From positions 1 through 64,000 of the forward strand of contig NZ_CP042239.1 of the NCBI RefSeq assembly GCF_007833215.1: a stretch of 64,000 bases of DNA, written 5' to 3'. A model generated the notes under the pieces. That model saw only the letters and a list, made by a program, of their open reading frames with translations. It searched no databases and was not told the origin of the DNA. Positions 1 through 64,000 of the stretch are shown here, in pieces (the stretch's first letter is position 1; every line of letters begins with the position of its first letter). The stretch comes from Sphingomonas suaedae (GTDB lineage Bacteria; Pseudomonadota; Alphaproteobacteria; Sphingomonadales; Sphingomonadaceae). The position numbers and the translations under genes are program-made.

Positions 1-227
1 TTTACATGCTTGCTCTTGATCGACTCGAAAAATCGTCCCTAAAACGGACCTCCGCCACGGCGTTTCTGCCCGGCGGAATCAGCGAAGGTACCGTTGCGAC
101 GCGGATGCGATTCCGCCGACGGGATCCTTTTGCCTGAGCGAAACTCGCGTGCGGAAGGGGTCGCTTTCCGCGCTGGGAGAGTGTTGCCCGCGCGCGGGCC
201 GGATGACTTTGAAGGGGGCGAGGACGG
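1..227. other. Leader region upstream of dnaA
   Basis: No gene is visible here. A weak sigma70-like pair could be read as TTGATC at 16-21 and TAAAAC at 40-45 (18-nt spacer), but it is far from consensus. A purine-rich stretch at 211-223, including GAGG at 220-223, precedes the dnaA ATG. I found no convincing DnaA boxes or AT-rich unwinding region, so there is no evidence that this is the replication origin. Confidence 0.3.
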
Positions 228-1601
228 ATGGATCAAGCGACGGCCTGGACACGAGTACGCGGCAATTTGCGGCTCTCTGCGGGCCAGCGCCTGTTCGACC
301 AGTGGCTGAAGCCGATCGTCCTTATCCCTGGCGAGGATGCCGATACCGTCCGCCTCGGCCTGCCCTCCGCCTTCATGACCAACTGGGTCAAGAATCACTA
401 TGCCGACCGGCTGGTGATGGAATTCCGCTCGCAGCTGCCCGGCGTTCGGACCGTCTCGATCGAGACGGTCGACGCCCGCGCAACCCGCGAACTTGCCGCC
501 GATACCCCTGCGGCTTCGGCGGCAACGCCCGCCTCGCCCTCGGCCCAGGCCGGAGCGAGCGTCGGAGCGTCCGAGCGTCCGCGGTTCGATTCGCGCTTCA
601 CCTTCGACCGGTTCGTGGTGGATACCAGCAACCGCGTTGCCTTCAACGCCGCGCGCGCGCTGGCCGAGCCGGGCAAGCCGCGTTTCAGCCCGCTCTACCT
701 TCACAGCATGACCGGGCAGGGCAAGACCCACCTCATGCACGCGATCGGCCATGCCTTTCTCGAAGCCTGTCCGGATGCGACCGCGATCTACATGCCCGCC
801 GAACGGTTCATGTTCGAGTTCGTCCGCGCCGTGCGCGAGAAGGATACGTTCAGCTTCAAGGCGCGGCTGCGCGGGGTCGATCTGCTGATGATCGACGATC
901 TCCAGTTCATCGCGGGCAAGGAGTCGACCCAGGAGGAATTCTTTCACACGGTCGATGAGTTCATGCGCGAAGGAAAGCGCCTGGTCATCGCTGCCGACCG
1001 CAGCCCGCTTGCGCTCGAAGGGATCGAGACGCGGCTCGCCTCGCGGCTGGGATCGGGGCTTGCCGCCGACATCAAGCCCGCCGAACTCGGCCTGCGCCGC
1101 GCGATCCTCGACCGCAAGCTTGAGGATATGCCAGGCGCCATGGTGCCGGGGGCGGTGCTCGACCTGCTCGCGGCGCGGATCAGTTCGTCGGTGCGCGAAC
1201 TGGAAGGGGCGCTCAACCGCCTCGTCGCCTATGCGCAGCTCAATAACGCCGAAGCGGTGACGATCGAATTCGCCGAAAGCGTGCTGGGCGAGGCTCTGCG
1301 CGGTGGCCAGCGCCGGGTGACGATCGACGAGATTCAGAAGGCCGTTTCGTCGCATTTCGACGTCAAACAGCTCGATCTGGTATCGCAGCGTCGCGCCGTC
1401 GCGATCGCCCGTCCGCGCCAGATCGCGATGTATCTCGCCAAGCGGCTGACCACGCGCTCGCTTCCCGAGATCGGTCGCAAATTCGGCAATCGCGACCATT
1501 CTACCGTCATCCACGCCGTCCGTCGCATCGAGGAACTGCGCGGCACCGACAGCGAGATCGACGGCGCGGTCCGCAGCCTGATGCGGCAGCTCGAAGCCTG
1601 A
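228..1601 (+). CDS. dnaA: Chromosomal replication initiator DnaA
   Basis: DnaA binds origin boxes and melts DNA to start replication. The 457-residue protein has an N-terminal domain (about 1-85), an Ala/Pro/Ser-rich linker (about 86-118), an AAA+ core and a DNA-binding C-terminus. The P-loop is SMTGQGKT at 160-167, Walker B is LLMIDD at 219-224, and the DnaA signature GNRDHSTVIHA is at 420-430. The first P-loop Gly of the usual GGVGLGKT is Ser here, but GxGKT is intact. The ATG at 228 follows purine-rich ribosome-binding sequence. dnaN and recF do not follow; the gene is monocistronic and convergent with aroB. Confidence 0.97.
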   Translation: MDQATAWTRVRGNLRLSAGQRLFDQWLKPIVLIPGEDADTVRLGLPSAFMTNWVKNHYADRLVMEFRSQLPGVRTVSIETVDARATRELAADTPAASAATPASPSAQAGASVGASERPRFDSRFTFDRFVVDTSNRVAFNAARALAEPGKPRFSPLYLHSMTGQGKTHLMHAIGHAFLEACPDATAIYMPAERFMFEFVRAVREKDTFSFKARLRGVDLLMIDDLQFIAGKESTQEEFFHTVDEFMREGKRLVIAADRSPLALEGIETRLASRLGSGLAADIKPAELGLRRAILDRKLEDMPGAMVPGAVLDLLAARISSSVRELEGALNRLVAYAQLNNAEAVTIEFAESVLGEALRGGQRRVTIDEIQKAVSSHFDVKQLDLVSQRRAVAIARPRQIAMYLAKRLTTRSLPEIGRKFGNRDHSTVIHAVRRIEELRGTDSEIDGAVRSLMRQLEA

Positions 1602-1607
1602 AGATCG

Positions 1608-1629
1608 CATCTCCCCGCGGGGGGATGCG
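1608..1629. terminator. Stem-loop just after dnaA
   Basis: GCATCTCCCC and GGGGGGATGC form a 10-bp stem with one G-T pair, starting 7 nt after the dnaA stop. There is no clear T-run, so termination is inferred from position and stem stability. A further G/C-run-rich stretch follows to about 1670. Confidence 0.4.
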
Positions 1630-1728
1630 GGGTGGGGGGATTCCCCCCCGAATCACATATCCTCCACCCCATTTTGTGGCGGCTGACCAAAGCAAAAGCG
1701 TCGCGCGCGTTCGAAACGCCCCCGATCC

Positions 1729-1804
1729 GTTTGCCCTGAGCCTGTCGAAGGGCCGCAAGCGAAACGCCGGTTGGAAATCGCCCTTCGACAGGCTCAGGGC
1801 AAAC
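1729..1804. repeat. Perfect 24-bp inverted repeat between dnaA and aroB
   Basis: The arms at 1729-1752 and 1781-1804 are exact reverse complements of each other. Each contains the core CCCTGAGCCTGTCGAAGGG or its complement. They are separated by 28 nt and lie between two convergent gene ends. From memory, this core is a common dispersed palindrome in sphingomonad genomes. A bidirectional terminator or REP-like role is inferred from placement. Confidence 0.75.
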
Positions 1805-1821
1805 CGAAGTTAGGAAATCCG

Positions 1822-2922
1822 TTAGCGCGGCAGTTCGTCCAGGAACGACGCCACGTCGGCCAGATCGACCTGCTTGTCCAAATAGGTCTGCCCGATTCCG
1901 CGTGCGAGCAGGAAGGGGAGGGTGCCTGCGTCCATCTTCTTGTCGTGCAGCATATGCTCCACCAGCCGTGCCCCGCTCGCGGCGATCCCGGCGCTAGCCA
2001 GGTCGAACGGCAGCCCGCTCGCCCGCAGATGTGCCGCGACCCGCTCGGCATCCTGCCCCGGACACAGGCCGCGCCGCGCCGAATAGGCAAAGGCAAGCGC
2101 CATGCCCGCCGCAACGCCTTCGCCATGCAGCAGCCGGTCGGAAAAGCCGGTTTCCGCCTCCAGCGCATGGCCGAAGGTGTGGCCAAGGTTGAGCAACGCA
2201 CGCTTGCCGGTGGTCTCGCGCTCATCCTCCGCGACGATCCGCGCCTTGGCGCCGACCGAATGGGCGATGGCATAGGCGCGCGCCGACGAATCGCCGGACA
2301 GCAGCGCGAGGCCATTGCCCTCACACCATTCGAAAAATCCGAGATCGTCGATCAGGCCGTATTTGACGACTTCCGCATAACCGGCGCGCTGCTCGCGCAG
2401 CGGAAGCGTGTCGAGCAAATCCGGGTCGATCAGCACCAGCGAAGGCTGATGAAACGCCCCGATCAGATTCTTGCCCGCGCGGCTGTTGATCGCGGTCTTG
2501 CCGCCGACCGAGCTGTCGACCTGCGCCAGCAACGTCGTCGGCATCTGTACGAAGTTGCAGCCGCGCTTGAGGATCGCGGTGGCGAAGCCGACCAGATCGC
2601 CAATCACCCCGCCGCCCAGCGCGATGACATGGTCGCCGCGCTCGATCCCGCGCTCCAGCAGCGCGTCGGTGAGCGATTCGAGCTGTGCCCAGCTCTTGGT
2701 CGCTTCGCCTGCGGGCAGGACGATCGTGTCGCTGGCCAGTCCGGCAGCCGCGAGCGTCGCGGCGAGCCGTTCGGCATGGCGCGCGACATTGGTGTCGGTG
2801 ACGATGACAAAGGGACGGTTGCGGGCGAGGGGGCCGAGATGCGCGGCGGCATCGTCCAGCAGCCCGGCCTTGATCCGCACCTCATAGCTGCGCGCACCCA
2901 GCGCGACCGGGACGATCTTCAT
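1822..2922 (-). CDS. aroB: 3-dehydroquinate synthase
   Basis: This is the second step of the shikimate pathway: DAHP to 3-dehydroquinate, with NAD and a divalent metal, in the cytoplasm. The 366 residues are normal for the family. Visible motifs are the dinucleotide-binding GGGVIGD at 103-109, DSSVGGKT at 136-143, GYAEVVKYG at 181-189 (metal-ligand Glu) and NLGHTFGH at 245-252 (metal-ligand His). The ATG overlaps the end of aroK by 4 nt, so the two are translationally coupled as aroK-aroB, a common arrangement in proteobacteria. Confidence 0.97.
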   Translation of the reverse strand: MKIVPVALGARSYEVRIKAGLLDDAAAHLGPLARNRPFVIVTDTNVARHAERLAATLAAAGLASDTIVLPAGEATKSWAQLESLTDALLERGIERGDHVIALGGGVIGDLVGFATAILKRGCNFVQMPTTLLAQVDSSVGGKTAINSRAGKNLIGAFHQPSLVLIDPDLLDTLPLREQRAGYAEVVKYGLIDDLGFFEWCEGNGLALLSGDSSARAYAIAHSVGAKARIVAEDERETTGKRALLNLGHTFGHALEAETGFSDRLLHGEGVAAGMALAFAYSARRGLCPGQDAERVAAHLRASGLPFDLASAGIAASGARLVEHMLHDKKMDAGTLPFLLARGIGQTYLDKQVDLADVASFLDELPR

Positions 2923-3458
2923 CGGCCGATTGCCGTCAGGATCGCATTCACCGTCGTCTCGTGTGGCGCAGCCTTGCTGGCGATATGGATCGGCGCGAGC
3001 GCGTAGACGGGATTGCGCACGGCGGCGAGTTCGGTGAGCACCTTTAGCGGGTCCTTTCCACGCAATAACGGGCGATGGTCGCGCTTTGCGACCCGCTCCG
3101 CCAGGACTTCTGGGGGAGCGTCCAGCCAGATCGCGGTCGCCTGGTCAAGGATCAGGGCGCGGGTCGCGTCGTTCAGGAATGCGCCGCCTCCGGTCGCGAT
3201 AATCTTGGGCGCGCCGTCGATCAGCCGCGCGATCACCCGCCGCTCGCCATCGCGGAAATGCGGTTCGCCGAACCGGTCGAAGATTTCGGCGACGGTCATC
3301 CCCGCCGCCGCCTCGATCTCCGCATCGGCATCGACAAAGGGGAGTTTGAGCCGCTGGGCTAGGCGACGCCCCACCGTGGTCTTGCCCACGCCCATCAGCC
3401 CGATCAGCACGATCGGGCGGGTAATCGGCTGGGCGAGAGATGGACGGGTTTGCAGCAT
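2919..3458 (-). CDS. aroK: Shikimate kinase
   Basis: It phosphorylates shikimate to shikimate 3-phosphate with ATP. From the ATG at 3458 it is 179 residues, with P-loop GLMGVGKTT at about 20-28, the Asp/Glu-rich shikimate site just after it (FVDADAEIE), the ATGGGAF loop, and an LLRGKDP lid region. An in-frame TTG at 3497 would add 13 residues but has no family support, so the ATG is preferred. It is the first gene of aroK-aroB and diverges from the small membrane protein at 3539. Confidence 0.95.
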   Translation of the reverse strand: MLQTRPSLAQPITRPIVLIGLMGVGKTTVGRRLAQRLKLPFVDADAEIEAAAGMTVAEIFDRFGEPHFRDGERRVIARLIDGAPKIIATGGGAFLNDATRALILDQATAIWLDAPPEVLAERVAKRDHRPLLRGKDPLKVLTELAAVRNPVYALAPIHIASKAAPHETTVNAILTAIGR

Positions 3459-3538
3459 GGTCGCGGGGGCTATACAGCGAGCATCGCGCTCGGGCAAAAG
3501 GCCCGTCGCCTGTGCAGCAAATGGTTTTGAGGGGGTCG

Positions 3539-3676
3539 ATGTCCCGTTCGCTCGTCATCGTCGTGATTGTCGCTATCCTGTTGATCGGGGGGCTATTCTT
3601 CCTTGCAGGACGCGATACCGAAAAGCCGCCGGTGCGCGTCGAGAAGGTCGTTCCGCTTGACAATCTCTCGAACTAA
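3539..3676 (+). CDS. Small single-span membrane protein
   Basis: This 45-residue protein starts at the ATG at 3539 and has a hydrophobic helix over residues 4-21 followed by a polar tail containing RDTEKPPVRVEK. The TTG start of the next gene (3657) lies inside its last codons, so the pair is probably co-transcribed. I recall short proteins of this pattern in sphingomonads but know no function. The longer upstream in-frame extension lacks a membrane-protein pattern and overlaps the aroK start region. Confidence 0.7.
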   Translation: MSRSLVIVVIVAILLIGGLFFLAGRDTEKPPVRVEKVVPLDNLSN

Positions 3677-5465
3677 GACGGCGCTCGCGGCAGTTCTGGC
3701 GGTCGCGGCCGGCGTGGGAATTCCCGCGCTGGCGCAGGATCGGCCCGAATCGCTGCTGCCACCGGGATTCGACGATCCGGTTCCCGCACCCGCACCCGCG
3801 CCTGCGCCCGCTCCGGCCCCTGCGCCGACTGCGGCGCCGGGGGCTGCTGTGCCGCCGCCCGCCGCGCCGGCCCCTTCTGCTGGCGAAGGCGTGGCGAATG
3901 AGAGCGCCGCGGCCGATACGGGGACAGAGACCGAACCCGGCGAGATCGATTATGCGGTGATCTCCCGCTACGAATTGCCCGATTTCGCCAAACGCTCGCT
4001 GGCGCAGGTGGGCCCGTCCTCGCCCGCCAGCGACGGATTGCCCGTCACCGCGTTCGGCAATGCGGACGGCGGCTTCCTTCAGACGCTGATGCGGCGGATG
4101 GACGCGCCGGTCGCATCGCGCTGGCTGTCGATCGCGCTGCGCCGGGCGCTGCTGTCGCGCGTGAATACGCCGCGCGGGCTGCACGGTGCCGATTTTGCCG
4201 CCGAACGCGCCTGGCTCCTGATCCGCATGGGTGAGGCGGATGCGGCGCGGGCGATGGTCCAGTCGGTCGATATCGCCAATTACACCCCCAAGATGTTCCA
4301 GGTCGCGATGCAGGCGATGCTCGCCACCGCTGATCCGGGTGGCCTGTGTCCAATGGTCGTCCCCGCGCTCGATACCGCGCCCGACCGCAATTGGCGGCTT
4401 GCCGAGGCAATCTGCGCGGGGCTGGACGGCGATCCGAGCAAGGCCGGGCCGCTGATCGATGCCAGCCGCCGCCGGATGGGCAACGCGATCGACGTGCTGC
4501 TCGCTGAAAAGCTGGTCGGGATGGGTGTGTCGGGGCGCCGCGCGGTGACTGTCGAATGGGACGCGGTCGATCGCATCAGCGCGTGGCGCTGGGGCCTCGC
4601 GGTCGCGTCTGGCACGGATATTCCGACGCGGTTGAACGACACCGCCGGTCCGCAGCTTCGCTATTGGCGAGCGACCGCCCCCGCACTTGCCCTGCGCGAC
4701 CGTTCCGCAGCGGCCGAGGCGGCGGCGAGCCAGGGCGTGTTCTCGTCTCAGGCGCTCACCGATCTTTATGGCGAGATCGAAGCACTGGAGGATCCCTCCA
4801 CTGCGGAAGTCGCGGTCGCCCGCGATCTGCGCGCCGCTTTCACTGCCGCCACCGCCGAGGAGCGGGTCGAGCGGATGCGGCAATTATGGGACGAGGCACA
4901 GGGGCCGCGCGCGACCTATAGCCGCCTGATCCTCACCGCGCGCGCGGCGGCCCGGCTCACGCCGTCCGAGGCACATCGCGCCGATGCCGACAGGCTGATC
5001 GCCTCGATGCTCAGCGCCGGTCTCGACCGTGCGGCGCTGCGCTGGAAGGAAATCGCCCCGCGCGGCAGCGATGGCTGGGGCATGTTGCTGCTCGCCGAAC
5101 CCGCGCGTGCCGTCGCGGTCGGCGATGTCGAGGCGTATCGCAACAGCGCGGAGAGTAACAACGGCGCGATGCTGATCGCGGCAATGGCCGGGATGGGCCG
5201 CATCCCGGCGGGCGATGGCGAGCGGCTGATGCGCGCATCGGGCGTTGAATTCGATGCGGCCAATGCCTGGACTCGCGCCATCGCGCGCGCGGCCGATGCG
5301 AACCAGCCCGGAACGGTCGTGCTGCTGGCGGCGACGGGGATGCAGAGCCGGGTGTGGGAAGGCGTCTCGCCCGAGGCGCTGTACCATATCACCCGCGCTC
5401 TGACGCAGGTGGGACTCGACGGCTATGCGCGGATGATCGCCGTCGAGGCGATCACACGGCTTTGA
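3657..5465 (+). CDS. Secreted Ala-rich protein of unknown function
   Basis: I do not recognise a named family. The 602-residue product begins with a likely signal peptide (positive start, Ala/Val-rich core, cleavage near PALAQ at about 23-27). A repeated Pro-Ala tract follows, then a long helical, Ala/Leu/Arg-rich body suggestive of repeat helices. The start is probably TTG at 3657: GAGAAGG at 3641-3647 is an ideal ribosome-binding site 9 nt upstream, and the signal peptide starts there. It overlaps the small membrane gene by 20 nt, and its stop overlaps the xerD start, giving a three-gene run. A periplasmic or envelope role is inferred. Confidence 0.8.
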   Translation: MTISRTKTALAAVLAVAAGVGIPALAQDRPESLLPPGFDDPVPAPAPAPAPAPAPAPTAAPGAAVPPPAAPAPSAGEGVANESAAADTGTETEPGEIDYAVISRYELPDFAKRSLAQVGPSSPASDGLPVTAFGNADGGFLQTLMRRMDAPVASRWLSIALRRALLSRVNTPRGLHGADFAAERAWLLIRMGEADAARAMVQSVDIANYTPKMFQVAMQAMLATADPGGLCPMVVPALDTAPDRNWRLAEAICAGLDGDPSKAGPLIDASRRRMGNAIDVLLAEKLVGMGVSGRRAVTVEWDAVDRISAWRWGLAVASGTDIPTRLNDTAGPQLRYWRATAPALALRDRSAAAEAAASQGVFSSQALTDLYGEIEALEDPSTAEVAVARDLRAAFTAATAEERVERMRQLWDEAQGPRATYSRLILTARAAARLTPSEAHRADADRLIASMLSAGLDRAALRWKEIAPRGSDGWGMLLLAEPARAVAVGDVEAYRNSAESNNGAMLIAAMAGMGRIPAGDGERLMRASGVEFDAANAWTRAIARAADANQPGTVVLLAATGMQSRVWEGVSPEALYHITRALTQVGLDGYARMIAVEAITRL

Positions 5466-6403
5466 CCGCGATCGCTCCCGGCGACGACGGGGCGCTGATC
5501 GAACGCTTTCTGGAGATGCTCGCGGCCGAGGCTGGCGCCGCGCCCAACACGCTCGCCGCCTATGGTGCGGACCTGCGGCTTGCCTCCCAGACGCTGGACG
5601 GCGCGCTGGCGGGTGCGGACCGGGCGGCGATCGAGCGGCTGGGGGAGGGGTGGCGCGACCTCTCGCGCGCGACGGTCGCGCGCAAATCGGCGGCGCTGCG
5701 GCGCTTCTTCGCCTTTCTGCTCGACGAAGGGTTTCGTGCCGACGATCCCGGCGGGGCGTTGCCGCGACCCGGTAGCGGGCGCGGACTTCCGAAAACGCTT
5801 TCGGGCCGCGACGTCGAGGCGATCTTCGCCGCGATCCAGGCGCGGATCGACCGGGTGCCGCCCGATCCGCGCGACCTTAGACTACTCGCGCTGATCGAAC
5901 TGCTCTACGGCTCGGGCCTGCGCGCGACCGAGCTGGTCTCCCTTCCGCGCGGCGCCGTCCAGCCCGACAAGCCCTATCTGATCCTGCGCGGCAAGGGCGG
6001 CAAGGAGCGGCTCGTCCCGTTGTCCGACCGCGCGCGTGCGGCGGTGGCCGCATGGCGCGCGCATGTCGATCCGGCACGGCCTTGGCTGTTCCCCTCGGGC
6101 AAGGGGCATTTGAGCCGTATCCGCCTCTACCAGATGGTCCGGGCGATCGCTGCCGAAGCCGGCATTCCGCCCGACCGGATCAGCCCGCACGTGCTGCGCC
6201 ACGCCTTCGCGACGCATCTGCTCGAAGGCGGCGCCGATCTGCGCGCGCTTCAAGCGATGCTGGGCCATGCCGATATCGCCACGACCGAAATCTACACCCA
6301 TGTCGACAGCGCGCGGCTGGTCCAGCTGGTCAACGAACGCCATCCACTCGCCGACGCAGCGGCATCGCTTCGCCGCGTTGACGCGAAGCGCGGCGGGGCA
6401 TAG
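5462..6403 (+). CDS. xerD: Site-specific tyrosine recombinase XerD
   Basis: Chromosome-dimer-resolving recombinase. It has an N-terminal SAM-like core-binding domain (about 8-95) and a C-terminal catalytic domain. The active-site set is visible: R154 in GLRATEL, K178 in GKGGKER, H243 and R246 in HVLRHAF, H269 in LGHADI and nucleophile Y278 in IYTHVD. Length is 313 residues from a TTG at 5462 that overlaps the preceding TGA as TTGA. The ATG at 5516 would cut into the core-binding domain. accA follows closely. Confidence 0.93.
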   Translation: MTAIAPGDDGALIERFLEMLAAEAGAAPNTLAAYGADLRLASQTLDGALAGADRAAIERLGEGWRDLSRATVARKSAALRRFFAFLLDEGFRADDPGGALPRPGSGRGLPKTLSGRDVEAIFAAIQARIDRVPPDPRDLRLLALIELLYGSGLRATELVSLPRGAVQPDKPYLILRGKGGKERLVPLSDRARAAVAAWRAHVDPARPWLFPSGKGHLSRIRLYQMVRAIAAEAGIPPDRISPHVLRHAFATHLLEGGADLRALQAMLGHADIATTEIYTHVDSARLVQLVNERHPLADAAASLRRVDAKRGGA

Positions 6404-6412
6404 GTGCGCGCG

Positions 6413-7360
6413 ATGGCCAGTTTTCTTGAATTCGAAAAGCCGATCGCGGAGCTTCAGGCGCGAATCGATGAGCTGCGCGATACCGCCGCAGGCGGCGAGG
6501 TGGATATCGAGGCCGAGGTCGGCCGCCTTCAGGCCAAGTCCGACCGTTTCCTCAAGGATGCCTACGCCAAACTGACCCCGTGGCAGAAGACGCTGGTCGC
6601 GCGTCATCCGGAGCGACCGCATTTCAAGCATTATGTCGCGCGGCTGATCGACGATTTCATGCCGCTGGGCGGCGACCGCGCCTTTGCCGACGATCAGGCG
6701 ATCCAGGGCGGCCTTGGCCGGTTCCGCGGTCGGCGGGTGATGGTTATCGGCCATGAAAAGGGCGACGACACCGCCAGCCGCCTGCGCCACAATTTCGGCA
6801 TGGGCAAGCCCGAGGGCTATCGCAAGGCGATCCGGCTGGTCGAACTGGCCGACAAATTCGGCATCCCCGTGGTGACTCTGGTCGATACCTCCGGCGCGTT
6901 TCCAGGCATGGAGGCCGAAGAGCGCGGCCAGGCCGAAGCGATCGCCCGCTCGACCGAGGCGTGTCTCAATCTGGGCGTGCCGATGGTCGCGTCGATTCTG
7001 GGCGAGGGTGGCTCCGGCGGCGCGGTCGCGCTGGCGGCGGGCAACCGCGTGCTGATGATGGAGCACGCCGTCTATTCGGTGATCTCGCCCGAGGGGTGTG
7101 CCTCGATCCTGTGGCGCACCGCCGACAAGGCCGCCGACGCCGCCGAAGCGATGAAGGTGACCGCACAGCATCTCAAGGAACTCGGCGTGATCGACACGAT
7201 TGTTCCCGAACCGCTGGGCGGTGCGCATCGCGACCATGCGGCGGCGATCGACGCACTGGGCGATGCGATCGAGTCGGCGCTCGAGGATCTGTCGGGCCAG
7301 AGCGCAACCGCGCTGCGGCAGTCGCGCCGCGCCAAATTCCTCGCGATGGGCCGGGCTTGA
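6413..7360 (+). CDS. accA: Acetyl-CoA carboxylase carboxyltransferase subunit alpha
   Basis: Forms the carboxyltransferase with AccD and moves CO2 from carboxybiotin to acetyl-CoA, giving malonyl-CoA for fatty acid synthesis. The 315-residue form starts at the ATG at 6413 (MASFLEFEKPIAEL, the usual family start); an in-frame GTG at 6404 is possible. Recognisable blocks are the coiled N-terminus, LTPWQKTLVARHPERP, the GDRAFADD region and the oxyanion-type GEGGSGGA segment. It follows xerD within 10 nt. Confidence 0.96.
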   Translation: MASFLEFEKPIAELQARIDELRDTAAGGEVDIEAEVGRLQAKSDRFLKDAYAKLTPWQKTLVARHPERPHFKHYVARLIDDFMPLGGDRAFADDQAIQGGLGRFRGRRVMVIGHEKGDDTASRLRHNFGMGKPEGYRKAIRLVELADKFGIPVVTLVDTSGAFPGMEAEERGQAEAIARSTEACLNLGVPMVASILGEGGSGGAVALAAGNRVLMMEHAVYSVISPEGCASILWRTADKAADAAEAMKVTAQHLKELGVIDTIVPEPLGGAHRDHAAAIDALGDAIESALEDLSGQSATALRQSRRAKFLAMGRA

Positions 7361-7368
7361 TATCCATT

Positions 7369-7601
7369 CCTCCCCTGCGCAGCAGGGGAGGGGGACCGCT
7401 CGCGAAGCGAGTGGTGGAGGGGGCGTAGCCGCGAACAGTGATATGCCGGGGGCATATCGCAGCAGCGGAGCCGGCGTGCAAAGCAAGCCGTTGGCCGTAG
7501 AGGGCGGAATTTTGCCGAGCTGTTCACGGCCGTCCGCGCGGCCGCCCCTCCACCACCGCCTTCGGCGGCGGTCCCCCTCCCCCGAGCAAGCTCAGGGGAG
7601 G
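7369..7601. repeat. Compound palindromic element between accA and the pilin genes
   Basis: This fills most of the 305-nt gap after accA and carries no gene. The left end (about 7369-7422) and right end (about 7546-7601) are imperfect reverse complements: CCTCCCCTG...GGGGGACCGCTCG...GTGGTGGAGGGG against CCCCTCCACCACCG...CGGTCCCCCTC...GGGGAGG. Each end also folds on itself (for example CCTCCCCTG / CAGGGGAGG at 7369-7391). ATATGCC-GGG-GGCATAT forms a perfect hairpin at 7441-7457. It resembles a dispersed intergenic palindrome or miniature element. Confidence 0.65.
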
Positions 7602-7606
7602 AACAG

Positions 7607-7637
7607 AAAAAAGGCGGCGGACCGATGGTCCGCCGCC
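7607..7637 (-). terminator. Intrinsic terminator of the pilin gene at 7666
   Basis: On the minus strand, a perfect 11-bp stem (arms at 7613-7623 and 7627-7637, 3-nt loop) is followed by six T residues (complement of A at 7607-7612). It lies 28 nt past the stop of the minus-strand Flp pilin. Confidence 0.85.
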
Positions 7638-7665
7638 CCCTGTTCACTTGTCGGAATAAAGGGTC

Positions 7666-7833
7666 TTACGACGCCTTCATGTTCGACGAAACGTTGGTGA
7701 AGGTGGTCTTGAGCTGGTTGCCCAGGCCCTGCATCGCGGCGATGGCTGCGACGGCGATGAGCGCGGCGATCAGGCCGTACTCGATGGCGGTGGCACCCTT
7801 TTTGTTGCCGAAAATCTTGCGGATCGTGTTCAT
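7666..7833 (-). CDS. Flp-type (type IVb) pilin
   Basis: This is a 55-residue prepilin: a short basic leader, then GATAIEYGLIAALIAVAAIA, the typical Flp processing region and hydrophobic helix with Glu at +5, then a short polar tail. Such pilins are cut by a TadV/CpaA-type peptidase and assembled into Tad/Flp pili. GGAG sits 6-7 nt before the ATG. A terminator follows. No tad/cpa assembly genes are in the window, so the machinery must lie elsewhere. Confidence 0.88.
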   Translation of the reverse strand: MNTIRKIFGNKKGATAIEYGLIAALIAVAAIAAMQGLGNQLKTTFTNVSSNMKAS

Positions 7834-7962
7834 ACCGGTCTCCATGCAATTTGACGCTTCATTTCCCGGCTGCCCCCGGGAGAACCCGGTTCCAGCAAGG
7901 CCGAAACTAAGTGACGGAAGTTAACAAAGACCTTAGGCGCGACCGGGTGAGGCCCGTAATAT

Positions 7963-8145
7963 TCAACGGGCGGTCTGGACCTTGTTGCTGACATTGTTCC
8001 ACATGCCGGTGGTGCCGCTGGCGAGTTCGCCAAGCGCAGCGATCATGACGAGGACGATGAGCGCGAGGATGAAGCCATATTCGACCGCCGTCGCGCCGCG
8101 CGAGCAGCGTAACAGGCGGGCCGATAATGACTTTAATGGTCGCAC
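7963..8145 (-). CDS. Second Flp-type pilin
   Basis: The 60-residue protein runs from a GTG at 8145, which has GGAGAGG about 7 nt upstream. It shows the Flp pattern RGATAVEYGFILALIVLVMI followed by a polar tail. It sits upstream of the other pilin on the same strand but differs clearly in sequence, so it is a separate pseudopilin or minor pilin rather than a recent duplicate. The longer in-frame extension upstream reads into the mutT leader and is not pilin-like. Confidence 0.82.
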   Translation of the reverse strand: MRPLKSLSARLLRCSRGATAVEYGFILALIVLVMIAALGELASGTTGMWNNVSNKVQTAR

Positions 8146-8199
8146 GGTGCGGCCTCTCCAATGAGTGCTGACGGAATCTAGGGAAACAAGATTAACGAA

Positions 8200-8628
8200 A
8201 TGCTGAAAACGCGCCCTGCATCGTTGGAGAATGGATTGTTGCTGGTCGTTGCGGCGGCGCTGGTCGATGGCGACGGTCGCGTGCTGGTGCAGCAACGCCC
8301 GCCCGGCAAGCCGATGGCGGGACTATGGGAGTTTCCCGGCGGCAAGGTCGATCCGGGCGAACTGCCCGAAACCGCCTTGTGCCGCGAACTGGAGGAGGAA
8401 CTCGGCATCTCGGTCGAGCAGGCGTGTCTCGCCCCCGCGACCTTCGCCAGCGAGGCGCTGGGCGAGCGGCATCTGCTCCTCTTGCTCTATGCGCTCCGCA
8501 AATGGAGCGGGGTCCCCCAGGCGCGGCACGCTACCGCGCTGCGCTGGGTTCGCCCGCTCGAATTGCACCGCCTCGACATGCCGCCGGCGGACAAGCCGCT
8601 GATCGGATTGCTGGAGGCGCTGATCTAG
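8200..8628 (+). CDS. mutT: Nudix hydrolase, MutT (8-oxo-dGTP diphosphatase)
   Basis: Hydrolyses oxidised dGTP to the monophosphate and so prevents A:T to C:G mutations. The 142-residue protein has a full Nudix box (GX5EX7REUXEEXGU) at 48-70, with R62, E63, E66 and E67 in place. The MutT-like LVQQRPPGKPMAGLWEFPGG precedes it. Its TAG stop shares the palindrome CTAG with the stop of the convergent terC-family gene, so the genes overlap by 4 nt. Confidence 0.92.
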   Translation: MLKTRPASLENGLLLVVAAALVDGDGRVLVQQRPPGKPMAGLWEFPGGKVDPGELPETALCRELEEELGISVEQACLAPATFASEALGERHLLLLLYALRKWSGVPQARHATALRWVRPLELHRLDMPPADKPLIGLLEALI

Positions 8629-9608
8629 CTTGCGTGCGCCACCTGCTGGTCGCGGGTGCGCCACAGCGAATAGGCGATGCCGGTGGCGAGGATCGCCACG
8701 GTGATCCCGAGCGATGCAAGCGGTGGGATCTTCGCCAGCCCCAGCGCATCGGCGACGAAGATTTTCGATCCGATGAACACCAGCAGCACGGCGAGCGCAT
8801 ATTTGAGATAGTGAAACCGCTCGACCAGCGCCGAAAGCGCGAAATAGAGCGCGCGCAGCCCCAGGATCGCGAAAATGTTCGACGTGTAGACGATGAACGG
8901 ATCGGTGGTGATGGCAAAGATCGCCGGCACCGAATCGACCGCGAACACCAGATCGGCAAACTCGATCATCACCAGCGCCAGAAACAGCGGCGTGGCATGG
9001 CGCACCATAGCCCCGGTTCGCGGATCTGCTTCCCGCACGAAAAACGCCGATCCGCGCAGCCCTTCGGTCACCCGCATGTGCCGCCGCAACCAGCGCAGCA
9101 GTGGCGAGCCCGAAACGTCATAGGGCGTATCGACCATCCGCCACATCTTGATACCGGTGAAAATCAGGAAGGCGGCGAAAATATACAGAACCCATCCGAA
9201 TTCGGACACGATCGTCGCGCCCACGCCGATCATGATCGCGCGCAGCACGATGACGCCCAATATGCCCCAGAACAGCACCCGGTGCTGATACTGACGCGGG
9301 ACGGCGAAATAGGTGAAGATCATCGCGATGACGAAGACATTGTCCATCGCCAGGCTCTTTTCGACCACGAATCCGGTGACGTAATTGACCGCTGCGGTCT
9401 GCCCGAGCTGCCACCAGACAAAGCCGCTGAACGCCAGCCCCAGAACGATATAGAAAGCCGAAAGCAACAGGCTCTCGCGCACCCCGATTTCGCGTTGCTT
9501 GCGATGCAGGACGCCCAGGTCGAGCGCGAGGAGGACGGCGACGAGGCCCATAAAGGCGAGCCACATCCACACCGGCTTGCCCAGCCAGAGGTAAGTCAGA
9601 AATTCCAT
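8625..9608 (-). CDS. TerC/Alx family integral membrane protein
   Basis: A 327-residue polytopic protein with about eight or nine hydrophobic helices. Conserved acidic membrane residues are visible in LLALDLGV, SLAMDNVFV and EFADLVFAVDSVPA, the hallmark blocks of the TerC family. Characterised members include E. coli Alx, linked to manganese export; tellurite resistance is the historical label. AAAGGGG lies 9 nt before the ATG. A structured RNA element at 9651-9705 lies in its leader, which suggests regulation at the RNA level. Confidence 0.9.
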   Translation of the reverse strand: MEFLTYLWLGKPVWMWLAFMGLVAVLLALDLGVLHRKQREIGVRESLLLSAFYIVLGLAFSGFVWWQLGQTAAVNYVTGFVVEKSLAMDNVFVIAMIFTYFAVPRQYQHRVLFWGILGVIVLRAIMIGVGATIVSEFGWVLYIFAAFLIFTGIKMWRMVDTPYDVSGSPLLRWLRRHMRVTEGLRGSAFFVREADPRTGAMVRHATPLFLALVMIEFADLVFAVDSVPAIFAITTDPFIVYTSNIFAILGLRALYFALSALVERFHYLKYALAVLLVFIGSKIFVADALGLAKIPPLASLGITVAILATGIAYSLWRTRDQQVAHAS

Positions 9609-9650
9609 TGAAGTCAGCCCCTTTCGGATCGCGCAGCACGCGCGTCGAAG

Positions 9651-9705
9651 GGCGGCCCGACATCATGCGCGATTCGCATCGCGCACCAGAGGGGCCCGGG
9701 CCGCC
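9651..9705 (-). promoter_or_regulatory. Structured leader RNA element A (before terC)
   Basis: Read on the minus strand: an 8-bp perfect outer stem (arms at 9698-9705 and 9651-9658), a 5' core GGGCCCCUCUGG (9697-9686), an 8-bp perfect inner hairpin with loop GCGA (arms at 9678-9685 and 9666-9673), and a 3' core UGAUGUC (9665-9659). Element B at 9991-10038 has identical cores in the same order but different stem sequences. A terC RNA motif is known from comparative genomics upstream of terC-family genes in Alphaproteobacteria; I recall its existence but not its consensus, so identity is likely but unproven. A riboswitch-like role in terC control is inferred. Confidence 0.72.
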
Positions 9706-9718
9706 GCGATTGGTTGGA

Positions 9719-9898
9719 TCAGTTGCCGGTTGCGAGTTCGCGCTTCCAATGCCCGGCGAGGCGGTCCTTGACCGCCAGCTTCAGCTTTTTCAGCCGCAGC
9801 AGGCGGAACCCGTCGGGATTGCGACGCCGTGCCTCGCGCCGAATCTCCTCGTCCAGCTTCCGGTGGACGACGCTCAGACGGCACAACATGCCACTCAT
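9719..9898 (-). CDS. DUF465 (YdcH-type) small helical protein
   Basis: From the ATG at 9898 it is 59 residues: one long charged helix with the DUF465 pattern, HRKLDEEIRRE then LLRLKKLKLAVKDRL. AGGAGG lies 7 nt upstream; an adjacent ATG at 9901 is also possible (spacing 4). Function of the family is unknown. It is preceded by RNA element B and followed by element A and terC, so the two genes may answer the same signal. Confidence 0.82.
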   Translation of the reverse strand: MSGMLCRLSVVHRKLDEEIRREARRRNPDGFRLLRLKKLKLAVKDRLAGHWKRELATGN

Positions 9899-9973
9899 CA
9901 TAATGCCTCCTGTCGATGTGAAATCGATCGGATGGCCGTCAGCAGGTGGAAACGGTCACGATAAGCCCAGCCT

Positions 9974-9992
9974 GCATCGGATCATCCGATGC
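9974..9992 (-). promoter_or_regulatory. Hairpin immediately 3' of RNA element B
   Basis: GCATCGGA and TCCGATGC form an 8-bp perfect stem with a 3-nt loop. On the minus strand the hairpin begins with the last two bases of the outer stem of element B (9991-9992), so the two structures compete for those bases. This could be the expression platform for the DUF465 gene; no T-run follows. Confidence 0.4.
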
Positions 9993-10038
9993 GGTCCGAC
10001 ATCACGATCATGTCGATCGCCAGAGGGGCCCGGTCCGC
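9991..10038 (-). promoter_or_regulatory. Structured leader RNA element B (before the DUF465 gene)
   Basis: Minus-strand order: an outer stem arm GCGGACC (10038-10032), the core GGGCCCCUCUGG (10031-10020), a 5-bp inner hairpin CGAUC/GAUCG, the core UGAUGUC (10004-9998), and the closing arm GGACCGC (9997-9991). The outer stem has one A-A mismatch. Both cores are identical to those of element A, while the stems differ and still pair. The start of the DUF465 gene is about 90 nt downstream. Confidence 0.7.
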
Positions 10039-10077
10039 GCGGCTAACATCGGGCCGGACGGCGTCTGCGTCAAGAGG

Positions 10078-10926
10078 TCAGGATTTCGGCCGAAGCGCAT
10101 CCGTCAACGATGTTGTCGCCGATCCGCGCCGCGCGGGTTTCGGCTGCGACGGATCGGGCGCCCAACCGGTCACGAAGATCGCGTCGAACCGCTCGGCGGT
10201 GCGTCCCTCCGCGTCGGCGCGCGCGGCGAATCGCTCCGCTGCCCGCGCCACCGTCTCGCGGCGCAGCGGTGCGGGGTCAGGTAACAGGCTGGTCGCCCCC
10301 ATCCCCCGCAGATCGCGGATCAGGTCGAACAGGCTGGCATAGCGGACGTTCAGCGTCTCGACATCGGCGACCGGCAGCGCGAAGCCCGCGCGCACCAGCA
10401 GATCGCCGGCGGAGCGCACATCGACCTGAGGGTGGATGCGGGCGGCCGGGCGATCGGCCTCGGCCTCCAGCATCACGCTGCGCAGCGTCGACAGCGTCGA
10501 TCCGCCCAGAAACGCACCGATGAACAACCCGTCGGGACGCAGTGAGCGCCGGATCAGCGCGAGCGCGCCGGGCAGGTCGTTGACGCTGTCGAGTACGCCT
10601 GCCGAGACGACCAGGTCATAGGCGCCTTCGGGCGAATGGGGCCGATCCTCCTGGGCTTGAACCCCGCCTGCCAGGGCAGCGAAGCGCGCGCCTGCATCGA
10701 CCCGCGTGACCCGCGCGCCGGGGGGCGGAACGAATGCACCGTCGAAACAGCCAAGATCCAGCGCATCGTGAAACTCGCGCCGCACCGCGTCGAGCCGCTC
10801 GCCAATCCCCTCCAGCATCCATGCGCGGATGAAGTCGAACCCCGCAAAGCCGGGCGCTGCGCGGTCGCGGTGCAGGCGCCGCCGGTTGCGGTCGAAGATA
10901 TCGGGCGGGGAAGCTGGGGAGGACAC
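10078..10926 (-). CDS. SAM-dependent methyltransferase, NDUFAF5/BioC-like
   Basis: From a GTG at 10926 the protein is 282 residues. It opens with a segment rich in Arg (DIFDRNRRRLHRDRAA) typical of the NDUFAF5-like group, then has the SAM-binding motif DLGCFDGAF and the post-motif AYDLVVSAGVLDSVNDLPG. Members in mitochondria modify a complex I subunit; bacterial roles are less clear, and a BioC-type role in biotin synthesis is the alternative. It diverges from comF; the further upstream in-frame extension overlaps comF and is rejected. Confidence 0.8.
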   Translation of the reverse strand: MSSPASPPDIFDRNRRRLHRDRAAPGFAGFDFIRAWMLEGIGERLDAVRREFHDALDLGCFDGAFVPPPGARVTRVDAGARFAALAGGVQAQEDRPHSPEGAYDLVVSAGVLDSVNDLPGALALIRRSLRPDGLFIGAFLGGSTLSTLRSVMLEAEADRPAARIHPQVDVRSAGDLLVRAGFALPVADVETLNVRYASLFDLIRDLRGMGATSLLPDPAPLRRETVARAAERFAARADAEGRTAERFDAIFVTGWAPDPSQPKPARRGSATTSLTDALRPKS

Positions 10927-10969
10927 GCGGCGGCTTGTGCCGCGTCGGCGCGCGCGCGACAAGCATCGC

Positions 10970-11701
10970 GTGGGACTGCGCGAACCTTTGCTGGGGCTGA
11001 TCGGGCTGGCGCTTCCGCCCCGCTGCCCCGGGTGCGGGGCGGTGGTGGACGCCGACCATCGCTTCTGTGCACCCTGCTGGAGCGGGCTGACGATGATCGC
11101 GCCGCCCTGGTGCGCGGCGTGCAACCTGCCGTTCGATCATGACCGGGGGGAGGGGGCGCTGTGCGGGCCGTGCCTCGCCCATCCGCCCGCGCATGACGGG
11201 GTGCGTGCCGCCGTGGCCTATGGCCCGACCGCGAGTGCGCTTGCGTTGCGCCTGAAATATGGCGGGCGTACTGCCAATGCGCAGACGGCGGCGCGGCTGA
11301 TGGTGCGGCTGATGCCCGACGATGCCGAACTGCTGGTGCCGGTGCCGCTGCATCGCTGGCGCATCTGGGGGAGGGGCTATAATCAGGCGCTACTGATCGC
11401 GCGGGCACTGGCGCGCATTTCCGGCGTGCCGGTGGCACCCGATCTGCTGCGCCGGGTTAAATCGACCCCGGTGCTGCGCGGCCTTGGCGGGCGGGGCCGG
11501 GCAAAGGCGGTTGCAGGCGCGTTCGCGCTGGCGCCCGGTGTTGCGGCGCAACTGCAGGGCCGACGCATCGTGCTGATCGACGATGTCTTCACCAGCGGTG
11601 CGACCGCCAATGCCTGTGTCCGCATATTGAAGCGCGCGGGCGCGGCCAAAGTGACGATCCTGTGCTGGGCGCGGGTGATCCCGGGGGAAGACCCGGATTG
11701 A
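10970..11701 (+). CDS. ComF family phosphoribosyltransferase-like protein
   Basis: The 243-residue form starts at the GTG at 10970; a GTG at 10937 is also possible. An N-terminal zinc-finger-like region has CPGCG, CAPCW, CAACN and CGPC pairs. The C-terminal half is a type I PRTase fold with the PRPP loop VLIDDVFTSGATANA. ComF is needed for DNA uptake in some competent bacteria; in most species the role is unknown. It leads comF-grxC-nit-DUF1178, with short or overlapping gaps. Confidence 0.85.
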   Translation: MGLREPLLGLIGLALPPRCPGCGAVVDADHRFCAPCWSGLTMIAPPWCAACNLPFDHDRGEGALCGPCLAHPPAHDGVRAAVAYGPTASALALRLKYGGRTANAQTAARLMVRLMPDDAELLVPVPLHRWRIWGRGYNQALLIARALARISGVPVAPDLLRRVKSTPVLRGLGGRGRAKAVAGAFALAPGVAAQLQGRRIVLIDDVFTSGATANACVRILKRAGAAKVTILCWARVIPGEDPD

Positions 11702-11732
11702 CAAGCGGGGTCGGCATACGCACCTCGGGAAT

Positions 11733-11990
11733 ATGGCGAAAATCGAAATCTATACCAAGGCATTTTGCGGCTATTGCGCGCGGGCCAAGGCGCTGCTCGA
11801 CAGCAAGGGCGCCGATTACGAGGAATTCGACCTGACGATGGGCGGGCCGAAGCGGCAGGAGATGATCCAGCGCGCAAACGGCAGGACCACTGTGCCGCAG
11901 ATTTTCATCGACGGCGCGCATATCGGCGGGTCGGACGATCTGATGGCGCTGGAGCGCGACGGCAGGCTGGATCCGCTGCTCGGCCGATGA
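11733..11990 (+). CDS. grxC: Glutaredoxin 3
   Basis: A small thiol-disulfide oxidoreductase of 85 residues that uses glutathione. The active site is CGYC at 12-15 instead of the classical CPYC; the TVPQIFIDG cis-Pro loop and GGSDDLMAL glutathione-binding segment are intact. CGYC also occurs in functional glutaredoxins, so activity is expected. The nit start overlaps its stop by 4 nt. Confidence 0.93.
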   Translation: MAKIEIYTKAFCGYCARAKALLDSKGADYEEFDLTMGGPKRQEMIQRANGRTTVPQIFIDGAHIGGSDDLMALERDGRLDPLLGR

Positions 11991-12808
11991 AGGCCGCGGT
12001 CCTTCAGATGACGAGCGGGATCGACCCGCGCGCCAATGCCGAGACCCTTGTCCAGGGGGTGGCGGATGCGGCGGCGGGCGGCGCGGCGATGCTGTTCACC
12101 CCGGAAATGTCCGGCCTGCTCGATCGCGACCGCAAGCGCGCCTCGGCGTCGGTGGTCGCAGAGGCCGACGACCCCGTGCTCGCTGCGGTCCGCGAGGCTG
12201 CGGCGGCATACGGCCTCTGGGTGCATCTCGGCTCGCTGGCCTTGCGGGGCGAAGAGGGGCGGTTCGTCAATCGCGGCTTCGTGATCGATGGTTCGGGCGC
12301 GATCCGCGCGCGCTACGACAAGATCCATCTGTTCGACGTCGATCTGCCCAGCGGTGAGCGCTGGCGCGAATCCGATGCCTATGCGCCGGGGGACCGCGCG
12401 GTGGTGGTCGAAACCCCGCTCGGCACGCTCGGTCTGTCGATCTGCTACGATCTGCGCTTTCCCGATCTCTATCGCGCGCTGACCGATGCCGGTGCGACGC
12501 TGCTCGCGGTTCCTGCCGCTTTCACGCGTCCGACCGGTGCCGCGCACTGGCATGTGTTGCTCCGCGCCCGGGCGATCGAGGCGGGGGTGCATGTCATCGC
12601 TGCCGCGCAGACCGGCACCCATGAGGACGGTCGCGCCACTTATGGCCGCAGCCTCGCGATCGATCCATGGGGGGAAATCCTGCTCGACATGGGCGAGGAT
12701 GCGGGGCTCGGTTTTGTCGACATCGATCCGGCGCGGGTCGCGGATGTCCGATCGCGCGTTCCGGCGATCGCCCATCGCCGCGCGGTTCCGCCGGTGGAGG
12801 CCGCATGA
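11987..12808 (+). CDS. Carbon-nitrogen hydrolase, Nit1-like (probable deaminated glutathione amidase)
   Basis: A nitrilase-superfamily enzyme of 273 residues with the Glu-Lys-Cys triad visible: E40 in FTPE, K112 in YDKIHLFD and C153 in SICYDLRFPDLYR. The last motif is that of the Nit1 branch, whose known role is to hydrolyse deaminated glutathione, a repair function. It lies between a glutaredoxin and a DUF1178 gene with 4-nt overlaps on both sides, consistent with one operon. The substrate is inferred from family and context. Confidence 0.87.
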   Translation: MKAAVLQMTSGIDPRANAETLVQGVADAAAGGAAMLFTPEMSGLLDRDRKRASASVVAEADDPVLAAVREAAAAYGLWVHLGSLALRGEEGRFVNRGFVIDGSGAIRARYDKIHLFDVDLPSGERWRESDAYAPGDRAVVVETPLGTLGLSICYDLRFPDLYRALTDAGATLLAVPAAFTRPTGAAHWHVLLRARAIEAGVHVIAAAQTGTHEDGRATYGRSLAIDPWGEILLDMGEDAGLGFVDIDPARVADVRSRVPAIAHRRAVPPVEAA

Positions 12809-13239
12809 TCGTCTTCGACCTCAAATGCGGCGCCGATCACGTGTTCGAGGCCTGGTTCGGATCGAGCGCGGACTATGAGGACCAGCGCACCCGCAACTTG
12901 CTCGCCTGCCCGATCTGCGGCGATGCGGAGATCGGCAAGGCGGTGATGGCCCCCAATGTCGCCGCCAAGGGCAACCGCGCAGCCGCGTCGACGAAGGCAG
13001 AACCCGATCCCAAGGCGGTCATGGCCGCGCTTGCCGCCGCTCAGGCGAAGATGCTCGAAGGTTCGCAATGGGTCGGCATGACCTTTGCCGAAAAGGCACG
13101 CGCGATGCATCTTGGAGAGGCGGCGCACGCCCCGATCCACGGCCAGGCGAGCATCGCCGAGGCCAAGGCGCTGATCGACGAGGGGGTGCCCGTCGCGCCG
13201 CTTCCCCTGCCGGTGGTGCCGCCCGACCGGTGCAATTGA
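12805..13239 (+). CDS. DUF1178 family protein
   Basis: A 144-residue protein starting MIVFDLKCGADHVFEAWF, with a CPICG pair after it that suggests a small zinc-binding knuckle, an Ala/Lys-rich middle and a conserved C-terminal half (EKARAMHLGEA). DUF1178 has no assigned function and is typically found next to nit and grxC in Alphaproteobacteria. It is the last gene of the comF operon, 47 nt before the tRNA. Confidence 0.9.
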   Translation: MIVFDLKCGADHVFEAWFGSSADYEDQRTRNLLACPICGDAEIGKAVMAPNVAAKGNRAAASTKAEPDPKAVMAALAAAQAKMLEGSQWVGMTFAEKARAMHLGEAAHAPIHGQASIAEAKALIDEGVPVAPLPLPVVPPDRCN

Positions 13240-13286
13240 TCGCACGATTGACCGCGCCGCCACCGCCGCTTAACCGTCGCGGCCAC

Positions 13287-13363
<77 letters not shown>

Positions 13364-13388
13364 TCTACCCGTGTCCTTTAGAGTCGGT

Positions 13389-13511
13389 TTCAGCTTCGCT
13401 GAATTGCGGTGCCGGCCCGCTCCCCCACCCGGCCACCCACTTCAGGGTATCTTTGATGGGTGGCCGGGTGGGGGAGCGGGCCGGTGCCGCAATCGTTCAG
13501 CTGCGCTGAAC
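13389..13511. repeat. Large inverted repeat downstream of tRNA-Arg
   Basis: The arms at 13404-13439 and 13457-13492 are 36 nt each and complementary with only two mismatches, around a 17-nt loop. Each arm is flanked on its outer side by a short hairpin of the same design: TTCAG-CTTCG-CTGAA at 13389-13403 and TTCAG-CTGCG-CTGAA at 13496-13510. The right end overlaps the last codons of the gene at 13497-13880. It looks like a dispersed palindrome and may also stop transcription from both sides. Confidence 0.7.
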
Positions 13512-13880
13512 CAAACTCCAGCGCGGACGCGCTACCCAGCAGGCGAGGACGAGGACGCAGAAGATGCCCGCCATAATCGTCGGCTGACGATAGTCGATAA
13601 AGACCCAGGCGATCGCGAACCATGCGATCCCTGCGCCAGCGGACACCAGCAGAAATCCGGTACCAACGACGTGTGGTGCCCGGACGACCACCACCAGCGC
13701 CAGCGCGCCGAACGCGACCTGGCCCAGCGCGAACGCCGAATGCAGTCCGTAATAGAGGGTGGTTTCACGCCCCGGAGGATGGCGTCCCTGAAATGCGTGC
13801 GAGAGGACATCGATGCTGAAATGCGCGGTGCCGCTGAGCACGAACCAACCGAAGGCGGTGTAGGTCAGATAACGGTACAT
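13497..13880 (-). CDS. Four-helix membrane protein of unknown function
   Basis: 127 residues with four hydrophobic stretches (about 5-22, 43-65, 70-92 and 96-115). I do not recognise the family. GGGAGAAA precedes the ATG. It follows the SDR gene on the same strand after 24 nt and is probably co-transcribed with it. Its C-terminal codons run into the inverted repeat at 13404-13510, so the original stop may have been altered by insertion of that element. Confidence 0.7.
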   Translation of the reverse strand: MYRYLTYTAFGWFVLSGTAHFSIDVLSHAFQGRHPPGRETTLYYGLHSAFALGQVAFGALALVVVVRAPHVVGTGFLLVSAGAGIAWFAIAWVFIDYRQPTIMAGIFCVLVLACWVARPRWSLVQRS

Positions 13881-13904
13881 TGTGATTTCTCCCTCAGTCC
13901 GGTT

Positions 13905-14819
13905 TCAGCGCAGCGCGACGTCGGCCAGCGCTTCGGATTGCTCCCACAGCCGGGTTGCGGTCGCGCGATCCAGCGCCTGCGCCGGGATATCGGCCGATGC
14001 CGGATGGCCGCGCGTCTCCCAAAACCGGTCCGGACCGTAATAGTGGCCACGCTTCGCCGAGGGCGAGGTCGCCGCAAACAGCGTCGGCAACGCCCCCTGG
14101 CTTACAGGTTGGAACAGGAACCAAAGCAGCGATCGCGTCACGCCCATCACGCTGCGCGAACCCGGCCCGTTGTGGAGCAGATCGGTGCGCGCGATCCCCG
14201 GATGCGCGGCGATACTTGCGATCCCCCAGTCATCAGCATCGCTGCGGCGCTGAAGCTCGAACGCGAACATCAGACAGGCGAGCTTAGACTGACTATATGC
14301 CCGCATCGGATCATAGTCCGTCTCGGCGTTCAGATTGGTGAAGTCGATCCGGCCGCGACGCGCTGCGATGCTGGAGAGGGAGACGACGCGTGGCGTCTTC
14401 CCCTCGCGTAGCAGCGGAAGCAGATGCGCCGTCAACGCGAAATGGCCGAGATAATTGGTAGCGAACTGAAGTTCGAACCCGTCGATCGTCTCGATGCGCC
14501 TGGGGGGCACCATCACGCCGGCGTTGTTGATCAGCAGATCGAGCGCTGTGCCGCGATCGCAGAGCCGCGCTCCGAACTCCGCGACCGAATTCAGGTCGGC
14601 AAGGTCGAGCTGCTCAAACCGGATACGCGCCGCCGGAATCGCGTGACGAATCTGCGCGATGGCCTGCTCCCCTTTGGCCGAATAGCGGCCCGCCAGGATG
14701 ACGTCAGCACCCGCGCGTGCGAGTTCGAGGGCATCGACGAAGCCCAGTCCTCCCGTCCCGGTGACGATCGCGGTGCGACCCTGTTGCGAGGGGATGTCGT
14801 GCGCGGTCCATTTCGTCAT
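13905..14819 (-). CDS. Short-chain dehydrogenase/reductase (retinol dehydrogenase-like)
   Basis: A 304-residue SDR with the nucleotide-binding TGTGGLGF at about 20-27 (the usual TGxxxGIG with one deviation), NNAGVM, and the catalytic YSQSK. The extended C-terminus and the block ATNYLGHFALT are typical of the WWOX/retinol-dehydrogenase-like branch, which acts on hydrophobic alcohols or ketones. The substrate is unknown. It is divergent from a TetR regulator with an operator-like palindrome between them, so it is probably that regulator's target. Confidence 0.85.
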   Translation of the reverse strand: MTKWTAHDIPSQQGRTAIVTGTGGLGFVDALELARAGADVILAGRYSAKGEQAIAQIRHAIPAARIRFEQLDLADLNSVAEFGARLCDRGTALDLLINNAGVMVPPRRIETIDGFELQFATNYLGHFALTAHLLPLLREGKTPRVVSLSSIAARRGRIDFTNLNAETDYDPMRAYSQSKLACLMFAFELQRRSDADDWGIASIAAHPGIARTDLLHNGPGSRSVMGVTRSLLWFLFQPVSQGALPTLFAATSPSAKRGHYYGPDRFWETRGHPASADIPAQALDRATATRLWEQSEALADVALR

Positions 14820-14841
14820 GATGCTGCCTTTCCAAAGAATC

Positions 14842-14887
14842 GCACTTGGTGTAAATTATTTATCGCATCAAGTGCAATATTACACTA
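14842..14887. promoter_or_regulatory. Operator-like inverted repeats between the SDR and TetR genes
   Basis: Two nested inverted repeats fill the AT-rich intergenic region: GCACTT (14842-14847) with AAGTGC (14870-14875), and TGGTGTAA (14847-14854) with TTACACTA (14880-14887, one mismatch). TetR regulators usually bind such palindromes in the divergent promoter they share with their target. Confidence 0.55.
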
Positions 14888-14897
14888 GGGGAAATTT

Positions 14898-15497
14898 GTG
14901 GCAGGCGGTGATCGTGCAACAGCGGCGGGTGGACTGCGTGAGCGCAAGCGCCGCGAGACCGCGCAGCGGATCGCGGACGTGGCGCTGCGCTTGTTTCTCG
15001 CGGACGGGTATGAGGCGACGACGCTGGATGCGATTGCCGAAGAGGCGGGCATCTCGCGTCGCACCTTTTTCTATTATTACAAGTCGAAGGACGACATCCT
15101 GATTTCGATGCAGTCGGGGATGGGGGAGGCGATCGCGGCTGGACTATCCGATGAGCCCGAAGCCAAGCGTCCGATCCAAGCGATTCGCGATATCGTGTTG
15201 CGGCTGAGCGCCGGCTATCCCGCCGACGAGATGATCGCGATCGACCGGCTGATGCGATCCAGCGAGGCCGTGATGGCGCGTAAACAGGCCAGCTATGTCG
15301 AGCATGAGCGGACGGTCTTTGCCGCGTTGCGGGAGAAATGGCCCGATCCGGATCGGGAGGCGTCGCTTCGGGTCGTCGCCATGCTGGCGATCGGGTGCGT
15401 CCGGCTTGGACTTGAAGCGTTCAACCGCGACGAAGGCAGTCGGCCGGTCGGCGACTATCTGCGCGAGGCGTTCGATGCTGTCGACCACGGTCTATGA
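14898..15497 (+). CDS. TetR family transcriptional regulator
   Basis: 199 residues from a GTG at 14898 with AGGGG 7 nt upstream. The N-terminal helix-turn-helix is classic: ETAQRIADVALRLFLADGYEATTLDAIAEEAGISRRTFFYYY (given in part; residues about 20-62). The C-terminal ligand domain is not assignable. It diverges from the SDR gene and very likely represses it and itself. It ends 6 nt before the convergent histidine kinase. Confidence 0.9.
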   Translation: MAGGDRATAAGGLRERKRRETAQRIADVALRLFLADGYEATTLDAIAEEAGISRRTFFYYYKSKDDILISMQSGMGEAIAAGLSDEPEAKRPIQAIRDIVLRLSAGYPADEMIAIDRLMRSSEAVMARKQASYVEHERTVFAALREKWPDPDREASLRVVAMLAIGCVRLGLEAFNRDEGSRPVGDYLREAFDAVDHGL

Positions 15498-15502
15498 GCG
15501 AA

Positions 15503-16525
15503 CTAGGCATCCGATAGCGGGATGCGCAGCGTCGCCACGGCGCCTCCCCGCACGCCGCGTTCCAGCGTGAAGCTCCCTTCGAGCTGCTCGGCCAGCGTGC
15601 GGGCGATGCGCAGGCCCAGGCTGGTTGCGGTCGCTGCGTCGAACCCGTCGGGCGGGCCAGCGCCATCATCGGCGACGCTCAGCGTGAGCGCCGCGTCCAT
15701 CTCGTGCATCGTAACCGTGATGCATCCTTCTGCGCGTTCGGCAAATCCGTGCTCGATCGCATTGGCGATGCTTTCTGCGAGGATCAGTGCCAGCGGAATC
15801 GCGGATCCGGACGGCAGCTCAAGTCCCGGCGCGACATGGACTTTCCAGTCGATGCCCGGCCGTCCCGCGGTTTCGATCAGATCGCGGGTCAGATCCGGCA
15901 ACAGCCGGTCGGGCGCGAGGGGGGCGCCGCTGGTGTCGTAGAGCTGGCGCTGGATGCGGCCGATCGTCTGGAGCTTGCCCGCCGCATCCGAGAGTGCCTG
16001 ACGCGCCGCCGGGTCCGTGACGCCCCGTCGCTGGAGCGACAGGACCGCGCCGACCATCTGGAGATTGTTCGAAACCCGATGCTGCAACTCGCTGAACAGC
16101 AACTGGCTGTGCGCGACCAGCTTCTCGCTGCGCGCGCGCTCGCGCCGCAATTGCTCGTTGCCGCGCTGCATCCAGTCGATCAGCAGGATATCGACCGCAA
16201 CGACCGCGACGTAGAAGGCGAGCGTTATCGAGGTGCCGCGGTTGATCGCGAAGCTGTGGAACGGCGGGATAAAGAAATACCAGGCGAGCACGCCGCACAG
16301 GATAGCGGCGAAGAGTCCCGCCCTTCGGCCGAACAGGAAGGCCGACACGACGACCGCCGGGAAAAAGGTAAGATAGGGAAATCCCTGGGGAAAGGCCGGA
16401 TCGAGTGCCCAGCGCGCCCACCAGGCGATTCCGCTGAGCAGGATCGCGACGCCATAGCCCGTCAACGGCCTGTCGACGGCGAGCGGAAGGCGTTCCAGAA
16501 ATGGCCGTTCGTTACGCTTCACCAT
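15503..16525 (-). CDS. Membrane sensor histidine kinase (DUF4118 + HisKA_2)
   Basis: 340 residues: four closely spaced transmembrane helices (about 22-120) of the KdpD-like DUF4118 type, a short coiled coil, a HisKA_2-type dimerisation box with the phospho-acceptor in SELQHRVSNNLQ (about 145-156), and a HATPase domain with ESIANAIEHGF and DDGAGPP. HisKA_2 kinases in Alphaproteobacteria often feed the PhyR/EcfG general stress pathway. There is no periplasmic sensor loop of note and no cognate response regulator beside it, so its signal is unknown. Confidence 0.87.
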   Translation of the reverse strand: MVKRNERPFLERLPLAVDRPLTGYGVAILLSGIAWWARWALDPAFPQGFPYLTFFPAVVVSAFLFGRRAGLFAAILCGVLAWYFFIPPFHSFAINRGTSITLAFYVAVVAVDILLIDWMQRGNEQLRRERARSEKLVAHSQLLFSELQHRVSNNLQMVGAVLSLQRRGVTDPAARQALSDAAGKLQTIGRIQRQLYDTSGAPLAPDRLLPDLTRDLIETAGRPGIDWKVHVAPGLELPSGSAIPLALILAESIANAIEHGFAERAEGCITVTMHEMDAALTLSVADDGAGPPDGFDAATATSLGLRIARTLAEQLEGSFTLERGVRGGAVATLRIPLSDA

Positions 16526-16574
16526 CGTCTCCGTTGCGCCGAACTCTCCCCGGCGGGATGCTGCTGATAACGAA

Positions 16575-16603
16575 AGCCCCCGAAACCAGTGGCTTCGGGG
16601 GCT
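16575..16603 (-). terminator. Terminator of the SWIB-domain gene
   Basis: The arms at 16575-16584 and 16594-16603 form a perfect 10-bp stem (AGCCCCCGAA / TTCGGGGGCT). On the minus strand it is followed by TTCGTTAT, a modest T-rich tail. It lies 37 nt beyond the gene's stop. Confidence 0.7.
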
Positions 16604-16639
16604 CCCGCTGTCCGAACCGGTCGAAAGCCGACCGGTGGA

Positions 16640-16909
16640 TTACTTGACGTGCTTGGCGATGTGCTTGTTCAGTTCGAACATCGTCGCCTTGTCGCCGCCG
16701 AAGATGGGCTTCAGCTTGTCGTCCGCCAGAATCTCGCGCTTGTTGGCGGGGTTCTGAAGGTTGTTCTTCTTGATGTGGTCCCACATCTTGCTGACGATCT
16801 CGCTGCGCGGCAGCGGACCGGCGCCGACGACCGCCGCGAGCTCGGGCGAGGGGGTGACGGGCTTCGCGATGCCGCCACGGGCGCCGCCGGATGCCTTCTT
16901 TTCCGCCAT
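16640..16909 (-). CDS. SWIB/MDM2 domain protein
   Basis: 89 residues: a Lys/Gly-rich N-terminus and a SWIB domain (PLPRSEIVSKMWDHIKKNNL ... FELNKHIAKHVK). In eukaryotes the domain occurs in chromatin-remodelling complexes and in topoisomerase fusions; chlamydial and alphaproteobacterial stand-alone copies are suspected DNA-associated proteins, with no proven role. A strong GAGGAGAAG ribosome-binding site precedes the ATG. The small ORF at 16950-17057 lies just upstream on the same strand. Confidence 0.9.
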   Translation of the reverse strand: MAEKKASGGARGGIAKPVTPSPELAAVVGAGPLPRSEIVSKMWDHIKKNNLQNPANKREILADDKLKPIFGGDKATMFELNKHIAKHVK

Positions 16910-16949
16910 TCTTTTCTTCTCCTCTTTGAGCCGACAACCCGATGTCGGC

Positions 16950-17057
16950 TCAGATCTTGGTCAGCGCCGACGGCTCGTACGATGCCTTGCCACCGTTGTC
17001 GCTCGTGACGATGTACTGCGGTTCTTCGCGGGATGCACGTATTTGATGCCCTTTCAT
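16950..17057 (-). CDS. Possible 35-residue protein
   Basis: This reading frame starts at the ATG at 17057 and ends 40 nt before the SWIB gene. The product is polar, with YIVTSDNGGKASYEPSALTK near its C-terminus, and its codon use resembles real genes (GTC, ACG, AAG). I recall similar short proteins but cannot name a family. The ribosome-binding site is poor, and the longer in-frame extension runs into a terminator region and looks non-coding. Confidence 0.45.
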   Translation of the reverse strand: MKGHQIRASREEPQYIVTSDNGGKASYEPSALTKI

Positions 17058-17211
17058 AGGGGTAACCGACGTTTGTTTGTGGAGAACTCTGTCCGTTGTG
17101 GTCCCTCCGGACGCCTTTGGCCGCGCGTGGGGGACCGATTCAACCGCTTCGCCATGCCGATTCTCTTGCATCGCCGATCCGTCGCGCCGCCCGGACTCAG
17201 GGGATCGATCG

Positions 17212-17243
17212 AAAAGGGCGCGCCCGGTATCCCGAACGCGCCC
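17212..17243 (-). terminator. Terminator of the TonB-dependent receptor at 17290
   Basis: On the minus strand, GGGCGCG (17237-17243) pairs with CGCGCCC (17216-17222), with further partial pairing inside the loop, followed by TTTT (complement of 17212-17215). It lies 47 nt after the receptor stop. The rest of 17058-17289 shows no gene. Confidence 0.75.
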
Positions 17244-17289
17244 ATCGTCGAGGGAAGGGACCGGCGGGCCCCCTGTGCGGCTCACACGG

Positions 17290-19962
17290 TCAGAAGGCGA
17301 CCTTCGCCCGCACGCCGTAGAAGCGCGGCAGGCCCGGATAGGCGGCATAGTTGCCGGTCTGCTCCGGCACCGCAAAGCCGGTGATATGATAATATTGGTT
17401 GGTCAGGTTCTCGACATAGAATTCGAGGCTCTTCTTGCGGTCTTCGGTCTGGATGCCGATCCGCGCCGAGATCAGCGGATAGCCCGGATTGTAGAGCGCA
17501 GTCCGACCGGTTACCGGATCGGGGTTGCTCGACGGGATATTCACCTCGCTATTGTAGCGCATGTCGACGTGGACGAGGCCGCGGATGTTTCTGGTCAGCG
17601 CCGGCGTCCAGGTGGTCGCTACCGTCACCGTATGCTCGGGCTGATTGTTGAGCTGACGCCCTTCCTGCCCTTGCAGCGGAGTCCCCGTGAAATTGTTGTC
17701 GGCATCATATTTCGCGTCGATGTAGCTGTAGCCGAGGCGAACCGTGAAGTCGCGAACCGGCTGAATGATCGACTCCAGTTCCACGCCCTTGCTGGTCGTG
17801 CTGTCGACATTCTGGACGACGAAATTGTTGCCGCTGAACACCAGCGACTGAAGATCGCTGAATTTCTGGTAGAAGCCCGCAATGTTGAAGGTGAAGGCGC
17901 GGCCCCACTGGGTCTTCAGCCCGATTTCGAACGCGTCGACCGATTCCGATCCGAAGGCGAGGTCGCTGCCCTGCGCCCCGTTGCCGCCCAGCAGCACGCT
18001 GTCGAACGTCGCCTGATCCAGGTTGTAGCCGCCCGACTTGTAGCCACGGTCATAGCCGCCATAGAGCAGGACATCCGGCGTGATCTTGTACGCCAGCTTG
18101 GCGGTACCGGTGATCTTGCTCTCGTCCTGATCGTGCGAATAGCTACCGTTGAACTCGTTGTTGAGCGCCGGGTTGCACGACAGCAGGAACAGGTTGTTGA
18201 ACAAGCCGATTTGCCGAAGGACATTGGCATAGGCGTTGGCGGCAGGATCGCCCGCGCGCACCTGATCGAAGAAGGCGCAGCTGCCGGTGTTGTTGTTGAT
18301 CGTCGCGCTCAGATCCTTCTTCTCATAGTTCCAGCGCGCACCCAGCGTCAGCGACAATTTGTCGCTGATGTTGATGATGTTGTGCGTGAACAGCGCGAAG
18401 GCATTGGTCTTGACGCGGAAATCGTCATTATTGTTGCCCTGTCCAGCGGTGGCGCCGGGGAGCGGGCTTGCGGCGAGCGCGGCGAGGCCCGGGATCGGCG
18501 CGGTCGGGAATCCGGGGATCGGACAGATCCCGGCCGGTGCACCCACCGCCTGTGTGCGGAAACAGGCGACCAGAGGCGCCAGCGTGTTGCCGTACACAGC
18601 CTGGATCGCCGGATAGGAGTTCGGCACCGCCGGGTTCAGGAACACCGCGCCCGGCGTCGGAACCGTGGGGCCGAGCGAGCCATAGAATTGCACTGAGCCG
18701 CCGAAGGACGGCCCCGCCAGCGCGTTGAAGATCGAATCGACATAGAGGTTGGCGTCATTGCCGACGCGCACCGTGTCGCGCAGATCATTGGTTTCATTGA
18801 GGTAGAAGCCACCGACCAGCCAGTCGAGCGCGCCGCCGAACGCCGAGCCCTGGAACCGGATTTCCTGCGTGAAATCGACCAGCCGATTGCGATAATCCTC
18901 GCGATAGGCGCGATCGACGCCGGAAAAGTCGATGTCCTGATTCCGCAGCGCCCGCCAGTTGCGATAGGCGGTGATCGAGGTGAACTTGATGTCGCCCAGT
19001 TCGGCGTTGATCTCGCCGGAAATGCCCCAGTCGCGCACCTTTTCCGAGAAATCGCGGTTGGGGGAGGCGGCCATGCGGCGTTCTGACGGATCGCCGGTGT
19101 ACAGCCCGTCGCGACCCTGCGCCCCCGCAATCCCCTCGATCAGGGGCGCGAACGAGCCGCGCACGACGCTGAGCGCGCCGCAACATTGTTCGTCGGTCTC
19201 GTAATAATCGCCGATGAGGCGGAACGAGAAGGTCGCGGTGTCGTACAGCGCCTGTGCGCGGGCATACCAGCGGTTGACGTCGTTGAACGCACGGTCGCTG
19301 TTGACGTCCTCGATATAGCCGTCGCGCTTGCGATAGCCGCCGTCGAGGCGCAGCGCGAGCTGCTCACTGACCGGGCCGGTGATCGCGCCCTTCAGCTCCA
19401 GCGCATTGTAATTGCCATAGCTGGCTTCGGCATAGCCACCCAGATCGAAGGACGGCTGGGCGGTGAAGATCGACAGCGCGCCCGCCGATGTGTTGCGGCC
19501 GAACAGCGTCCCTTGCGGACCGCGCAGGACTTCGACGCGCTCCAGTTCGGGCAGTTCCGAAACCGCGACGCCGGCACGCGCGCGGAACACGCCGTCGATG
19601 AACACGCCGACCGCCGGTTCGAAGCCCGGATTGTCGCCTGCGGTTGTGATACCGCGGATATAGAGGGTGGTGCCGGTGGCCGAGGACTGACCGGTCGAGC
19701 TTTGCAGCGACGGGGCGAGCTGTTCGAGGCCGCGAAGATCGTTGACCCCGGCATTCTCGAGCAGATCGGCGGGAACCGCGGTCACCGCGATCGGCACGTC
19801 CTGCACCGTTTCGTTACGACGGGTCGCGGTGATGACGACTTCATTGGCGGACTGGTAGCTTTCGTCCTCCGCCGCGGCGGCGGCGGGTGCGTCCTGCGCG
19901 AACGCGGGCGTCGCCGCGATCAGGGCGAGGGCGGACGCGGAAAATAGCTGGATCTTGCGCAT
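17290..19962 (-). CDS. TonB-dependent outer membrane receptor
   Basis: 890 residues from the ATG at 19962, which has GAGGAG upstream and opens a clear signal peptide (MRKIQLFSASALALIAATPAFAQ given in part; residues 1-22). The TonB box region EVVITATRR is at about 41-49. The plug has DVPIAVTAV and LRGPQGTLFGRNTSAGAL, typical of receptors in Sphingomonadaceae for hydrophobic or aromatic compounds and siderophores. The beta-barrel ends in the usual aromatic residue (VAF). The substrate is unknown. It is monocistronic, with its own terminator, and diverges from folE. Confidence 0.93.
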   Translation of the reverse strand: MRKIQLFSASALALIAATPAFAQDAPAAAAAEDESYQSANEVVITATRRNETVQDVPIAVTAVPADLLENAGVNDLRGLEQLAPSLQSSTGQSSATGTTLYIRGITTAGDNPGFEPAVGVFIDGVFRARAGVAVSELPELERVEVLRGPQGTLFGRNTSAGALSIFTAQPSFDLGGYAEASYGNYNALELKGAITGPVSEQLALRLDGGYRKRDGYIEDVNSDRAFNDVNRWYARAQALYDTATFSFRLIGDYYETDEQCCGALSVVRGSFAPLIEGIAGAQGRDGLYTGDPSERRMAASPNRDFSEKVRDWGISGEINAELGDIKFTSITAYRNWRALRNQDIDFSGVDRAYREDYRNRLVDFTQEIRFQGSAFGGALDWLVGGFYLNETNDLRDTVRVGNDANLYVDSIFNALAGPSFGGSVQFYGSLGPTVPTPGAVFLNPAVPNSYPAIQAVYGNTLAPLVACFRTQAVGAPAGICPIPGFPTAPIPGLAALAASPLPGATAGQGNNNDDFRVKTNAFALFTHNIINISDKLSLTLGARWNYEKKDLSATINNNTGSCAFFDQVRAGDPAANAYANVLRQIGLFNNLFLLSCNPALNNEFNGSYSHDQDESKITGTAKLAYKITPDVLLYGGYDRGYKSGGYNLDQATFDSVLLGGNGAQGSDLAFGSESVDAFEIGLKTQWGRAFTFNIAGFYQKFSDLQSLVFSGNNFVVQNVDSTTSKGVELESIIQPVRDFTVRLGYSYIDAKYDADNNFTGTPLQGQEGRQLNNQPEHTVTVATTWTPALTRNIRGLVHVDMRYNSEVNIPSSNPDPVTGRTALYNPGYPLISARIGIQTEDRKKSLEFYVENLTNQYYHITGFAVPEQTGNYAAYPGLPRFYGVRAKVAF

Positions 19963-20188
19963 CAAACTCTCCTCTCTGGGTATGCCGCGGCTGCGCCGTC
20001 GGAAACCATTCTTGTTGTTATTAGGCACAAGCTACGCTCGCCCGAATCCTTACGTCAACGTCAAATCACGCTATGAATCCCGCGGAAATGCTTGCTATTT
20101 CTCGTTCCGAGACCGCTTGTTGCGCATTGGCAACACAGTCAGACGCGCTTGCCGTAGCGTCAAACGATAGGATAGGGGCCGGGCCAGG

Positions 20189-20812
20189 ATGAGTTGCCAA
20201 AATCACGACGAACCCGATGACGGCGACATGGTCGCCGCTCCGCCAAAGATTCCGGTGCCCGAAGAGGTCGCCGATGCCGTGCGGACCTTGCTTCGCTGGG
20301 CCGGCGACGACCCGAGTCGCGAGGGGCTGATCGACACGCCCAAGCGCGTCGCGCGCGCCTGGCGGGAATATTGCCAGGGCTATGACGAGGATCCGGCCCA
20401 TCATTTGTCCCGGGTATTCGAGGAAGTGGGCGGTTATGACGAGATCGTCCTGCTCAAGGACATCCCCTTCCAGTCGCATTGCGAACATCACATGGCGCCG
20501 ATCATCGGCAAGGCATCGATCGCGTATCTTCCCGAAAACCACGTCGTCGGCATCTCGAAGCTGGCACGCGTGCTGCACGGCTTCGCGCGGCGGCTCCAGG
20601 TTCAGGAACGGCTGACCGCGCAGGTCGCCGACTGTATCTGGGAGCATCTGAAGCCGCGCGGCGTCGCGGTGGTGATCGACGCGACCCATGCCTGCATGAC
20701 CGCGCGCGGGGTCCGCACGCCGGGCGTCGGCATGGTCACCAGTCGGATGATGGGGACCTTCCGCGAGGACGAACGCAGCCGCAAGGAAGTCCTGGCGCTG
20801 ATGGGCTATTGA
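20189..20812 (+). CDS. folE: GTP cyclohydrolase I
   Basis: First step of tetrahydrofolate and pterin synthesis: GTP to 7,8-dihydroneopterin triphosphate. 207 residues with the zinc ligands in place (C98 and H101 in SHCEHH, C169 in HACMTARGV) and the usual C-terminal [11 protein letters not shown] segment. It heads a run folE - SDR - folB in which the SDR is probably a pterin reductase. An inverted repeat, TGTTGC/GCAACA, at 20118-20135 lies in the leader. Confidence 0.96.
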
Positions 20813-20817
20813 GCGCG

Positions 20818-21567
20818 ATGCGCATTCTCGTCACCGGCGGCGCGCGGCGGATCGGGGCGGCGATCGTCCGCCATCTTGTCGCCGGCGGGCATCGGGTGGC
20901 GGTGCACCATCATGATTCGCAGGAGGAGGCGGAGGCGCTGGCGGCAGAACTCGGCGTCGCGCTGGTCACCGCCGACCTTGCCGACCCGGTTGCGACGCAC
21001 GGCCTGATCGCAGCGGGCGCTCAGGCTCTGGGCGGCCCGGTCGAGGGGCTGGTCAACAATGCCTCGCTCTTCGCCTGGGATACGCTGCCGCTCGCCGATT
21101 ATGCCGGACTCGATCGGCATATGCACGTCAATCTCGGTGCTCCGTTGCTGCTCGCCTCGGCGCTCGCCGCGCAGGCGGATCTGAAACAGGGCGCGGTGGT
21201 CAATCTGCTCGACCAGAAGCTTGCCAATCCCAATCCCGATTTCCTCACCTACACGCTGAGCAAGGCGGGGCTTGCGGAGGCGACGACGCTCCTCGCGATG
21301 AAGCTCGCGCCGCGTATCCGGGTGAATGCGGTGTCACCCGGCCTTACGCTGCCCAGCCTCGACCAAGACGACGCGGAGTTCGCCCGCGTCGCGACCGCCA
21401 ACCTCCTCCAACGGCGTATCGATCTCGACGAGATCGCCGCGACGGTCGCCCATCTGCTCATCGCGCGCAGCATCACGGGCCAGAATATATTCGTCGATAG
21501 CGGACAGCGCTTCGTAAAGCGCGATGGTGATGTGATGTTCGATGGCCGAGACCGCCCCGATGGCTGA
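20818..21567 (+). CDS. folM: Pteridine reductase / dihydromonapterin reductase-like SDR
   Basis: An SDR of 249 residues whose details match the PTR1/FolM branch. The nucleotide loop is TGGARRIG (6-13), the TGxxxRxG form that prefers NADPH. The catalytic Tyr and Lys are Y145 and K149 in YTLSK, and the position usually held by Ser is an Asp (D132 in NLLDQ), as in PTR1. Family members reduce dihydrobiopterin, dihydromonapterin or dihydrofolate. Placement between folE and folB supports a pterin substrate. It starts 5 nt after folE (a TTG at 20809 is also possible) and overlaps folB. Confidence 0.82.
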   Translation: MRILVTGGARRIGAAIVRHLVAGGHRVAVHHHDSQEEAEALAAELGVALVTADLADPVATHGLIAAGAQALGGPVEGLVNNASLFAWDTLPLADYAGLDRHMHVNLGAPLLLASALAAQADLKQGAVVNLLDQKLANPNPDFLTYTLSKAGLAEATTLLAMKLAPRIRVNAVSPGLTLPSLDQDDAEFARVATANLLQRRIDLDEIAATVAHLLIARSITGQNIFVDSGQRFVKRDGDVMFDGRDRPDG

Positions 21568-21919
21568 TTATACGATCCGCCTCGACGGCCTGGTGGTCGA
21601 GATCGGCCTAGGCATTCACGACTATGAGCGTGCCGCGCCACAGCGGGTGGAATTGAGCGTCGCGATGCGCTGCGTCTATGAGGGCGTGCCGTCGGACAGG
21701 ATCGAGGCGGTGGTCGATTACGACTATCTGCGCACGGGCATCCACGCGCTCGCCCGCGAGCGGCATATCGAATTGCAGGAGACGCTGTGCGAAGCGGTCG
21801 CCGCGCTCGCCCTCGCCGCCGATCCGCGCATCGCGGAGGTGCGCGTCCGATCGATGAAGCTCGACGTCTATCCGGATGCGCGCGTCGGGTGCGAGGTGGT
21901 GCGGAGACGAGAAGACTGA
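21560..21919 (+). CDS. folB: Dihydroneopterin aldolase
   Basis: Cleaves dihydroneopterin to 6-hydroxymethyl-dihydropterin and glycolaldehyde in folate synthesis. From the ATG at 21560 it is 119 residues (an ATG at 21542 adds six). The FolB pattern is visible: IRLDGLVVEIGLGIHDYER, then VDYDYLRTGI, ELQETLCEAVA with the conserved Glu, and the C-terminal VRSMKLDVYPDA (the usual conserved Lys is present). It overlaps the SDR gene, completing the pterin operon. Confidence 0.9.
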   Translation: MADYTIRLDGLVVEIGLGIHDYERAAPQRVELSVAMRCVYEGVPSDRIEAVVDYDYLRTGIHALARERHIELQETLCEAVAALALAADPRIAEVRVRSMKLDVYPDARVGCEVVRRRED

Positions 21920-21962
21920 AGCTTCGACTCTTTAACACTTGGACGAAGCGCTCCCAACCCCT

Positions 21963-22292
21963 ATGTCCGCACGGCCCGTCGTTTCAGTGCCGGGCACACT
22001 GGGGACCCGTACGGAAATTCGCGTGCAATTGCTGCTCTTCCTCTCCGCGCTTCTCGCGAGCTTGACCGGTGCATTTGCCGGCGACCGCGACCTGCGCGCG
22101 ATGCAGCAGGGCCGTGAACCGTCGATCACTCGCACCGCCGATGTTGCGGTCGAAATGGTGGCAAGCGTTGCGAAGACCATCGCGATCCGCCCCCCCGTCA
22201 CGCGCGCTGCGCCGGTCGCGAGCGGTTTCGCGCTGTTCGATGAACCGGCCGGGCGTCCTGCCCGCCTGACCAGCGAGCGCCGGCTGGAATAG
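21963..22292 (+). CDS. Small secreted protein upstream of secA
   Basis: I do not recognise a family. From the ATG at 21963 it is 109 residues; from the GTG at 22023 it is 89 residues and begins directly with a signal-peptide-like helix (VQLLLFLSALLASLTGAFAG). The mature part is short and Ala/Arg-rich, with RPPVTRAAPV near the C-terminus. It lies 106 nt before secA on the same strand, the position in which E. coli has secM. Sequence similarity to SecM is not visible, so a secretion-monitor role is only a hypothesis. Confidence 0.55.
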   Translation: MSARPVVSVPGTLGTRTEIRVQLLLFLSALLASLTGAFAGDRDLRAMQQGREPSITRTADVAVEMVASVAKTIAIRPPVTRAAPVASGFALFDEPAGRPARLTSERRLE

Positions 22293-22398
22293 CCGCGCGC
22301 GCCGCCGCGTCTGCGGTCGGCACCCATTTCGCACGCATATCGTTCTGCGCTCGTGACACGGGCGCGCACCCCGCAATTTCATATGACTGGAATCCATC

Positions 22399-25140
22399 AT
22401 GTTCGGCGGTTTGGCCAAATCCCTGTTCGGTTCGTCCAACGACCGGTACGTCAAAGGCCTTGGGGCCATTGTCCAGAAAATCAACGGCTTCGAGCCGACG
22501 ATGCAAGCGCTGTCCGACGCGGATCTTGCCGCGCAGACGGTCAAGTATCGCGAACGGCTCGCCAATGGCGAAAAGCTCGACGCGATCCTTCCCGAAGCCT
22601 TTGCGACCGTGCGTGAGGCCTCGCGCCGCGTGCTCGGTATGCGCCATTTCGACGTCCAGATGATCGGCGGCATCGTCCTCCATCGCGGCGAGATCGCGGA
22701 GATGCGGACGGGCGAGGGCAAGACGCTTGTCGCGACGCTCGCCACCTATCTCAACGCGCTGCCGGGCAAGGGCGTGCATGTCATCACCGTCAACGACTAT
22801 CTCGCCCGCCGCGATGCCGAGTGGATGGGGCAGATCTACCGCTTCCTCGGCCTGACCGTCGGCGTGATTGTCCCGAACCTCGCCGATCATCAGCGCCGCG
22901 AGGCTTATGCCTCGGACATCACTTATGGCACGAACAACGAATTCGGCTTCGACTATCTGCGCGACAATATGAAATATGACCGCGCGTCGATGGTCCAGCG
23001 CCCGTTCGCGATGGCGATCGTCGATGAGGTCGACTCCGTCCTGATCGACGAGGCGCGCACCCCGCTCATCATCTCAGGCCCTACCGACGACAAGTCTGAG
23101 CTCTATATCGGCGTCGATGCGGTGGTGAAGCAGTTCGACGAAAGCCTGTATGAGAAGGACGAGAAGCAGAAAAACGTCGTCCTGACCGAGGATGGGATCG
23201 AGACGGCCGAGCGGATGCTGGAAGCGGCAGGGCTGCTTCAGGGCGCCAACCTCTATGATTTCGAGAATACTCAGGTGGTCCACCACCTCAATCAGGCGCT
23301 GCGCGCGAACATCCTGTTCAAGCGCGACACGGATTACATCGTCAAGGACGGCAAGGTCGTCATCATCGACGAATTCACCGGCCGCATGATGGACGGCCGC
23401 CGCTGGTCCGACGGCCTGCACCAGGCGGTCGAGGCGAAGGAAGGCGTGACGATCGAGCCGGAGAACCAGACGCTTGCCAGCATCACATTCCAGAATTATT
23501 TCCGCATGTATCCCAAGCTGTCGGGCATGACCGGCACCGCGGCGACCGAGGCGCCCGAATTCTTCGACATCTACAAGATGAACGTCGTCACCATCCCGAC
23601 CAACGTGCCGGTCAAGCGGGTCGATCAGGAGGATGAGTTCTACAAGACCCTCCAGGACAAGTTCATCGCCATCGCCCGCGCGATCAAGGAACATGCAGCG
23701 AAGGGCCAGCCGGTGCTTGTCGGCACCGTCTCGATCGAGAAATCCGAACTGCTGTCCGACTATCTCACCAAGGAGGGCGTCGATCACTCGGTGCTCAACG
23801 CCCGCTTCCATGAGCAGGAAGCGCATATCGTGGCGCAAGCCGGACGCCTCGGCGCGGTTACCATCGCCACCAACATGGCAGGCCGCGGCACCGACATCCA
23901 GCTGGGCGGCAACCTCGAATTTCGCGTCGAGGCCGAACTGGCCGAAATGCCCGAGGGTCCCGACCGCGACGCCGCGATCGAGCAGATCAAGGCTGAGATC
24001 GCCGCCGAGAAACAGCGTGTGCTCGAAGCCGGCGGCCTGTTCGTGCTGGGCACCGAACGCCATGAAAGCCGCCGCATCGACAACCAGCTGCGCGGTCGCG
24101 CGGGGCGTCAGGGCGACCCCGGCCTGTCGCGCTTCTACCTCAGCCTCGACGATGATCTGCTGCGTATTTTCGGCCCGGACACGCTGTTCGCGAAGATGAT
24201 GCGCAACAACATCGCCGATGGCGAGGCGATCGGCAGCAAATGGCTGACCAAGGCGATCGAGACGGCGCAGAAAAAGGTCGAGGCGCGCAACTACGACATC
24301 CGCAAGCAGGTCGTCGAATATGACGACGTGATGAACGACCAGCGCAAGGTGATCTACGAACAGCGCTCCGACATCATGGACGCCGATACCGTCGGCGACG
24401 TGGTCGAGGATATGCGCGCAGAGGCCGTCAACGATATTGTCGGCCAGGCCTGCCCTCCCGAAAGCTATCCCGAACAATGGGATATCGAGGGCCTCAAGGC
24501 GCGCGCGCACGAAATGCTGGGCGTCGAGGCGCCGGTCGAGGAATGGATCGCGGCGCAGGACGGTCTCGAGCCCGAGGATGTCGAGAAGCGCATTCTCGAC
24601 CTTGCGACGGCCCGTGTGACCGCCAAGTCCGACGAGCTCGATCCGGAAACCTGGATGCAGATCGAAAAATCGATCCTGCTCCAGAATCTCGACCACCACT
24701 GGAAGGAGCATCTCTCGATGCTCGATGCGTTGCGCCAGGTGGTCCACCTGCGCGCCTATGCGCAAAAGACACCGATCAACGAATATAAGCAGGAAGCGTT
24801 CGCGATGTTCGAGCGGATGCTGATCGCGATCCGCGAGGATGTCACCCGCACGATCGCCTGGGCCGAATTCCAGATGGCGCCGCCACCCGAACTTCCCGAA
24901 CTGCCGGATTTCCTGACGACGCATATCGATGCGTTGACCGGCCTCGACAACAGCGCGGACTGGGACGCGGGCGCGGCCGGACTGATCTCGAACCAGTTGC
25001 CGCCGATGCAGATCCCGCGCCCGGCGGGTGAGGGACTGGGCGACGATCCGGCATCATGGGAAGGCCGCGTCAACCGCAACGCACCGTGTCCGTGCGGGTC
25101 GGGTCGCAAATACAAGCATTGCCACGGCGCGGCGGTCTGA
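22399..25140 (+). CDS. secA: Preprotein translocase ATPase SecA
   Basis: The motor of Sec export: it binds SecYEG and threads unfolded precursors across the membrane. 913 residues, full length. Visible are the nucleotide-binding MRTGEGKT (about 102-109), the [19 protein letters not shown] block, the GTDIQLGGN motif and the C-terminal zinc-binding [14 protein letters not shown] (near 898-911) that contacts SecB. It is followed by a bidirectional terminator. Confidence 0.98.
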
Positions 25141-25158
25141 CGATCGCGACGTGGGACA

Positions 25159-25197
25159 AAAAGAAAGAGCCGCCCGGAACGACCGGGCGGCCCTTTT
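25159..25197. terminator. Bidirectional terminator between secA and a lipoprotein gene
   Basis: GCCGCCCGG (25169-25177) pairs with CCGGGCGGC (25183-25191) around a 5-nt loop. It is flanked by A-rich sequence on the left (25158-25168) and TTTT on the right (25194-25197), so it can stop transcription in both directions between two convergent genes. Confidence 0.88.
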
Positions 25198-25233
25198 CAT
25201 GTACGCTACCCGTTGCGGGGCAGGATCGGAACC

Positions 25234-25815
25234 TTATTGCGGGCGCGGCGGCGCGACCGACGGGCCCAGATTCTGGAGGACTTCGCGCGCATTGAATGCG
25301 CGGACATTGTCGGGCTTGGCGCCGCGTCCGATCACGATCTCGGCACTCGCCTCATAGCGATCGACGGTGCGGACATCGACCCGGCGGTCGAAGAATGGAT
25401 CGCCGCCCCACGGGCTCCATGCGCGCCAGCCCCAACGTGGGCTGTAATAGCGCCATGATGGTCCCCAATAGCCATAGGGGCCGGGGCCGAACGGCTCGTC
25501 AATATAAGTCCGGCTTTTCTTCTCGGTATCGCGATCGGCGAGCACGAAATAGTCCGCGCCACGCTCAACGGTCAGCTGAGCGGAGCGATAAAGAAGATAG
25601 CGTTCGACCGTCTCACGCGAGGTCAGGCTGTTGCCCGAAAAAGTGACGCGGAAGCGGTCGGACTCGATCTGTTCGTCCCAATATCCGGTTCTGTACGATC
25701 CGGAACCGGTCGCGGGCTGATAGGGCGTCGGCGTCGCGCAGGACGCGAGCACGAAGGCCGATGCGAGGGCGAGCGCGATGCCCGCGACCCGCGGGCGGCG
25801 GGAGAGGCTGTGCAT
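25234..25815 (-). CDS. CC0125/CC1285-type lipoprotein
   Basis: 193 residues from the ATG at 25815 (AGGAGG 6 nt upstream). A lipoprotein signal peptide ends in the lipobox LASC, with Cys26 as the lipidation site. The mature part starts TPTPYQP, and holds RFRVTFSGNSLTSRETVERYLLYRSA (quoted in part) with a Gly/Pro/Trp/Tyr-rich middle. This pattern matches a family named after two Caulobacter proteins; its function is unknown. An envelope location is inferred. Confidence 0.85.
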   Translation of the reverse strand: MHSLSRRPRVAGIALALASAFVLASCATPTPYQPATGSGSYRTGYWDEQIESDRFRVTFSGNSLTSRETVERYLLYRSAQLTVERGADYFVLADRDTEKKSRTYIDEPFGPGPYGYWGPSWRYYSPRWGWRAWSPWGGDPFFDRRVDVRTVDRYEASAEIVIGRGAKPDNVRAFNAREVLQNLGPSVAPPRPQ

Positions 25816-25984
25816 GATGTTCCTCCTAAGCACTTGTTTTGCGGCGAATCGTGCCGGTGATGCGGTTGTAACGAAGAACATAGGGCAAATGTCCCTATGC
25901 TGAACGAAGGGACAGGATTGCGCACGATAGTGTCGCCGTCTGTATCCGGGATATCACCAGGCCAGAGAGCGGTCCGCAAGCGCG

Positions 25985-27775
25985 TTAGTGGCTGTCGCGC
26001 GGCGTTCCCCTTGTTTGCGCGATCCGCTGGTAGCTTTCCGTTCCTTCGAGGATAGCGCCGGTGTCGAGCTGGCCGACAAGGTTGCGCTGGATTTCCTGCC
26101 ACGGGGTTTGCGAAGGGGGGCAGGGGTAGCCGCCTGCGGCTTCGAGTGCGGCCCGGCGGGCGGCAAGCTCAGCGTCGGAAATCAAAATATCTGCGGTACC
26201 GCGCCGGATGTCGATCCGCACGCGATCGCCGGTGCGCAGCAGGGCAAGCCCGCCCATCGCCGCCGCTTCCGGGCTGGCGTTGAGGATCGACGGACTTCCG
26301 CTCGTCCCCGACTGGCGCCCGTCGCCGATGCACGGCAGTTCGGTGATGCCTTGGGAGATCAGATAGGTCGGTGCGCGCATGTTCACGACCTCGGCCGCGC
26401 CTGGATAGCCGATCGGTCCCGCGCCGCGCATGAACAGCAATGTCTCCGACGTGACGTCGAGCGCGGGGTCGTCGATCCGCGCGTGATAGTCCTCCGGCCC
26501 GTCGAACACGAGCGCGGGCCCTTCAAAGGCTTCCGGATCGTCGGGGTTGCTCAGATAACGGGTACGGAAGGCGTCGGAGATCACGCAAGTCTTCATGATC
26601 GCAGCGTCGAAGAGATTGCCGCGCAGGACGATGAACCCCGCCGCCTGTTTGAGCGGGCGGTCGAACGGGCGGATCACCGCCTCATCCTCGATCCGGGCAT
26701 CGCGGCAATTGTCGCCTATCGTGCGGCCGTTGGCGGTGATCGCGTCTTCCTCGATCAATCCCTGGCCCATCAACTGCGCGACCACCGCAGGAACGCCGCC
26801 GGCGCGGAAATAGTCCTCGCCGAGATATTCGCCCGCGGGTTGGAGGTTCACCAGTAGCGGAATATCGTGGCCGACCGCCTGCCAGTCGGTCAGCGGCAGA
26901 TCGACGCCGACATGGCGCGCGATCGCCGAGAGATGGATCGGCGCATTGGTCGATCCGCCGATGGCCGAATTGACGCGAATGGCGTTATGGAACGCGGCCT
27001 TGGTCATGATGTCCGAGGGCTTCAGATCCTCCGCCACCATCTCGACGATCCGCCTGCCAGTGAAATAGGCTGCTTCCTGCCGGTCGCGATGCGGCGCCGG
27101 GATCGCGGCCGATCCGGGCAGCGACATGCCGAGCGCCTCGGTCAGCGAGTTCATCGTCGTCGCCGTGCCCATCGTGTTGCAATAGCCGGTCGAGGGCGCG
27201 GAGGAGGCCACGAGGCGGATGAACTCCTCATCGTCGATCTTCCCGGCTGCAAGCAGCTCGCGCGCCTTCCAAACGATCGTGCCGGAGCCGGTGCGCTCGC
27301 CGCGGTGCCAGCCGTTCAGCATCGGGCCGACCGACAGCGCGATCGCCGGAATGTTGACCGTCGCCGCGGCCATCAATGCGGCGGGGGTGGTCTTGTCGCA
27401 CCCGATTGTGAGCACCACGCCGTCGAGCGGATAGCCGTACAGCACCTCGACCAGGCCGAGATAGGCGAGGTTGCGGTCGAGTCCTGCGGTCGGCCGCTTG
27501 CCGGTTTCCTGGATCGGATGGACCGGAAACTCGAGCACGATGCCGCCCATCTCGCGCACGCCCTCGCGCACGCGATCGGCGAGCACGAGGTGGTGGCGGT
27601 TGCAGGGGGACAGGTCGCTGCCCGTCTGGGCGATTCCGATGATCGGCCTGCCGGAGCGCAATTCCTTGAGACTAAGTCCGAAATTCAGATAGCGCTCGAG
27701 ATAGAGCGCGGTCATGTCGATATTGTCGGGATTGTCGAACCACGCGCGGCTGCGCAACCGAGGTGTCTCGCTCAC
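25985..27775 (-). CDS. Sugar-acid dehydratase, IlvD/Edd family (xylonate/arabonate type)
   Basis: 596 residues with the three iron-sulfur Cys of the family: C58 in SPCNRHH, C126 in GCDKTTPA and C199 in GYCNTMGTA. The start [21 protein letters not shown] and overall length match D-xylonate dehydratase XylD and the related L-arabonate dehydratases rather than IlvD proper. These convert an aldonate to its 2-keto-3-deoxy acid. It overlaps galM by 4 nt; the divergent operon carries the aldose dehydrogenase and a downstream FAH enzyme, so an oxidative pentose (or galactose) route is inferred. Which aldonate it prefers cannot be read from sequence. Confidence 0.85.
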
Positions 27776-28920
27776 CCGGCCACCTCATCGCGCGCGACCG
27801 ACACGCGATAGACCATGCGGTGGCGATAGGGCTTGCCGGGTTCGACCCGCGCCGAGCCGAAGGCGGGCTGGTTGGGCGTGTCCGGGAATTTCTGCGGCTC
27901 GAGCGCGATTCCGTCGCCCATGCGATAGACATGCCCCTTCTTGCCCACCATCGTCCCGTCGAGGAAATTGCCCGAATAGAATTGCACGCCGGGTTCGGTG
28001 GTCAGCACCTCCAGTACGCGGCCCGATTTCGGGTCCTCCAACCGCGCCGCCAGTTGCGGCTCGGCCGTGGCGCCCTTGTCGAGGATCCAGTTATGGTCCC
28101 AGCCGCGGCCGATCACGATCTGGGGATCGGTGCCGTCGCGCAGCCCGTCATGCAGCGTGCGTCCGCGCCGGAAATCGAACACGGTCCCCTCGACCGAGCG
28201 CCGTTCACCGGTGGGGATCAGCGCGTCATCGACCGGCAGATAGCGGCTGGCGGGGATGGTGAGGCGTTGACCCAGCGCGCCATAGGGCGATCCTTCGCCC
28301 GCCATGTCGAACAGCGCGTGATTGGTCAGGTTGACGATCGTCGGGCGGTCGCTGGTGGCGTGGAAATCGATGCCGAGTGCGCCTGAATCGTCGAGCGTAT
28401 AGGTGACGGTAACGTCGAGCTTGCCGGGATAGCCCTGATCGCCGTCGGGGCTGGTCAGCTTCATCGTGACGCTGGCGACGGGACCGTCCTTGACCTCGGT
28501 AATGCGCCACACCGCCTTGTCGAACCCGCCCGGTCCGCCATGCAGCGAATTGGCCTTGTCGTTCTGCGCCAGCTGATAGGTCTTGCCGTCGAGCGTGAAC
28601 TTGCCGCCTGCGATACGGTTGGCATAGCGCCCGATCGTCTGGCCCCAATAATTGGGCTTGGCGATATAGCTTGCCAGATCGTCATAGCCGAGCGTCACAT
28701 CGGCGACCTTGCCGTTGCGGTCCGGCGCTTCCAGCGCCTGCAGCGTGGCGCCGAAAGTGATGATCCGCGCGCGCACGCCATTCTTGCCCGACAGCGTCAC
28801 CGCCTCGACCATCGTCCCGTCGGGCATCTTGCCGAACGAACTACGCTCCGCAGTCGCCGCAGCGGCGGCAGCGGGCACGAGTGCAATCGCGCAGGCTGTC
28901 AGCAAGAGGCGCGTTCGCAT
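27772..28920 (-). CDS. galM: Aldose 1-epimerase (mutarotase), exported
   Basis: Interconverts alpha and beta anomers of free aldoses. 382 residues from the ATG at 28920 (the ATG at 28923 is equally possible); GGGAGAGA lies just upstream. A signal peptide ([21 protein letters not shown] in part) places it in the periplasm. The GalM pattern includes [24 protein letters not shown] with a conserved His, and [11 protein letters not shown]. It is co-transcribed with the dehydratase and would supply the anomer used by the divergently encoded permease and dehydrogenase. Confidence 0.9.
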
Positions 28921-28956
28921 CATTTGTCTCTCCCAGAAATCCCCTGTCATCCCGCA

Positions 28957-28984
28957 TTGACGGAATGCTTGCCCGGCATATAGT
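28957..28984 (+). promoter_or_regulatory. Sigma70-type promoter for the permease operon
   Basis: TTGACG at 28957-28962 and TATAGT at 28979-28984, with a 16-bp spacer, lie about 55 nt before the permease ATG. The -10 overlaps a GTCCTAC motif (28983-28989) that fits a GntR-type operator core. Confidence 0.6.
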
Positions 28985-28990
28985 CCTACA
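28983..28990. promoter_or_regulatory. Candidate GntR-type site in the galM / permease promoter
   Basis: GTCCTACA overlaps the -10 of the permease promoter. The core GTC-C-TAC fits the general GT-N-AC plan of FadR-type operators, and the same eight bases recur at 56807-56814 in another divergent promoter. A FadR-type regulator is encoded at 43543. Confidence 0.35.
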
Positions 28991-29038
28991 TTTGAAATCA
29001 ACGCAACCCGGTGGTTACCGGCGCAAAGGGAGAGAGAC

Positions 29039-30358
29039 ATGCCGGCTGCCCCGTCCACCACCGGTCCCGCCGGTGCCGTGTCCGATGCGCCACGCAGCTA
29101 CACGGCGGCGCTGACGCTGCTTGCGTCGCTGTTCTTCATGTGGGGCTTCATCACCGTCATAAACGGCACCTTGCTGCCGCATCTGCGCAGCGTGTTCGAC
29201 CTCAGCTATTTCGAGGCGACGCTGATCGAAAGCGTGTGGTTCATCGCCTATTTCTTCGCCTCGATTCCCTCGGCGAAGCTGATCGAGCGGATCGGCTACC
29301 AGAAGTCGCTGGTCACCGGCTTGCTGATCATGGCGGTCGGATCGGCGGGCATGATGCTCGCGGCGAGCCTGCCATCCTATGGGGTGACGCTGTTCATGCT
29401 GTTCGTGATCGCGAGCGGCATCACCCTTCTGCAGGTCGCGGCCAATCCCTATGTCGCGGTGGTCGGGAAGCCGGAAACCGCGTCCTCGCGCCTCAACCTC
29501 GTCCAGGCGATGAACTCGGCCGGGACGATGCTCGCCCCGCTGTTCGGCGCCTATCTGATCCTTGGTCGGTCGACGGGCGGGACGGCGGCGCACGGCACGG
29601 TGCTGACCGAAGCCGAACGGCTCGCTGACGCGCAGGCGGTGATCCTGCCCTATGGCCTGGTCGCGGTGGTATTGGTCCTGCTCGCGGTCGTGATTGCGCG
29701 CTTCCCGCTTCCCGCGATGGGGCAGGCGACCAGCCGGGTCGCGCGTGAGGAGCGGCGCAACCATTCGCTGTGGCGGCACCGGAATCTCGTCTGGGGCGTG
29801 CCCGCGATCTTCATCTACCTGATCGCCGAGATCGGCGTCGGCAATCTGTTCGTCAATTTCGTCAGCCGCCCCGATATCGGCAACATGACCAACGAGCAGG
29901 CGGGGCATTACCTCACTCTGCTCTGGGGTGGGATGATGGTCGGTCGGTTCATCGGCGCGGCGCTGATGCAGAAGATCCGGCCGGAAACCGTCCTCGCCGC
30001 CTTTTCGATCGCCGCCTTCCTGGTGATGCTGGTCACCGTATTCGCGAGCGGTCCGGTGGCCATGTGGGCGCTGATCCTGGTCGGGCTGTTCCATTCGATC
30101 ATGTTCCCGACGATCTTCACCCTCGCCATCCGCGGGCTGGGTCCGCTGACGGAGGAGGGTTCGGGGCTGCTCATCATGGCGATCGCGGGTGGCGCACTGG
30201 TATTCGTTCAGGGAATGATCGCAGACGCCTATGGACTGCAGATGTCGTTCCTGCTGACCGCAGTGTGCGAACTCTATGTGCTGTTTTACGCGCTCTGGGG
30301 GGCCAAACCGACAAATGCGCTTCCCGACGTGACCGTTGAACAGGCGCCCGCGAGCTAG
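29039..30358 (+). CDS. Sugar:proton symporter, FucP/GluP family (MFS)
   Basis: 439 residues and 12 hydrophobic helices. FucP-type features include FFMWGFITVINGTLLPHL in helix 1, the ANPYV block (QVAANPYVAVVG) in helix 5, and SIMFPTIFTLAIRGLG. Family members import L-fucose, glucose, galactose or arabinose. GGGAGAGA precedes the ATG. First gene of permease - FAH enzyme - aldose dehydrogenase; the neighbours suggest L-arabinose, galactose or xylose as cargo. Confidence 0.88.
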   Translation: MPAAPSTTGPAGAVSDAPRSYTAALTLLASLFFMWGFITVINGTLLPHLRSVFDLSYFEATLIESVWFIAYFFASIPSAKLIERIGYQKSLVTGLLIMAVGSAGMMLAASLPSYGVTLFMLFVIASGITLLQVAANPYVAVVGKPETASSRLNLVQAMNSAGTMLAPLFGAYLILGRSTGGTAAHGTVLTEAERLADAQAVILPYGLVAVVLVLLAVVIARFPLPAMGQATSRVAREERRNHSLWRHRNLVWGVPAIFIYLIAEIGVGNLFVNFVSRPDIGNMTNEQAGHYLTLLWGGMMVGRFIGAALMQKIRPETVLAAFSIAAFLVMLVTVFASGPVAMWALILVGLFHSIMFPTIFTLAIRGLGPLTEEGSGLLIMAIAGGALVFVQGMIADAYGLQMSFLLTAVCELYVLFYALWGAKPTNALPDVTVEQAPAS

Positions 30359-30389
30359 AAGATGCCCGGTAGTTACTCGGACAAAAGAA

Positions 30390-30408
30390 GGGGCGGTGTT
30401 CCCGCCCC
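30390..30408 (+). promoter_or_regulatory. Intercistronic hairpin
   Basis: GGGGCGG and CCGCCCC form a 7-bp stem with a 5-nt loop, between the permease stop and the GAGGAG ribosome-binding site of the next gene. There is no T-run, so it more likely protects or processes the mRNA than terminates it. Confidence 0.35.
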
Positions 30409-30423
30409 GATGAGGAGAGTTTG

Positions 30424-31416
30424 ATGACGCTTCGCCTGTTGCAGCATCGCGCCGACGATGGACGGCGTCGGCTCATCCTGGCTGAGGACGCCGACGCGCT
30501 CTTCCTGAGCGGCCCTGTCTCGGTCCTGGAACTGGCGCAAGCAGCGCTTGCCGAAGGGACGTCGCTGGCCGATGCCGCGCGCGCGCGGCGGAGCGGGGAG
30601 GCGGTCGATATCGATGCGGAACTGGCGGCGGGGCGGCTATTGTCTGCGATCGACCATCCCGATCCGGCGCGGGTCACGCTTTCCGGAACCGGCCTCACCC
30701 ATCTCGGTTCGGCGGAGGGGCGCGATGCGATGCACAAGGCTGCCGCGAGCGCCGACCGGCCGACCGACTCGATGCGGATGTTCCTTGAGGGGGTCGAGGG
30801 TGGAAAGCCGCCCGCAGGCACTGTCGGGCAGCAGCCCGAATGGTTCTACAAGGGCGACGGCCAGCATCTGGTGGCCCCCGGTGCGCCGCTGGTTTCGCCC
30901 GGCTTCGCGCAGGACGGGGGCGAGGAGCCGGAGCTGGCCGGCATCTATCTGATCGATGGCGAGGGGCGGCCGCGGCGGCTGGGCATCGCGCTGGCCAACG
31001 AGTTCAGCGACCATGTGACCGAACGCCACAATTATCTGTGGCTCGCCCATTCCAAGTTGCGTCCGGCGGCGCTGGGCGCGGAACTGCTGCTGGGCGATCC
31101 GCCCGCCGATATTCGCGGAGCAAGCCGGATCGTGCGCGATGGCGCGGTGATCTGGGAGAAGCCGTTCCTGACGGGAGAGGCGAACATGTCGCATCACATC
31201 GCCAATCTGGAGGCGCATCACTTCAAATATCCGTGTTTTCGGCGCCCGGGGGATGTCCATGTCCACTTCTTCGGCACTGCGACGCTGTCCTTTGCCGATG
31301 GGATCAGGACGCAGGCGGGTGACGTGTTCGAGATCGACGCGCGGCCCTTCGCGCTGCCGCTGCGCAATCCGCTGGCGATTGCGGAGGCCGAGACGGTCGT
31401 CGTGACCCCGCTATGA
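30424..31416 (+). CDS. FAH-family enzyme, AraD1/GguC type (probable 2-keto-3-deoxy-pentonate dehydratase)
   Basis: 330 residues from the ATG at 30424 with GAGGAG 6 nt upstream. It has the fumarylacetoacetate-hydrolase fold in the AraD1/GguC style: GQQPEWFYKGDGQHLVAP, a metal-binding region around ELAGIYLI, GIALANEFSDHVTE, and a C-terminal GTATLSFADGI. Family members are linked to L-arabinose oxidation, acting on 2-keto-3-deoxy-L-arabonate. Position between a sugar permease and an aldose dehydrogenase supports this. It overlaps the next gene by 4 nt. Exact substrate is inferred. Confidence 0.78.
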   Translation: MTLRLLQHRADDGRRRLILAEDADALFLSGPVSVLELAQAALAEGTSLADAARARRSGEAVDIDAELAAGRLLSAIDHPDPARVTLSGTGLTHLGSAEGRDAMHKAAASADRPTDSMRMFLEGVEGGKPPAGTVGQQPEWFYKGDGQHLVAPGAPLVSPGFAQDGGEEPELAGIYLIDGEGRPRRLGIALANEFSDHVTERHNYLWLAHSKLRPAALGAELLLGDPPADIRGASRIVRDGAVIWEKPFLTGEANMSHHIANLEAHHFKYPCFRRPGDVHVHFFGTATLSFADGIRTQAGDVFEIDARPFALPLRNPLAIAEAETVVVTPL

Positions 31417-32354
31417 GTCCGCCGATCCGCATCGCCCTGATCGGCATGGGCAAAATCGCACACGACCAGCATCTTCCGGCCATCGCGAACGACCCCGCCT
31501 TCGAGCTGGTCGCCACCGTCAGCCGCCATGGCGGGACGCTGGACGCGCTACCCTTTTTCGATTCGATCGAGGCACTTGCCGCGAGCGACGTTGTGGTCGA
31601 TGCAGTGGCGCTCTGCACCCCGCCCCAGGTGCGCCGCGCACTTGCGGCCTCCGCCATCGACCGGGGGTGGCATGTATTCCTCGAAAAGCCCCCCGCAGCG
31701 ACGCTGGCGGAAGCGACGGCGCTGCGAACGCGCGCAGCGGCGCAGGGCGTGAGTCTCTTCGCGAGCTGGCATTCGCGCCATGCAGCCGGGGTTGAACCGG
31801 CGCGGGCCTGGCTGGCCGAGCGGACGCTGCGCGACGCGACGATCACCTGGGCCGAGGATGTCCGCCACTGGCATCCGGGGCAGGACTGGATCTTCGAACC
31901 TGGCGGGTTCGGGGTGTTCGATCCGGCGATCAACGCGCTGTCGATCGCGACGCGCATCTTCCCGCACCCGCTGTTCGTCGAGTCGGCGGAGATCGAGATC
32001 CCCGCCAATCGCGCCGCCGCCATCGCCGCCAACGTCCTGTTCCGCGACGAATTCGGGTGCGCGATCGACGCCCGGTTCGATTTCCTTCAGACAGGGCATC
32101 AACGCTGGGACATCGCCGCGCGAACCGATCGCGGCACAATGACGCTGGCGGAGGGCGGCGGAACGCTGGCGTTCGACGGCGCCACGGCCGCGGCGCAGGA
32201 CGACGAACTGGCGACCGAATATCCCGCGCTCTACCGCCGCTTCGCGGAGCTTGTGCGTGACGGCGCGTCGGAGGTCGATCTGACCCCCCTGCAGCTTGTC
32301 GCGGATATCCACCTCAAGGCGCGCATCCGGATCGTCGACCCGTTCGACTGGTAG
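31413..32354 (+). CDS. Aldose 1-dehydrogenase, Gfo/Idh family (galactose / L-arabinose type)
   Basis: Oxidises a sugar at C1 to its lactone with NAD(P). 313 residues: nucleotide loop GMGKIA at 11-16, then HDQHLPAI, the EKP motif at 91-93 with the catalytic Lys, and the substrate block FGVFDPAINALSI. The pattern RHWHPGQDWIFEPGGFGVFDP is close to known D-galactose and L-arabinose 1-dehydrogenases. With the permease, FAH enzyme and divergent dehydratase it forms the start of an oxidative route. A lactonase is not seen nearby. Confidence 0.83.
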   Translation: MSPPIRIALIGMGKIAHDQHLPAIANDPAFELVATVSRHGGTLDALPFFDSIEALAASDVVVDAVALCTPPQVRRALAASAIDRGWHVFLEKPPAATLAEATALRTRAAAQGVSLFASWHSRHAAGVEPARAWLAERTLRDATITWAEDVRHWHPGQDWIFEPGGFGVFDPAINALSIATRIFPHPLFVESAEIEIPANRAAAIAANVLFRDEFGCAIDARFDFLQTGHQRWDIAARTDRGTMTLAEGGGTLAFDGATAAAQDDELATEYPALYRRFAELVRDGASEVDLTPLQLVADIHLKARIRIVDPFDW

Positions 32355-32361
32355 CGGGTGC

Positions 32362-33369
32362 TCAACCGCGCAGCATTCGCATCACCATCGTGCGGATGCG
32401 CTGGTAGTTGCCTTCGCCCAGCTTGCCCAAAATGCCGCGTCGCTCGTCGGGCAGGAACTCGAGCGGGTGGCCGTCGGGGCGGAAAACATAGTGATCGAAC
32501 CAGGCGCGCCACGCCGCGCGCTCGGCCTCGGGCCGCTCGGCGATCGCGATCATCGCGAGCAGCATTGCGGCATAGGGCTGATCGGGGCCGCTCGCGAAGC
32601 CGTCCCACCAGAAATTGACGAGGACGTTGACGTCGTCGAGCGCCTCGACCTTGTGCCACCATAATTTGGGGATGTAGATCGCGTCGCCCGGGCCGAGTTC
32701 CGCGACGAGTGCCTGATCCCGAATGGCCTCGAAGCGGGGAAAGCGCGGATCGCCGGGGGCGCTGTCGACTGCAAGTGCGACCGGCTGGCCCGCCATGGTG
32801 TGATCGACCGGGCCGACATAGAGATCGCCGATCGCCTGGGGCGGGTAGAGCGTGAAGCGCCGTCGCCCGGCCGCGACGCAGGCGACATTGTCCATCATGT
32901 CATAATGGCAGGCGATGCTGGAGGCATGACCGATCCAGAAGCGCGGGCGGATCGTCGCGGGCACGAAGGGCAGGGGGGTGAGCGCCTCGACCCCCGGAAA
33001 ATAGCGTTCGGAGGGCAGGGATCCCATATAGAGTGTCTCGCCACCGCTCGCGTTGGCGCTGTCGAGGATGCGTTGCAGCCCCGCGCCACAGACCATGGAT
33101 TCCTGCGCGAAATTGAACCCCGATAGCGTGGCGTCGTAATAATAGCGGCCCCCGGTTTCTGGCGCGCCGACAAAGAGTCCGGCCTCGCGCCCGGCGTCGA
33201 ACTCGCGCAGCGCCGCAATGATGTCGCGTGCGCCCGGCTGGGCGAGCAAGGGCCATGCGCTCGCCGCGCCCGGCAGCATCACGGGCTTCCCGGCGCCCAT
33301 CACCCGCTCGCGAAATGCGGTGGGATCGCTCAGCGCTTCCGCCCCCGCGATGGCGACCGCGTCAGTCAT
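32362..33369 (-). CDS. Cupin-like (JmjC/Cupin_8) oxygenase-type protein
   Basis: 335 residues of the cupin_8 type, with the likely iron-binding triad in H155 and D157 (CHYDMMDN) and H239 (LWWHKVEAL), and YIPKLWWH as the typical strand. Members include Fe(II)/2-oxoglutarate hydroxylases. It overlaps sapC by 4 nt, and both diverge from a TonB-dependent receptor. In this class of bacteria the trio cupin - SapC - tryptophan halogenase recurs beside sugar receptors; the role there is unknown. Confidence 0.83.
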   Translation of the reverse strand: MTDAVAIAGAEALSDPTAFRERVMGAGKPVMLPGAASAWPLLAQPGARDIIAALREFDAGREAGLFVGAPETGGRYYYDATLSGFNFAQESMVCGAGLQRILDSANASGGETLYMGSLPSERYFPGVEALTPLPFVPATIRPRFWIGHASSIACHYDMMDNVACVAAGRRRFTLYPPQAIGDLYVGPVDHTMAGQPVALAVDSAPGDPRFPRFEAIRDQALVAELGPGDAIYIPKLWWHKVEALDDVNVLVNFWWDGFASGPDQPYAAMLLAMIAIAERPEAERAAWRAWFDHYVFRPDGHPLEFLPDERRGILGKLGEGNYQRIRTMVMRMLRG

Positions 33370-34046
33370 GCGCTGGCGACGAACAAGCGGTCGTTGCGGC
33401 GCTGCGCCATGCGCCGGATATGCTGGACCGATGCGGTCTGGGCATAGGCAAGCTGAAGATCGCCCCGGTGAAACAGGTCGAGCGCATCTGCGTCCGACAG
33501 CGCATGGAGCACATCCAGGCTGATCGAATAGAGCCCATCCAGCCGCAGCCGCGAGCCGTCGTCGAAATTCAGCGCGATATCGATGGGCTCGATCAGGCGC
33601 AGCGCCAGAAAGCGCGCGATGATCGCGTCGGTTTCGGGCAGGCCGTGGTGAAGAATGTGGGTGGCGCGCTGGACGCGGCGGAGCGCATCGCCCGGCTCGC
33701 CATTCGCGTCGAACAGGGGCGTGCCCGCCGGAGTGAAGACCGGTGCGTCCGGATCGATCGCCAGCTGCCCGTCGACAAGAAAGAAACCCTGCCGGATGAG
33801 GTCCGCAGGGCGATAGGGTTCAACTCCGTCATTCCGGATCGACTCTTCGCCCGGTTCGAGCGCCAGTAGCGCCCCCGCGTAAAAACTGCCCGTCTGTGGG
33901 TGTTTGGTGAACAGGATCGGATAATCCTGCATCGTCGGGATGAACTCGGACGCGACGATCTGAACGAAATGCGTGTTGAATCGGTGGCTTACGTCCAGTC
34001 TCAGCCCGGCATGGGCAACGGGGTTCAGAAGTTCCAGCGTTCCCAT
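33366..34046 (-). CDS. SapC family protein
   Basis: 226 residues matching SapC: a start with HAGLRLDVSHRFNTHFVQIV, the block FIPTMQDYPILFTKHPQTGSF (quoted in part) and LALRLIEPIDIALNFDDGS. The name comes from a Campylobacter S-layer locus, but the family in Sphingomonadaceae and Caulobacter is found with sugar receptors and has no proven function. First gene of sapC-cupin, divergent from the receptor at 34305. Confidence 0.87.
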   Translation of the reverse strand: MGTLELLNPVAHAGLRLDVSHRFNTHFVQIVASEFIPTMQDYPILFTKHPQTGSFYAGALLALEPGEESIRNDGVEPYRPADLIRQGFFLVDGQLAIDPDAPVFTPAGTPLFDANGEPGDALRRVQRATHILHHGLPETDAIIARFLALRLIEPIDIALNFDDGSRLRLDGLYSISLDVLHALSDADALDLFHRGDLQLAYAQTASVQHIRRMAQRRNDRLFVASA

Positions 34047-34175
34047 GCGGATATCCCCTCCTTCGGCATCGCGATGGGTGCTCCCAGCGGCGATTGCTCC
34101 ATCCCGGTTTCATAACGTCAATGCCGCAAATCTGAAACTCCGACAAATGATTTGCCAAGGTTCGGATTTGATATA

Positions 34176-34189
34176 TGGTAGCGCTACCC
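34176..34189. promoter_or_regulatory. LacI-type operator before the TonB-dependent receptor
   Basis: TGGTAGCGCTACCC is a near-perfect palindrome (13 of 14 positions match TGGTAGCGCTACCA), 115 nt before the receptor ATG, in the 258-nt divergent region with sapC. The rest of that region shows no gene. The motif resembles the xyl-box reported for xylan genes of Xanthomonas. Confidence 0.75.
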
Positions 34190-34304
34190 TGACGACGCGA
34201 CTCCGGCTTGTCCATCGCCTTGATGGAGCCAATTACCGGTCTGGTGCCGTCAACGACAACGACCAGCCTGCACGCAAGCAGGTGGCGGGGAGAGGGAGAA
34301 GGAC

Positions 34305-37277
34305 ATGCCGGTTTCACCATCCAAAGGTTTGAAAGTTTTTGTTAGCGGTACCAGTCTGTCGCTATGCTGCGCGACGAGCGCGCTTGCGCTCGCATGGGCT
34401 GCGCCTGCGGCAGCGCGCGAGAGTGTGACGGCGGATCCTGCCGAACAGCCCGCCGCCAGCCAGCCGGTCGCGGCGCAGGACGCGGACACCGCCGCCGGCC
34501 AGGCCCGCGATACCCAGGCGGAGGAGATCATCATCACCGGGCTGCGTGGCTCGCTCCAGCGCAACCTCGACGTCAAGCGGACGTCGTCGGGCGTGGTCGA
34601 TGTCATCTCTGCCGAGGATATCGGCAAATTCCCCGATTCGAACGTCGCGGCGTCGCTTCAGCGCCTGCCGGGTGTGTCGATCCAGCGCAGCGGAGCGCGT
34701 GGCGAGCCGACCGGGATCACCGTCCGCGGCTTTGGCGGCGATTTCAACACCACTCTGTATGACGGGCGCCGGATCTCCACCGCGACCGGTGGCCGCCAGA
34801 TCGATTTCAGCACCGTGGGCGTCGATTTCATCGGCCAACTCAGCGTGCTCAAGACGCCTGATGTCACATTGTCGTCGAGCTCGATCGGCGCGACTGTCGA
34901 TATCGCCTTCCCCAAGCCGTTCGATCGCCCTGGCTTCCGCGTCGCGGCGACCGCATCGGGATCGATCCAGGATCGCGCCGAAGACATTGTTCCGACCGGC
35001 GGCCTGCTCATCAGCAATACCTGGGGCGACAGCTTCGGTATCCTGGGCAGTGTCATCTACACCCGCCGCGACACCGATACCAACCGCGTCTATGTGAACG
35101 GTTGGCCAGGCGGCAATTTCGCGCCGTGCCAGCTTCAGGGCAGCACCGCGGCGACCTGCGCCCCGACCGCTCCCGGTGCCGGCGTCGCGGCATCGAACGC
35201 GCGTACCATTCCCGGCTGGTTCCCGCAGCAATATGGCGCCGAGCAGCAGCGGGTGAATGACGAGCGCATCGACGCGCGGCTCGCGCTGCAATGGCAGCCA
35301 TCGGACAGCGTGATGGTCACGCTCGACAATAATTTCTCGCGCCAGGAAGTGGTGTCCGAGAATTATGCGTTCGGCGTCTGGTTCAACCAGACCGATCTGC
35401 GCAATGTCGAGCTGGACGAAAACGGCACCGCCATCAACTTCACCCAGGCGGGCAGCCCGACCGATTTCACCTCGGCGCTGAACACCGAAATCCTCAAGAC
35501 CAACCAGACCGGCCTCAACATCAAGTTCGATGCCTCGGACAATCTGAAGTTCGAGGTCGATGGCGCCTATGCCAAGAGCTGGCGCAACCCCGACGGCAAT
35601 ATCGGCAGCCAGAATGCCGATATCGGCTATGGCGGCGCGCTGGGTACGAACCTTCAGTTCATCGTCGGCGGGGACAGCAGCAAAGCCTTCCCCTCGATCG
35701 CCAATTTCGGCCCGGCGGGCAGCGGTGCCGACTGGGCGAACCAGGCGCTGATCGGATCGCACGTCACCGTCAACCAGACTCAGCGCAACACCGACGAACT
35801 GTGGCAGTTCCGCGCGGTCGGAAGCTGGGAACAGGACGATTTGACCGTCAAGTTCGGCGGGCAATTCTATCAGGACACGTTCGACTTCCTGAACCAGAGC
35901 ACCTTCACCAACAATTTCTGGCAGGCCTATGCCGGCTACGGCGCCCCATCCGGACGCACCACCGGCATCGCGCCGCTACCCGCGTCGCTCTATCAGGGCA
36001 GCATCAGCCTGTCCGACTTCATCCCGGGCTATAATGGCAGCCTGCCGCCGTCCGTCTTCCTGTTCAGCCCGGTGGCGTATCAGAATTACCTGACCGGCCT
36101 CGGCAATCCGCAGACTCAGGTCATTCCGGGCTATAACTACGGGTCGGTCACCGGCTTCACCGGCACGTTCGACGAGGCGGTCGATCCGGGCAGCGTGCTG
36201 AACGTGCGCGAGCGGACCTGGTCGCTGTTCATGCGCGTCAATTTCAAGACCGAAATCGCCGGGATGCCGTTCCACTTCAACGCGGGCATCCGCAACGAGA
36301 CGACCAATCTGCGATCGACCGGTCAGGGCCGCCTGCCGACCTCGATCGCGACCAGCACCGCCGATCCGACGCTGCTCACCGTCTCCTATGGCGCGACCCA
36401 GCCGATCGTCAGCGGCAGCGACTATTCCTATTTCCTGCCGAGCGCCGACGCGCGGCTGGAGCTCGCGCCGGACTTCCTGGTGCGTGTGAGTGCGTCGCGG
36501 ACACTGACCCGGCCTGCGCTCAACCTGCTCAATCCGGTGCTCAACGTTGGGTCGGGGCAGCGGGTCGGCGCGCTGACGGCGAATGGCGGCAATCCCAATT
36601 TGCGGCCCTATCTGGCGGACAATTTCGATCTTGCCGCCGAATGGTATTATCAGCGCAACTCCTATTTCTCGGTCAACGCCTTCCTCAAGAACGTCACCAA
36701 CTTCATCGTCGGCGGCGTGACGACCCAGCAGATCAACGGCGTGGTCGATCCGACCACGGGTCAGCCGGCGATCTTCTCGGTCACCCAGCAGATCAACGGG
36801 CCGGATGCGACGGTCCGCGGGGTCGAGGTGGCATGGCAGCATGTGTTCGGGGACTCGGGCTTCGGCTTCCAGGCCAACGCCACCTTCGTCGATACCAATC
36901 GCCCCTATGACGATCAGGATATCTCGCAGACGGGCTTTGCGGTGACGGGGCTTGCCAATTCGGCGAATTTCGTCGGCTTCTACGACAAGGACGGGTTCCA
37001 GATCCGCGCGGCGCTCAACTGGCGCGACGAATATCTGCTCCAGTTCGGCCAGAACCAGAATACCGGTTCGTTCGGTGCGGAACCGACCTTCGTCGACGAG
37101 AGCTTCCAGGTGGATCTGAGCACCAGCTACGACTTCAACAAGAATTTCAGCGTCTTCGCCGAAGCGCTGAACATCACCAACAACCAGCAGAGCACCCATG
37201 GGCGCTTCGCCAACCAGCTGCTGGACGTGTTCGATTACGGGCGGCGCTACACGCTGGGCATCCGCTTCCGTTACTGA
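34305..37277 (+). CDS. TonB-dependent receptor, carbohydrate type
   Basis: 990 residues with signal peptide (to about residue 38) and the TonB-box-like EEIIITG at 73-79. The plug has the block SADIG-like AEDIGKFPDSNVAASLQRLPG, then RGFGGDFNTTLYDGR, typical of large receptors that take up oligosaccharides in Caulobacter, Xanthomonas and Sphingomonas. The barrel ends in RFRY. AGGGAGAAGG precedes the ATG. A LacI-type operator lies upstream and a strong terminator directly after. Neighbouring glycosidases suggest hemicellulose fragments as ligand. Confidence 0.94.
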   Translation: MPVSPSKGLKVFVSGTSLSLCCATSALALAWAAPAAARESVTADPAEQPAASQPVAAQDADTAAGQARDTQAEEIIITGLRGSLQRNLDVKRTSSGVVDVISAEDIGKFPDSNVAASLQRLPGVSIQRSGARGEPTGITVRGFGGDFNTTLYDGRRISTATGGRQIDFSTVGVDFIGQLSVLKTPDVTLSSSSIGATVDIAFPKPFDRPGFRVAATASGSIQDRAEDIVPTGGLLISNTWGDSFGILGSVIYTRRDTDTNRVYVNGWPGGNFAPCQLQGSTAATCAPTAPGAGVAASNARTIPGWFPQQYGAEQQRVNDERIDARLALQWQPSDSVMVTLDNNFSRQEVVSENYAFGVWFNQTDLRNVELDENGTAINFTQAGSPTDFTSALNTEILKTNQTGLNIKFDASDNLKFEVDGAYAKSWRNPDGNIGSQNADIGYGGALGTNLQFIVGGDSSKAFPSIANFGPAGSGADWANQALIGSHVTVNQTQRNTDELWQFRAVGSWEQDDLTVKFGGQFYQDTFDFLNQSTFTNNFWQAYAGYGAPSGRTTGIAPLPASLYQGSISLSDFIPGYNGSLPPSVFLFSPVAYQNYLTGLGNPQTQVIPGYNYGSVTGFTGTFDEAVDPGSVLNVRERTWSLFMRVNFKTEIAGMPFHFNAGIRNETTNLRSTGQGRLPTSIATSTADPTLLTVSYGATQPIVSGSDYSYFLPSADARLELAPDFLVRVSASRTLTRPALNLLNPVLNVGSGQRVGALTANGGNPNLRPYLADNFDLAAEWYYQRNSYFSVNAFLKNVTNFIVGGVTTQQINGVVDPTTGQPAIFSVTQQINGPDATVRGVEVAWQHVFGDSGFGFQANATFVDTNRPYDDQDISQTGFAVTGLANSANFVGFYDKDGFQIRAALNWRDEYLLQFGQNQNTGSFGAEPTFVDESFQVDLSTSYDFNKNFSVFAEALNITNNQQSTHGRFANQLLDVFDYGRRYTLGIRFRY

Positions 37278-37287
37278 CCATCCCCCT

Positions 37288-37327
37288 ATGGACGGGGCGC
37301 ATCGCATCGCGCCCCGTCCATTTTTTT
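37288..37327 (+). terminator. Strong intrinsic terminator after the receptor
   Basis: The arms at 37288-37300 and 37309-37321 form a perfect 13-bp stem (start ATGGACGGGGCGC) around an 8-nt loop, followed by seven T residues at 37321-37327. The halogenase ATG is only 16 nt further on, so read-through would set the receptor-to-downstream ratio. Confidence 0.9.
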
Positions 37328-37342
37328 CGTATCCAGGGGCGC

Positions 37343-38881
37343 ATGAAGCAGGTTCAGAACATCGTCATCGTCGGGGGCGGCACGGCCGGATGGCTGACCG
37401 CAGGGGTCATCGCGGCGCGGCATCAGGGGCGCCGGAACCACGGGTTCAGCGTGACATTGGTCGAATCCCCCAACGTCCCGATCATCGGGGTGGGCGAAGG
37501 CACCTGGCCGACATTGCGCACTACGCTCCGCAAGATCGGCGTTTCGGAGACCGAATTCTTCCGCCAGTGCGACGGTGCGTTCAAACAGGGCGCGCGCTTC
37601 AATCGCTGGACGACGGGGGCTGCCGACGATGGCTATTACCACCCGTTGATGCTGCCGCAGGGCTTTGCGCGGGTGAACCTCGCCCCCCATTGGCTGGCCG
37701 AGGGTGAGGGCAGCTTTTGCGACGCGGTGACGCCGCAGGGGCAGCTATGCGATGCGGGCCTTGCGCCCAAAACGATCGCGACGCCGGAATATGAGGCGCT
37801 GGCGAACTACGCCTATCATCTCGACGCAGGGAAATTCTCCGCGTTTCTTCAGCGGCATTGCTGCGAGACGCTGGGGGTCAACCATGTGCTCGCCGATGTG
37901 ACGCAGGCGCGCATGGCCGACAATGGCGATGTCGCCGCGCTGGAGACGGCGCAGGGGCCGGTGGTCGAGGGCGATCTGTTCATCGACTGCACCGGCTTTC
38001 GCGCACTGCTGATCGAGGGGGCGATGGGCGTGCCGTTCCGCTCGTGCGCCGATGTGCTGTTCTGCGACACGGCGCTCGCCGTGCAGGTTCCCTATGACGA
38101 TCCCGCCGATACGGTCGCGTGCCACACCATCTCGACAGCGCAGTCAGCCGGCTGGGTCTGGGACATCGGCCTGCCGACCCGGCGAGGGGTCGGGCATGTC
38201 TATTCGAGCAGCCATATCAGCGACGATCAGGCGGAGCGCGAGCTGCGCGCCTATATCGGTCCGGCGGCCGACGGGCTGAGCGTCCGGAAAATCCCGATCC
38301 GCGCCGGGCATCGCGACACCTTCTGGAAGGGCAATGTGGTCGCGGTCGGCCTCGCCGCTGGGTTTCTCGAGCCGCTGGAGGCGTCGGCGATCGTGCTGAT
38401 CGAACTGTCGGCGAAGATGATCGCCGAGCAACTGCCGCCCAACCGCGCGGTGATGGATGTGTTGGCGCGGCGCTACAATGCGACGACCCAGTATCGCTGG
38501 GGCCGGATCATCGATTTTCTCAAGCTGCACTATGCGCTCACCAAGCGGACCGATACCGGCTTCTGGCGCGACAATTGCCGAGCGGAGACGATCCCCGACC
38601 GGCTGCGCGACCTGATGGAACTGTGGAAATACCAGGCGCCGTGGCTGCACGACGAGTTCGACCGCGCCGAGGAGGTCTTTCCAGCGGCAAGTTACCAATA
38701 TGTCCTCTACGGCATGGGACATCGCACGCACGCGCCGCCGGGCGAGGGCGATGCGGAGGTCGAACTCGCGCGCCGCGCGTGGCGCGAGAACCGCGTCCAG
38801 ACCGCGCGGATGATGGAAGGGCTGCCGCGCCATCGCGATCTGCTGGAAAAGATCGTCCAGCACGGAATGCAGCCGGTTTGA
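37343..38881 (+). CDS. Tryptophan-halogenase family flavoprotein
   Basis: 512 residues with FAD-binding GGGTAGW at 11-17 and the halogenase Lys in GAFKQGARF (K81, equivalent to the catalytic Lys of tryptophan 7-halogenase). The WxWxIP signature reads WVWDIG at 271-276, with Pro replaced by Gly. This branch accompanies TonB receptors in sugar loci and is not tied to any natural-product cluster here, so true halogenation of tryptophan is doubtful. It follows the receptor terminator and precedes GH3 by 20 nt. Confidence 0.87.
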   Translation: MKQVQNIVIVGGGTAGWLTAGVIAARHQGRRNHGFSVTLVESPNVPIIGVGEGTWPTLRTTLRKIGVSETEFFRQCDGAFKQGARFNRWTTGAADDGYYHPLMLPQGFARVNLAPHWLAEGEGSFCDAVTPQGQLCDAGLAPKTIATPEYEALANYAYHLDAGKFSAFLQRHCCETLGVNHVLADVTQARMADNGDVAALETAQGPVVEGDLFIDCTGFRALLIEGAMGVPFRSCADVLFCDTALAVQVPYDDPADTVACHTISTAQSAGWVWDIGLPTRRGVGHVYSSSHISDDQAERELRAYIGPAADGLSVRKIPIRAGHRDTFWKGNVVAVGLAAGFLEPLEASAIVLIELSAKMIAEQLPPNRAVMDVLARRYNATTQYRWGRIIDFLKLHYALTKRTDTGFWRDNCRAETIPDRLRDLMELWKYQAPWLHDEFDRAEEVFPAASYQYVLYGMGHRTHAPPGEGDAEVELARRAWRENRVQTARMMEGLPRHRDLLEKIVQHGMQPV

Positions 38882-38901
38882 ACCGGGACAGGGAGAGGCA
38901 G

Positions 38902-41568
38902 ATGGGGTTGAGAATTCGGCATATACTGCTCGCCGCGATGGGTGGAGCGATGGCGCTACCGGTCGCTGCCGGAACGCCGACCCCGCAACGGCAGGACGAA
39001 CGCACCGATGAGGCGATCCGGCTCGCCCGCGAACTCGTCGCGAAGATGACCGTCGAGGAAAAGCTGCCACAGCTGCTCAACACCGCGCCAGCGATCCCGC
39101 GCCTGAACATCCCCGCCTATAATTGGTGGACCGAGTCGCTCCACGGCGCGCTGGGGCCGATCCCGACGACCAATTTCCCCGAGCCGGTGGGCCTTGCCGC
39201 GACCTTCGACGCGCCGCTGGTGCAGCAGGTCGCAGGCGCGATCAGCACCGAGGTGCGTGCCTTCCACACGCTCGCGCGCCAGACCGGGCGGCTGGGGCGG
39301 ATCGGCACGGGACTCGATACCTGGTCGCCCAACATCAACATCTTCCGCGATCCGCGCTGGGGCCGGGGGCAGGAAACCTATGGCGAGGACCCGTTCCTCA
39401 CGGCGGAGATCGGAAAAGCCTATATCCGGGGGATGCAGGGGCCGGACCCCGATCGCCCGCACGTCATCGCGACGCCCAAACATTATGCAGTCCATAGCGG
39501 CCCCGAAGCGACGCGGCATTCGGACAATTTCTACGCCTCGCCCTATGACCTTGAGGACACCTATCTCCCCGCCTTCCGCGCCGCGATCGTCGAGGCCAAG
39601 GCGGGGTCGATCATGTGCGCGTACAACCGCGTCGACGGCCAGCCCGCCTGCGCCAGCGACCTGCTGCTCAAGGACCATCTGCGCGAAGCCTGGGGCTTTA
39701 AAGGCTATGTCGTCTCCGATTGCGACGCGGTGCGCGACATTGACGAGAACCATAAATACGCCCCCGACCCCGCATCGGGAGTGGCGATCGCGATCCGGTC
39801 GGGCGTCGATAGCGAGTGCAACACCAACACCCTGTCCGACATGGCCGGGCTGGAGGATCGGTATCGCGACGCGCTCGCTCGGGGCCTGCTGACCGAGGCG
39901 CAGATCGACGAAAGCCTCGTCCTGCTCTTCGCCGCGCGCTACCGCACCGGCGACCTGCCCGGCCTCAAAAACGCGCCGGCCGCTGTCTCGACAAGCGTCA
40001 TCGGCCAGGACGCACACCGCGCGCTGACGCTGCAAGCGGCCGAACGGTCGATGGTCCTGCTCAAAAACTCGGGCGTGCTCCCCCTCAAGCCCGGAACCAG
40101 GATCGCGGTGATCGGCCCGCATGGCGATGCAACCCGCGTGCTGCGCGGCAATTATTCCTCGGCGCTGTCCGGGCCGCCGATTTCGGTGGTCGATGGCCTG
40201 CGCGCGGCGCTGGGCGCGCGCAATGTGACGTTGGTGCCGTTCGGCGAGTCCGTCACCGATGGCGATCGCGTGCCGACGTCGGCGCTGCGCACGCCCGACG
40301 GCAAGCCCGGCGTTCTTGTCCGCTATTATAACCCGACCACGCCGGTGCCTGTGAAATTCGCACCCGGCGCGCGTGACGCCTTTCTCGCGCGTGTCCGATA
40401 TGCCGACCAGCCGGTGGTGTCGCGGATTGAGGCGGATGTGGGCGATCGTCAGCTGGAACTTGCCAAAGTATCGGACATTCACCGTCGCGTATTCACCGGA
40501 TTTCTGGTCCCGCCTGACACCGGCACCTATCGCGTCGGGCTGACCGGGCCGGGCGGGGTGCTGACCTTTGACGGCAAGGTGATCGCCGATCGGCGCAAGA
40601 GCAAATATAACGATCTGCCCGCGCTCACGACCTTCGATCTGGTCGCCGGGAAACGCTATCCCTTCACGATCGAGGGGGGCGGATCGGATCTGGTGTGGAA
40701 GCGCATCTCGCGCACCCCCGACGCCGATCTCAAACGTGCGGCGGCCGATGCCGACGCGCTGGTCGCGGTAGTTGGCCTCACCTCCGACATGGAAGCCGAG
40801 GAAACATCGTTCAAGATCGAGGGGTTTTCGGGGGGCGACAAGACCTCGCTCGACCTGCCGCGCAACCAGATCGCAATGCTCGAAGCGGCACGCGCGACCG
40901 GCAAGCCGATCATCCTCGTCGCGATGAACGGCAGCCCGATCAACCTGCAATGGGGCAAGGATCACGCCGCCGCGATCATCGAAGCATGGTATCCGGGCGA
41001 GACCGGCGGCACTGCCGCAGCGAACATCCTGACTGGTCGGACCAACCCGTCGGGGCGGCTGCCGCTGACCTTCTACCGCAGCGTCGACGATCTTCCGCCT
41101 TTCAGCGACTATTCGATGCGGGGGCGCACCTATCGCTACTTCACCGGGACGCCGGTCTATCCGTTCGGCCATGGCCTCAGCTACACCAGCTTCAGCTACG
41201 GCCCAGTCGAGGTGCGGCCGGCATCGGGCGGTGCACAGAATGGCCTGACCGTCACCACACACCTGACCAACAGCGGCGCGCGGGCAGGGGACGAGGTGGC
41301 ACAACTCTATCTCGACTTCCCCGACATCCCGAACATGCCGCGCCACGCACTGCGCGGGTTCCAGCGCGTGTCGCTCAAACCCGGCGAGAGCAGGACGCTG
41401 CGCTTCGACCTGTCCCCACGCGACCTGTCCAGCGTCACACCCGAAGGGATGCGTCGGGTCGCACCCGGCAGCTATCGGGTGACGGTTGGATCGGGTCAGC
41501 CCGGAACCGGCGTCGCGGGCGAGGCCGCTGCCTTCGCGGTCGAAAAGGCGCGGGACTTGCCCAAATGA
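38902..41568 (+). CDS. GH3 glycosidase with PA14 domain (beta-xylosidase/glucosidase type)
   Basis: 888 residues from the ATG at 38902 (GGGAGAGG upstream) with a signal peptide (about 1-23). The GH3 N-terminal barrel has the WTESLHG and TPKHYAVHSGPE blocks and the catalytic nucleophile D273 in GYVVSDCDAV. A PA14-like insertion (about 465-600) interrupts the C-terminal sandwich, and a fibronectin-III-like domain ends the protein. This layout is usual for xylan 1,4-beta-xylosidases of Bacteroidetes and proteobacteria. Its stop overlaps GH27. Confidence 0.9.
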   Translation: MGLRIRHILLAAMGGAMALPVAAGTPTPQRQDERTDEAIRLARELVAKMTVEEKLPQLLNTAPAIPRLNIPAYNWWTESLHGALGPIPTTNFPEPVGLAATFDAPLVQQVAGAISTEVRAFHTLARQTGRLGRIGTGLDTWSPNINIFRDPRWGRGQETYGEDPFLTAEIGKAYIRGMQGPDPDRPHVIATPKHYAVHSGPEATRHSDNFYASPYDLEDTYLPAFRAAIVEAKAGSIMCAYNRVDGQPACASDLLLKDHLREAWGFKGYVVSDCDAVRDIDENHKYAPDPASGVAIAIRSGVDSECNTNTLSDMAGLEDRYRDALARGLLTEAQIDESLVLLFAARYRTGDLPGLKNAPAAVSTSVIGQDAHRALTLQAAERSMVLLKNSGVLPLKPGTRIAVIGPHGDATRVLRGNYSSALSGPPISVVDGLRAALGARNVTLVPFGESVTDGDRVPTSALRTPDGKPGVLVRYYNPTTPVPVKFAPGARDAFLARVRYADQPVVSRIEADVGDRQLELAKVSDIHRRVFTGFLVPPDTGTYRVGLTGPGGVLTFDGKVIADRRKSKYNDLPALTTFDLVAGKRYPFTIEGGGSDLVWKRISRTPDADLKRAAADADALVAVVGLTSDMEAEETSFKIEGFSGGDKTSLDLPRNQIAMLEAARATGKPIILVAMNGSPINLQWGKDHAAAIIEAWYPGETGGTAAANILTGRTNPSGRLPLTFYRSVDDLPPFSDYSMRGRTYRYFTGTPVYPFGHGLSYTSFSYGPVEVRPASGGAQNGLTVTTHLTNSGARAGDEVAQLYLDFPDIPNMPRHALRGFQRVSLKPGESRTLRFDLSPRDLSSVTPEGMRRVAPGSYRVTVGSGQPGTGVAGEAAAFAVEKARDLPK

Positions 41569-43511
41569 ACCGGCGCCATTTCGCCCTGCTCGGCGCCGCG
41601 CTGCTCGCGCTGTCCGGCCCCGCCCTCGCCCAAAGCGATCCGCTCGCGCCGACCGGTCGCTGGACCGCCAACACTGCCGGGCAGGCGCCGGTCCCGCCGA
41701 TGGGGTGGAATTCGTGGAACGCGTTCAACAGCGATGTCGATGAGGAAAAGGTGCTCGCCTCCGCCCAGGCGCTGGTCGACACCGGCCTGGCGAAGCTCGG
41801 CTATCGCTACGTCAATATCGATGATGGCTGGTGGCTGAAGCGGCGCGAGCGTGACGGGCGGCTGATCATCCGCACCAGCCATTTTCCGTCGGCCGCCACC
41901 GGCCCGGATACGAGCTTTCGCCCGCTGACCGACCGGTTGCACGCGATGGGGCTGAAGGCCGGGATCTACAGCGATATCGGCCGCAACAGCTGTGGCCAGA
42001 TCTATACGCCCGATTTCAAGAACCAGCCCGAAGGGACCAGCGCCGAGCGCGAGGTCGGGCTGTACGGCCATGTCGATCAGGATATCCGCCTGTTCTTCGC
42101 CGAATGGAATTTCGACTTCATCAAGGTCGATGGCTGCGGCGTGCGCGGGCTTCCGGCGGATGCGCCGCGCGTCAAATCCGGACTGTATCGCGCGCTGACG
42201 CCCCTGGTGGACATGCAGTCGCTCGGCGCCACCAACATCCCGGCAATGCGGGGCCTGTACGAAGAAGTCGGCGTGGCGATCCGGCGCCATGCGACCGGCC
42301 CCTATGTCTATTCCTTGTGCCTGTGGGGATCGGCGAATGTCCGCGCCTGGGGCAAGGATGTCGGCAACATGTCGCGCACCAGCGACGATATCCAGCCGAG
42401 CTGGGCGCGGATGCTGACCAATCTCGACACCGTCACCAGCCGCGCGCTCTATGCGGGGCCGGGCGCGTGGAACGATGCCGATATGCTGTTCGTCGGCACG
42501 GGGGAGTTCGGTGGCGACGATCTGACGGCGGCGCGCTCGCATTTCTCGCTCTGGGCGATGCTCAACTCGCCGCTCATCATCGGCTATGACCTGCGCAAAC
42601 TGACCCCGGGGCTGCGCGCGATCTTCGGCAACGCCGAAATCGTCGCGCTCAATCAGGATGGGGCGGGCAATCAGGCGGTGCTCGCCTATGCGTCGGACGA
42701 GGTGCAGATTTTCGTCAAGACGCTCGCCGACGGGACCAAGGCGGTGGCGTTGCTCAATCGCGGCTCGGCACCGGTCGATGCGATCTTGACGGCGGAGCAT
42801 CTCAAGCTGTCGCCGGATGGGGAGATTGCGCTGCGCGACCTGTGGAATGGGCAGAGCCGCGCCTTCCGCAAGGAGGTCAAGCTGAGCCTGGCCCCGCGCG
42901 AGACATTGGTATTTCGTGCGACCGGCACGCGGCGACTGCCCGGAGGCGTCTATCTTTCGGAGATGCCGGGGTCGGTCAATCCGGCGGTCGACGGCGTGGT
43001 GGAGCCGCAGGCGGACCCGACGATCTTCCAGTCGATCACGCCATGGATCGGTACGCGCGGGGGCGGCGAGCATGTCCAATATGCCGGATGGGGCGGCGCG
43101 GAGGCGGATCGCGCGCCCTTCGGCAAGCTGCTGCGCGTCGGCGGCGCGCACTTCGATACGGGGATCGGCGTGCTCGCCAATTCGCGGCTGGAGGTGCGCA
43201 ACAACGGCTTCCGCCGGTTCACCGCGACGGTCGGCGTCAACGATACCGGTTCGCCGGATGCGGGCGCGGTAATGTTCGAGATCTGGGGCGACGGGCGGTT
43301 GCTTGCGCGCTCGACTCCGAAGCGCTTCGGCCAGCCTGCCGAGCCGCTGGCGGCGAATGTCGCTGGGGTGAAGATCGTCGAACTGATCGCGCGTGGGCAG
43401 GGGAATAAGGCGACGGTGCAGCCTCAACCCGCAAGCTGGGGGGGATGCTGCGCTTTTGCGCTAACGTTCCGGCTGTTCAATCTGGGCAACACCGGGGTGG
43501 TTGGTAGTTGA
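41565..43511 (+). CDS. GH27 alpha-galactosidase-type enzyme with NPCBM domain
   Basis: 648 residues: signal peptide (to about 22), GH27 barrel with PPMGWNSWNAF and the nucleophile D189 in FIKVDGCG, the acid/base region RTSDDI, an antiparallel C-domain, and a C-terminal NPCBM-like module (about 440-648) for carbohydrate binding. GH27 includes alpha-galactosidases and beta-L-arabinopyranosidases, both plausible on hemicellulose side chains. It starts inside the GH3 stop (ATGA), so the two are coupled. Confidence 0.88.
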   Translation: MNRRHFALLGAALLALSGPALAQSDPLAPTGRWTANTAGQAPVPPMGWNSWNAFNSDVDEEKVLASAQALVDTGLAKLGYRYVNIDDGWWLKRRERDGRLIIRTSHFPSAATGPDTSFRPLTDRLHAMGLKAGIYSDIGRNSCGQIYTPDFKNQPEGTSAEREVGLYGHVDQDIRLFFAEWNFDFIKVDGCGVRGLPADAPRVKSGLYRALTPLVDMQSLGATNIPAMRGLYEEVGVAIRRHATGPYVYSLCLWGSANVRAWGKDVGNMSRTSDDIQPSWARMLTNLDTVTSRALYAGPGAWNDADMLFVGTGEFGGDDLTAARSHFSLWAMLNSPLIIGYDLRKLTPGLRAIFGNAEIVALNQDGAGNQAVLAYASDEVQIFVKTLADGTKAVALLNRGSAPVDAILTAEHLKLSPDGEIALRDLWNGQSRAFRKEVKLSLAPRETLVFRATGTRRLPGGVYLSEMPGSVNPAVDGVVEPQADPTIFQSITPWIGTRGGGEHVQYAGWGGAEADRAPFGKLLRVGGAHFDTGIGVLANSRLEVRNNGFRRFTATVGVNDTGSPDAGAVMFEIWGDGRLLARSTPKRFGQPAEPLAANVAGVKIVELIARGQGNKATVQPQPASWGGCCAFALTFRLFNLGNTGVVGS

Positions 43512-43542
43512 CTCGCCGCCGCGCTTGGCCTTGATCGGAAGG

Positions 43543-44337
43543 ATGAAAAAGGACGAGGCCGCCGCTCCGGCCGGGGACGTTGAAACGGGTGAGCGCGCTG
43601 CGCGGGTGCGCGGCCCGGGACGGCGCCTGCGTGGGGCCGTGGCCAACAAGATCGGCACCGCAATCCTGTCCGGGGAATATGGCCCGGGCGACATCCTGTC
43701 CGGCGAGATCGCCGCAGCCGAGGCGCTCAACGTGTCGCGCGGCGCCTATCGGGAGGCGATGCAGGTGCTCGCCGCCAAGGGTCTGGTCGAGAGCCGCCCC
43801 AAGACGGGCACCCGCGTCCTCCCGCGCGAGCGGTGGAACCTGCTCGACCCCGAAGTGCTCGCCTGGGCCTTTGCGGGCGATCCCGACGCACGGCTCATCC
43901 GCAGCCTGTTCGAACTGCGCCTGGTGATCGAACCCGCCGCCGCCGCCTTTGCCGCACAGCGGCGCAGCAAGGCGGATATCAAGCGGATGCGCGATGCGCT
44001 CAACGGGATGCGGCGCCATTCGCTGGCGACGGCAGAGGGCCGTGCCGCCGACCGCGATTTCCACGATGCGCTTTTGCGCGCGACCAACAACGACGCGCTG
44101 GTGGTCATCAGCGCGTCGATCGGCGCGGCGGTGGCCTGGACCACGCATTTCAAGCAGCGCACGCGCGAACTGCCGCGCGATCCCATCCCCGATCACGCCC
44201 GCGTGCTCGACGCGATCGTCGCGGGGGATGTGGAGGGCGCGACCGAAGCGATGCGCGCGCTGGTGCAACTCGCGCTGGAGGATACACGCGGGGTCATGGA
44301 CGACGCGGAAATGGTCGGCGAGGCGGCGGCCTCCTGA
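43543..44337 (+). CDS. GntR family regulator, FadR/FCD subfamily
   Basis: 264 residues from the ATG at 43543; the purine run GGAAGG touches that ATG, so an earlier in-frame TTG (43501 or 43531) may be the true start. The winged helix-turn-helix (about 28-95) reads GTAILSGEYGPGDILSGEIAAAEALNVSRG (in part), and an all-helical FCD domain follows with RLVIEPAAAAFAA and a DFHDALLRATNN metal-binding stretch. FCD regulators sense sugar acids and other carboxylates. Its stop is directly adjacent to that of convergent GH95. A site with core GTCCTAC occurs in two local promoters. Confidence 0.88.
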   Translation: MKKDEAAAPAGDVETGERAARVRGPGRRLRGAVANKIGTAILSGEYGPGDILSGEIAAAEALNVSRGAYREAMQVLAAKGLVESRPKTGTRVLPRERWNLLDPEVLAWAFAGDPDARLIRSLFELRLVIEPAAAAFAAQRRSKADIKRMRDALNGMRRHSLATAEGRAADRDFHDALLRATNNDALVVISASIGAAVAWTTHFKQRTRELPRDPIPDHARVLDAIVAGDVEGATEAMRALVQLALEDTRGVMDDAEMVGEAAAS

Positions 44338-46671
44338 TCACCCGGTCAGCGATGGTCCGCGCAACCGAACCGGCTTTCCCGCGACCAGCATCACCTCCAC
44401 CATCCGCTTGCCGCAAGAGATCCGGCGCGTGCCGTCCCTGCCCCCGGTCAGCACCACCTCTTCGAGCGCGCCGCCGCGCCAGCGAAGATCGACCCGACAC
44501 TGGCCGCGCGCGCGCAGCCCGCTGACCGATCCATCCGGCCAGGCGGAGGGGAGGGCGGGGAGCAGCGAAATGTCCTCACCCCGGCTTTGCATCAGCATCT
44601 CGGCGATGGCGCGGGTCCCGCCGAAATTGCCGTCGATCTGAAAGGGCGGGTGCGCGTCGAACAGATTGGGATAGGTGCGCCCCGGGCCAAGCAGAAAGGC
44701 CAGGATGGCGTGCGCGCGGTCTCCGTCGCGCAGCCGCGCCCATAATGCGATGCGCCAGGCGGTCGCCCAGCCGGTCGATTCATCGCCGCGCAGTTCGAGC
44801 GAGCGGCGCGCGGCTGCGGCAAGCTCCGGCGTCCGCTCCGGGTTGATCTGGTCACTCGGGAACAGCGCATAGAGGTGCGAGACATGGCGATGATCGGGCT
44901 CGGGCGCGCGCGCGTCCCAGTCCGCGCGCCATTCCTGCAACTGACCCTGCGCGCCGATCCGATCCTTGGGCAGACGGGCGCGTGCCGCCTTCACCTGCGC
45001 CGCAAACTCCGCATCCACGTCCAGGATCGCCGCCGCCCGTGCCACCTGATCGAACAGATCGCGCAATATCTGGCTGTCCATTGCCGGCCCGGCACAGACC
45101 GCCGCGCCCATCGGATGCCGGTTCTCGGGCGAGATCGATGGGCTGGTCACCAGCGCCCCGGTTGCGGGATCGATCTGGAGGGTGTCGAGGAAGAACAGCG
45201 CCGCGCCGCGCATCACCGGATAGATGGCGCGGAGAAAATCGCGGTCGCGGCCATAATCGTAGCGCTCCCACAGATGCGTGCACAGCCACGCCCCGCCGGT
45301 CGGCCACATCCCCCATTGCGCGCCGTCGATCGGCGCGGTCGCACGCCACAGGTCGGTGTTGTGGTGACACACCCAACCGCGCGCGCCGTACATTGCGCGC
45401 GCTGTGCGTTCGCCGGTAATCGCCAGTTCGCGCACCATCCGCAGCAGCGGCTCGACACATTCGGGCAGCGCGGTGACCTCGGCGGGCCAATAGTTCATTT
45501 CGGTGTTGATGTTGACGGTATATTTGGACTGCCAGGGCGGGTCGTTGCTGTCGTTCCAGATGCCCTGAAGGTTCGCGGGCTGGGTGCCCGGCCGTGAGCT
45601 GGCGATGAGCAGATAGCGGCCATAATCAAAATACAGCGCCGCGAGCGCGGGGTCCTCCGCCGGACGGTTGCGGCGCACGCGTTCGTCGGTGGGCAGCGTT
45701 GCGGCCGGGCTGGTGCCAAGGTCGAGCGTTACGCGGCGGAACAGCTGCCGATGCGCGTCGACGGCATCGGCGCGAAGCCGGTCGAACCCGCGCGCGCCGG
45801 CGCGGCGGAGTGCGGCAAGCGTTGCGCTATCGGGGTCGCCCGACACGTCGTCGAAGCGGCGGAAGCTGGTCGCCATGGCGAGAAACAGCGTCACGGCCCG
45901 CGTCTGCTCGATCCGGATCGAGCCTGGGTTCTTTCTCACGGTCCCGCTCTCGGCGATCACCTGCAGCCGCGCGGCAAAGCGCAGCGCGCCCGATACCCCG
46001 GCGCGCGCGGCGTTGCGTCCGTTAAGGGTCAGCATTCTTCCCTCGATCGTCACGCGCGCGTCGGGCTGCTGCGAGCCCAGCCCGATCGACACGTCGAACG
46101 GCGCATCGGCGGTGAGCCGGACGGCGATCACATCGTCGGGGGCCGAGGCAAAGGCTTCGCGGCGGTGGCGCACCCCGCCGAGCGTGAATTCCACCGATGC
46201 GATGGCGGAGTCGAGATCGAGCTCGCGGCGATAGTCGGTCACCGCGCCCTGCGCCGCTCCGGGCAGGTCGAGCAGCAGATCGCCAAGCGCCTGATAGGCC
46301 ATCTGGGTGCGCGGCGTGCCGATCAGGCGGCTGTCCGCCAGCGCCTCCGCCTCCGCATACAGCCCTGCGGCAATCAGGCGGCGGACCTCGGGCAATGCCG
46401 CGCGCGCGGCGGGGTTCACCGGATCATAGGGCCCGCCCGTCCATAAACTATCCTCGTTGAGCTGAAGCCGCTCGCGCGCGACGCCGCCGAAAATCATCGC
46501 GCCGATCCGCCCGTTGCCGATCGGCAGCGCTTGCGTCCATTCGGCGGCGGGCTGGCGATACCAAAGCCGCGACGCGTTGCGCGGGACCTCGCTCCCCAAA
46601 GCAGGCAACGCGGCGAGCGCGGACGCGCCGCCCAGAACCGCGCGCCGCGAAACCTCCAGCGAGCCGGTCAC
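44338..46671 (-). CDS. GH95 alpha-L-fucosidase / alpha-L-galactosidase
   Basis: 777 residues with a Tat-like start (SRRAVLGGASALAAL). The GH95 hallmarks are clear: LWYRQPAAEWTQALPIGNGR, DSLWTGGPYDP, LQGIWNDSNDPPWQSKYTVN, NTEMNYWPAE, and a general-acid Glu in SPSISPENRH. GH95 removes terminal fucose or L-galactose, for instance from xyloglucan side chains. The stop lies against the stop of the convergent GntR gene with no gap. GH51 lies upstream, same strand, 4 nt away. Confidence 0.92.
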   Translation of the reverse strand: MTGSLEVSRRAVLGGASALAALPALGSEVPRNASRLWYRQPAAEWTQALPIGNGRIGAMIFGGVARERLQLNEDSLWTGGPYDPVNPAARAALPEVRRLIAAGLYAEAEALADSRLIGTPRTQMAYQALGDLLLDLPGAAQGAVTDYRRELDLDSAIASVEFTLGGVRHRREAFASAPDDVIAVRLTADAPFDVSIGLGSQQPDARVTIEGRMLTLNGRNAARAGVSGALRFAARLQVIAESGTVRKNPGSIRIEQTRAVTLFLAMATSFRRFDDVSGDPDSATLAALRRAGARGFDRLRADAVDAHRQLFRRVTLDLGTSPAATLPTDERVRRNRPAEDPALAALYFDYGRYLLIASSRPGTQPANLQGIWNDSNDPPWQSKYTVNINTEMNYWPAEVTALPECVEPLLRMVRELAITGERTARAMYGARGWVCHHNTDLWRATAPIDGAQWGMWPTGGAWLCTHLWERYDYGRDRDFLRAIYPVMRGAALFFLDTLQIDPATGALVTSPSISPENRHPMGAAVCAGPAMDSQILRDLFDQVARAAAILDVDAEFAAQVKAARARLPKDRIGAQGQLQEWRADWDARAPEPDHRHVSHLYALFPSDQINPERTPELAAAARRSLELRGDESTGWATAWRIALWARLRDGDRAHAILAFLLGPGRTYPNLFDAHPPFQIDGNFGGTRAIAEMLMQSRGEDISLLPALPSAWPDGSVSGLRARGQCRVDLRWRGGALEEVVLTGGRDGTRRISCGKRMVEVMLVAGKPVRLRGPSLTG

Positions 46672-46675
46672 CGGA

Positions 46676-48271
46676 TCATCGCAGCTTCAGAACCACCACC
46701 GACTTGGCGGGAAGCGTGACGCTGAGCTTGCCCTCCGAGACGCTCGCCCCGTCGAACGCGGCGGGCGCGACGACATCGGGCGCGTCGAAGCTGTTATGCG
46801 CGTCCATCTCCCCTGCGGTCAGGATACGACCGCTCGCCCCGCTCGCCTGCACTCCGCCCAGATCGACGCTGACCGGGAGAGCGCGGTTGGGATCGGCATT
46901 GACCAAAGCGACATGCACCGCGCCCGCCGTGTCCCGCACGGCGGATACGCTGATCGCGGGAATCGCGACATCGTCCTTGTGATACCAGGGGCTGTCGAGC
47001 GTCACCGGCAGGCTGGTCGCACCCTGCCACGGCACATAGAGGTCGAACACCCAATAGGTCGGGGTCTTCACCATGCGCGGCCCGTCGGTGAGCAGCATCG
47101 CCTGCAGCACGTTCACCATTTGCGCGATCGCCGCCATCTTCACGCGCTCGGCATGTTTGGTGAAGATGTTGATGTTGAGCGCGGCGACCATCGCGTCGCG
47201 CAGGCTGTTCTGCTGCTGCAGGAAGCCGGGATTGGAACCGGGCGCGGGATCGTACCAGGTGCCCCATTCGTCGACCGCGAGCATCACGCGCTTGTCGGGA
47301 TCATATTTGTCCATGATCGCCGAATGTTTGGTGATATATTCGTCCATCTGCAGCGTGTGCTGAAGCGTCGAAGCCCATTCGCGCTCGGGAAAGCCCAGCG
47401 CAGGACCCTTATCCTCCCATTTCTCGTCGCGCGGGCGGGTGTAGAAATGCAGTGCCAGCCCGTCGATATGCTTGGCCGACATGCGCATCATCGTCTCGGT
47501 CCATTCGTAATTGGCATCCGAGGGGCCGCTGGCGATCTTGAGCATCTTGCCGTTGCCGGACTTGGCGAAGGTGATGAAGCGGTTGGTGACGTCGGCGGCA
47601 TATTCCGCGCGCATATTGCCGCCACAACCCCATAGTTCGTTGCCGATGCCGAGATAGTCGAGCTTCCACGGCTCCTTGCGGCCATTGGCGGCGCGTTCCT
47701 TCGCCAGCACCGTGGTGTTGGCCGGAGCGGTCAGATATTCCACCCATTGCGAGGTTTCGGCGGGCGTGCCGCTGCCGATATTGGCCGAAACATAGGTGCG
47801 TGCGCCCAGTCGCTGCGCAAAGCCCATGAATTCATGCGTGCCGAAGCTGTTGTCCTCGTTCACCCCGCCCCAGTTGGTGTTGATCTTGACCGGACGGCGG
47901 TTGCGCGGACCGATTCCGTCGCGCCAGTGATATTCGTCGGCGAAGCAGCCGCCGGGCCAGCGCACCATCGGCACCTTGATCGCCTTCAGCGCGTCGAGCA
48001 CGTCGCGGCGATAGCCGCCGTCATTGGGGATGGACGAGCGCTCGCCGACCCACACCCCGCCATAGATGCCGGTGCCCAGATGCTCCATGAACTGGCCGAA
48101 AATATCGGGATGAACCTGCGGACCGGGCCGACTCGCGTCGATCTTCGCGGTAGCCTGCTGCGCCTGGACCGGAGCCGCGGTCAGCGGTGCCGTGGCCAGC
48201 AGCAGGGCGGAGAACAGCGATATCCGGCTCCAGCGGCCATCCGCGCGCAGCCGCGTCTTGCTCGACATCAT
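46676..48271 (-). CDS. GH51 alpha-L-arabinofuranosidase
   Basis: Removes arabinofuranose side chains from arabinoxylan or arabinan. From the ATG at 48271 it is 531 residues (GGGAGAG 9 nt upstream; ATGs at 48280 and 48268 are alternatives), with a signal peptide ending near APVQAQ. The acid/base Glu is in GIGNELWGCGG and the nucleophile Glu in AVDEWGTW. The block FGQFMEHLGTGIYGGVW is typical. It is followed by GH95 as an operon and diverges from the beta-helix gene. Confidence 0.93.
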   Translation of the reverse strand: MMSSKTRLRADGRWSRISLFSALLLATAPLTAAPVQAQQATAKIDASRPGPQVHPDIFGQFMEHLGTGIYGGVWVGERSSIPNDGGYRRDVLDALKAIKVPMVRWPGGCFADEYHWRDGIGPRNRRPVKINTNWGGVNEDNSFGTHEFMGFAQRLGARTYVSANIGSGTPAETSQWVEYLTAPANTTVLAKERAANGRKEPWKLDYLGIGNELWGCGGNMRAEYAADVTNRFITFAKSGNGKMLKIASGPSDANYEWTETMMRMSAKHIDGLALHFYTRPRDEKWEDKGPALGFPEREWASTLQHTLQMDEYITKHSAIMDKYDPDKRVMLAVDEWGTWYDPAPGSNPGFLQQQNSLRDAMVAALNINIFTKHAERVKMAAIAQMVNVLQAMLLTDGPRMVKTPTYWVFDLYVPWQGATSLPVTLDSPWYHKDDVAIPAISVSAVRDTAGAVHVALVNADPNRALPVSVDLGGVQASGASGRILTAGEMDAHNSFDAPDVVAPAAFDGASVSEGKLSVTLPAKSVVVLKLR

Positions 48272-48405
48272 CACCCGCATCTCTCCCTGTTGGCTCTGTC
48301 CCCGCGCATCGCGGAAACGGCATTGCATTTGTTGGAGTAGTTCGCGCATTGTCCGCTCGTCAAGCCCGCACGCCACACCTGGCGCCGGGATCATGGGAGG
48401 CCGAG

Positions 48406-50520
48406 ATGCGGTGCGCGCGATCGATCCTGTTGCTGGCGATGCTGGCGCTCTGGATGCCAGGGCCGAGCGCAAGCGCGCAATCTTTGCCGTCCGGCCCCAC
48501 GCTTCCCGAAGTACCAGCGCCGACTCGCGACCCGGACGCCCGCCATTCGATCGTCATCCCGATCCGCCCCGTGCCGGTGCCGGTTGTCCTGCATCTCGCG
48601 CCTGACGGATCGGACGAAGGAGACGGCTCGGCGGCCCGCCCGATCGCCAGCTTCACCCGCGCCCAGGCGCTGGTGCGCCGCTTGAACGAAACGAACGACG
48701 TTACCGTGCGGATTGCGCCGGGAACCTACCGCCTCGCCAAACCGCTGCGCTTCACCGCCGAGGATGGCGGCCGCAATGGCTTTGTCGTCCGCTGGGAGGG
48801 CGCGCCGGGCGCCTATCCGGTGATTTCGGGCGGCACCCGGGTCAGCGGCTGGCAACTTGCCGATCGTGCACGCGGCATCTGGCGCGCCCGCATCCCGACG
48901 GGGATCGACCCGCGCCAGCTCACCGTGAACGGCGCGCTGGCTCCACGGGCGCGGATCGAGATTCCGCGCACGGCAGTGACCTTCCATCCCTGGGGACTGG
49001 CGATCGTCGATCCGGCCTGGCGGTCGCTTGCGGACTTGTCCGACCAGCGGCGGATCGAGGTCGAGGGGATGAGCTGGTTCACCCATCGGCACGCGATGGT
49101 CGATCGGATCGACCGCGATCGCATCGTCATGCAGCAGCCCGGCTGGCGCAACAATCTGGTGGGCTATGATACGTTCGCGCGGCCCGTCTCGGCCGAAGTG
49201 GCGCGGTTGTTCCTGGTCAACAACCTCGCCTTCCTGCGGGAGCCTGGCCAATGGGTCGCCGATCCGGCGGCGGGCCTCCTCTACTACCGGCCGCGCGCAG
49301 GCGAGGATATGGCACAGGCGGAGGTGATCGTCCCCCGGCTCGATCACCTGATGTCGATCGGCGGAACGCTCGACCTTCCGGTGCGCGATCTCGAATTTCG
49401 CGGGCTTTCGTTCCGCCACACCAGCTGGCTGCAACCCTCCGGCCCTGAAGGCTATGTCAGCCAGCAGAGCGGCGCCTATCTCGCCGGAGAGCTCGCCGGT
49501 TACCCCGCCGATCCGATCCGCGACTGCAGCTGGGGGTGCCCTGCGTTCGAGAGGATGCGCAACCATTGGCGCCAGCAACCCGCGGCGATCCAGGTGGCGG
49601 CGGCAAGCCGGATTGTGTTCGACGACAACCGTTTCGGACAACTGGGCCAGATCGCGCTCGGCATCGGCAACAATCCCGATGCGAACGCCACCGGGATCGG
49701 GCTTGCGGCGACCGCGATCGAGGTGACCCGCAACGAATTTCGCGACCTTGCGGGCGGCGCGATCATGGCGGGCGGAATTTCGCGTGACGCGCACCATCCT
49801 TCGCGCCCCGAGCTCGCGGTTCGCGACATCCTGATCCGCGACAACCGCATTTCGCACGTATCGCATGATTACAAGGAACAGGCCGCTGTGCTCGTCACAT
49901 ATGCCAGCGGCGCCGTGATCATGCACAACGACATTTCCGACACGCCCTATGACGGCATCGATGTCGGGTGGGGATGGGGGATCAACGATCCGGGCGGCAG
50001 CGCCGAATATTATCGGCGGCACCGGTCCTATTACGACCAGCCCGGCAATATCGTCTATGACACGCCGACGATCCTGCGCGACACGGTCATTGTCGGCAAT
50101 CGCGTCGGCCGGGTGAAGCAATGGTTCCCCGATGGCGGCGCGATCTACCACCTCTCGGCCGATCCCGGGGCGCTGATCGCCCGCAACTATATCTATGACG
50201 TCGCCGGAGCGGGAGGGATCGCCATCTATCTCGACGAGGGATCGCGCTATGTGACGGTGCGGGAGAATGTGATCGACCGCGTCGGCGGCGTCTGGCTCAA
50301 CCTCAATTCACAGGATACGATCGCCCCGCGCCGCACCGCGCTCGACAATCGGGCGACCGGCAACTGGTATAATTCGGGGCGCATCCAGGGAAGCTGGACC
50401 GATTATCTGAACAATCGCGCTGAAGGCAATGTCGCGGTGAAGGGCGATGTCTGGCCCGACGCGGCGCAGCGGGTGATCGCAGAAAGCGGGATCCGGCCGC
50501 TTTCAGGAACCGCACGCTAG
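48406..50520 (+). CDS. Secreted right-handed beta-helix protein (GH141-like)
   Basis: 704 residues with a signal peptide (to about residue 24) and a Pro-rich linker. The body starts with HLAPDGSDEGDGS and FTRAQALVRRL, the usual opening of parallel beta-helix glycosidases, followed by repeated strands with N-R-I and N-x-I/V turns (DNRISHVS, HNDISDTPYDGIDVG, RNYIYDVAGAGG). This layout fits GH141 (fucosidase/xylanase) or a lyase, but I cannot fix the class or catalytic residues. Divergent from GH51, 111 nt before GH43. Confidence 0.75.
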   Translation: MRCARSILLLAMLALWMPGPSASAQSLPSGPTLPEVPAPTRDPDARHSIVIPIRPVPVPVVLHLAPDGSDEGDGSAARPIASFTRAQALVRRLNETNDVTVRIAPGTYRLAKPLRFTAEDGGRNGFVVRWEGAPGAYPVISGGTRVSGWQLADRARGIWRARIPTGIDPRQLTVNGALAPRARIEIPRTAVTFHPWGLAIVDPAWRSLADLSDQRRIEVEGMSWFTHRHAMVDRIDRDRIVMQQPGWRNNLVGYDTFARPVSAEVARLFLVNNLAFLREPGQWVADPAAGLLYYRPRAGEDMAQAEVIVPRLDHLMSIGGTLDLPVRDLEFRGLSFRHTSWLQPSGPEGYVSQQSGAYLAGELAGYPADPIRDCSWGCPAFERMRNHWRQQPAAIQVAAASRIVFDDNRFGQLGQIALGIGNNPDANATGIGLAATAIEVTRNEFRDLAGGAIMAGGISRDAHHPSRPELAVRDILIRDNRISHVSHDYKEQAAVLVTYASGAVIMHNDISDTPYDGIDVGWGWGINDPGGSAEYYRRHRSYYDQPGNIVYDTPTILRDTVIVGNRVGRVKQWFPDGGAIYHLSADPGALIARNYIYDVAGAGGIAIYLDEGSRYVTVRENVIDRVGGVWLNLNSQDTIAPRRTALDNRATGNWYNSGRIQGSWTDYLNNRAEGNVAVKGDVWPDAAQRVIAESGIRPLSGTAR

Positions 50521-50572
50521 AAAAATCCGCTCTAAACTCTGACTAAACCTAAAGCATATTGGCCAAAGCAGA

Positions 50573-50586
50573 TGTTAGCGCTATCA
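50573..50586. promoter_or_regulatory. LacI-type operator before GH43-xylB-xylA
   Basis: TGTTAGCGCTATCA is an imperfect palindrome sharing the core TTAGCGCTA-like centre with the copies at 34176 and 57906. It lies 46 nt before the GH43 ATG, within the 111-nt gap, where repression would block the promoter. Confidence 0.7.
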
Positions 50587-50631
50587 CCGACGCAACGCCG
50601 ATCGAAATCAGCGACTGAGGAGAGAGAGACG

Positions 50632-51750
50632 ATGCGATACCCGACCCTTCCGCTTGTCATCCTGGGCGCCTGCCTCGCCGCCTGCAATGCCGGGACCGCG
50701 GGCAATCAGGCCGAGCCTGAAGCGAATACGAGCGTCGCCCGCGCGCCCGACGGCCGCGAATATATCAGCCAGCCGCTGGTGACCGAAATCTTCACCGCCG
50801 ACCCTTCCGCGCACGTCTTCGACGGCAAGATCTATGTCTATGCCAGCCACGATATCGATGCGGGAATCGCCGATGACGACCTCGGCAACCAATATGCGAT
50901 GCGGGACTATCGCGTGCTGCGGATGGACAGGATCGGCGGCCCGGTGACGGTCGGCCCGGTCGCGCTTGACGTAAAGGACGTGCCCTGGGCCTCGCAGCAG
51001 ATGTGGGCACCCGACGCCGCGTACAAGAACGGCACCTATTATCTCTATTTCCCGGCGCGCGACAGGACCAAGGACAAGAACGGCATAGGCGCGTTCCGCA
51101 TCGGCGTCGCGACCTCGAAGAACCCGATGGGGCCGTTCACGCCCGAACCCAACTATATCCCCGGCAGCTTCTCGATGGACCCCGCCGTCTTCACCGACGC
51201 GGACGGTACCAGCTACATGTATTTCGGCGGCATCTGGGGCGGGCAGCTCCAGCGCTGGAAGGACGGGGTCTATGATCCCAACGGCTCCGACACCGATCTG
51301 ATGCAGGACGACAAGCCCGCCATCTCGGGCAAGGTCGTCAAGATGAACACGGACATGAAGACGTTCGCGGAACCCGTGCGCGACGCGGTGATCCTGGACG
51401 AGAAGGGCAATCCGATCCTGGGCGGCGACCATGACCGGCGCTTTTTCGAGGCCGCATGGGTCTTCAAGCGCGGCGGGAAGTACTATTACACCTATTCCAC
51501 CGGCGACACGCACTTCGTGAACTATGCGATCGGCGACAACCCCTATGGCCCGTTCACCTTCAAGGGGCATATCCTGAAGCCCGTGCAGGGCTGGACGTCG
51601 CACCATTCGATCGTCGAATGGAACGGAAAATGGTGGCTGTTCTACCACGACACCCAGCTCAGCGGGAAAAACCACCTGCGCAACGTCAAGGTGACCGAGC
51701 TGAAGTTCAACGACGACGGCACCATCCCCACCATCGATCCCTTCCGCTGA
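50632..51750 (+). CDS. GH43 glycosidase lipoprotein
   Basis: 372 residues. A lipoprotein signal ends in LAAC (Cys18). The five-bladed propeller has the three acids of GH43: Asp in FTADPSAHVF, Asp in SMDPAVF and Glu in FFEAAWVF. Members cut xylosyl or arabinosyl ends. GAGGAGAGAGAG is a very strong ribosome-binding site. First gene of GH43-xylB-xylA under the operator at 50573. The xylB ATG overlaps its TGA. Confidence 0.9.
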   Translation: MRYPTLPLVILGACLAACNAGTAGNQAEPEANTSVARAPDGREYISQPLVTEIFTADPSAHVFDGKIYVYASHDIDAGIADDDLGNQYAMRDYRVLRMDRIGGPVTVGPVALDVKDVPWASQQMWAPDAAYKNGTYYLYFPARDRTKDKNGIGAFRIGVATSKNPMGPFTPEPNYIPGSFSMDPAVFTDADGTSYMYFGGIWGGQLQRWKDGVYDPNGSDTDLMQDDKPAISGKVVKMNTDMKTFAEPVRDAVILDEKGNPILGGDHDRRFFEAAWVFKRGGKYYYTYSTGDTHFVNYAIGDNPYGPFTFKGHILKPVQGWTSHHSIVEWNGKWWLFYHDTQLSGKNHLRNVKVTELKFNDDGTIPTIDPFR

Positions 51751-53201
51751 TGTTCCTGGGGATCGATATCGGCACGTCGGGCGTGAAGGCGGTGGCGCTC
51801 GACGAGACGGGCGCCGTCGCGGGGCAGGGCACCGCCGCGCTCACCGTCCAGCGGCCGCATCCCGGCTGGTCGGAGCAGGATCCTGCGGCGTGGTGGCTCG
51901 CGACCACTGCTGCGGTGCAGGCGATCGACCCGGCGGTGCGCCGCTCGATCCGCGGCATCGGCATCGCCGGGCAGATGCACGGCGCGACGCTGTTGGGCGC
52001 GGATGACCAGCCGTTGCGCCCCGCAATCCTATGGAACGACGGTCGCAGCGACCTTGAGTGCGAGCAGCTGGAAGCTGCGGTCCCCGACCTGCGCGCGGTC
52101 ACCGGCAATATCGCGATGCCGGGCTTCACCGCGCCCAAATTGCTGTGGGTGCGCAAGCATGAGCCGGAGCTGTTCGCGCAGGGCCGCACCGTGCTGTTGC
52201 CCAAGGACTATGTCCGGCTGCGGATGACCGGCGACAAGGCGTCGGATGTGTCCGATGCGGCTGGGACGCTCTGGGTGGATGTCGCCCGGCGCGATTGGAG
52301 CGACGCGATTCTCGCCGCCACCGGTCTGTCGCAGGCGGCGATGCCGAAACTGTACGAGGGCAGCGAGATCACCGGATCGCTGCGCCCTGAAGTCGCCGAG
52401 CTGTGGGGAATGCCGCAGGTTCCGGTGGTCGCGGGCGGCGGCGACAATGCCGCAGGTGCGGTCGGAGTCGGCGTGGTACGCGATGGCGACGCGCTGCTCT
52501 CGCTCGGCACATCGGGCGTGATCTTCGTCGCTACCGGCGACTTCCGCCCCAATCCCGCGCGCGCCGTGCATGCCTTCTGCCACTGCCTGCCCGGCATGTG
52601 GCACCAGATGAGCGTCCATCTCTCGGCCGCCTCCTGCATCGACTGGGTCGCCCGCCTGACCGGCGCGGCGGGCGCCGCCGATCTGTTCGCCCGCGCCGAG
52701 GCGTCGGGCCCCGGCACCGGCGGCGAGCTGTTCCTGCCCTATCTCTCGGGCGAGCGGACGCCGCACAATGATGCGCAGGTGCGCGGCGCATTTCTCGGCC
52801 TCGACAACGATACCGATTCCGGACGGCTGGCACAGGCAGTGCTGGAGGGCGTCGCCTTCGCGCTTGCCGACGGCCTCGACGCGCTGCGCGACGCAGGCAC
52901 GCAGGTTTCACAGCTGTCGGTCATCGGCGGCGGCGCGCGCTCGGGCTATTGGGGCCGGATCATCGCCGCCGCGTTCGAAGTGCCGCTCGTCTATCTCAAG
53001 GGCGGCGAGGTCGGACCCGCGCTCGGAGCCGCCCGGCTCGCCCAGCTTGCGGTCGACGGTGGCGATCCTGCCAGCGTCTGCGCTGCGCCGCCCGTGTCGC
53101 AACGCATCGAGCCCGAACCCGACCTCATCGACCGCCTCGCCCCGCGCAAGGCGTTGTTCCGCCAAGCCTATCCCCGCATCACGCCCAAGAAAGGTCTCTA
53201 A
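51750..53201 (+). CDS. xylB: Xylulokinase
   Basis: Phosphorylates D-xylulose to xylulose 5-phosphate for the pentose phosphate pathway. 483 residues of the FGGY family: LGIDIGTSGVKAVALDE at the start (phosphate loop), GQMHGATLL and WNDGRSD for substrate binding, and GGGARSGYWGRIIA in the C-terminal ATPase half. The ATG overlaps the GH43 stop, and xylA follows with no gap. Confidence 0.95.
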   Translation: MFLGIDIGTSGVKAVALDETGAVAGQGTAALTVQRPHPGWSEQDPAAWWLATTAAVQAIDPAVRRSIRGIGIAGQMHGATLLGADDQPLRPAILWNDGRSDLECEQLEAAVPDLRAVTGNIAMPGFTAPKLLWVRKHEPELFAQGRTVLLPKDYVRLRMTGDKASDVSDAAGTLWVDVARRDWSDAILAATGLSQAAMPKLYEGSEITGSLRPEVAELWGMPQVPVVAGGGDNAAGAVGVGVVRDGDALLSLGTSGVIFVATGDFRPNPARAVHAFCHCLPGMWHQMSVHLSAASCIDWVARLTGAAGAADLFARAEASGPGTGGELFLPYLSGERTPHNDAQVRGAFLGLDNDTDSGRLAQAVLEGVAFALADGLDALRDAGTQVSQLSVIGGGARSGYWGRIIAAAFEVPLVYLKGGEVGPALGAARLAQLAVDGGDPASVCAAPPVSQRIEPEPDLIDRLAPRKALFRQAYPRITPKKGL

Positions 53202-54524
53202 ATGCCTGCCGCCAACGATTATTTCGCGCAGTTCCCGACCATCGCCTATGAAGGGCCGGACAGCGACAACGAGCTTGCCTACCGCTTCTACGACAAGAAC
53301 CGCGTCGTGTTCGGCAAGACGATGGAGGAGTATCTCCGCTTCGCCATGTGCATGTGGCACACCTTCTGCTGGCCCGGTTCCGACGTGTTCGGCGCGGGCA
53401 CCTTCCAGCGGCCCTGGCAGGCAAATCCCGACGCGACACAGGCGGCGGCGCAGAAGCGCGAGACCGCGCTCGGCTTCGTCCAGAAGCTCGATCTGCCCTT
53501 CTACTGCTTCCACGATGTCGACGTGATGGAGCCGGCGAGCGACGTCGCGACCTATCAGCGCAACTTCGCGACCGCGGTCGACCATCTCGAAACGCTGCAG
53601 GGGCAGACCGGTCGCAAGCTGCTCTGGGGCACCGCCAACCTCTTCTCCGACCCGCGCTATGCCGCGGGCGCGGCGACCAGCCCCGACCCCGAAGTCTATG
53701 CCTGGGCCGCGTTGCAGGTCCGCTCGGCGCTCGACGCGACCAAGCGGCTGGGCGGCGCCAACTATGTGCTGTGGGGCGGTCGCGAGGGCTATGAGACGCT
53801 GACCAACACCGATCTCAAGCGCGAGCTCGACAATTTCGGACGGTTCCTCAGCCTCGTGGTCGAGCACAAGCACAAGATCGGCTTCACCGGCACGATCCTG
53901 ATCGAACCCAAGCCGCACGAGCCGACCAAGCATCAGTACGATTTCGACACCGCGACGGTGTACGGCTTCCTCAAGCATTACGGGCTCGAGAAGGAGGTCT
54001 GCGTCAATATTGAGGCGAACCACGCCACCCTGTCGGGCCATACCTTCGAGCATGAGATCGCGACTGCCGCCGCCTTCGGCATCTTCGGATCAATCGACGC
54101 CAATCGCGGCGATCACCAGAATGGCTGGGACACCGACCAGTTTCCGAACTCGGTCGAGGAAACGACGCTGGCGATGCTCGAAATCGTCCGCGCGGGCGGC
54201 TTCACCACCGGCGGCTTCAACTTCGACGCCAAGGTGCGCCGCCAGTCGGTCGATGCCGACGATCTGCTCCACGGCCATATCGGCGGCGTCGACGTCGTCG
54301 CGGCGGCGCTGCTCAATGCCGAGCGGATCATTCAGGACGGCCGCATCGATGCGTTCAAGACGGAGCGTTATGCCGGCTGGGACGGCGAACTGGGCCAGAT
54401 GATCCATCGCGACGGCACCAGCCTGTCCGACATCGCGGACCACGCCGTCAGCGCCAACCTGTCGCCCAGGCATCGCTCGGGCAAGCAGGAGCGGCTGGAA
54501 AACCTCATCAACCGCTTCGTGTGA
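53202..54524 (+). CDS. xylA: Xylose isomerase
   Basis: Converts D-xylose to D-xylulose. 440 residues, the class II length. Catalytic and metal-binding blocks are visible: FCFHDVD-type [49 protein letters not shown] and DANRGD. It is directly downstream of xylB; together they give the isomerase route, alongside genes of an oxidative route elsewhere in the window. Confidence 0.97.
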
Positions 54525-54532
54525 CGATAAGC

Positions 54533-54561
54533 GCGGCTGCGGTCCACCGGATCGCAGCCGC
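54533..54561. terminator. Stem-loop between xylA and the convergent GH43
   Basis: GCGGCTGCG (54533-54541) pairs with CGCAGCCGC (54553-54561). It lies 9 nt after xylA and 9 nt before the end of the convergent gene. No T-run, so it is a weak terminator or an end-protecting hairpin. Confidence 0.5.
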
Positions 54562-54569
54562 TGCGGCCT

Positions 54570-56004
54570 TCAAGGCTGCATGAACCGCCAGCGCCCCGCA
54601 TCGCTGCGCGGATCGAACCGGGCGAGCGTCGGCGTGCTGGTGCCGATCGCCATCAGCGCCATATCGGCCTTGGCGCCACGCTTGGGCGTGATACGATAGC
54701 TGCCGTCGGTCAGCTGGTCGATCCGCCACAATTGCGCGTCGGCGCCGGTGAAGGCCGGCACGGCCTCGACCTCGTTCGCGTCCGTCGCGGCCAGTGCGCG
54801 CTCGGTGCCGGCGATGGTGATCTTGTAGAATGGTGCGCCGAACCAACCGCCCGCCTCCGGCACGGACGTGATCGTCCAATGCTGGTTGGGCCGGACCATG
54901 TAAGCCGACAGGTCGACCCGCACCGCGTCCTTGGGCCAGCCCGCCTGCACATCGGCCAGCGTCTGGTCAGCGATAGGCGACACTGGATCGCCCGGTTTGG
55001 CCATCCATGCCCGCCGCGCGTCGAACGGGATGCGCACGAAATCGACCTTGAGCTGCAAGGCATTGCCGCTGCGTTCGGACTTGATCTCATAGGTGCCGGG
55101 GCGGACATTGCTCCCCGCGACCGGCCAGCCGTCGCGCCACAGCAAGGGCTCGATCGCCAGCACGCTGCGCCCGCTGCGGTCCATGTCCGCCTCGTAATGC
55201 AGCGAGAATTTCTCGATTCCCCCGCCCAGGTCGATCAGGCCGAAATGCCCCGCGCCGATCATCCGCCCGCGTGCGCTGACCACCAGCTTCCCGCCGCCCC
55301 TGAGTAGGGGAATCCCCATATTGTCGACATAGGGGCCGAGCGGGCTGCGCGACCGGCCGACGCGGATATTGTAGGTCGAGTTGGGCCCGTCGCAGCAGGT
55401 GCCGTGCGTCCCGAGCAGATAATACCAGCCGTCGCGATACATCAGTGCGGTGGCTTCCATGTCGATGGCGATCTCGACCGGCTGGTTGCCCGCGACGCGC
55501 AGGCCCGTTGCGGGATCGAGCTCGATCATCCGGATCGACCCGAAATAGGTGCCATAGCTCAGCCACAACCGTCCGTCGTGATAGAGAAAGGCGGGGTCGA
55601 TCGCGTCGTGATTCTCGATCCCGTCGCTCGACGCCACCGTCCCGATTTCATGATATTCGAAATCCGGCGATTTGGGGTCGAGCGACTTGGTCCACATGAT
55701 CTTGACGTCGCTCTTGTGCCCCGCCGGACATGCCGCCGCCGCCGACCGCCCATGCGACATAATAGCGATCGCCGATCTTGATGACGTCGGGGGCGACACC
55801 CCCGCCAGGGCGCACCGGGCCGCCCGCCCAGGTCCAGCCATCCTCCGACATCAGCCCGCCGCCGCGCGTGCCGAACGTGTACCATTTGCCATCGGATTCG
55901 ACGATGGTGGAGGGGTCGTGGATGAACACCTCCCCGGCCAGCTGCGCGGTGGCGGGGGAGGCGATGGCGAGGCTCAGGCCGAGCGCGATGCAGGACGTGC
56001 GCAT
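54570..56004 (-). pseudogene. GH43 family glycosidase with beta-trefoil-like C-terminus, interrupted by a frameshift
   Basis: Two overlapping frames make one protein. The N-terminal part (from the ATG at 56004) has a signal peptide and IHDPSTIVESDGKWYTFGT up to GGGGMSGG. The rest, from HKSDVKIMWTKSL, is in another frame and runs to 54570. The join is a run of four G (minus strand; 55719-55722); removing one G restores a 477-residue protein. Acids of GH43 are seen in FIHDPS, AIDPAF and DMEATAL. The last 130 residues resemble a ricin-type sugar-binding fold. It may be a true pseudogene or a sequencing error. It follows the unknown gene at 56028. Confidence 0.8.
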
Positions 56005-56027
56005 GATCGGAACTCCGGTTCGGGACA

Positions 56028-56732
56028 TCATTTCACATCGATCGCAAGATCGCGGATCGGCTGGCCGCGTTCGTCGAGGAAGCGCAGACAGAAGTCGCTG
56101 AGCCCCGGCCCGTTGATGACCGCGCCGTAAATGACGTTGCGGCCTTTCTTCAGAGTCACCCGATCCGACAGGACATCGTCCATCACCATCCGCCGGTCGT
56201 CGAACAGGGTCGCGGTCTCCGCACCGTTCAACCACCAGATCGATGCCGAATTGGACCCGACCGCCATCCGCACATTGCGCATCTCGCGCGGGCTGTCGAT
56301 GACGGTCACCGCCCAGAAGACGACGCCATATTTGGGCTTGCCCAGCGACTGGGCGAAGTTGAACAGCTTGACGTCCCACAATTTGGACTCGAGCGCGTGC
56401 CAGCGCAGCGTCCCGCCCGCCTCGACCGTCTGGCCGTCACGCGGAACGGTGCCGAACCGGCCGGGAAACGTGCCGGGATTGAGCGCCGCGCGCACATAGT
56501 TGCCGGTGAAGACGGTGTTGGTGGGGTTGGGTTTGGCGATCGGTTCCAGCAACAGCCAGCGGCGGATGAACCCCTCCTCATCCGGGGTGGTCGGGGTGGC
56601 GGAAGCGGGCTGGAAGAACGCGGCAAGCGGAGGCACCCGAGGGCTTTGTTGCGCCATGGCGGGCCGGGTCAGTCCGAGGATCGCTGCGGCGCACAGCCCC
56701 GCCCGCGCAAGGTTTCGCGTTGTCCGCTTCAT
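56028..56732 (-). CDS. Secreted protein of unknown function
   Basis: 234 residues from the ATG at 56732 (GGGAGG upstream), with a signal peptide ending near PAMAQ. The mature protein looks like a beta-sandwich: LRWHALESKLWDVKLFNFAQ, VFWAVTVIDSPREMRNVRMAVGSNSASIWWLNG (in part), then GRNVIYGAVINGPGLSDFCLRFLD. The GSNSASIWWLNG pattern resembles carbohydrate-binding add-on domains of esterases and sulfatases, but I cannot name the family. It is upstream of the frameshifted GH43 and divergent from an esterase. Confidence 0.72.
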   Translation of the reverse strand: MKRTTRNLARAGLCAAAILGLTRPAMAQQSPRVPPLAAFFQPASATPTTPDEEGFIRRWLLLEPIAKPNPTNTVFTGNYVRAALNPGTFPGRFGTVPRDGQTVEAGGTLRWHALESKLWDVKLFNFAQSLGKPKYGVVFWAVTVIDSPREMRNVRMAVGSNSASIWWLNGAETATLFDDRRMVMDDVLSDRVTLKKGRNVIYGAVINGPGLSDFCLRFLDERGQPIRDLAIDVK

Positions 56733-56804
56733 ACATCCTCCCTTGTCAGCCCCATGGGGGTGGCGTCCTGGCAAAATCTGACCCAGCGCGTCGTGACCGT
56801 CAAC

Positions 56805-56815
56805 TTGTCCTACAA
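56805..56815. promoter_or_regulatory. GntR-type operator candidate
   Basis: TTGTCCTACAA is a palindrome with TTGT/ACAA arms, matching the GT-N-AC plan of FadR-type operators. The centre GTCCTACA is identical to that at 28983-28990. It lies in the 167-nt divergent region between the unknown secreted gene and the esterase. Confidence 0.42.
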
Positions 56816-56899
56816 AATGAAGATACTTCTATCAGAATTACCTTGTCAAAATCATTGCAAGTCGGCTTAATTGACCGACAAATAAAAGGGAGAGTGGCA

Positions 56900-57859
56900 A
56901 TGGCTGAGGGCAACTGGTTCAGGCGCGGTGTGCGTGAGATCGGGCGGTGGGGGGCAGTGTCGGCTGCGCTCGCGCTCGCCCCGGCGGGGACGGCACTGGC
57001 GCAGGACGATCGGATGACCCCGATTGCGATTCCGGCGCAGCCCGATGCGATCACCCTGGACACCGGCCCGCTTCCCGGCGCGAAAGCGAACGAATCCTGG
57101 CACAGCCAATATGGCAGCCGGTTCGCCCGCAACGTAACCGTCGCCACGCTCACCCCGTTCCTGCCCGATCCGGCAAAGGCGACCGGTGCCGCCGTCGTCG
57201 TGGCACCCGGTGGGGGCTTCCGGACGCTGTCGATGGAGAATGAAGGCTGGGATGTCGCACGCGCGCTCGCCGCGCGCGGCGTTGCGGCGTTCGTTCTCAA
57301 ATATCGGCTGAACCAGACGCCAGCCGACATGGCGGGCTTCGAGAAATCGATGCGGGAAATGTTCTCCGGCACCGCCGCGCGTCCGCCGCGCCCGGATCCC
57401 GACGCCGCGATGGCCGCACTCGCGCCCCAGATCGCCGATTCGCGCGCCGCCTTCGCGCTGATCCGCCGCCGGGCAAGCGAATGGCGCATCGACCCTGACC
57501 GCGTCGGCATGGTCGGCTTTTCGGCCGGCGCCATGCTCACCATGGCCACCGCGCTGGCTGGTCAGGATGCCAAGCCCGCCTTTATCGGCAATGTCTATGG
57601 CCCGATCGCGTCGATCAAGGTTCCCGCCGACGCGCCGCCACTGTTCGTGGCGCTGGCGGCCGACGATCCGTTCTTCGCCAGTAGCGGCTTTGGCCTGATC
57701 GAAAGCTGGAAGGCGGCGCAGCGCCCGGTGGAATTCCATCTCTACGAACAGGGCGGCCATGGCTTCGGCATGTATCCCAAGGAGACGACCAGCACCGGCT
57801 GGTTCGACGCCTTTGCCAACTGGCTCACCATGCACGGCTATATGAAGCGCGCAAGCTGA
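56900..57859 (+). CDS. Secreted alpha/beta hydrolase (acetyl-xylan esterase-like)
   Basis: 319 residues with a signal peptide (to about residue 35). Catalytic triad: nucleophile S208 in GFSAG, Asp in LAADDPFF and His in QGGHGFGMY. The oxyanion block VVVAPGGGF is typical of the BD-FAE/acetyl-esterase group found in xylan loci, where they remove acetyl or feruloyl groups. GGGAGAG precedes the ATG at 56900. Substrate inferred from neighbours. Confidence 0.82.
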   Translation: MAEGNWFRRGVREIGRWGAVSAALALAPAGTALAQDDRMTPIAIPAQPDAITLDTGPLPGAKANESWHSQYGSRFARNVTVATLTPFLPDPAKATGAAVVVAPGGGFRTLSMENEGWDVARALAARGVAAFVLKYRLNQTPADMAGFEKSMREMFSGTAARPPRPDPDAAMAALAPQIADSRAAFALIRRRASEWRIDPDRVGMVGFSAGAMLTMATALAGQDAKPAFIGNVYGPIASIKVPADAPPLFVALAADDPFFASSGFGLIESWKAAQRPVEFHLYEQGGHGFGMYPKETTSTGWFDAFANWLTMHGYMKRAS

Positions 57860-57905
57860 ACGACGGCGCGGGGCGGGGGCATTGCGTCCGCTCCGCGCGC
57901 TGATA

Positions 57906-57919
57906 TGGTAGCGCTACCA
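57906..57919. promoter_or_regulatory. LacI-type operator before GH9
   Basis: TGGTAGCGCTACCA, a perfect 14-bp palindrome, sits 21 nt before the GH9 ATG, just ahead of the AAGGAGGAGAGG ribosome-binding site. It is the best of three copies in the window. Confidence 0.8.
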
Positions 57920-57940
57920 AAAATAAGGAGGAGAGGCCGA

Positions 57941-60457
57941 ATGTCGCGCCGCCATATGCTGCTGGCTGCCCTGATCGGTGCGGCTGTCGTGCCCGCTAGC
58001 GCGCAGGAAGCCCCGTTGCGGCTCGACCGCGCCGATTATTTTGAGGCCCCCGGGGTCAACTGGCTGATCTTCTCCAACGTCAATGAAGGTCTGTTCGCCG
58101 ACGCCAAGATCAGCGGCGTCGAGCTGATCCATCAGGGCATCCGCACCGCAACCAATGGCGATGTCCGGCTCGCCGCCACCCCCGGCCAATGGGACCCGGC
58201 GGGGCAATTCGTCAGCCGCCGCGTCGACAAGGCGGCTGGCGTGATCGAGGCGGCGATGCGCTATCCCGGCTTCACCTATACGGTGCGCGCCGAGCGGCGC
58301 GGAGGATCGATCGCGCTGTCTGTCTGGCTCGACCGGCCGCTCCCCGACGACATGGTTGGAAAGGCGGGCCTGAACCTCGAATTCGTCCCCGCGGCCTATT
58401 GGCATCGCTCCTATCTCGCCGATGGCCGTCCTGCGCTATTCCCGCGCCATCCCGCCGATGCGATGCAGCTGACGGCGGAGCGCAACCCCGCATCGGGCCG
58501 CAGCGACGGGCCGGGCGCCGAGCCGCTGCCCTTCGCCACCGGACGCCAGCTGGTCTTCTCGCCCGAAGACCCGGCGCGGCACGTCACCATCACGGCGGGG
58601 GAGGGAAACCTGTCGCTCTTCGACGGGCGCAACCAGGCTGACAATGGCTGGTACGTCGTGCGCCAGCTGATCCCCGGCGGCCGCAGCGGCAAGGTGATCG
58701 AATGGACGCTCGATGCGAAGAGCGTGCCGGGCTGGCTGCGACCCCCTGTGATCGCCCATTCGCAGCTCGGTTATCTGCCCGGCGCGCGCAAGATCGCCAC
58801 GATCGAACTCGACCGGGACGACAAAAGGCAGCTTCGACCCAGCCTGTTGCGCGTCGAGGCATCGGGCAAGCTCGTGCCGGTGCAACTTCCTGCGGCGCGT
58901 GAATGGGGCCGCTATCTGCGCTATCGCTATCTTCAGGTCGATTTCAGCGGCGTGAAGACCCCCGGCACCTATCTGCTCGACTATGGCGGCACGCGCACCG
59001 CGCCCTTCCCGATCGCCTCGGGACTGTTCGACAGAGCCTGGCATCAGACCAACGACGTCTATCTGCCCGTCGCGATGGACCATGTCGCGGTGAACGAGGC
59101 CTATCGCGTCTGGCACGGCGATTCGCACCGCGACGACGCGCGACAGGCGCCGCTCAACCATGAGCATATCGATCTGTATCGCCAGGGGCCTACAACTGAC
59201 ACGAAGTTCAAGCCGGGCGAGCATATCCCCGGCCTTGCGGTCGGCGGCTGGCTCGACGCGGGCGACTTCGACATCCGCACCCAGACCCAATATCAGGTCA
59301 TCCGCCAGCTGGTCGATGCGTGGGAACTGTTCGCGATCGATCGCGATACCGTCGCGGTCGATTGGGACGCGCGCAAGGTCGATCTGCACGTCCCCGACGG
59401 CACGCCCGATATCTTGCAACAGATCCGCCACGGCAGCCTGCAGCTGCTCGCGCAATATGATGCGGTGGGCCACGCCATCCACGGCATCGTCGAGCCGGAT
59501 GTCGGCCAATATACCCATCTCGGCGATGCCGCGAGCAAGACTGACGGGCTGATCTACGATCCCAGTCTCAAACCCTATGAGCGCGCCTATGACAGCAGGG
59601 GCGGGCGCAGCGGGACGCCGGACGACCGCTGGGCCTTTACCAGCCGCGCCACCGCGCTCGACTATGGCTCGGCAGCCGCGCTCGCGGCGGCGTCGCGGGC
59701 ATGGCGCGGGCGGGACGATGCGTTCGCGCGGCGGTGCCTCAATCGCGCGCAACGCATCTGGGAGTTGGAACAGGCCCGCCCACCCGCAACCTTCCGCCAC
59801 GGCAACACCACCGGCGGCCCGCTCGATGTCGAGGAATTCGGCGCCGCAGTCGAACTGCTCCTCGCCACCGGAGACCGCCGCTATGCCGCGCGGGTCGAGG
59901 CGCTGGCCCCGGCGATGCTGAAGCGGTTCGGCTTTACCGCGCAAACCATGGTGAAGGCCCTGCCGCACATGCCGTCCGCCTATCGCGCGATGCTGGAAGC
60001 GGCCGCGCGCGACTGGACGGTGCAGGCTGACGCGATGCGCAAGGCGAACCCGTTCGGCGTGCCGATCACCGAGGGCAGCTGGGCGGGCAGCGGCGCGGTC
60101 CTCGGCTTCGGCCTCACCGGCTACGCCCTCCACCGCGCCTTTCCGGAGATCGTCGATGCCGGTCCGGTGATGCGCGCGCTCGATTTTCTCCACGGCCACC
60201 ACCCGGCTTCGGACCGGTCGCTGGTTTCGGGTGTCGGCGCAGTGTCGAAAGAGGTTGCCTATGGCAGCAACCGCGCCGATTTCTCCTTCATCCCCGGCGG
60301 GGTGGTGCCCGGGATATTGGTGCTGAAGCCCGACTATCCCGAAAGCCGCGACGACTGGCCGTTCTTCTGGGGCCAGAATGAATATGTCGTGCCGGAAGGC
60401 GCGATGTACATCGCGCTCGCGCACGCCGCGCGACAGCTGGAGCGCGCGGCCCGCTAG
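57941..60457 (+). CDS. GH9 endoglucanase-type glycosidase
   Basis: 838 residues from the ATG at 57941: signal peptide (to about 22), an N-terminal extra beta domain, an Ig-like domain typical of GH9 (YLLDYGGTRTAPFPI), and the (alpha/alpha)6 catalytic domain. The catalytic Asp pair is in GGWLDAGD at 435-442, and the proton donor is probably E814 in GQNEYVV near the C-terminus. GH9 attacks beta-1,4-glucan, including xyloglucan backbones. Its stop lies against that of xylX. Operator at 57906. Confidence 0.88.
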   Translation: MSRRHMLLAALIGAAVVPASAQEAPLRLDRADYFEAPGVNWLIFSNVNEGLFADAKISGVELIHQGIRTATNGDVRLAATPGQWDPAGQFVSRRVDKAAGVIEAAMRYPGFTYTVRAERRGGSIALSVWLDRPLPDDMVGKAGLNLEFVPAAYWHRSYLADGRPALFPRHPADAMQLTAERNPASGRSDGPGAEPLPFATGRQLVFSPEDPARHVTITAGEGNLSLFDGRNQADNGWYVVRQLIPGGRSGKVIEWTLDAKSVPGWLRPPVIAHSQLGYLPGARKIATIELDRDDKRQLRPSLLRVEASGKLVPVQLPAAREWGRYLRYRYLQVDFSGVKTPGTYLLDYGGTRTAPFPIASGLFDRAWHQTNDVYLPVAMDHVAVNEAYRVWHGDSHRDDARQAPLNHEHIDLYRQGPTTDTKFKPGEHIPGLAVGGWLDAGDFDIRTQTQYQVIRQLVDAWELFAIDRDTVAVDWDARKVDLHVPDGTPDILQQIRHGSLQLLAQYDAVGHAIHGIVEPDVGQYTHLGDAASKTDGLIYDPSLKPYERAYDSRGGRSGTPDDRWAFTSRATALDYGSAAALAAASRAWRGRDDAFARRCLNRAQRIWELEQARPPATFRHGNTTGGPLDVEEFGAAVELLLATGDRRYAARVEALAPAMLKRFGFTAQTMVKALPHMPSAYRAMLEAAARDWTVQADAMRKANPFGVPITEGSWAGSGAVLGFGLTGYALHRAFPEIVDAGPVMRALDFLHGHHPASDRSLVSGVGAVSKEVAYGSNRADFSFIPGGVVPGILVLKPDYPESRDDWPFFWGQNEYVVPEGAMYIALAHAARQLERAAR

Positions 60458-60458
60458 C

Positions 60459-61586
60459 TCAGCCGCTCCGCGCGGCCAGGTCGCGGTACAGGGCGCGAAT
60501 GCCGAAGGTCCAGGGCGCCGCATCGCGCGACGTGGTGACCCGGTTGGTCAGTGTGCCAAGCCGGCACGAATGGATGCGGACCGTGTCGCCGACCTTATGG
60601 GTAAAGCCGCGCCCGGCCTCGTCCCGGTCCTGCACCGGTGCGAAAAGCGTGCCCAGGAACAGCGCGAAGCCGTCGGGATATTGATGCTCGCTGAGCGTCT
60701 GGGCGACCAGGTCGAGCGGGTCGCGGCTGATCTGGTTCATCGAACTATGCCCTTCGAGCCGATAGCCTTCCGGTCCATCGATCGTCAGATCCAGCTCGGC
60801 ATCGCGCACATCGTCGATGGAGAAGCGCGCATCGAACAGACGCACGAACGGCCCGATGGCGCAGGACGCATTATTGTCCTTGGCCTTGCCGAGCAACAGC
60901 GCGCTGCGCCCCTCGAAATCGCGCAGATTGACGTCATTGCCGAGCGTTGCGCCGACGACCGTGCCTGCTGCATTGACGATAATCACCACTTCGGGCTCGG
61001 GATTGTTCCAGGTCGAGTCCGATCGCACGCCGATGTCCGTGCCCCAGCCGAGCGTCGAGAGCACCGGCGCTTTCGTGAACACCTCCGCATCGGGTCCGAT
61101 TGCGACTTCCAGATATTGCGACCACATGCCTGCGTCGATCAGTGCTTCCTTGAGCCGTGCCGCCTCTTCGCTGCCGGGAACGACGGTGCGGATACCGCTG
61201 CCGATCCGCTGCTCCAGCTCGCTGCGGATCGCCGCCGCCTTGCCCGCGTCGCCACGCGCGCGCTCCTCGATCACCCGCTCGATGGCGGAGATTGCGAACG
61301 TCACGCCACACGCCTTCACGCATTGCAGGTCGATCGGCGATAGCAGCCCGAACGCCCCTCCGCCTACGGTCAGCTCGGTGACGGCGCAGAGATCCCTGCC
61401 GTCGGCCCGCCCCGGCTCGGGCAGGTCAAACAGGTCGGCGCTGGTCGCTGCGGATGCCGACACGTCGATGACACGGCCGCCGCGCAGCAGCACCGGTACC
61501 GGCCCTTCGGCCAGCTGCACGCGGCCCGCCAGGGTCGCGCTCTCATGGTCGGTTGGCAGAGCGGAGAGGTCAAAAGCGGTCGGCAC
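60459..61586 (-). CDS. xylX: 2-keto-3-deoxy-xylonate dehydratase-like FAH protein
   Basis: 375 residues from the GTG at 61586 (AGGAG 6-7 nt upstream); longer in-frame starts run into the neighbouring gene's end. The pattern closely follows Caulobacter XylX: PVDLQC-type SPIDLQCVKACGVTFA, ERVIEERARGDAGKA, WSQYLEVAIGPDAEVFTKAP, NNPEPEV, NDVNLRDFEGRSALLL, KAKDNNASCAIGP. XylX takes 2-keto-3-deoxy-D-xylonate to 2-oxoglutarate semialdehyde in the Weimberg route. Its partner dehydrogenase (XylA in Caulobacter naming) is not in the window. Confidence 0.85.
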   Translation of the reverse strand: MPTAFDLSALPTDHESATLAGRVQLAEGPVPVLLRGGRVIDVSASAATSADLFDLPEPGRADGRDLCAVTELTVGGGAFGLLSPIDLQCVKACGVTFAISAIERVIEERARGDAGKAAAIRSELEQRIGSGIRTVVPGSEEAARLKEALIDAGMWSQYLEVAIGPDAEVFTKAPVLSTLGWGTDIGVRSDSTWNNPEPEVVIIVNAAGTVVGATLGNDVNLRDFEGRSALLLGKAKDNNASCAIGPFVRLFDARFSIDDVRDAELDLTIDGPEGYRLEGHSSMNQISRDPLDLVAQTLSEHQYPDGFALFLGTLFAPVQDRDEAGRGFTHKVGDTVRIHSCRLGTLTNRVTTSRDAAPWTFGIRALYRDLAARSG

Positions 61587-61609
61587 AAGCTGCTCCTGTC
61601 GGAATACGG

Positions 61610-63178
61610 TCAGACTTTGATGAAGCGGAGGGCGATCCACGGCTTCCCCGGCAGTGCGATTTCGGGCCGGGCGGGGTCGTGGACGTCATATTGGTTGCGT
61701 TGCTGCATGGTGAACACGCCCGGAACTGGGGTCACCGTCATATTCCAGGTGTCGATGATGTCGGCTCGGAAGCTGTGTTTGGGGTCCTTGTCGCGCCCGG
61801 GCAGGGTCACCCGCCACGACTTAGGCTGCGCCGATCCGAAATATTTCAGGTAATATTCGTGCGGCTGGCCGCCGATATGATAGTCCCACCAATGTTCGAT
61901 CGGGTCGATGCCGGGGACCGGCCCCTCCTCCATGATCTTGCGCAGGAAGGCGAGGCGAGGGGGACTCGTACCCCGCAACGTGCCGCCCTGGCCCAGCCAG
62001 CTGAAATCGGGGTTGCGGTCCGGCGCGAAGGTTTCGCTATGGCCGACATAGGTGCCACCCATCAGCCCCCACCAGAAGCGCTCGACCATCTGTTGCCCGG
62101 TCAGATTGGCCCAGCGCTGGTCGGAATCGCCTTCATAGACCACTTCGTCGAACACCACCGGTTTGAGCGCGAATTCGCGGTGCTGCGCGGCGCGGATGTC
62201 GTCCATGACGGCTGGGCCGTTCTGGACGCTGGCGTGCGTGATCCATGGCTTGCGATGGTCGTAATAGCGGCGAATCTGGTGGATCGAGCGCAACCGGTCA
62301 TGCGGATCGGCGGCGACCAGCACCCGAAACAGATGGTCCCAATCGTCGACGCTCTTCGATTTCACCAGATCCCATTCGTTCGCCATCGACCACCACAGAT
62401 TGCGATAGGCGCCCCAGCGGGCGGCGACGTAGCGGACATAGCGCTCGTCATCGGTGCGCCGCATGTCGCTATAGCCGCGCGCCTCGTCATAGGGGTGGAA
62501 CAGGATGACATCAGCCTGGATGCCGAGTTGGCGGAGGCGGAGAATGCGGTCCTCGTAGCGGCGGAAATAGGCTGGGTCGAAGCGAGTCGGGTCCCAATCG
62601 CGCGAACCGGTCCCGGTGCGGACGAAGGGATTGGTCGCGACCGACGGGACATTGGGGAAGACCAGCATCCGCAGCTTGTTGAACGGAGCCGAGCGCAGCG
62701 TTTCCAGCGTCTGGGCGCATTTGGCGTCGGACTGGAGCGCCCAGCTGTAGCAGGTGGTGCCGATCTGCCGGAATGGCGTGCCGTCGGCATGAACGAAGTG
62801 AAAGCCGTCCGGCGAGACCCGAACCGGGCTGTGATTGCCGGGCGATGGAGCGATGCAGTCGAATCTGCCCACCTTGCCGTTCAGCGGGGCGATGTTGCTC
62901 TCGGTCGTCCAGTCCCATGGCCCGGTCTCCGGCGGGCTGAACCGGATGCGATAGATGCCGTCGCCGTCGTAGAAGCCGGGGACGCGGATCGACCGGCCGT
63001 CGTGCCGGAACGTTGCCGCGATTTCGACATCGTCAAAGGGGTTGCCGTCCGATGGTCCATCCAAGGTCAGTTCGTGGATGCCCCAGCGCTCAATCGCGGG
63101 CGCGCGCGTTCGGGCGACGGCGGGGGTCGCCGCAGCGGCGAGGCCGCTCCCCATCATCGTGCGGCGCGACACGCGCAT
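61610..63178 (-). CDS. DUF5060-containing putative glycosidase (clan GH-A type)
   Basis: 522 residues with a Tat-like start (SRRTMMGSGLAAAATP). An N-terminal DUF5060 beta domain (about 28-110) reads ERWGIHELTLDG and FYDGDGIYRIRFSPPETG. A barrel follows with Glu in WWSMANEWDL and Glu in VVFDEVVYEGD, the spacing expected for acid/base and nucleophile of clan GH-A. A C-terminal beta domain resembles DUF5605. No established activity is known to me. The ATG overlaps the MFS stop (TGATG). Confidence 0.75.
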   Translation of the reverse strand: MRVSRRTMMGSGLAAAATPAVARTRAPAIERWGIHELTLDGPSDGNPFDDVEIAATFRHDGRSIRVPGFYDGDGIYRIRFSPPETGPWDWTTESNIAPLNGKVGRFDCIAPSPGNHSPVRVSPDGFHFVHADGTPFRQIGTTCYSWALQSDAKCAQTLETLRSAPFNKLRMLVFPNVPSVATNPFVRTGTGSRDWDPTRFDPAYFRRYEDRILRLRQLGIQADVILFHPYDEARGYSDMRRTDDERYVRYVAARWGAYRNLWWSMANEWDLVKSKSVDDWDHLFRVLVAADPHDRLRSIHQIRRYYDHRKPWITHASVQNGPAVMDDIRAAQHREFALKPVVFDEVVYEGDSDQRWANLTGQQMVERFWWGLMGGTYVGHSETFAPDRNPDFSWLGQGGTLRGTSPPRLAFLRKIMEEGPVPGIDPIEHWWDYHIGGQPHEYYLKYFGSAQPKSWRVTLPGRDKDPKHSFRADIIDTWNMTVTPVPGVFTMQQRNQYDVHDPARPEIALPGKPWIALRFIKV

Positions 63179-64000
63179 CAGGCGCGCTCGGCTTCGAGCT
63201 GCTCCAGCGACTTGCCCTCGTTCCGCGGTGCCCAGACGAATCCGATGATGCCGCTGACCGCGAGGAAACCGACGAGAATCCAGGCAAGCGTGGTGAATCC
63301 TGTCGCGGTGAGGAACGGCACGAAGAAGCTGAACAGACCCAGCACGATCCGCACCACGGCGAACATCACCCCCTGTGCGGTGCTGCGCAACAGGGTCGGG
63401 AACATTTCCGAGCTCCATAGCTGGAAGAAGCATTGCGCGCCGAACCCCTGACCGAACGCCATCAGGAAGACGTGGAGCAGCGCGACCTCGAGCGTGAGCG
63501 GAAAGATCGCGAGCAGCGACATGCCCACGACCTGGATGATCGCCGACAGCGCAAACAGCAGCCGCTGGTTCACCCGGTCGGCATAGCGCATGAAGACGAA
63601 ATAGATCGATGCCATGCCGATCAGGAAGCTCAGCGCCTGGATCGCTACCGACATCGCCTGACTCTGATTGCCAACGGTGCGCAGGATATAGGGGAAGAAG
63701 AAGCCGTTGGTTCCGGCCCAGAGATTCCAGAAGAGATACATTCCGGCGAGGAAAGCCATCGACCCGATATGTTCGCGGGTGAACAGGTCCTGCCATCGAC
63801 CGCGTTTGGCGCTGAGTTCGCTCGCTTGCGCCTCCTCCCAGCGCCGGGACTCACGCATCCGCGATCGCAGAAAGGTGAGCGCGAGCGCGAGGAGGGCGAG
63901 ATGCGCAAAGACGATGCGCGCCCCCAGCATCCCGAGCGGTTCGAGCAGCAGGAATAACAGTAGCACCACCACCGGCCCCAGATACCAGAGCACCTGTGCG
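63178..64000 (-). CDS. MFS sugar transporter (partial, 5' end outside the window)
   Basis: The frame is open to the window edge, so about 274 C-terminal residues are seen and the start is missing. Seven or so helices remain, with a cytosolic loop rich in charged residues (RMRESRRWEEAQ) and the second-half sugar porter motif LWSSEMFPTLLRSTAQGV, typical of the sugar porter branch (such as xylose or inositol carriers). It is coupled to the DUF5060 gene and probably imports a sugar released by the local enzymes. Confidence 0.82.
   Translation of the reverse strand, partial: AQVLWYLGPVVVLLLFLLLEPLGMLGARIVFAHLALLALALTFLRSRMRESRRWEEAQASELSAKRGRWQDLFTREHIGSMAFLAGMYLFWNLWAGTNGFFFPYILRTVGNQSQAMSVAIQALSFLIGMASIYFVFMRYADRVNQRLLFALSAIIQVVGMSLLAIFPLTLEVALLHVFLMAFGQGFGAQCFFQLWSSEMFPTLLRSTAQGVMFAVVRIVLGLFSFFVPFLTATGFTTLAWILVGFLAVSGIIGFVWAPRNEGKSLEQLEAERA

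Follow-up and report, generated by a model that had tools for sequence, protein, structure and literature searches.

On the minus strand of the window (the whole 64,000-nucleotide stretch of Sphingomonas suaedae DNA analysed here), two terC RNAs (Rfam RF03067) lie on one operon in the gene order RNA1, DUF465, RNA2, terC. Each is an ordinary and well-supported representative of an RNA family already known, and comparison with related leaders inclines us to the view that each acts in cis as a translational ON switch, a prediction that we consider fairly probable. Together, the recurrent link to DUF465, the twin operon, the pairing between a hairpin (P3) and a downstream segment (D) in the DUF465 leaders, and the overall shape of the list of genes led by terC RNA make up what may be new here.

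Two terC RNAs in one operon

The Rfam search (cmscan) assigned RNA1 (9987..10041, minus strand), in the leader of the DUF465 gene, to RF03067 with 60.6 bits (E 4.7e-08; 66 bits with our own model) and RNA2 (9648..9707, minus strand), in the leader of terC, with 60.4 bits (E 5.3e-08), the gathering score being 39.9 bits. Both alignments fully cover model positions 1-59, and both RNAs sit on the coding strand ahead of genes, that is, in the cis position of the family. They differ from RF03067 as it is known in that one copy leads DUF465 rather than terC, that two copies occur in one operon, and that the P3/D pairing lies beyond the Rfam model, which stops six bases past the outer helix P1. No other RF03067 match was found in the 4.15 Mb genome, and at gathering scores the whole window yielded one tRNA and the two terC RNAs, but nothing else.

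The earlier note had described twin elements with the common cores GGGCCCCUCUGG and UGAUGUC, with outer stems GGCGGCCC/GGGCCGCC in RNA2 and GCGGACC/GGACCGC (including an A-A mismatch) in RNA1, and with inner stems of 8 and 5 bp, all of which can be read directly from the sequence. P1, moreover, extends by four invariant pairs (CCGG/UCGG) into the cores as claimed there, so that the open core is reduced to GCCCCUCUG facing GAUG. The two RNAs thus display the hallmarks of RF03067, namely a P1 ending in CCGG/UCGG, the open core GCCCCUCUG plus GAUG and a variable P2 hairpin.

That these elements form a conserved RNA fold, as had been proposed from the two copies, is borne out by covariation in an alignment of 59 diverse relatives, in which 88.5 % of the cells are paired (70.2 % when shuffled) and both sides of a pair have changed in 181 cases (60 when shuffled); sliding the partners by one to three columns leaves just 33-39 % paired. 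As an exact core pattern served to select the 59 relatives, an invariant core is built into this alignment; the stem covariation is not. At the position of the A-A mismatch in RNA1, next to the core, 25 of the 59 relatives have a non-standard pair, indicating that a weak pair at this point is common in the family. Folding energies were also considered as evidence and rejected as uninformative, RNA2 alone excepted (z -2.70); RNA1 alone is unremarkable (z 0.41) and the whole DUF465 leader folds in an ordinary manner (z -0.29).

The neighbouring genes are those that had been named before. The DUF465 gene (9719..9901, minus strand, 60 aa) matches PF04325 with 40.6 bits (cut-off 25), and terC (8625..9608, minus strand), encoding an integral membrane protein of 327 aa, matches PF03741 with 179.9 bits. 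By coordinates, 85 nt separate RNA1 from the DUF465 start and 39 nt separate RNA2 from the terC start, and the DUF465 stop codon lies only 11 nt ahead of RNA2.

Recurrence and the genes led by terC RNA

Within the genus, this TerC is present in 4 of 41 genomes in a total of five copies, and a terC RNA precedes all five. Four of the five (the window, L153, L154, and L155) show two RNAs, the first of them followed by DUF465; outside the genome of the window, this corresponds to 3 of 40 genomes with this TerC and to the twin layout in 3/3. The arrangement of one element ahead of terC and the other ahead of DUF465 accordingly holds beyond the window. In L155, Bax1-I and a zinc-ribbon protein sit between DUF465 and the second RNA, and the fifth copy, L156, has a single terC RNA and a basic, arginine-rich protein of 60 aa (1313-1495) that replaces DUF465 before TerC. 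The DUF465 family itself occurs in 40/41 genomes of the genus, and no near-exact copy of the core was found at the best 15 DUF465 loci of the genus (L157-L171), which indicates that it is the TerC-linked DUF465 copy that is tied to the RNA.

Among the loci listed, 11 cases of same-strand twin terC RNAs were identified. DUF465 lies between the twins in six of them (the window, L153, L154, L155, L031, and L237); L349, L359, and L365 have small frames and no called gene in between, and the remaining two are L014 and L126. The tandem RNAs of L349 and L365 are 267 and 197 nt apart, respectively, and are followed by TerC; the tiny open frame between them (8 and 6 codons, respectively, by eye) is a possible leader peptide. 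The pair in L126 is similar and has a longer frame. A different arrangement is seen in L182, L191, and L271, where back-to-back terC RNAs on opposite strands of one short intergenic region lead TerC and DUF4112, respectively.

With a threshold of E up to 0.001, terC RNA matches were obtained in 216 of 397 genomes of the family to which the window belongs, in 52 of 385 genomes of a class sample and in 68 of 82 genomes from the order that includes G778, where a single genome carries as many as seven copies. The family sample contains ten other genomes of the same genus, of which only one (G245) has a match. Named records with a terC RNA include Rhizobium, Paracoccus, Azospirillum, Caulobacter, and Pseudomonas, Caulobacter vibrioides being one of the hosts. 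A terC RNA together with a gene of the DUF475 cluster was additionally seen in a record titled Bacillus subtilis SK6B4 (L133), a contig that is probably mislabelled or contaminated.

The genes led by these RNAs were compiled from the best matches and the listed exact-pattern matches, and the resulting counts are hence not those of a random sample. After merging of identical copies (345 to 328), TerC is the first gene in 131 of the 328 listed copies and DUF465, the second commonest class, in 53, followed by zinc-ribbon proteins (21), DUF4112 (20), Bax1-I (18), unknown proteins (16), DUF475 (13), and short frames (5), the remainder being spread over many small classes. The labels stem from home-made profiles, which left 16 of the 328 unlabelled and in which L003fam and L072fam are cluster names only; those DUF475 members that were checked by Pfam match the TerC model as well. 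The genome samples alone give TerC 84/210 and DUF465 38/210, one of the 38 having been reassigned by hand, and the exact-pattern set gives, among the matches listed, TerC 47/118 and DUF465 16/118, these two sets not being independent of each other. Five three-mismatch pattern matches among 288 listed were dropped as false in the later sets and are still contained in one earlier count.

In 19 of the 328 listed copies, a gene related to ion transport or pH follows within 2.6 kb, be it the first gene or one further on: NhaA in 7, a Na/Ca exchanger in 3, MnhE in 1, a beta-carbonic anhydrase in 6, an alpha-carbonic anhydrase in 1, and a cation ATPase in 1. Twelve of the 19 were checked by Pfam (L032, L078, L111, L232, L240, L244, L291, L062, L239, L243, L249, and L176). 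In the strict sense, an ion/pH gene is the first gene in 10 of the 328 by label, and in three of these ten (L028, L032, and L233) a small frame, recognised by eye, precedes it; L028 was for this study reassigned by eye from NhaA to DUF465. The small frames before NhaA or the Na/Ca exchanger in L032 (30 codons) and L233 (longer) are, by eye, placed in a DUF465-like manner. DUF465 itself is followed in some copies by NhaA, a Na/Ca exchanger, a carbonic anhydrase or Bax1-I, besides TerC, with Bax1-I confirmed by Pfam in L029 and L155. DUF465, a family of unknown function, is thereby tied to ion-transporter operons. Among the rarer contexts, one terC RNA (L264, in G778) lies ahead of a putative amidoligase (PF12224).

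Predicted coupling to the ribosome-binding sites

In the terC leader, the ribosome-binding zone GAAAGGGGC (9617..9625, minus strand) faces an anti-Shine-Dalgarno stretch GCCGCCCTTC (9647..9656, minus strand), the 5' part of which is the 3' strand of P1. The duplex of the two is predicted at -10.4 kcal, and nearly the same pairing, of GCCCUUCG with CGA..GGGGC, occurs in the predicted minimum-energy fold. Over 67 short leaders, pairing between the first ten bases that follow the core and the zone preceding the start codon reaches -6.92 kcal as compared to -5.59 kcal for permuted partners (0/2000); a reversed control is weaker (p 0.003), with z below -2 in 21 of 66. When only the first six of these bases are used, all of them within P1, the pairing with the Shine-Dalgarno (SD) zone is not significant against the reversed control (p 0.07; z below -2 in 9/66), suggesting that the pairing leans on the flank beyond P1.

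The DUF465 leader is longer and has an additional layer. Directly after P1 follows the P3 hairpin in GCATCGGATGATCCGATGC (9974..9992, minus strand), the two basal G-C pairs of which overlap the foot of P1. Further downstream, segment D (9925..9939, minus strand) complements both stem and loop of P3 and can alternatively pair with AGGAGG, the ribosome-binding site of the DUF465 gene (9906..9911, minus strand), as in the predicted minimum-energy fold of the window, where GCC.UCC of D pairs with GGAGGC. A small predicted hairpin, TCGAT-TTCAC-ATCGA (9913..9927, minus strand), abuts the ribosome-binding site and overlaps the 3' end of D. In the window, the P3:D duplex is predicted at -15.5 kcal.

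For comparison across relatives, DUF465 leaders more than 80 % alike were thinned from 51 to 42, whereby the window's own leader was dropped beside that of L153. Counted from the start of P3, the first 28 nt fold at -6.4 kcal or lower in 41 of the 42, the exception being L237 (-3.5 kcal). Over these 42 nonredundant leaders, matched P3:D pairs reach -19.92 kcal as compared to -15.07 kcal for permuted ones (0/2000) and -13.05 kcal for a reversed D (p 3e-8), with z below -2 in 23/42; when all 42 D segments are ranked as partners, the one from the same leader comes first in 9 cases and within the top ten in 30. The signal is strongest in the loop region of P3 and weaker in 76 other long leaders (-15.96 versus -14.03 kcal; z below -2 in 17/76). 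A separate P4 hairpin or kissing loops in place of the P3:D duplex were considered and set aside, as judged by eye only.

The effect of the RNA fold on the ribosome-binding sites was modelled by forcing P1 and the open core in 55 of 68 short leaders and in 41 of 42 DUF465 leaders, the others having no CCGC start, no chosen start codon or no SD-like motif. Of the short leaders, 36 belong to TerC genes, and in these the SD goes from 0.22 to 0.48 unpaired (0.22 to 0.33 with a shuffled spacer, p 7e-5), and in the 41 DUF465 leaders from 0.35 to 0.48 (shuffled 0.37 to 0.33, p 1e-4); the gain is modest for all 55 short leaders (0.18 to 0.40, shuffled 0.25 to 0.38, p 0.016). Accessibility rises by more than 0.05 in 26/36, 24/41, and 36/55 of these leaders, respectively, and falls by more than 0.05 in 3/36, 5/41, and 5/55. 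The mean model cost of the forced fold amounts to 8.9 kcal for short TerC leaders, 8.0 kcal for all short leaders and 5.1 kcal for DUF465 leaders, in energy models that omit the aptamer's own contacts. Since the forced fold frees the ribosome site in most leaders, an ON switch is predicted. The mutual exclusivity of aptamer and ribosome-site pairing is supported over leader sets, weak for the first six bases alone, and not seen with P1 alone in the DUF465 leader of the window or in the terC leader of L153. In the window, the terC site is predicted to go from 0.14 unpaired in the free state to 0.30 with P1 forced, and in the close relative L153 it is unchanged by forced P1 (0.25). Forcing P1 alone leaves the DUF465 site of the window shut (0.17 to 0.18 predicted unpaired); with both P1 and P3:D forced, it is predicted to be 0.76 unpaired, at 2.6 kcal above P1 alone.

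In the mechanism that we propose, the foot of P1 and the sequence flanking it would at rest pair with the ribosome site of the terC leader, and segment D with that of the DUF465 leader. A signal would stabilise the fold of P1 and the core; P1 would then retain its 3' strand in the terC leader and D would switch to P3 in the DUF465 leader, leaving the ribosome site free in either case. With two copies per operon, both products could respond even if they share one message; a single ligand acting on both leaders, as the earlier note proposed, is conceivable. How the core would steer P3 is a step that this mechanism leaves unexplained. P3/D represents a concrete switch design to mutate.

Several other readings of the elements have to be weighed against two translational switches. 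RNA1 might act by transcription attenuation of the whole operon, for example, through Rho at the P3-D stretch, leaving only RNA2 to act on translation. By eye, this stretch is indeed C-rich and G-poor in many DUF465 leaders, and the narrow 11-nt gap between DUF465 and RNA2 would fit; a simple scan of 9550-10300, however, revealed no intrinsic terminator (nor any sigma-70-like promoter), and the P3:D pairing stops near the ribosome site, which points to translation and makes attenuation doubtful to us. We are similarly sceptical of the idea that the elements bind a protein or a small RNA, the invariant open core being where a trans-acting regulator of an envelope-stress regulon would land. Such a regulator would be in keeping with cores that are short, nearly invariant in sequence and present in up to seven copies per genome, and with a mixed target list that includes Bax1-I, Tim44-like, zinc-ribbon, and universal stress proteins, yet a pair of covarying helices on either side of an asymmetric internal loop, combined with competing downstream pairings, is typical of riboswitches. 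Very improbable, finally, is an incidental link in which DUF465 would be a mere passenger of a terC operon. Its slot is elsewhere taken by other small proteins or tiny frames (L156, L349, and L365), but the many listed copies in which DUF465 comes first (53/328) continue not just with TerC but also with NhaA, a Na/Ca exchanger, a carbonic anhydrase or Bax1-I, and the DUF465 leaders have the P3/D pairing in common.

Candidate signals and relation to known systems

The terC motif was reportedly described in one earlier paper, and to our knowledge it has stayed an orphan, a candidate riboswitch for which no ligand is known. In a literature search that did not extend to the original motif description, no paper on a terC motif riboswitch, RF03067 or an Alphaproteobacteria terC RNA motif was found. 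Where papers combine terC, riboswitch, and RNA motif, the passages concerned deal with yybP-ykoY and not with terC RNA (PMC10898510, PMC3890552). By title, none of the DUF465 papers found is about an RNA motif, and none on TerC and alkaline pH in Caulobacter or sphingomonads, or on carbonic anhydrase plus NhaA, appeared relevant.

The list of genes now renders the question of the ligand testable, as it leans toward pH or cation stress and away from Mn2+. That one RNA leads carbonic anhydrases of two unrelated families as well as sodium/proton antiporters suggests a role in acid-base or cation balance. It is conceivable, though we put it forward only tentatively, that the RNA responds to alkaline pH or to a cation stress linked to it and that the small DUF465 protein acts as a partner of membrane proteins. 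In an equally tentative general form, terC RNA may be an alphaproteobacterial sensor of alkaline-pH (or proton/cation) stress, whose short aptamer would switch on TerC, NhaA, Mrp, Na/Ca exchange, carbonic anhydrases, and DUF465 partners, in sphingomonads via P3/D strand exchange coupled to translation. The ion/pH genes behind this pH reading are few, the reading was made after the gene list had been seen, and most targets (DUF4112, zinc-ribbon, Tim44-like, and DUF475) give no pointer to pH. A precedent may be seen in E. coli alx, whose leader is a yybP-ykoY RNA. According to passages in two papers, Alx, the TerC homologue of E. coli, acts at alkaline pH and its gene is under a riboswitch (PMC10550928, PMC13274385); the likeness extends to a TerC gene under riboswitch control with a role at alkaline pH, whereas pH sensing by the terC RNA would be our extrapolation.

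A competing reading is that terC RNA is a riboswitch for Mn2+ (or another divalent metal), an alphaproteobacterial counterpart of yybP-ykoY with TerC and other exporters as efflux targets. The terC RNA is also found ahead of a Na/Ca exchanger (L111), the kind of protein to which YrbG belongs, and of a P-type cation ATPase. In the passages available from the respective papers, TerC proteins handle Mn2+ (PMC10550928, PMC13274385), and yybP-ykoY is likewise a cis leader of terC-family genes in other bacteria: of ykoY, a TerC gene, in a Bacillus relative (PMC10898510), of terC in Corynebacterium glutamicum (PMC3890552) and of terC in Vibrio, together with yrbG in V. vulnificus (PMC13274385). The two RNAs are, however, separate Rfam families, and cmscan gave no RF00080 (yybP-ykoY) match at RNA1 or RNA2 or elsewhere in the window. 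The same genome has its own Mn2+ riboswitch at 412375-412555 (L339; RF00080, 53.9 bits), ahead of a GDT1-type divalent cation/proton antiporter, and RF00080 was also matched in 10 other class-sample genomes with terC RNA, those in G594 and G607 being below the cut-off. Downstream of 20 such Mn2+ riboswitch loci, phmmer with the window's TerC as query detected no TerC in frames of at least 100 aa, and the two loci checked by Pfam were confirmed as GDT1 and MntP. NhaA, MnhE, and carbonic anhydrases, moreover, are unfit for a list of metal-efflux genes. Given a Mn2+ riboswitch of the genome's own and no TerC at 20 such loci, we reject Mn2+ as the first choice and regard it as an unlikely signal; alkaline pH or cation stress would be favoured in its place.

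Downstream of terC, two further open frames on the minus strand of the window (7666-7845 and 7963-8295) contain the motifs GATAIEYG and GATAVEYG, respectively, and presumably encode proteins resembling Flp-type pilins.
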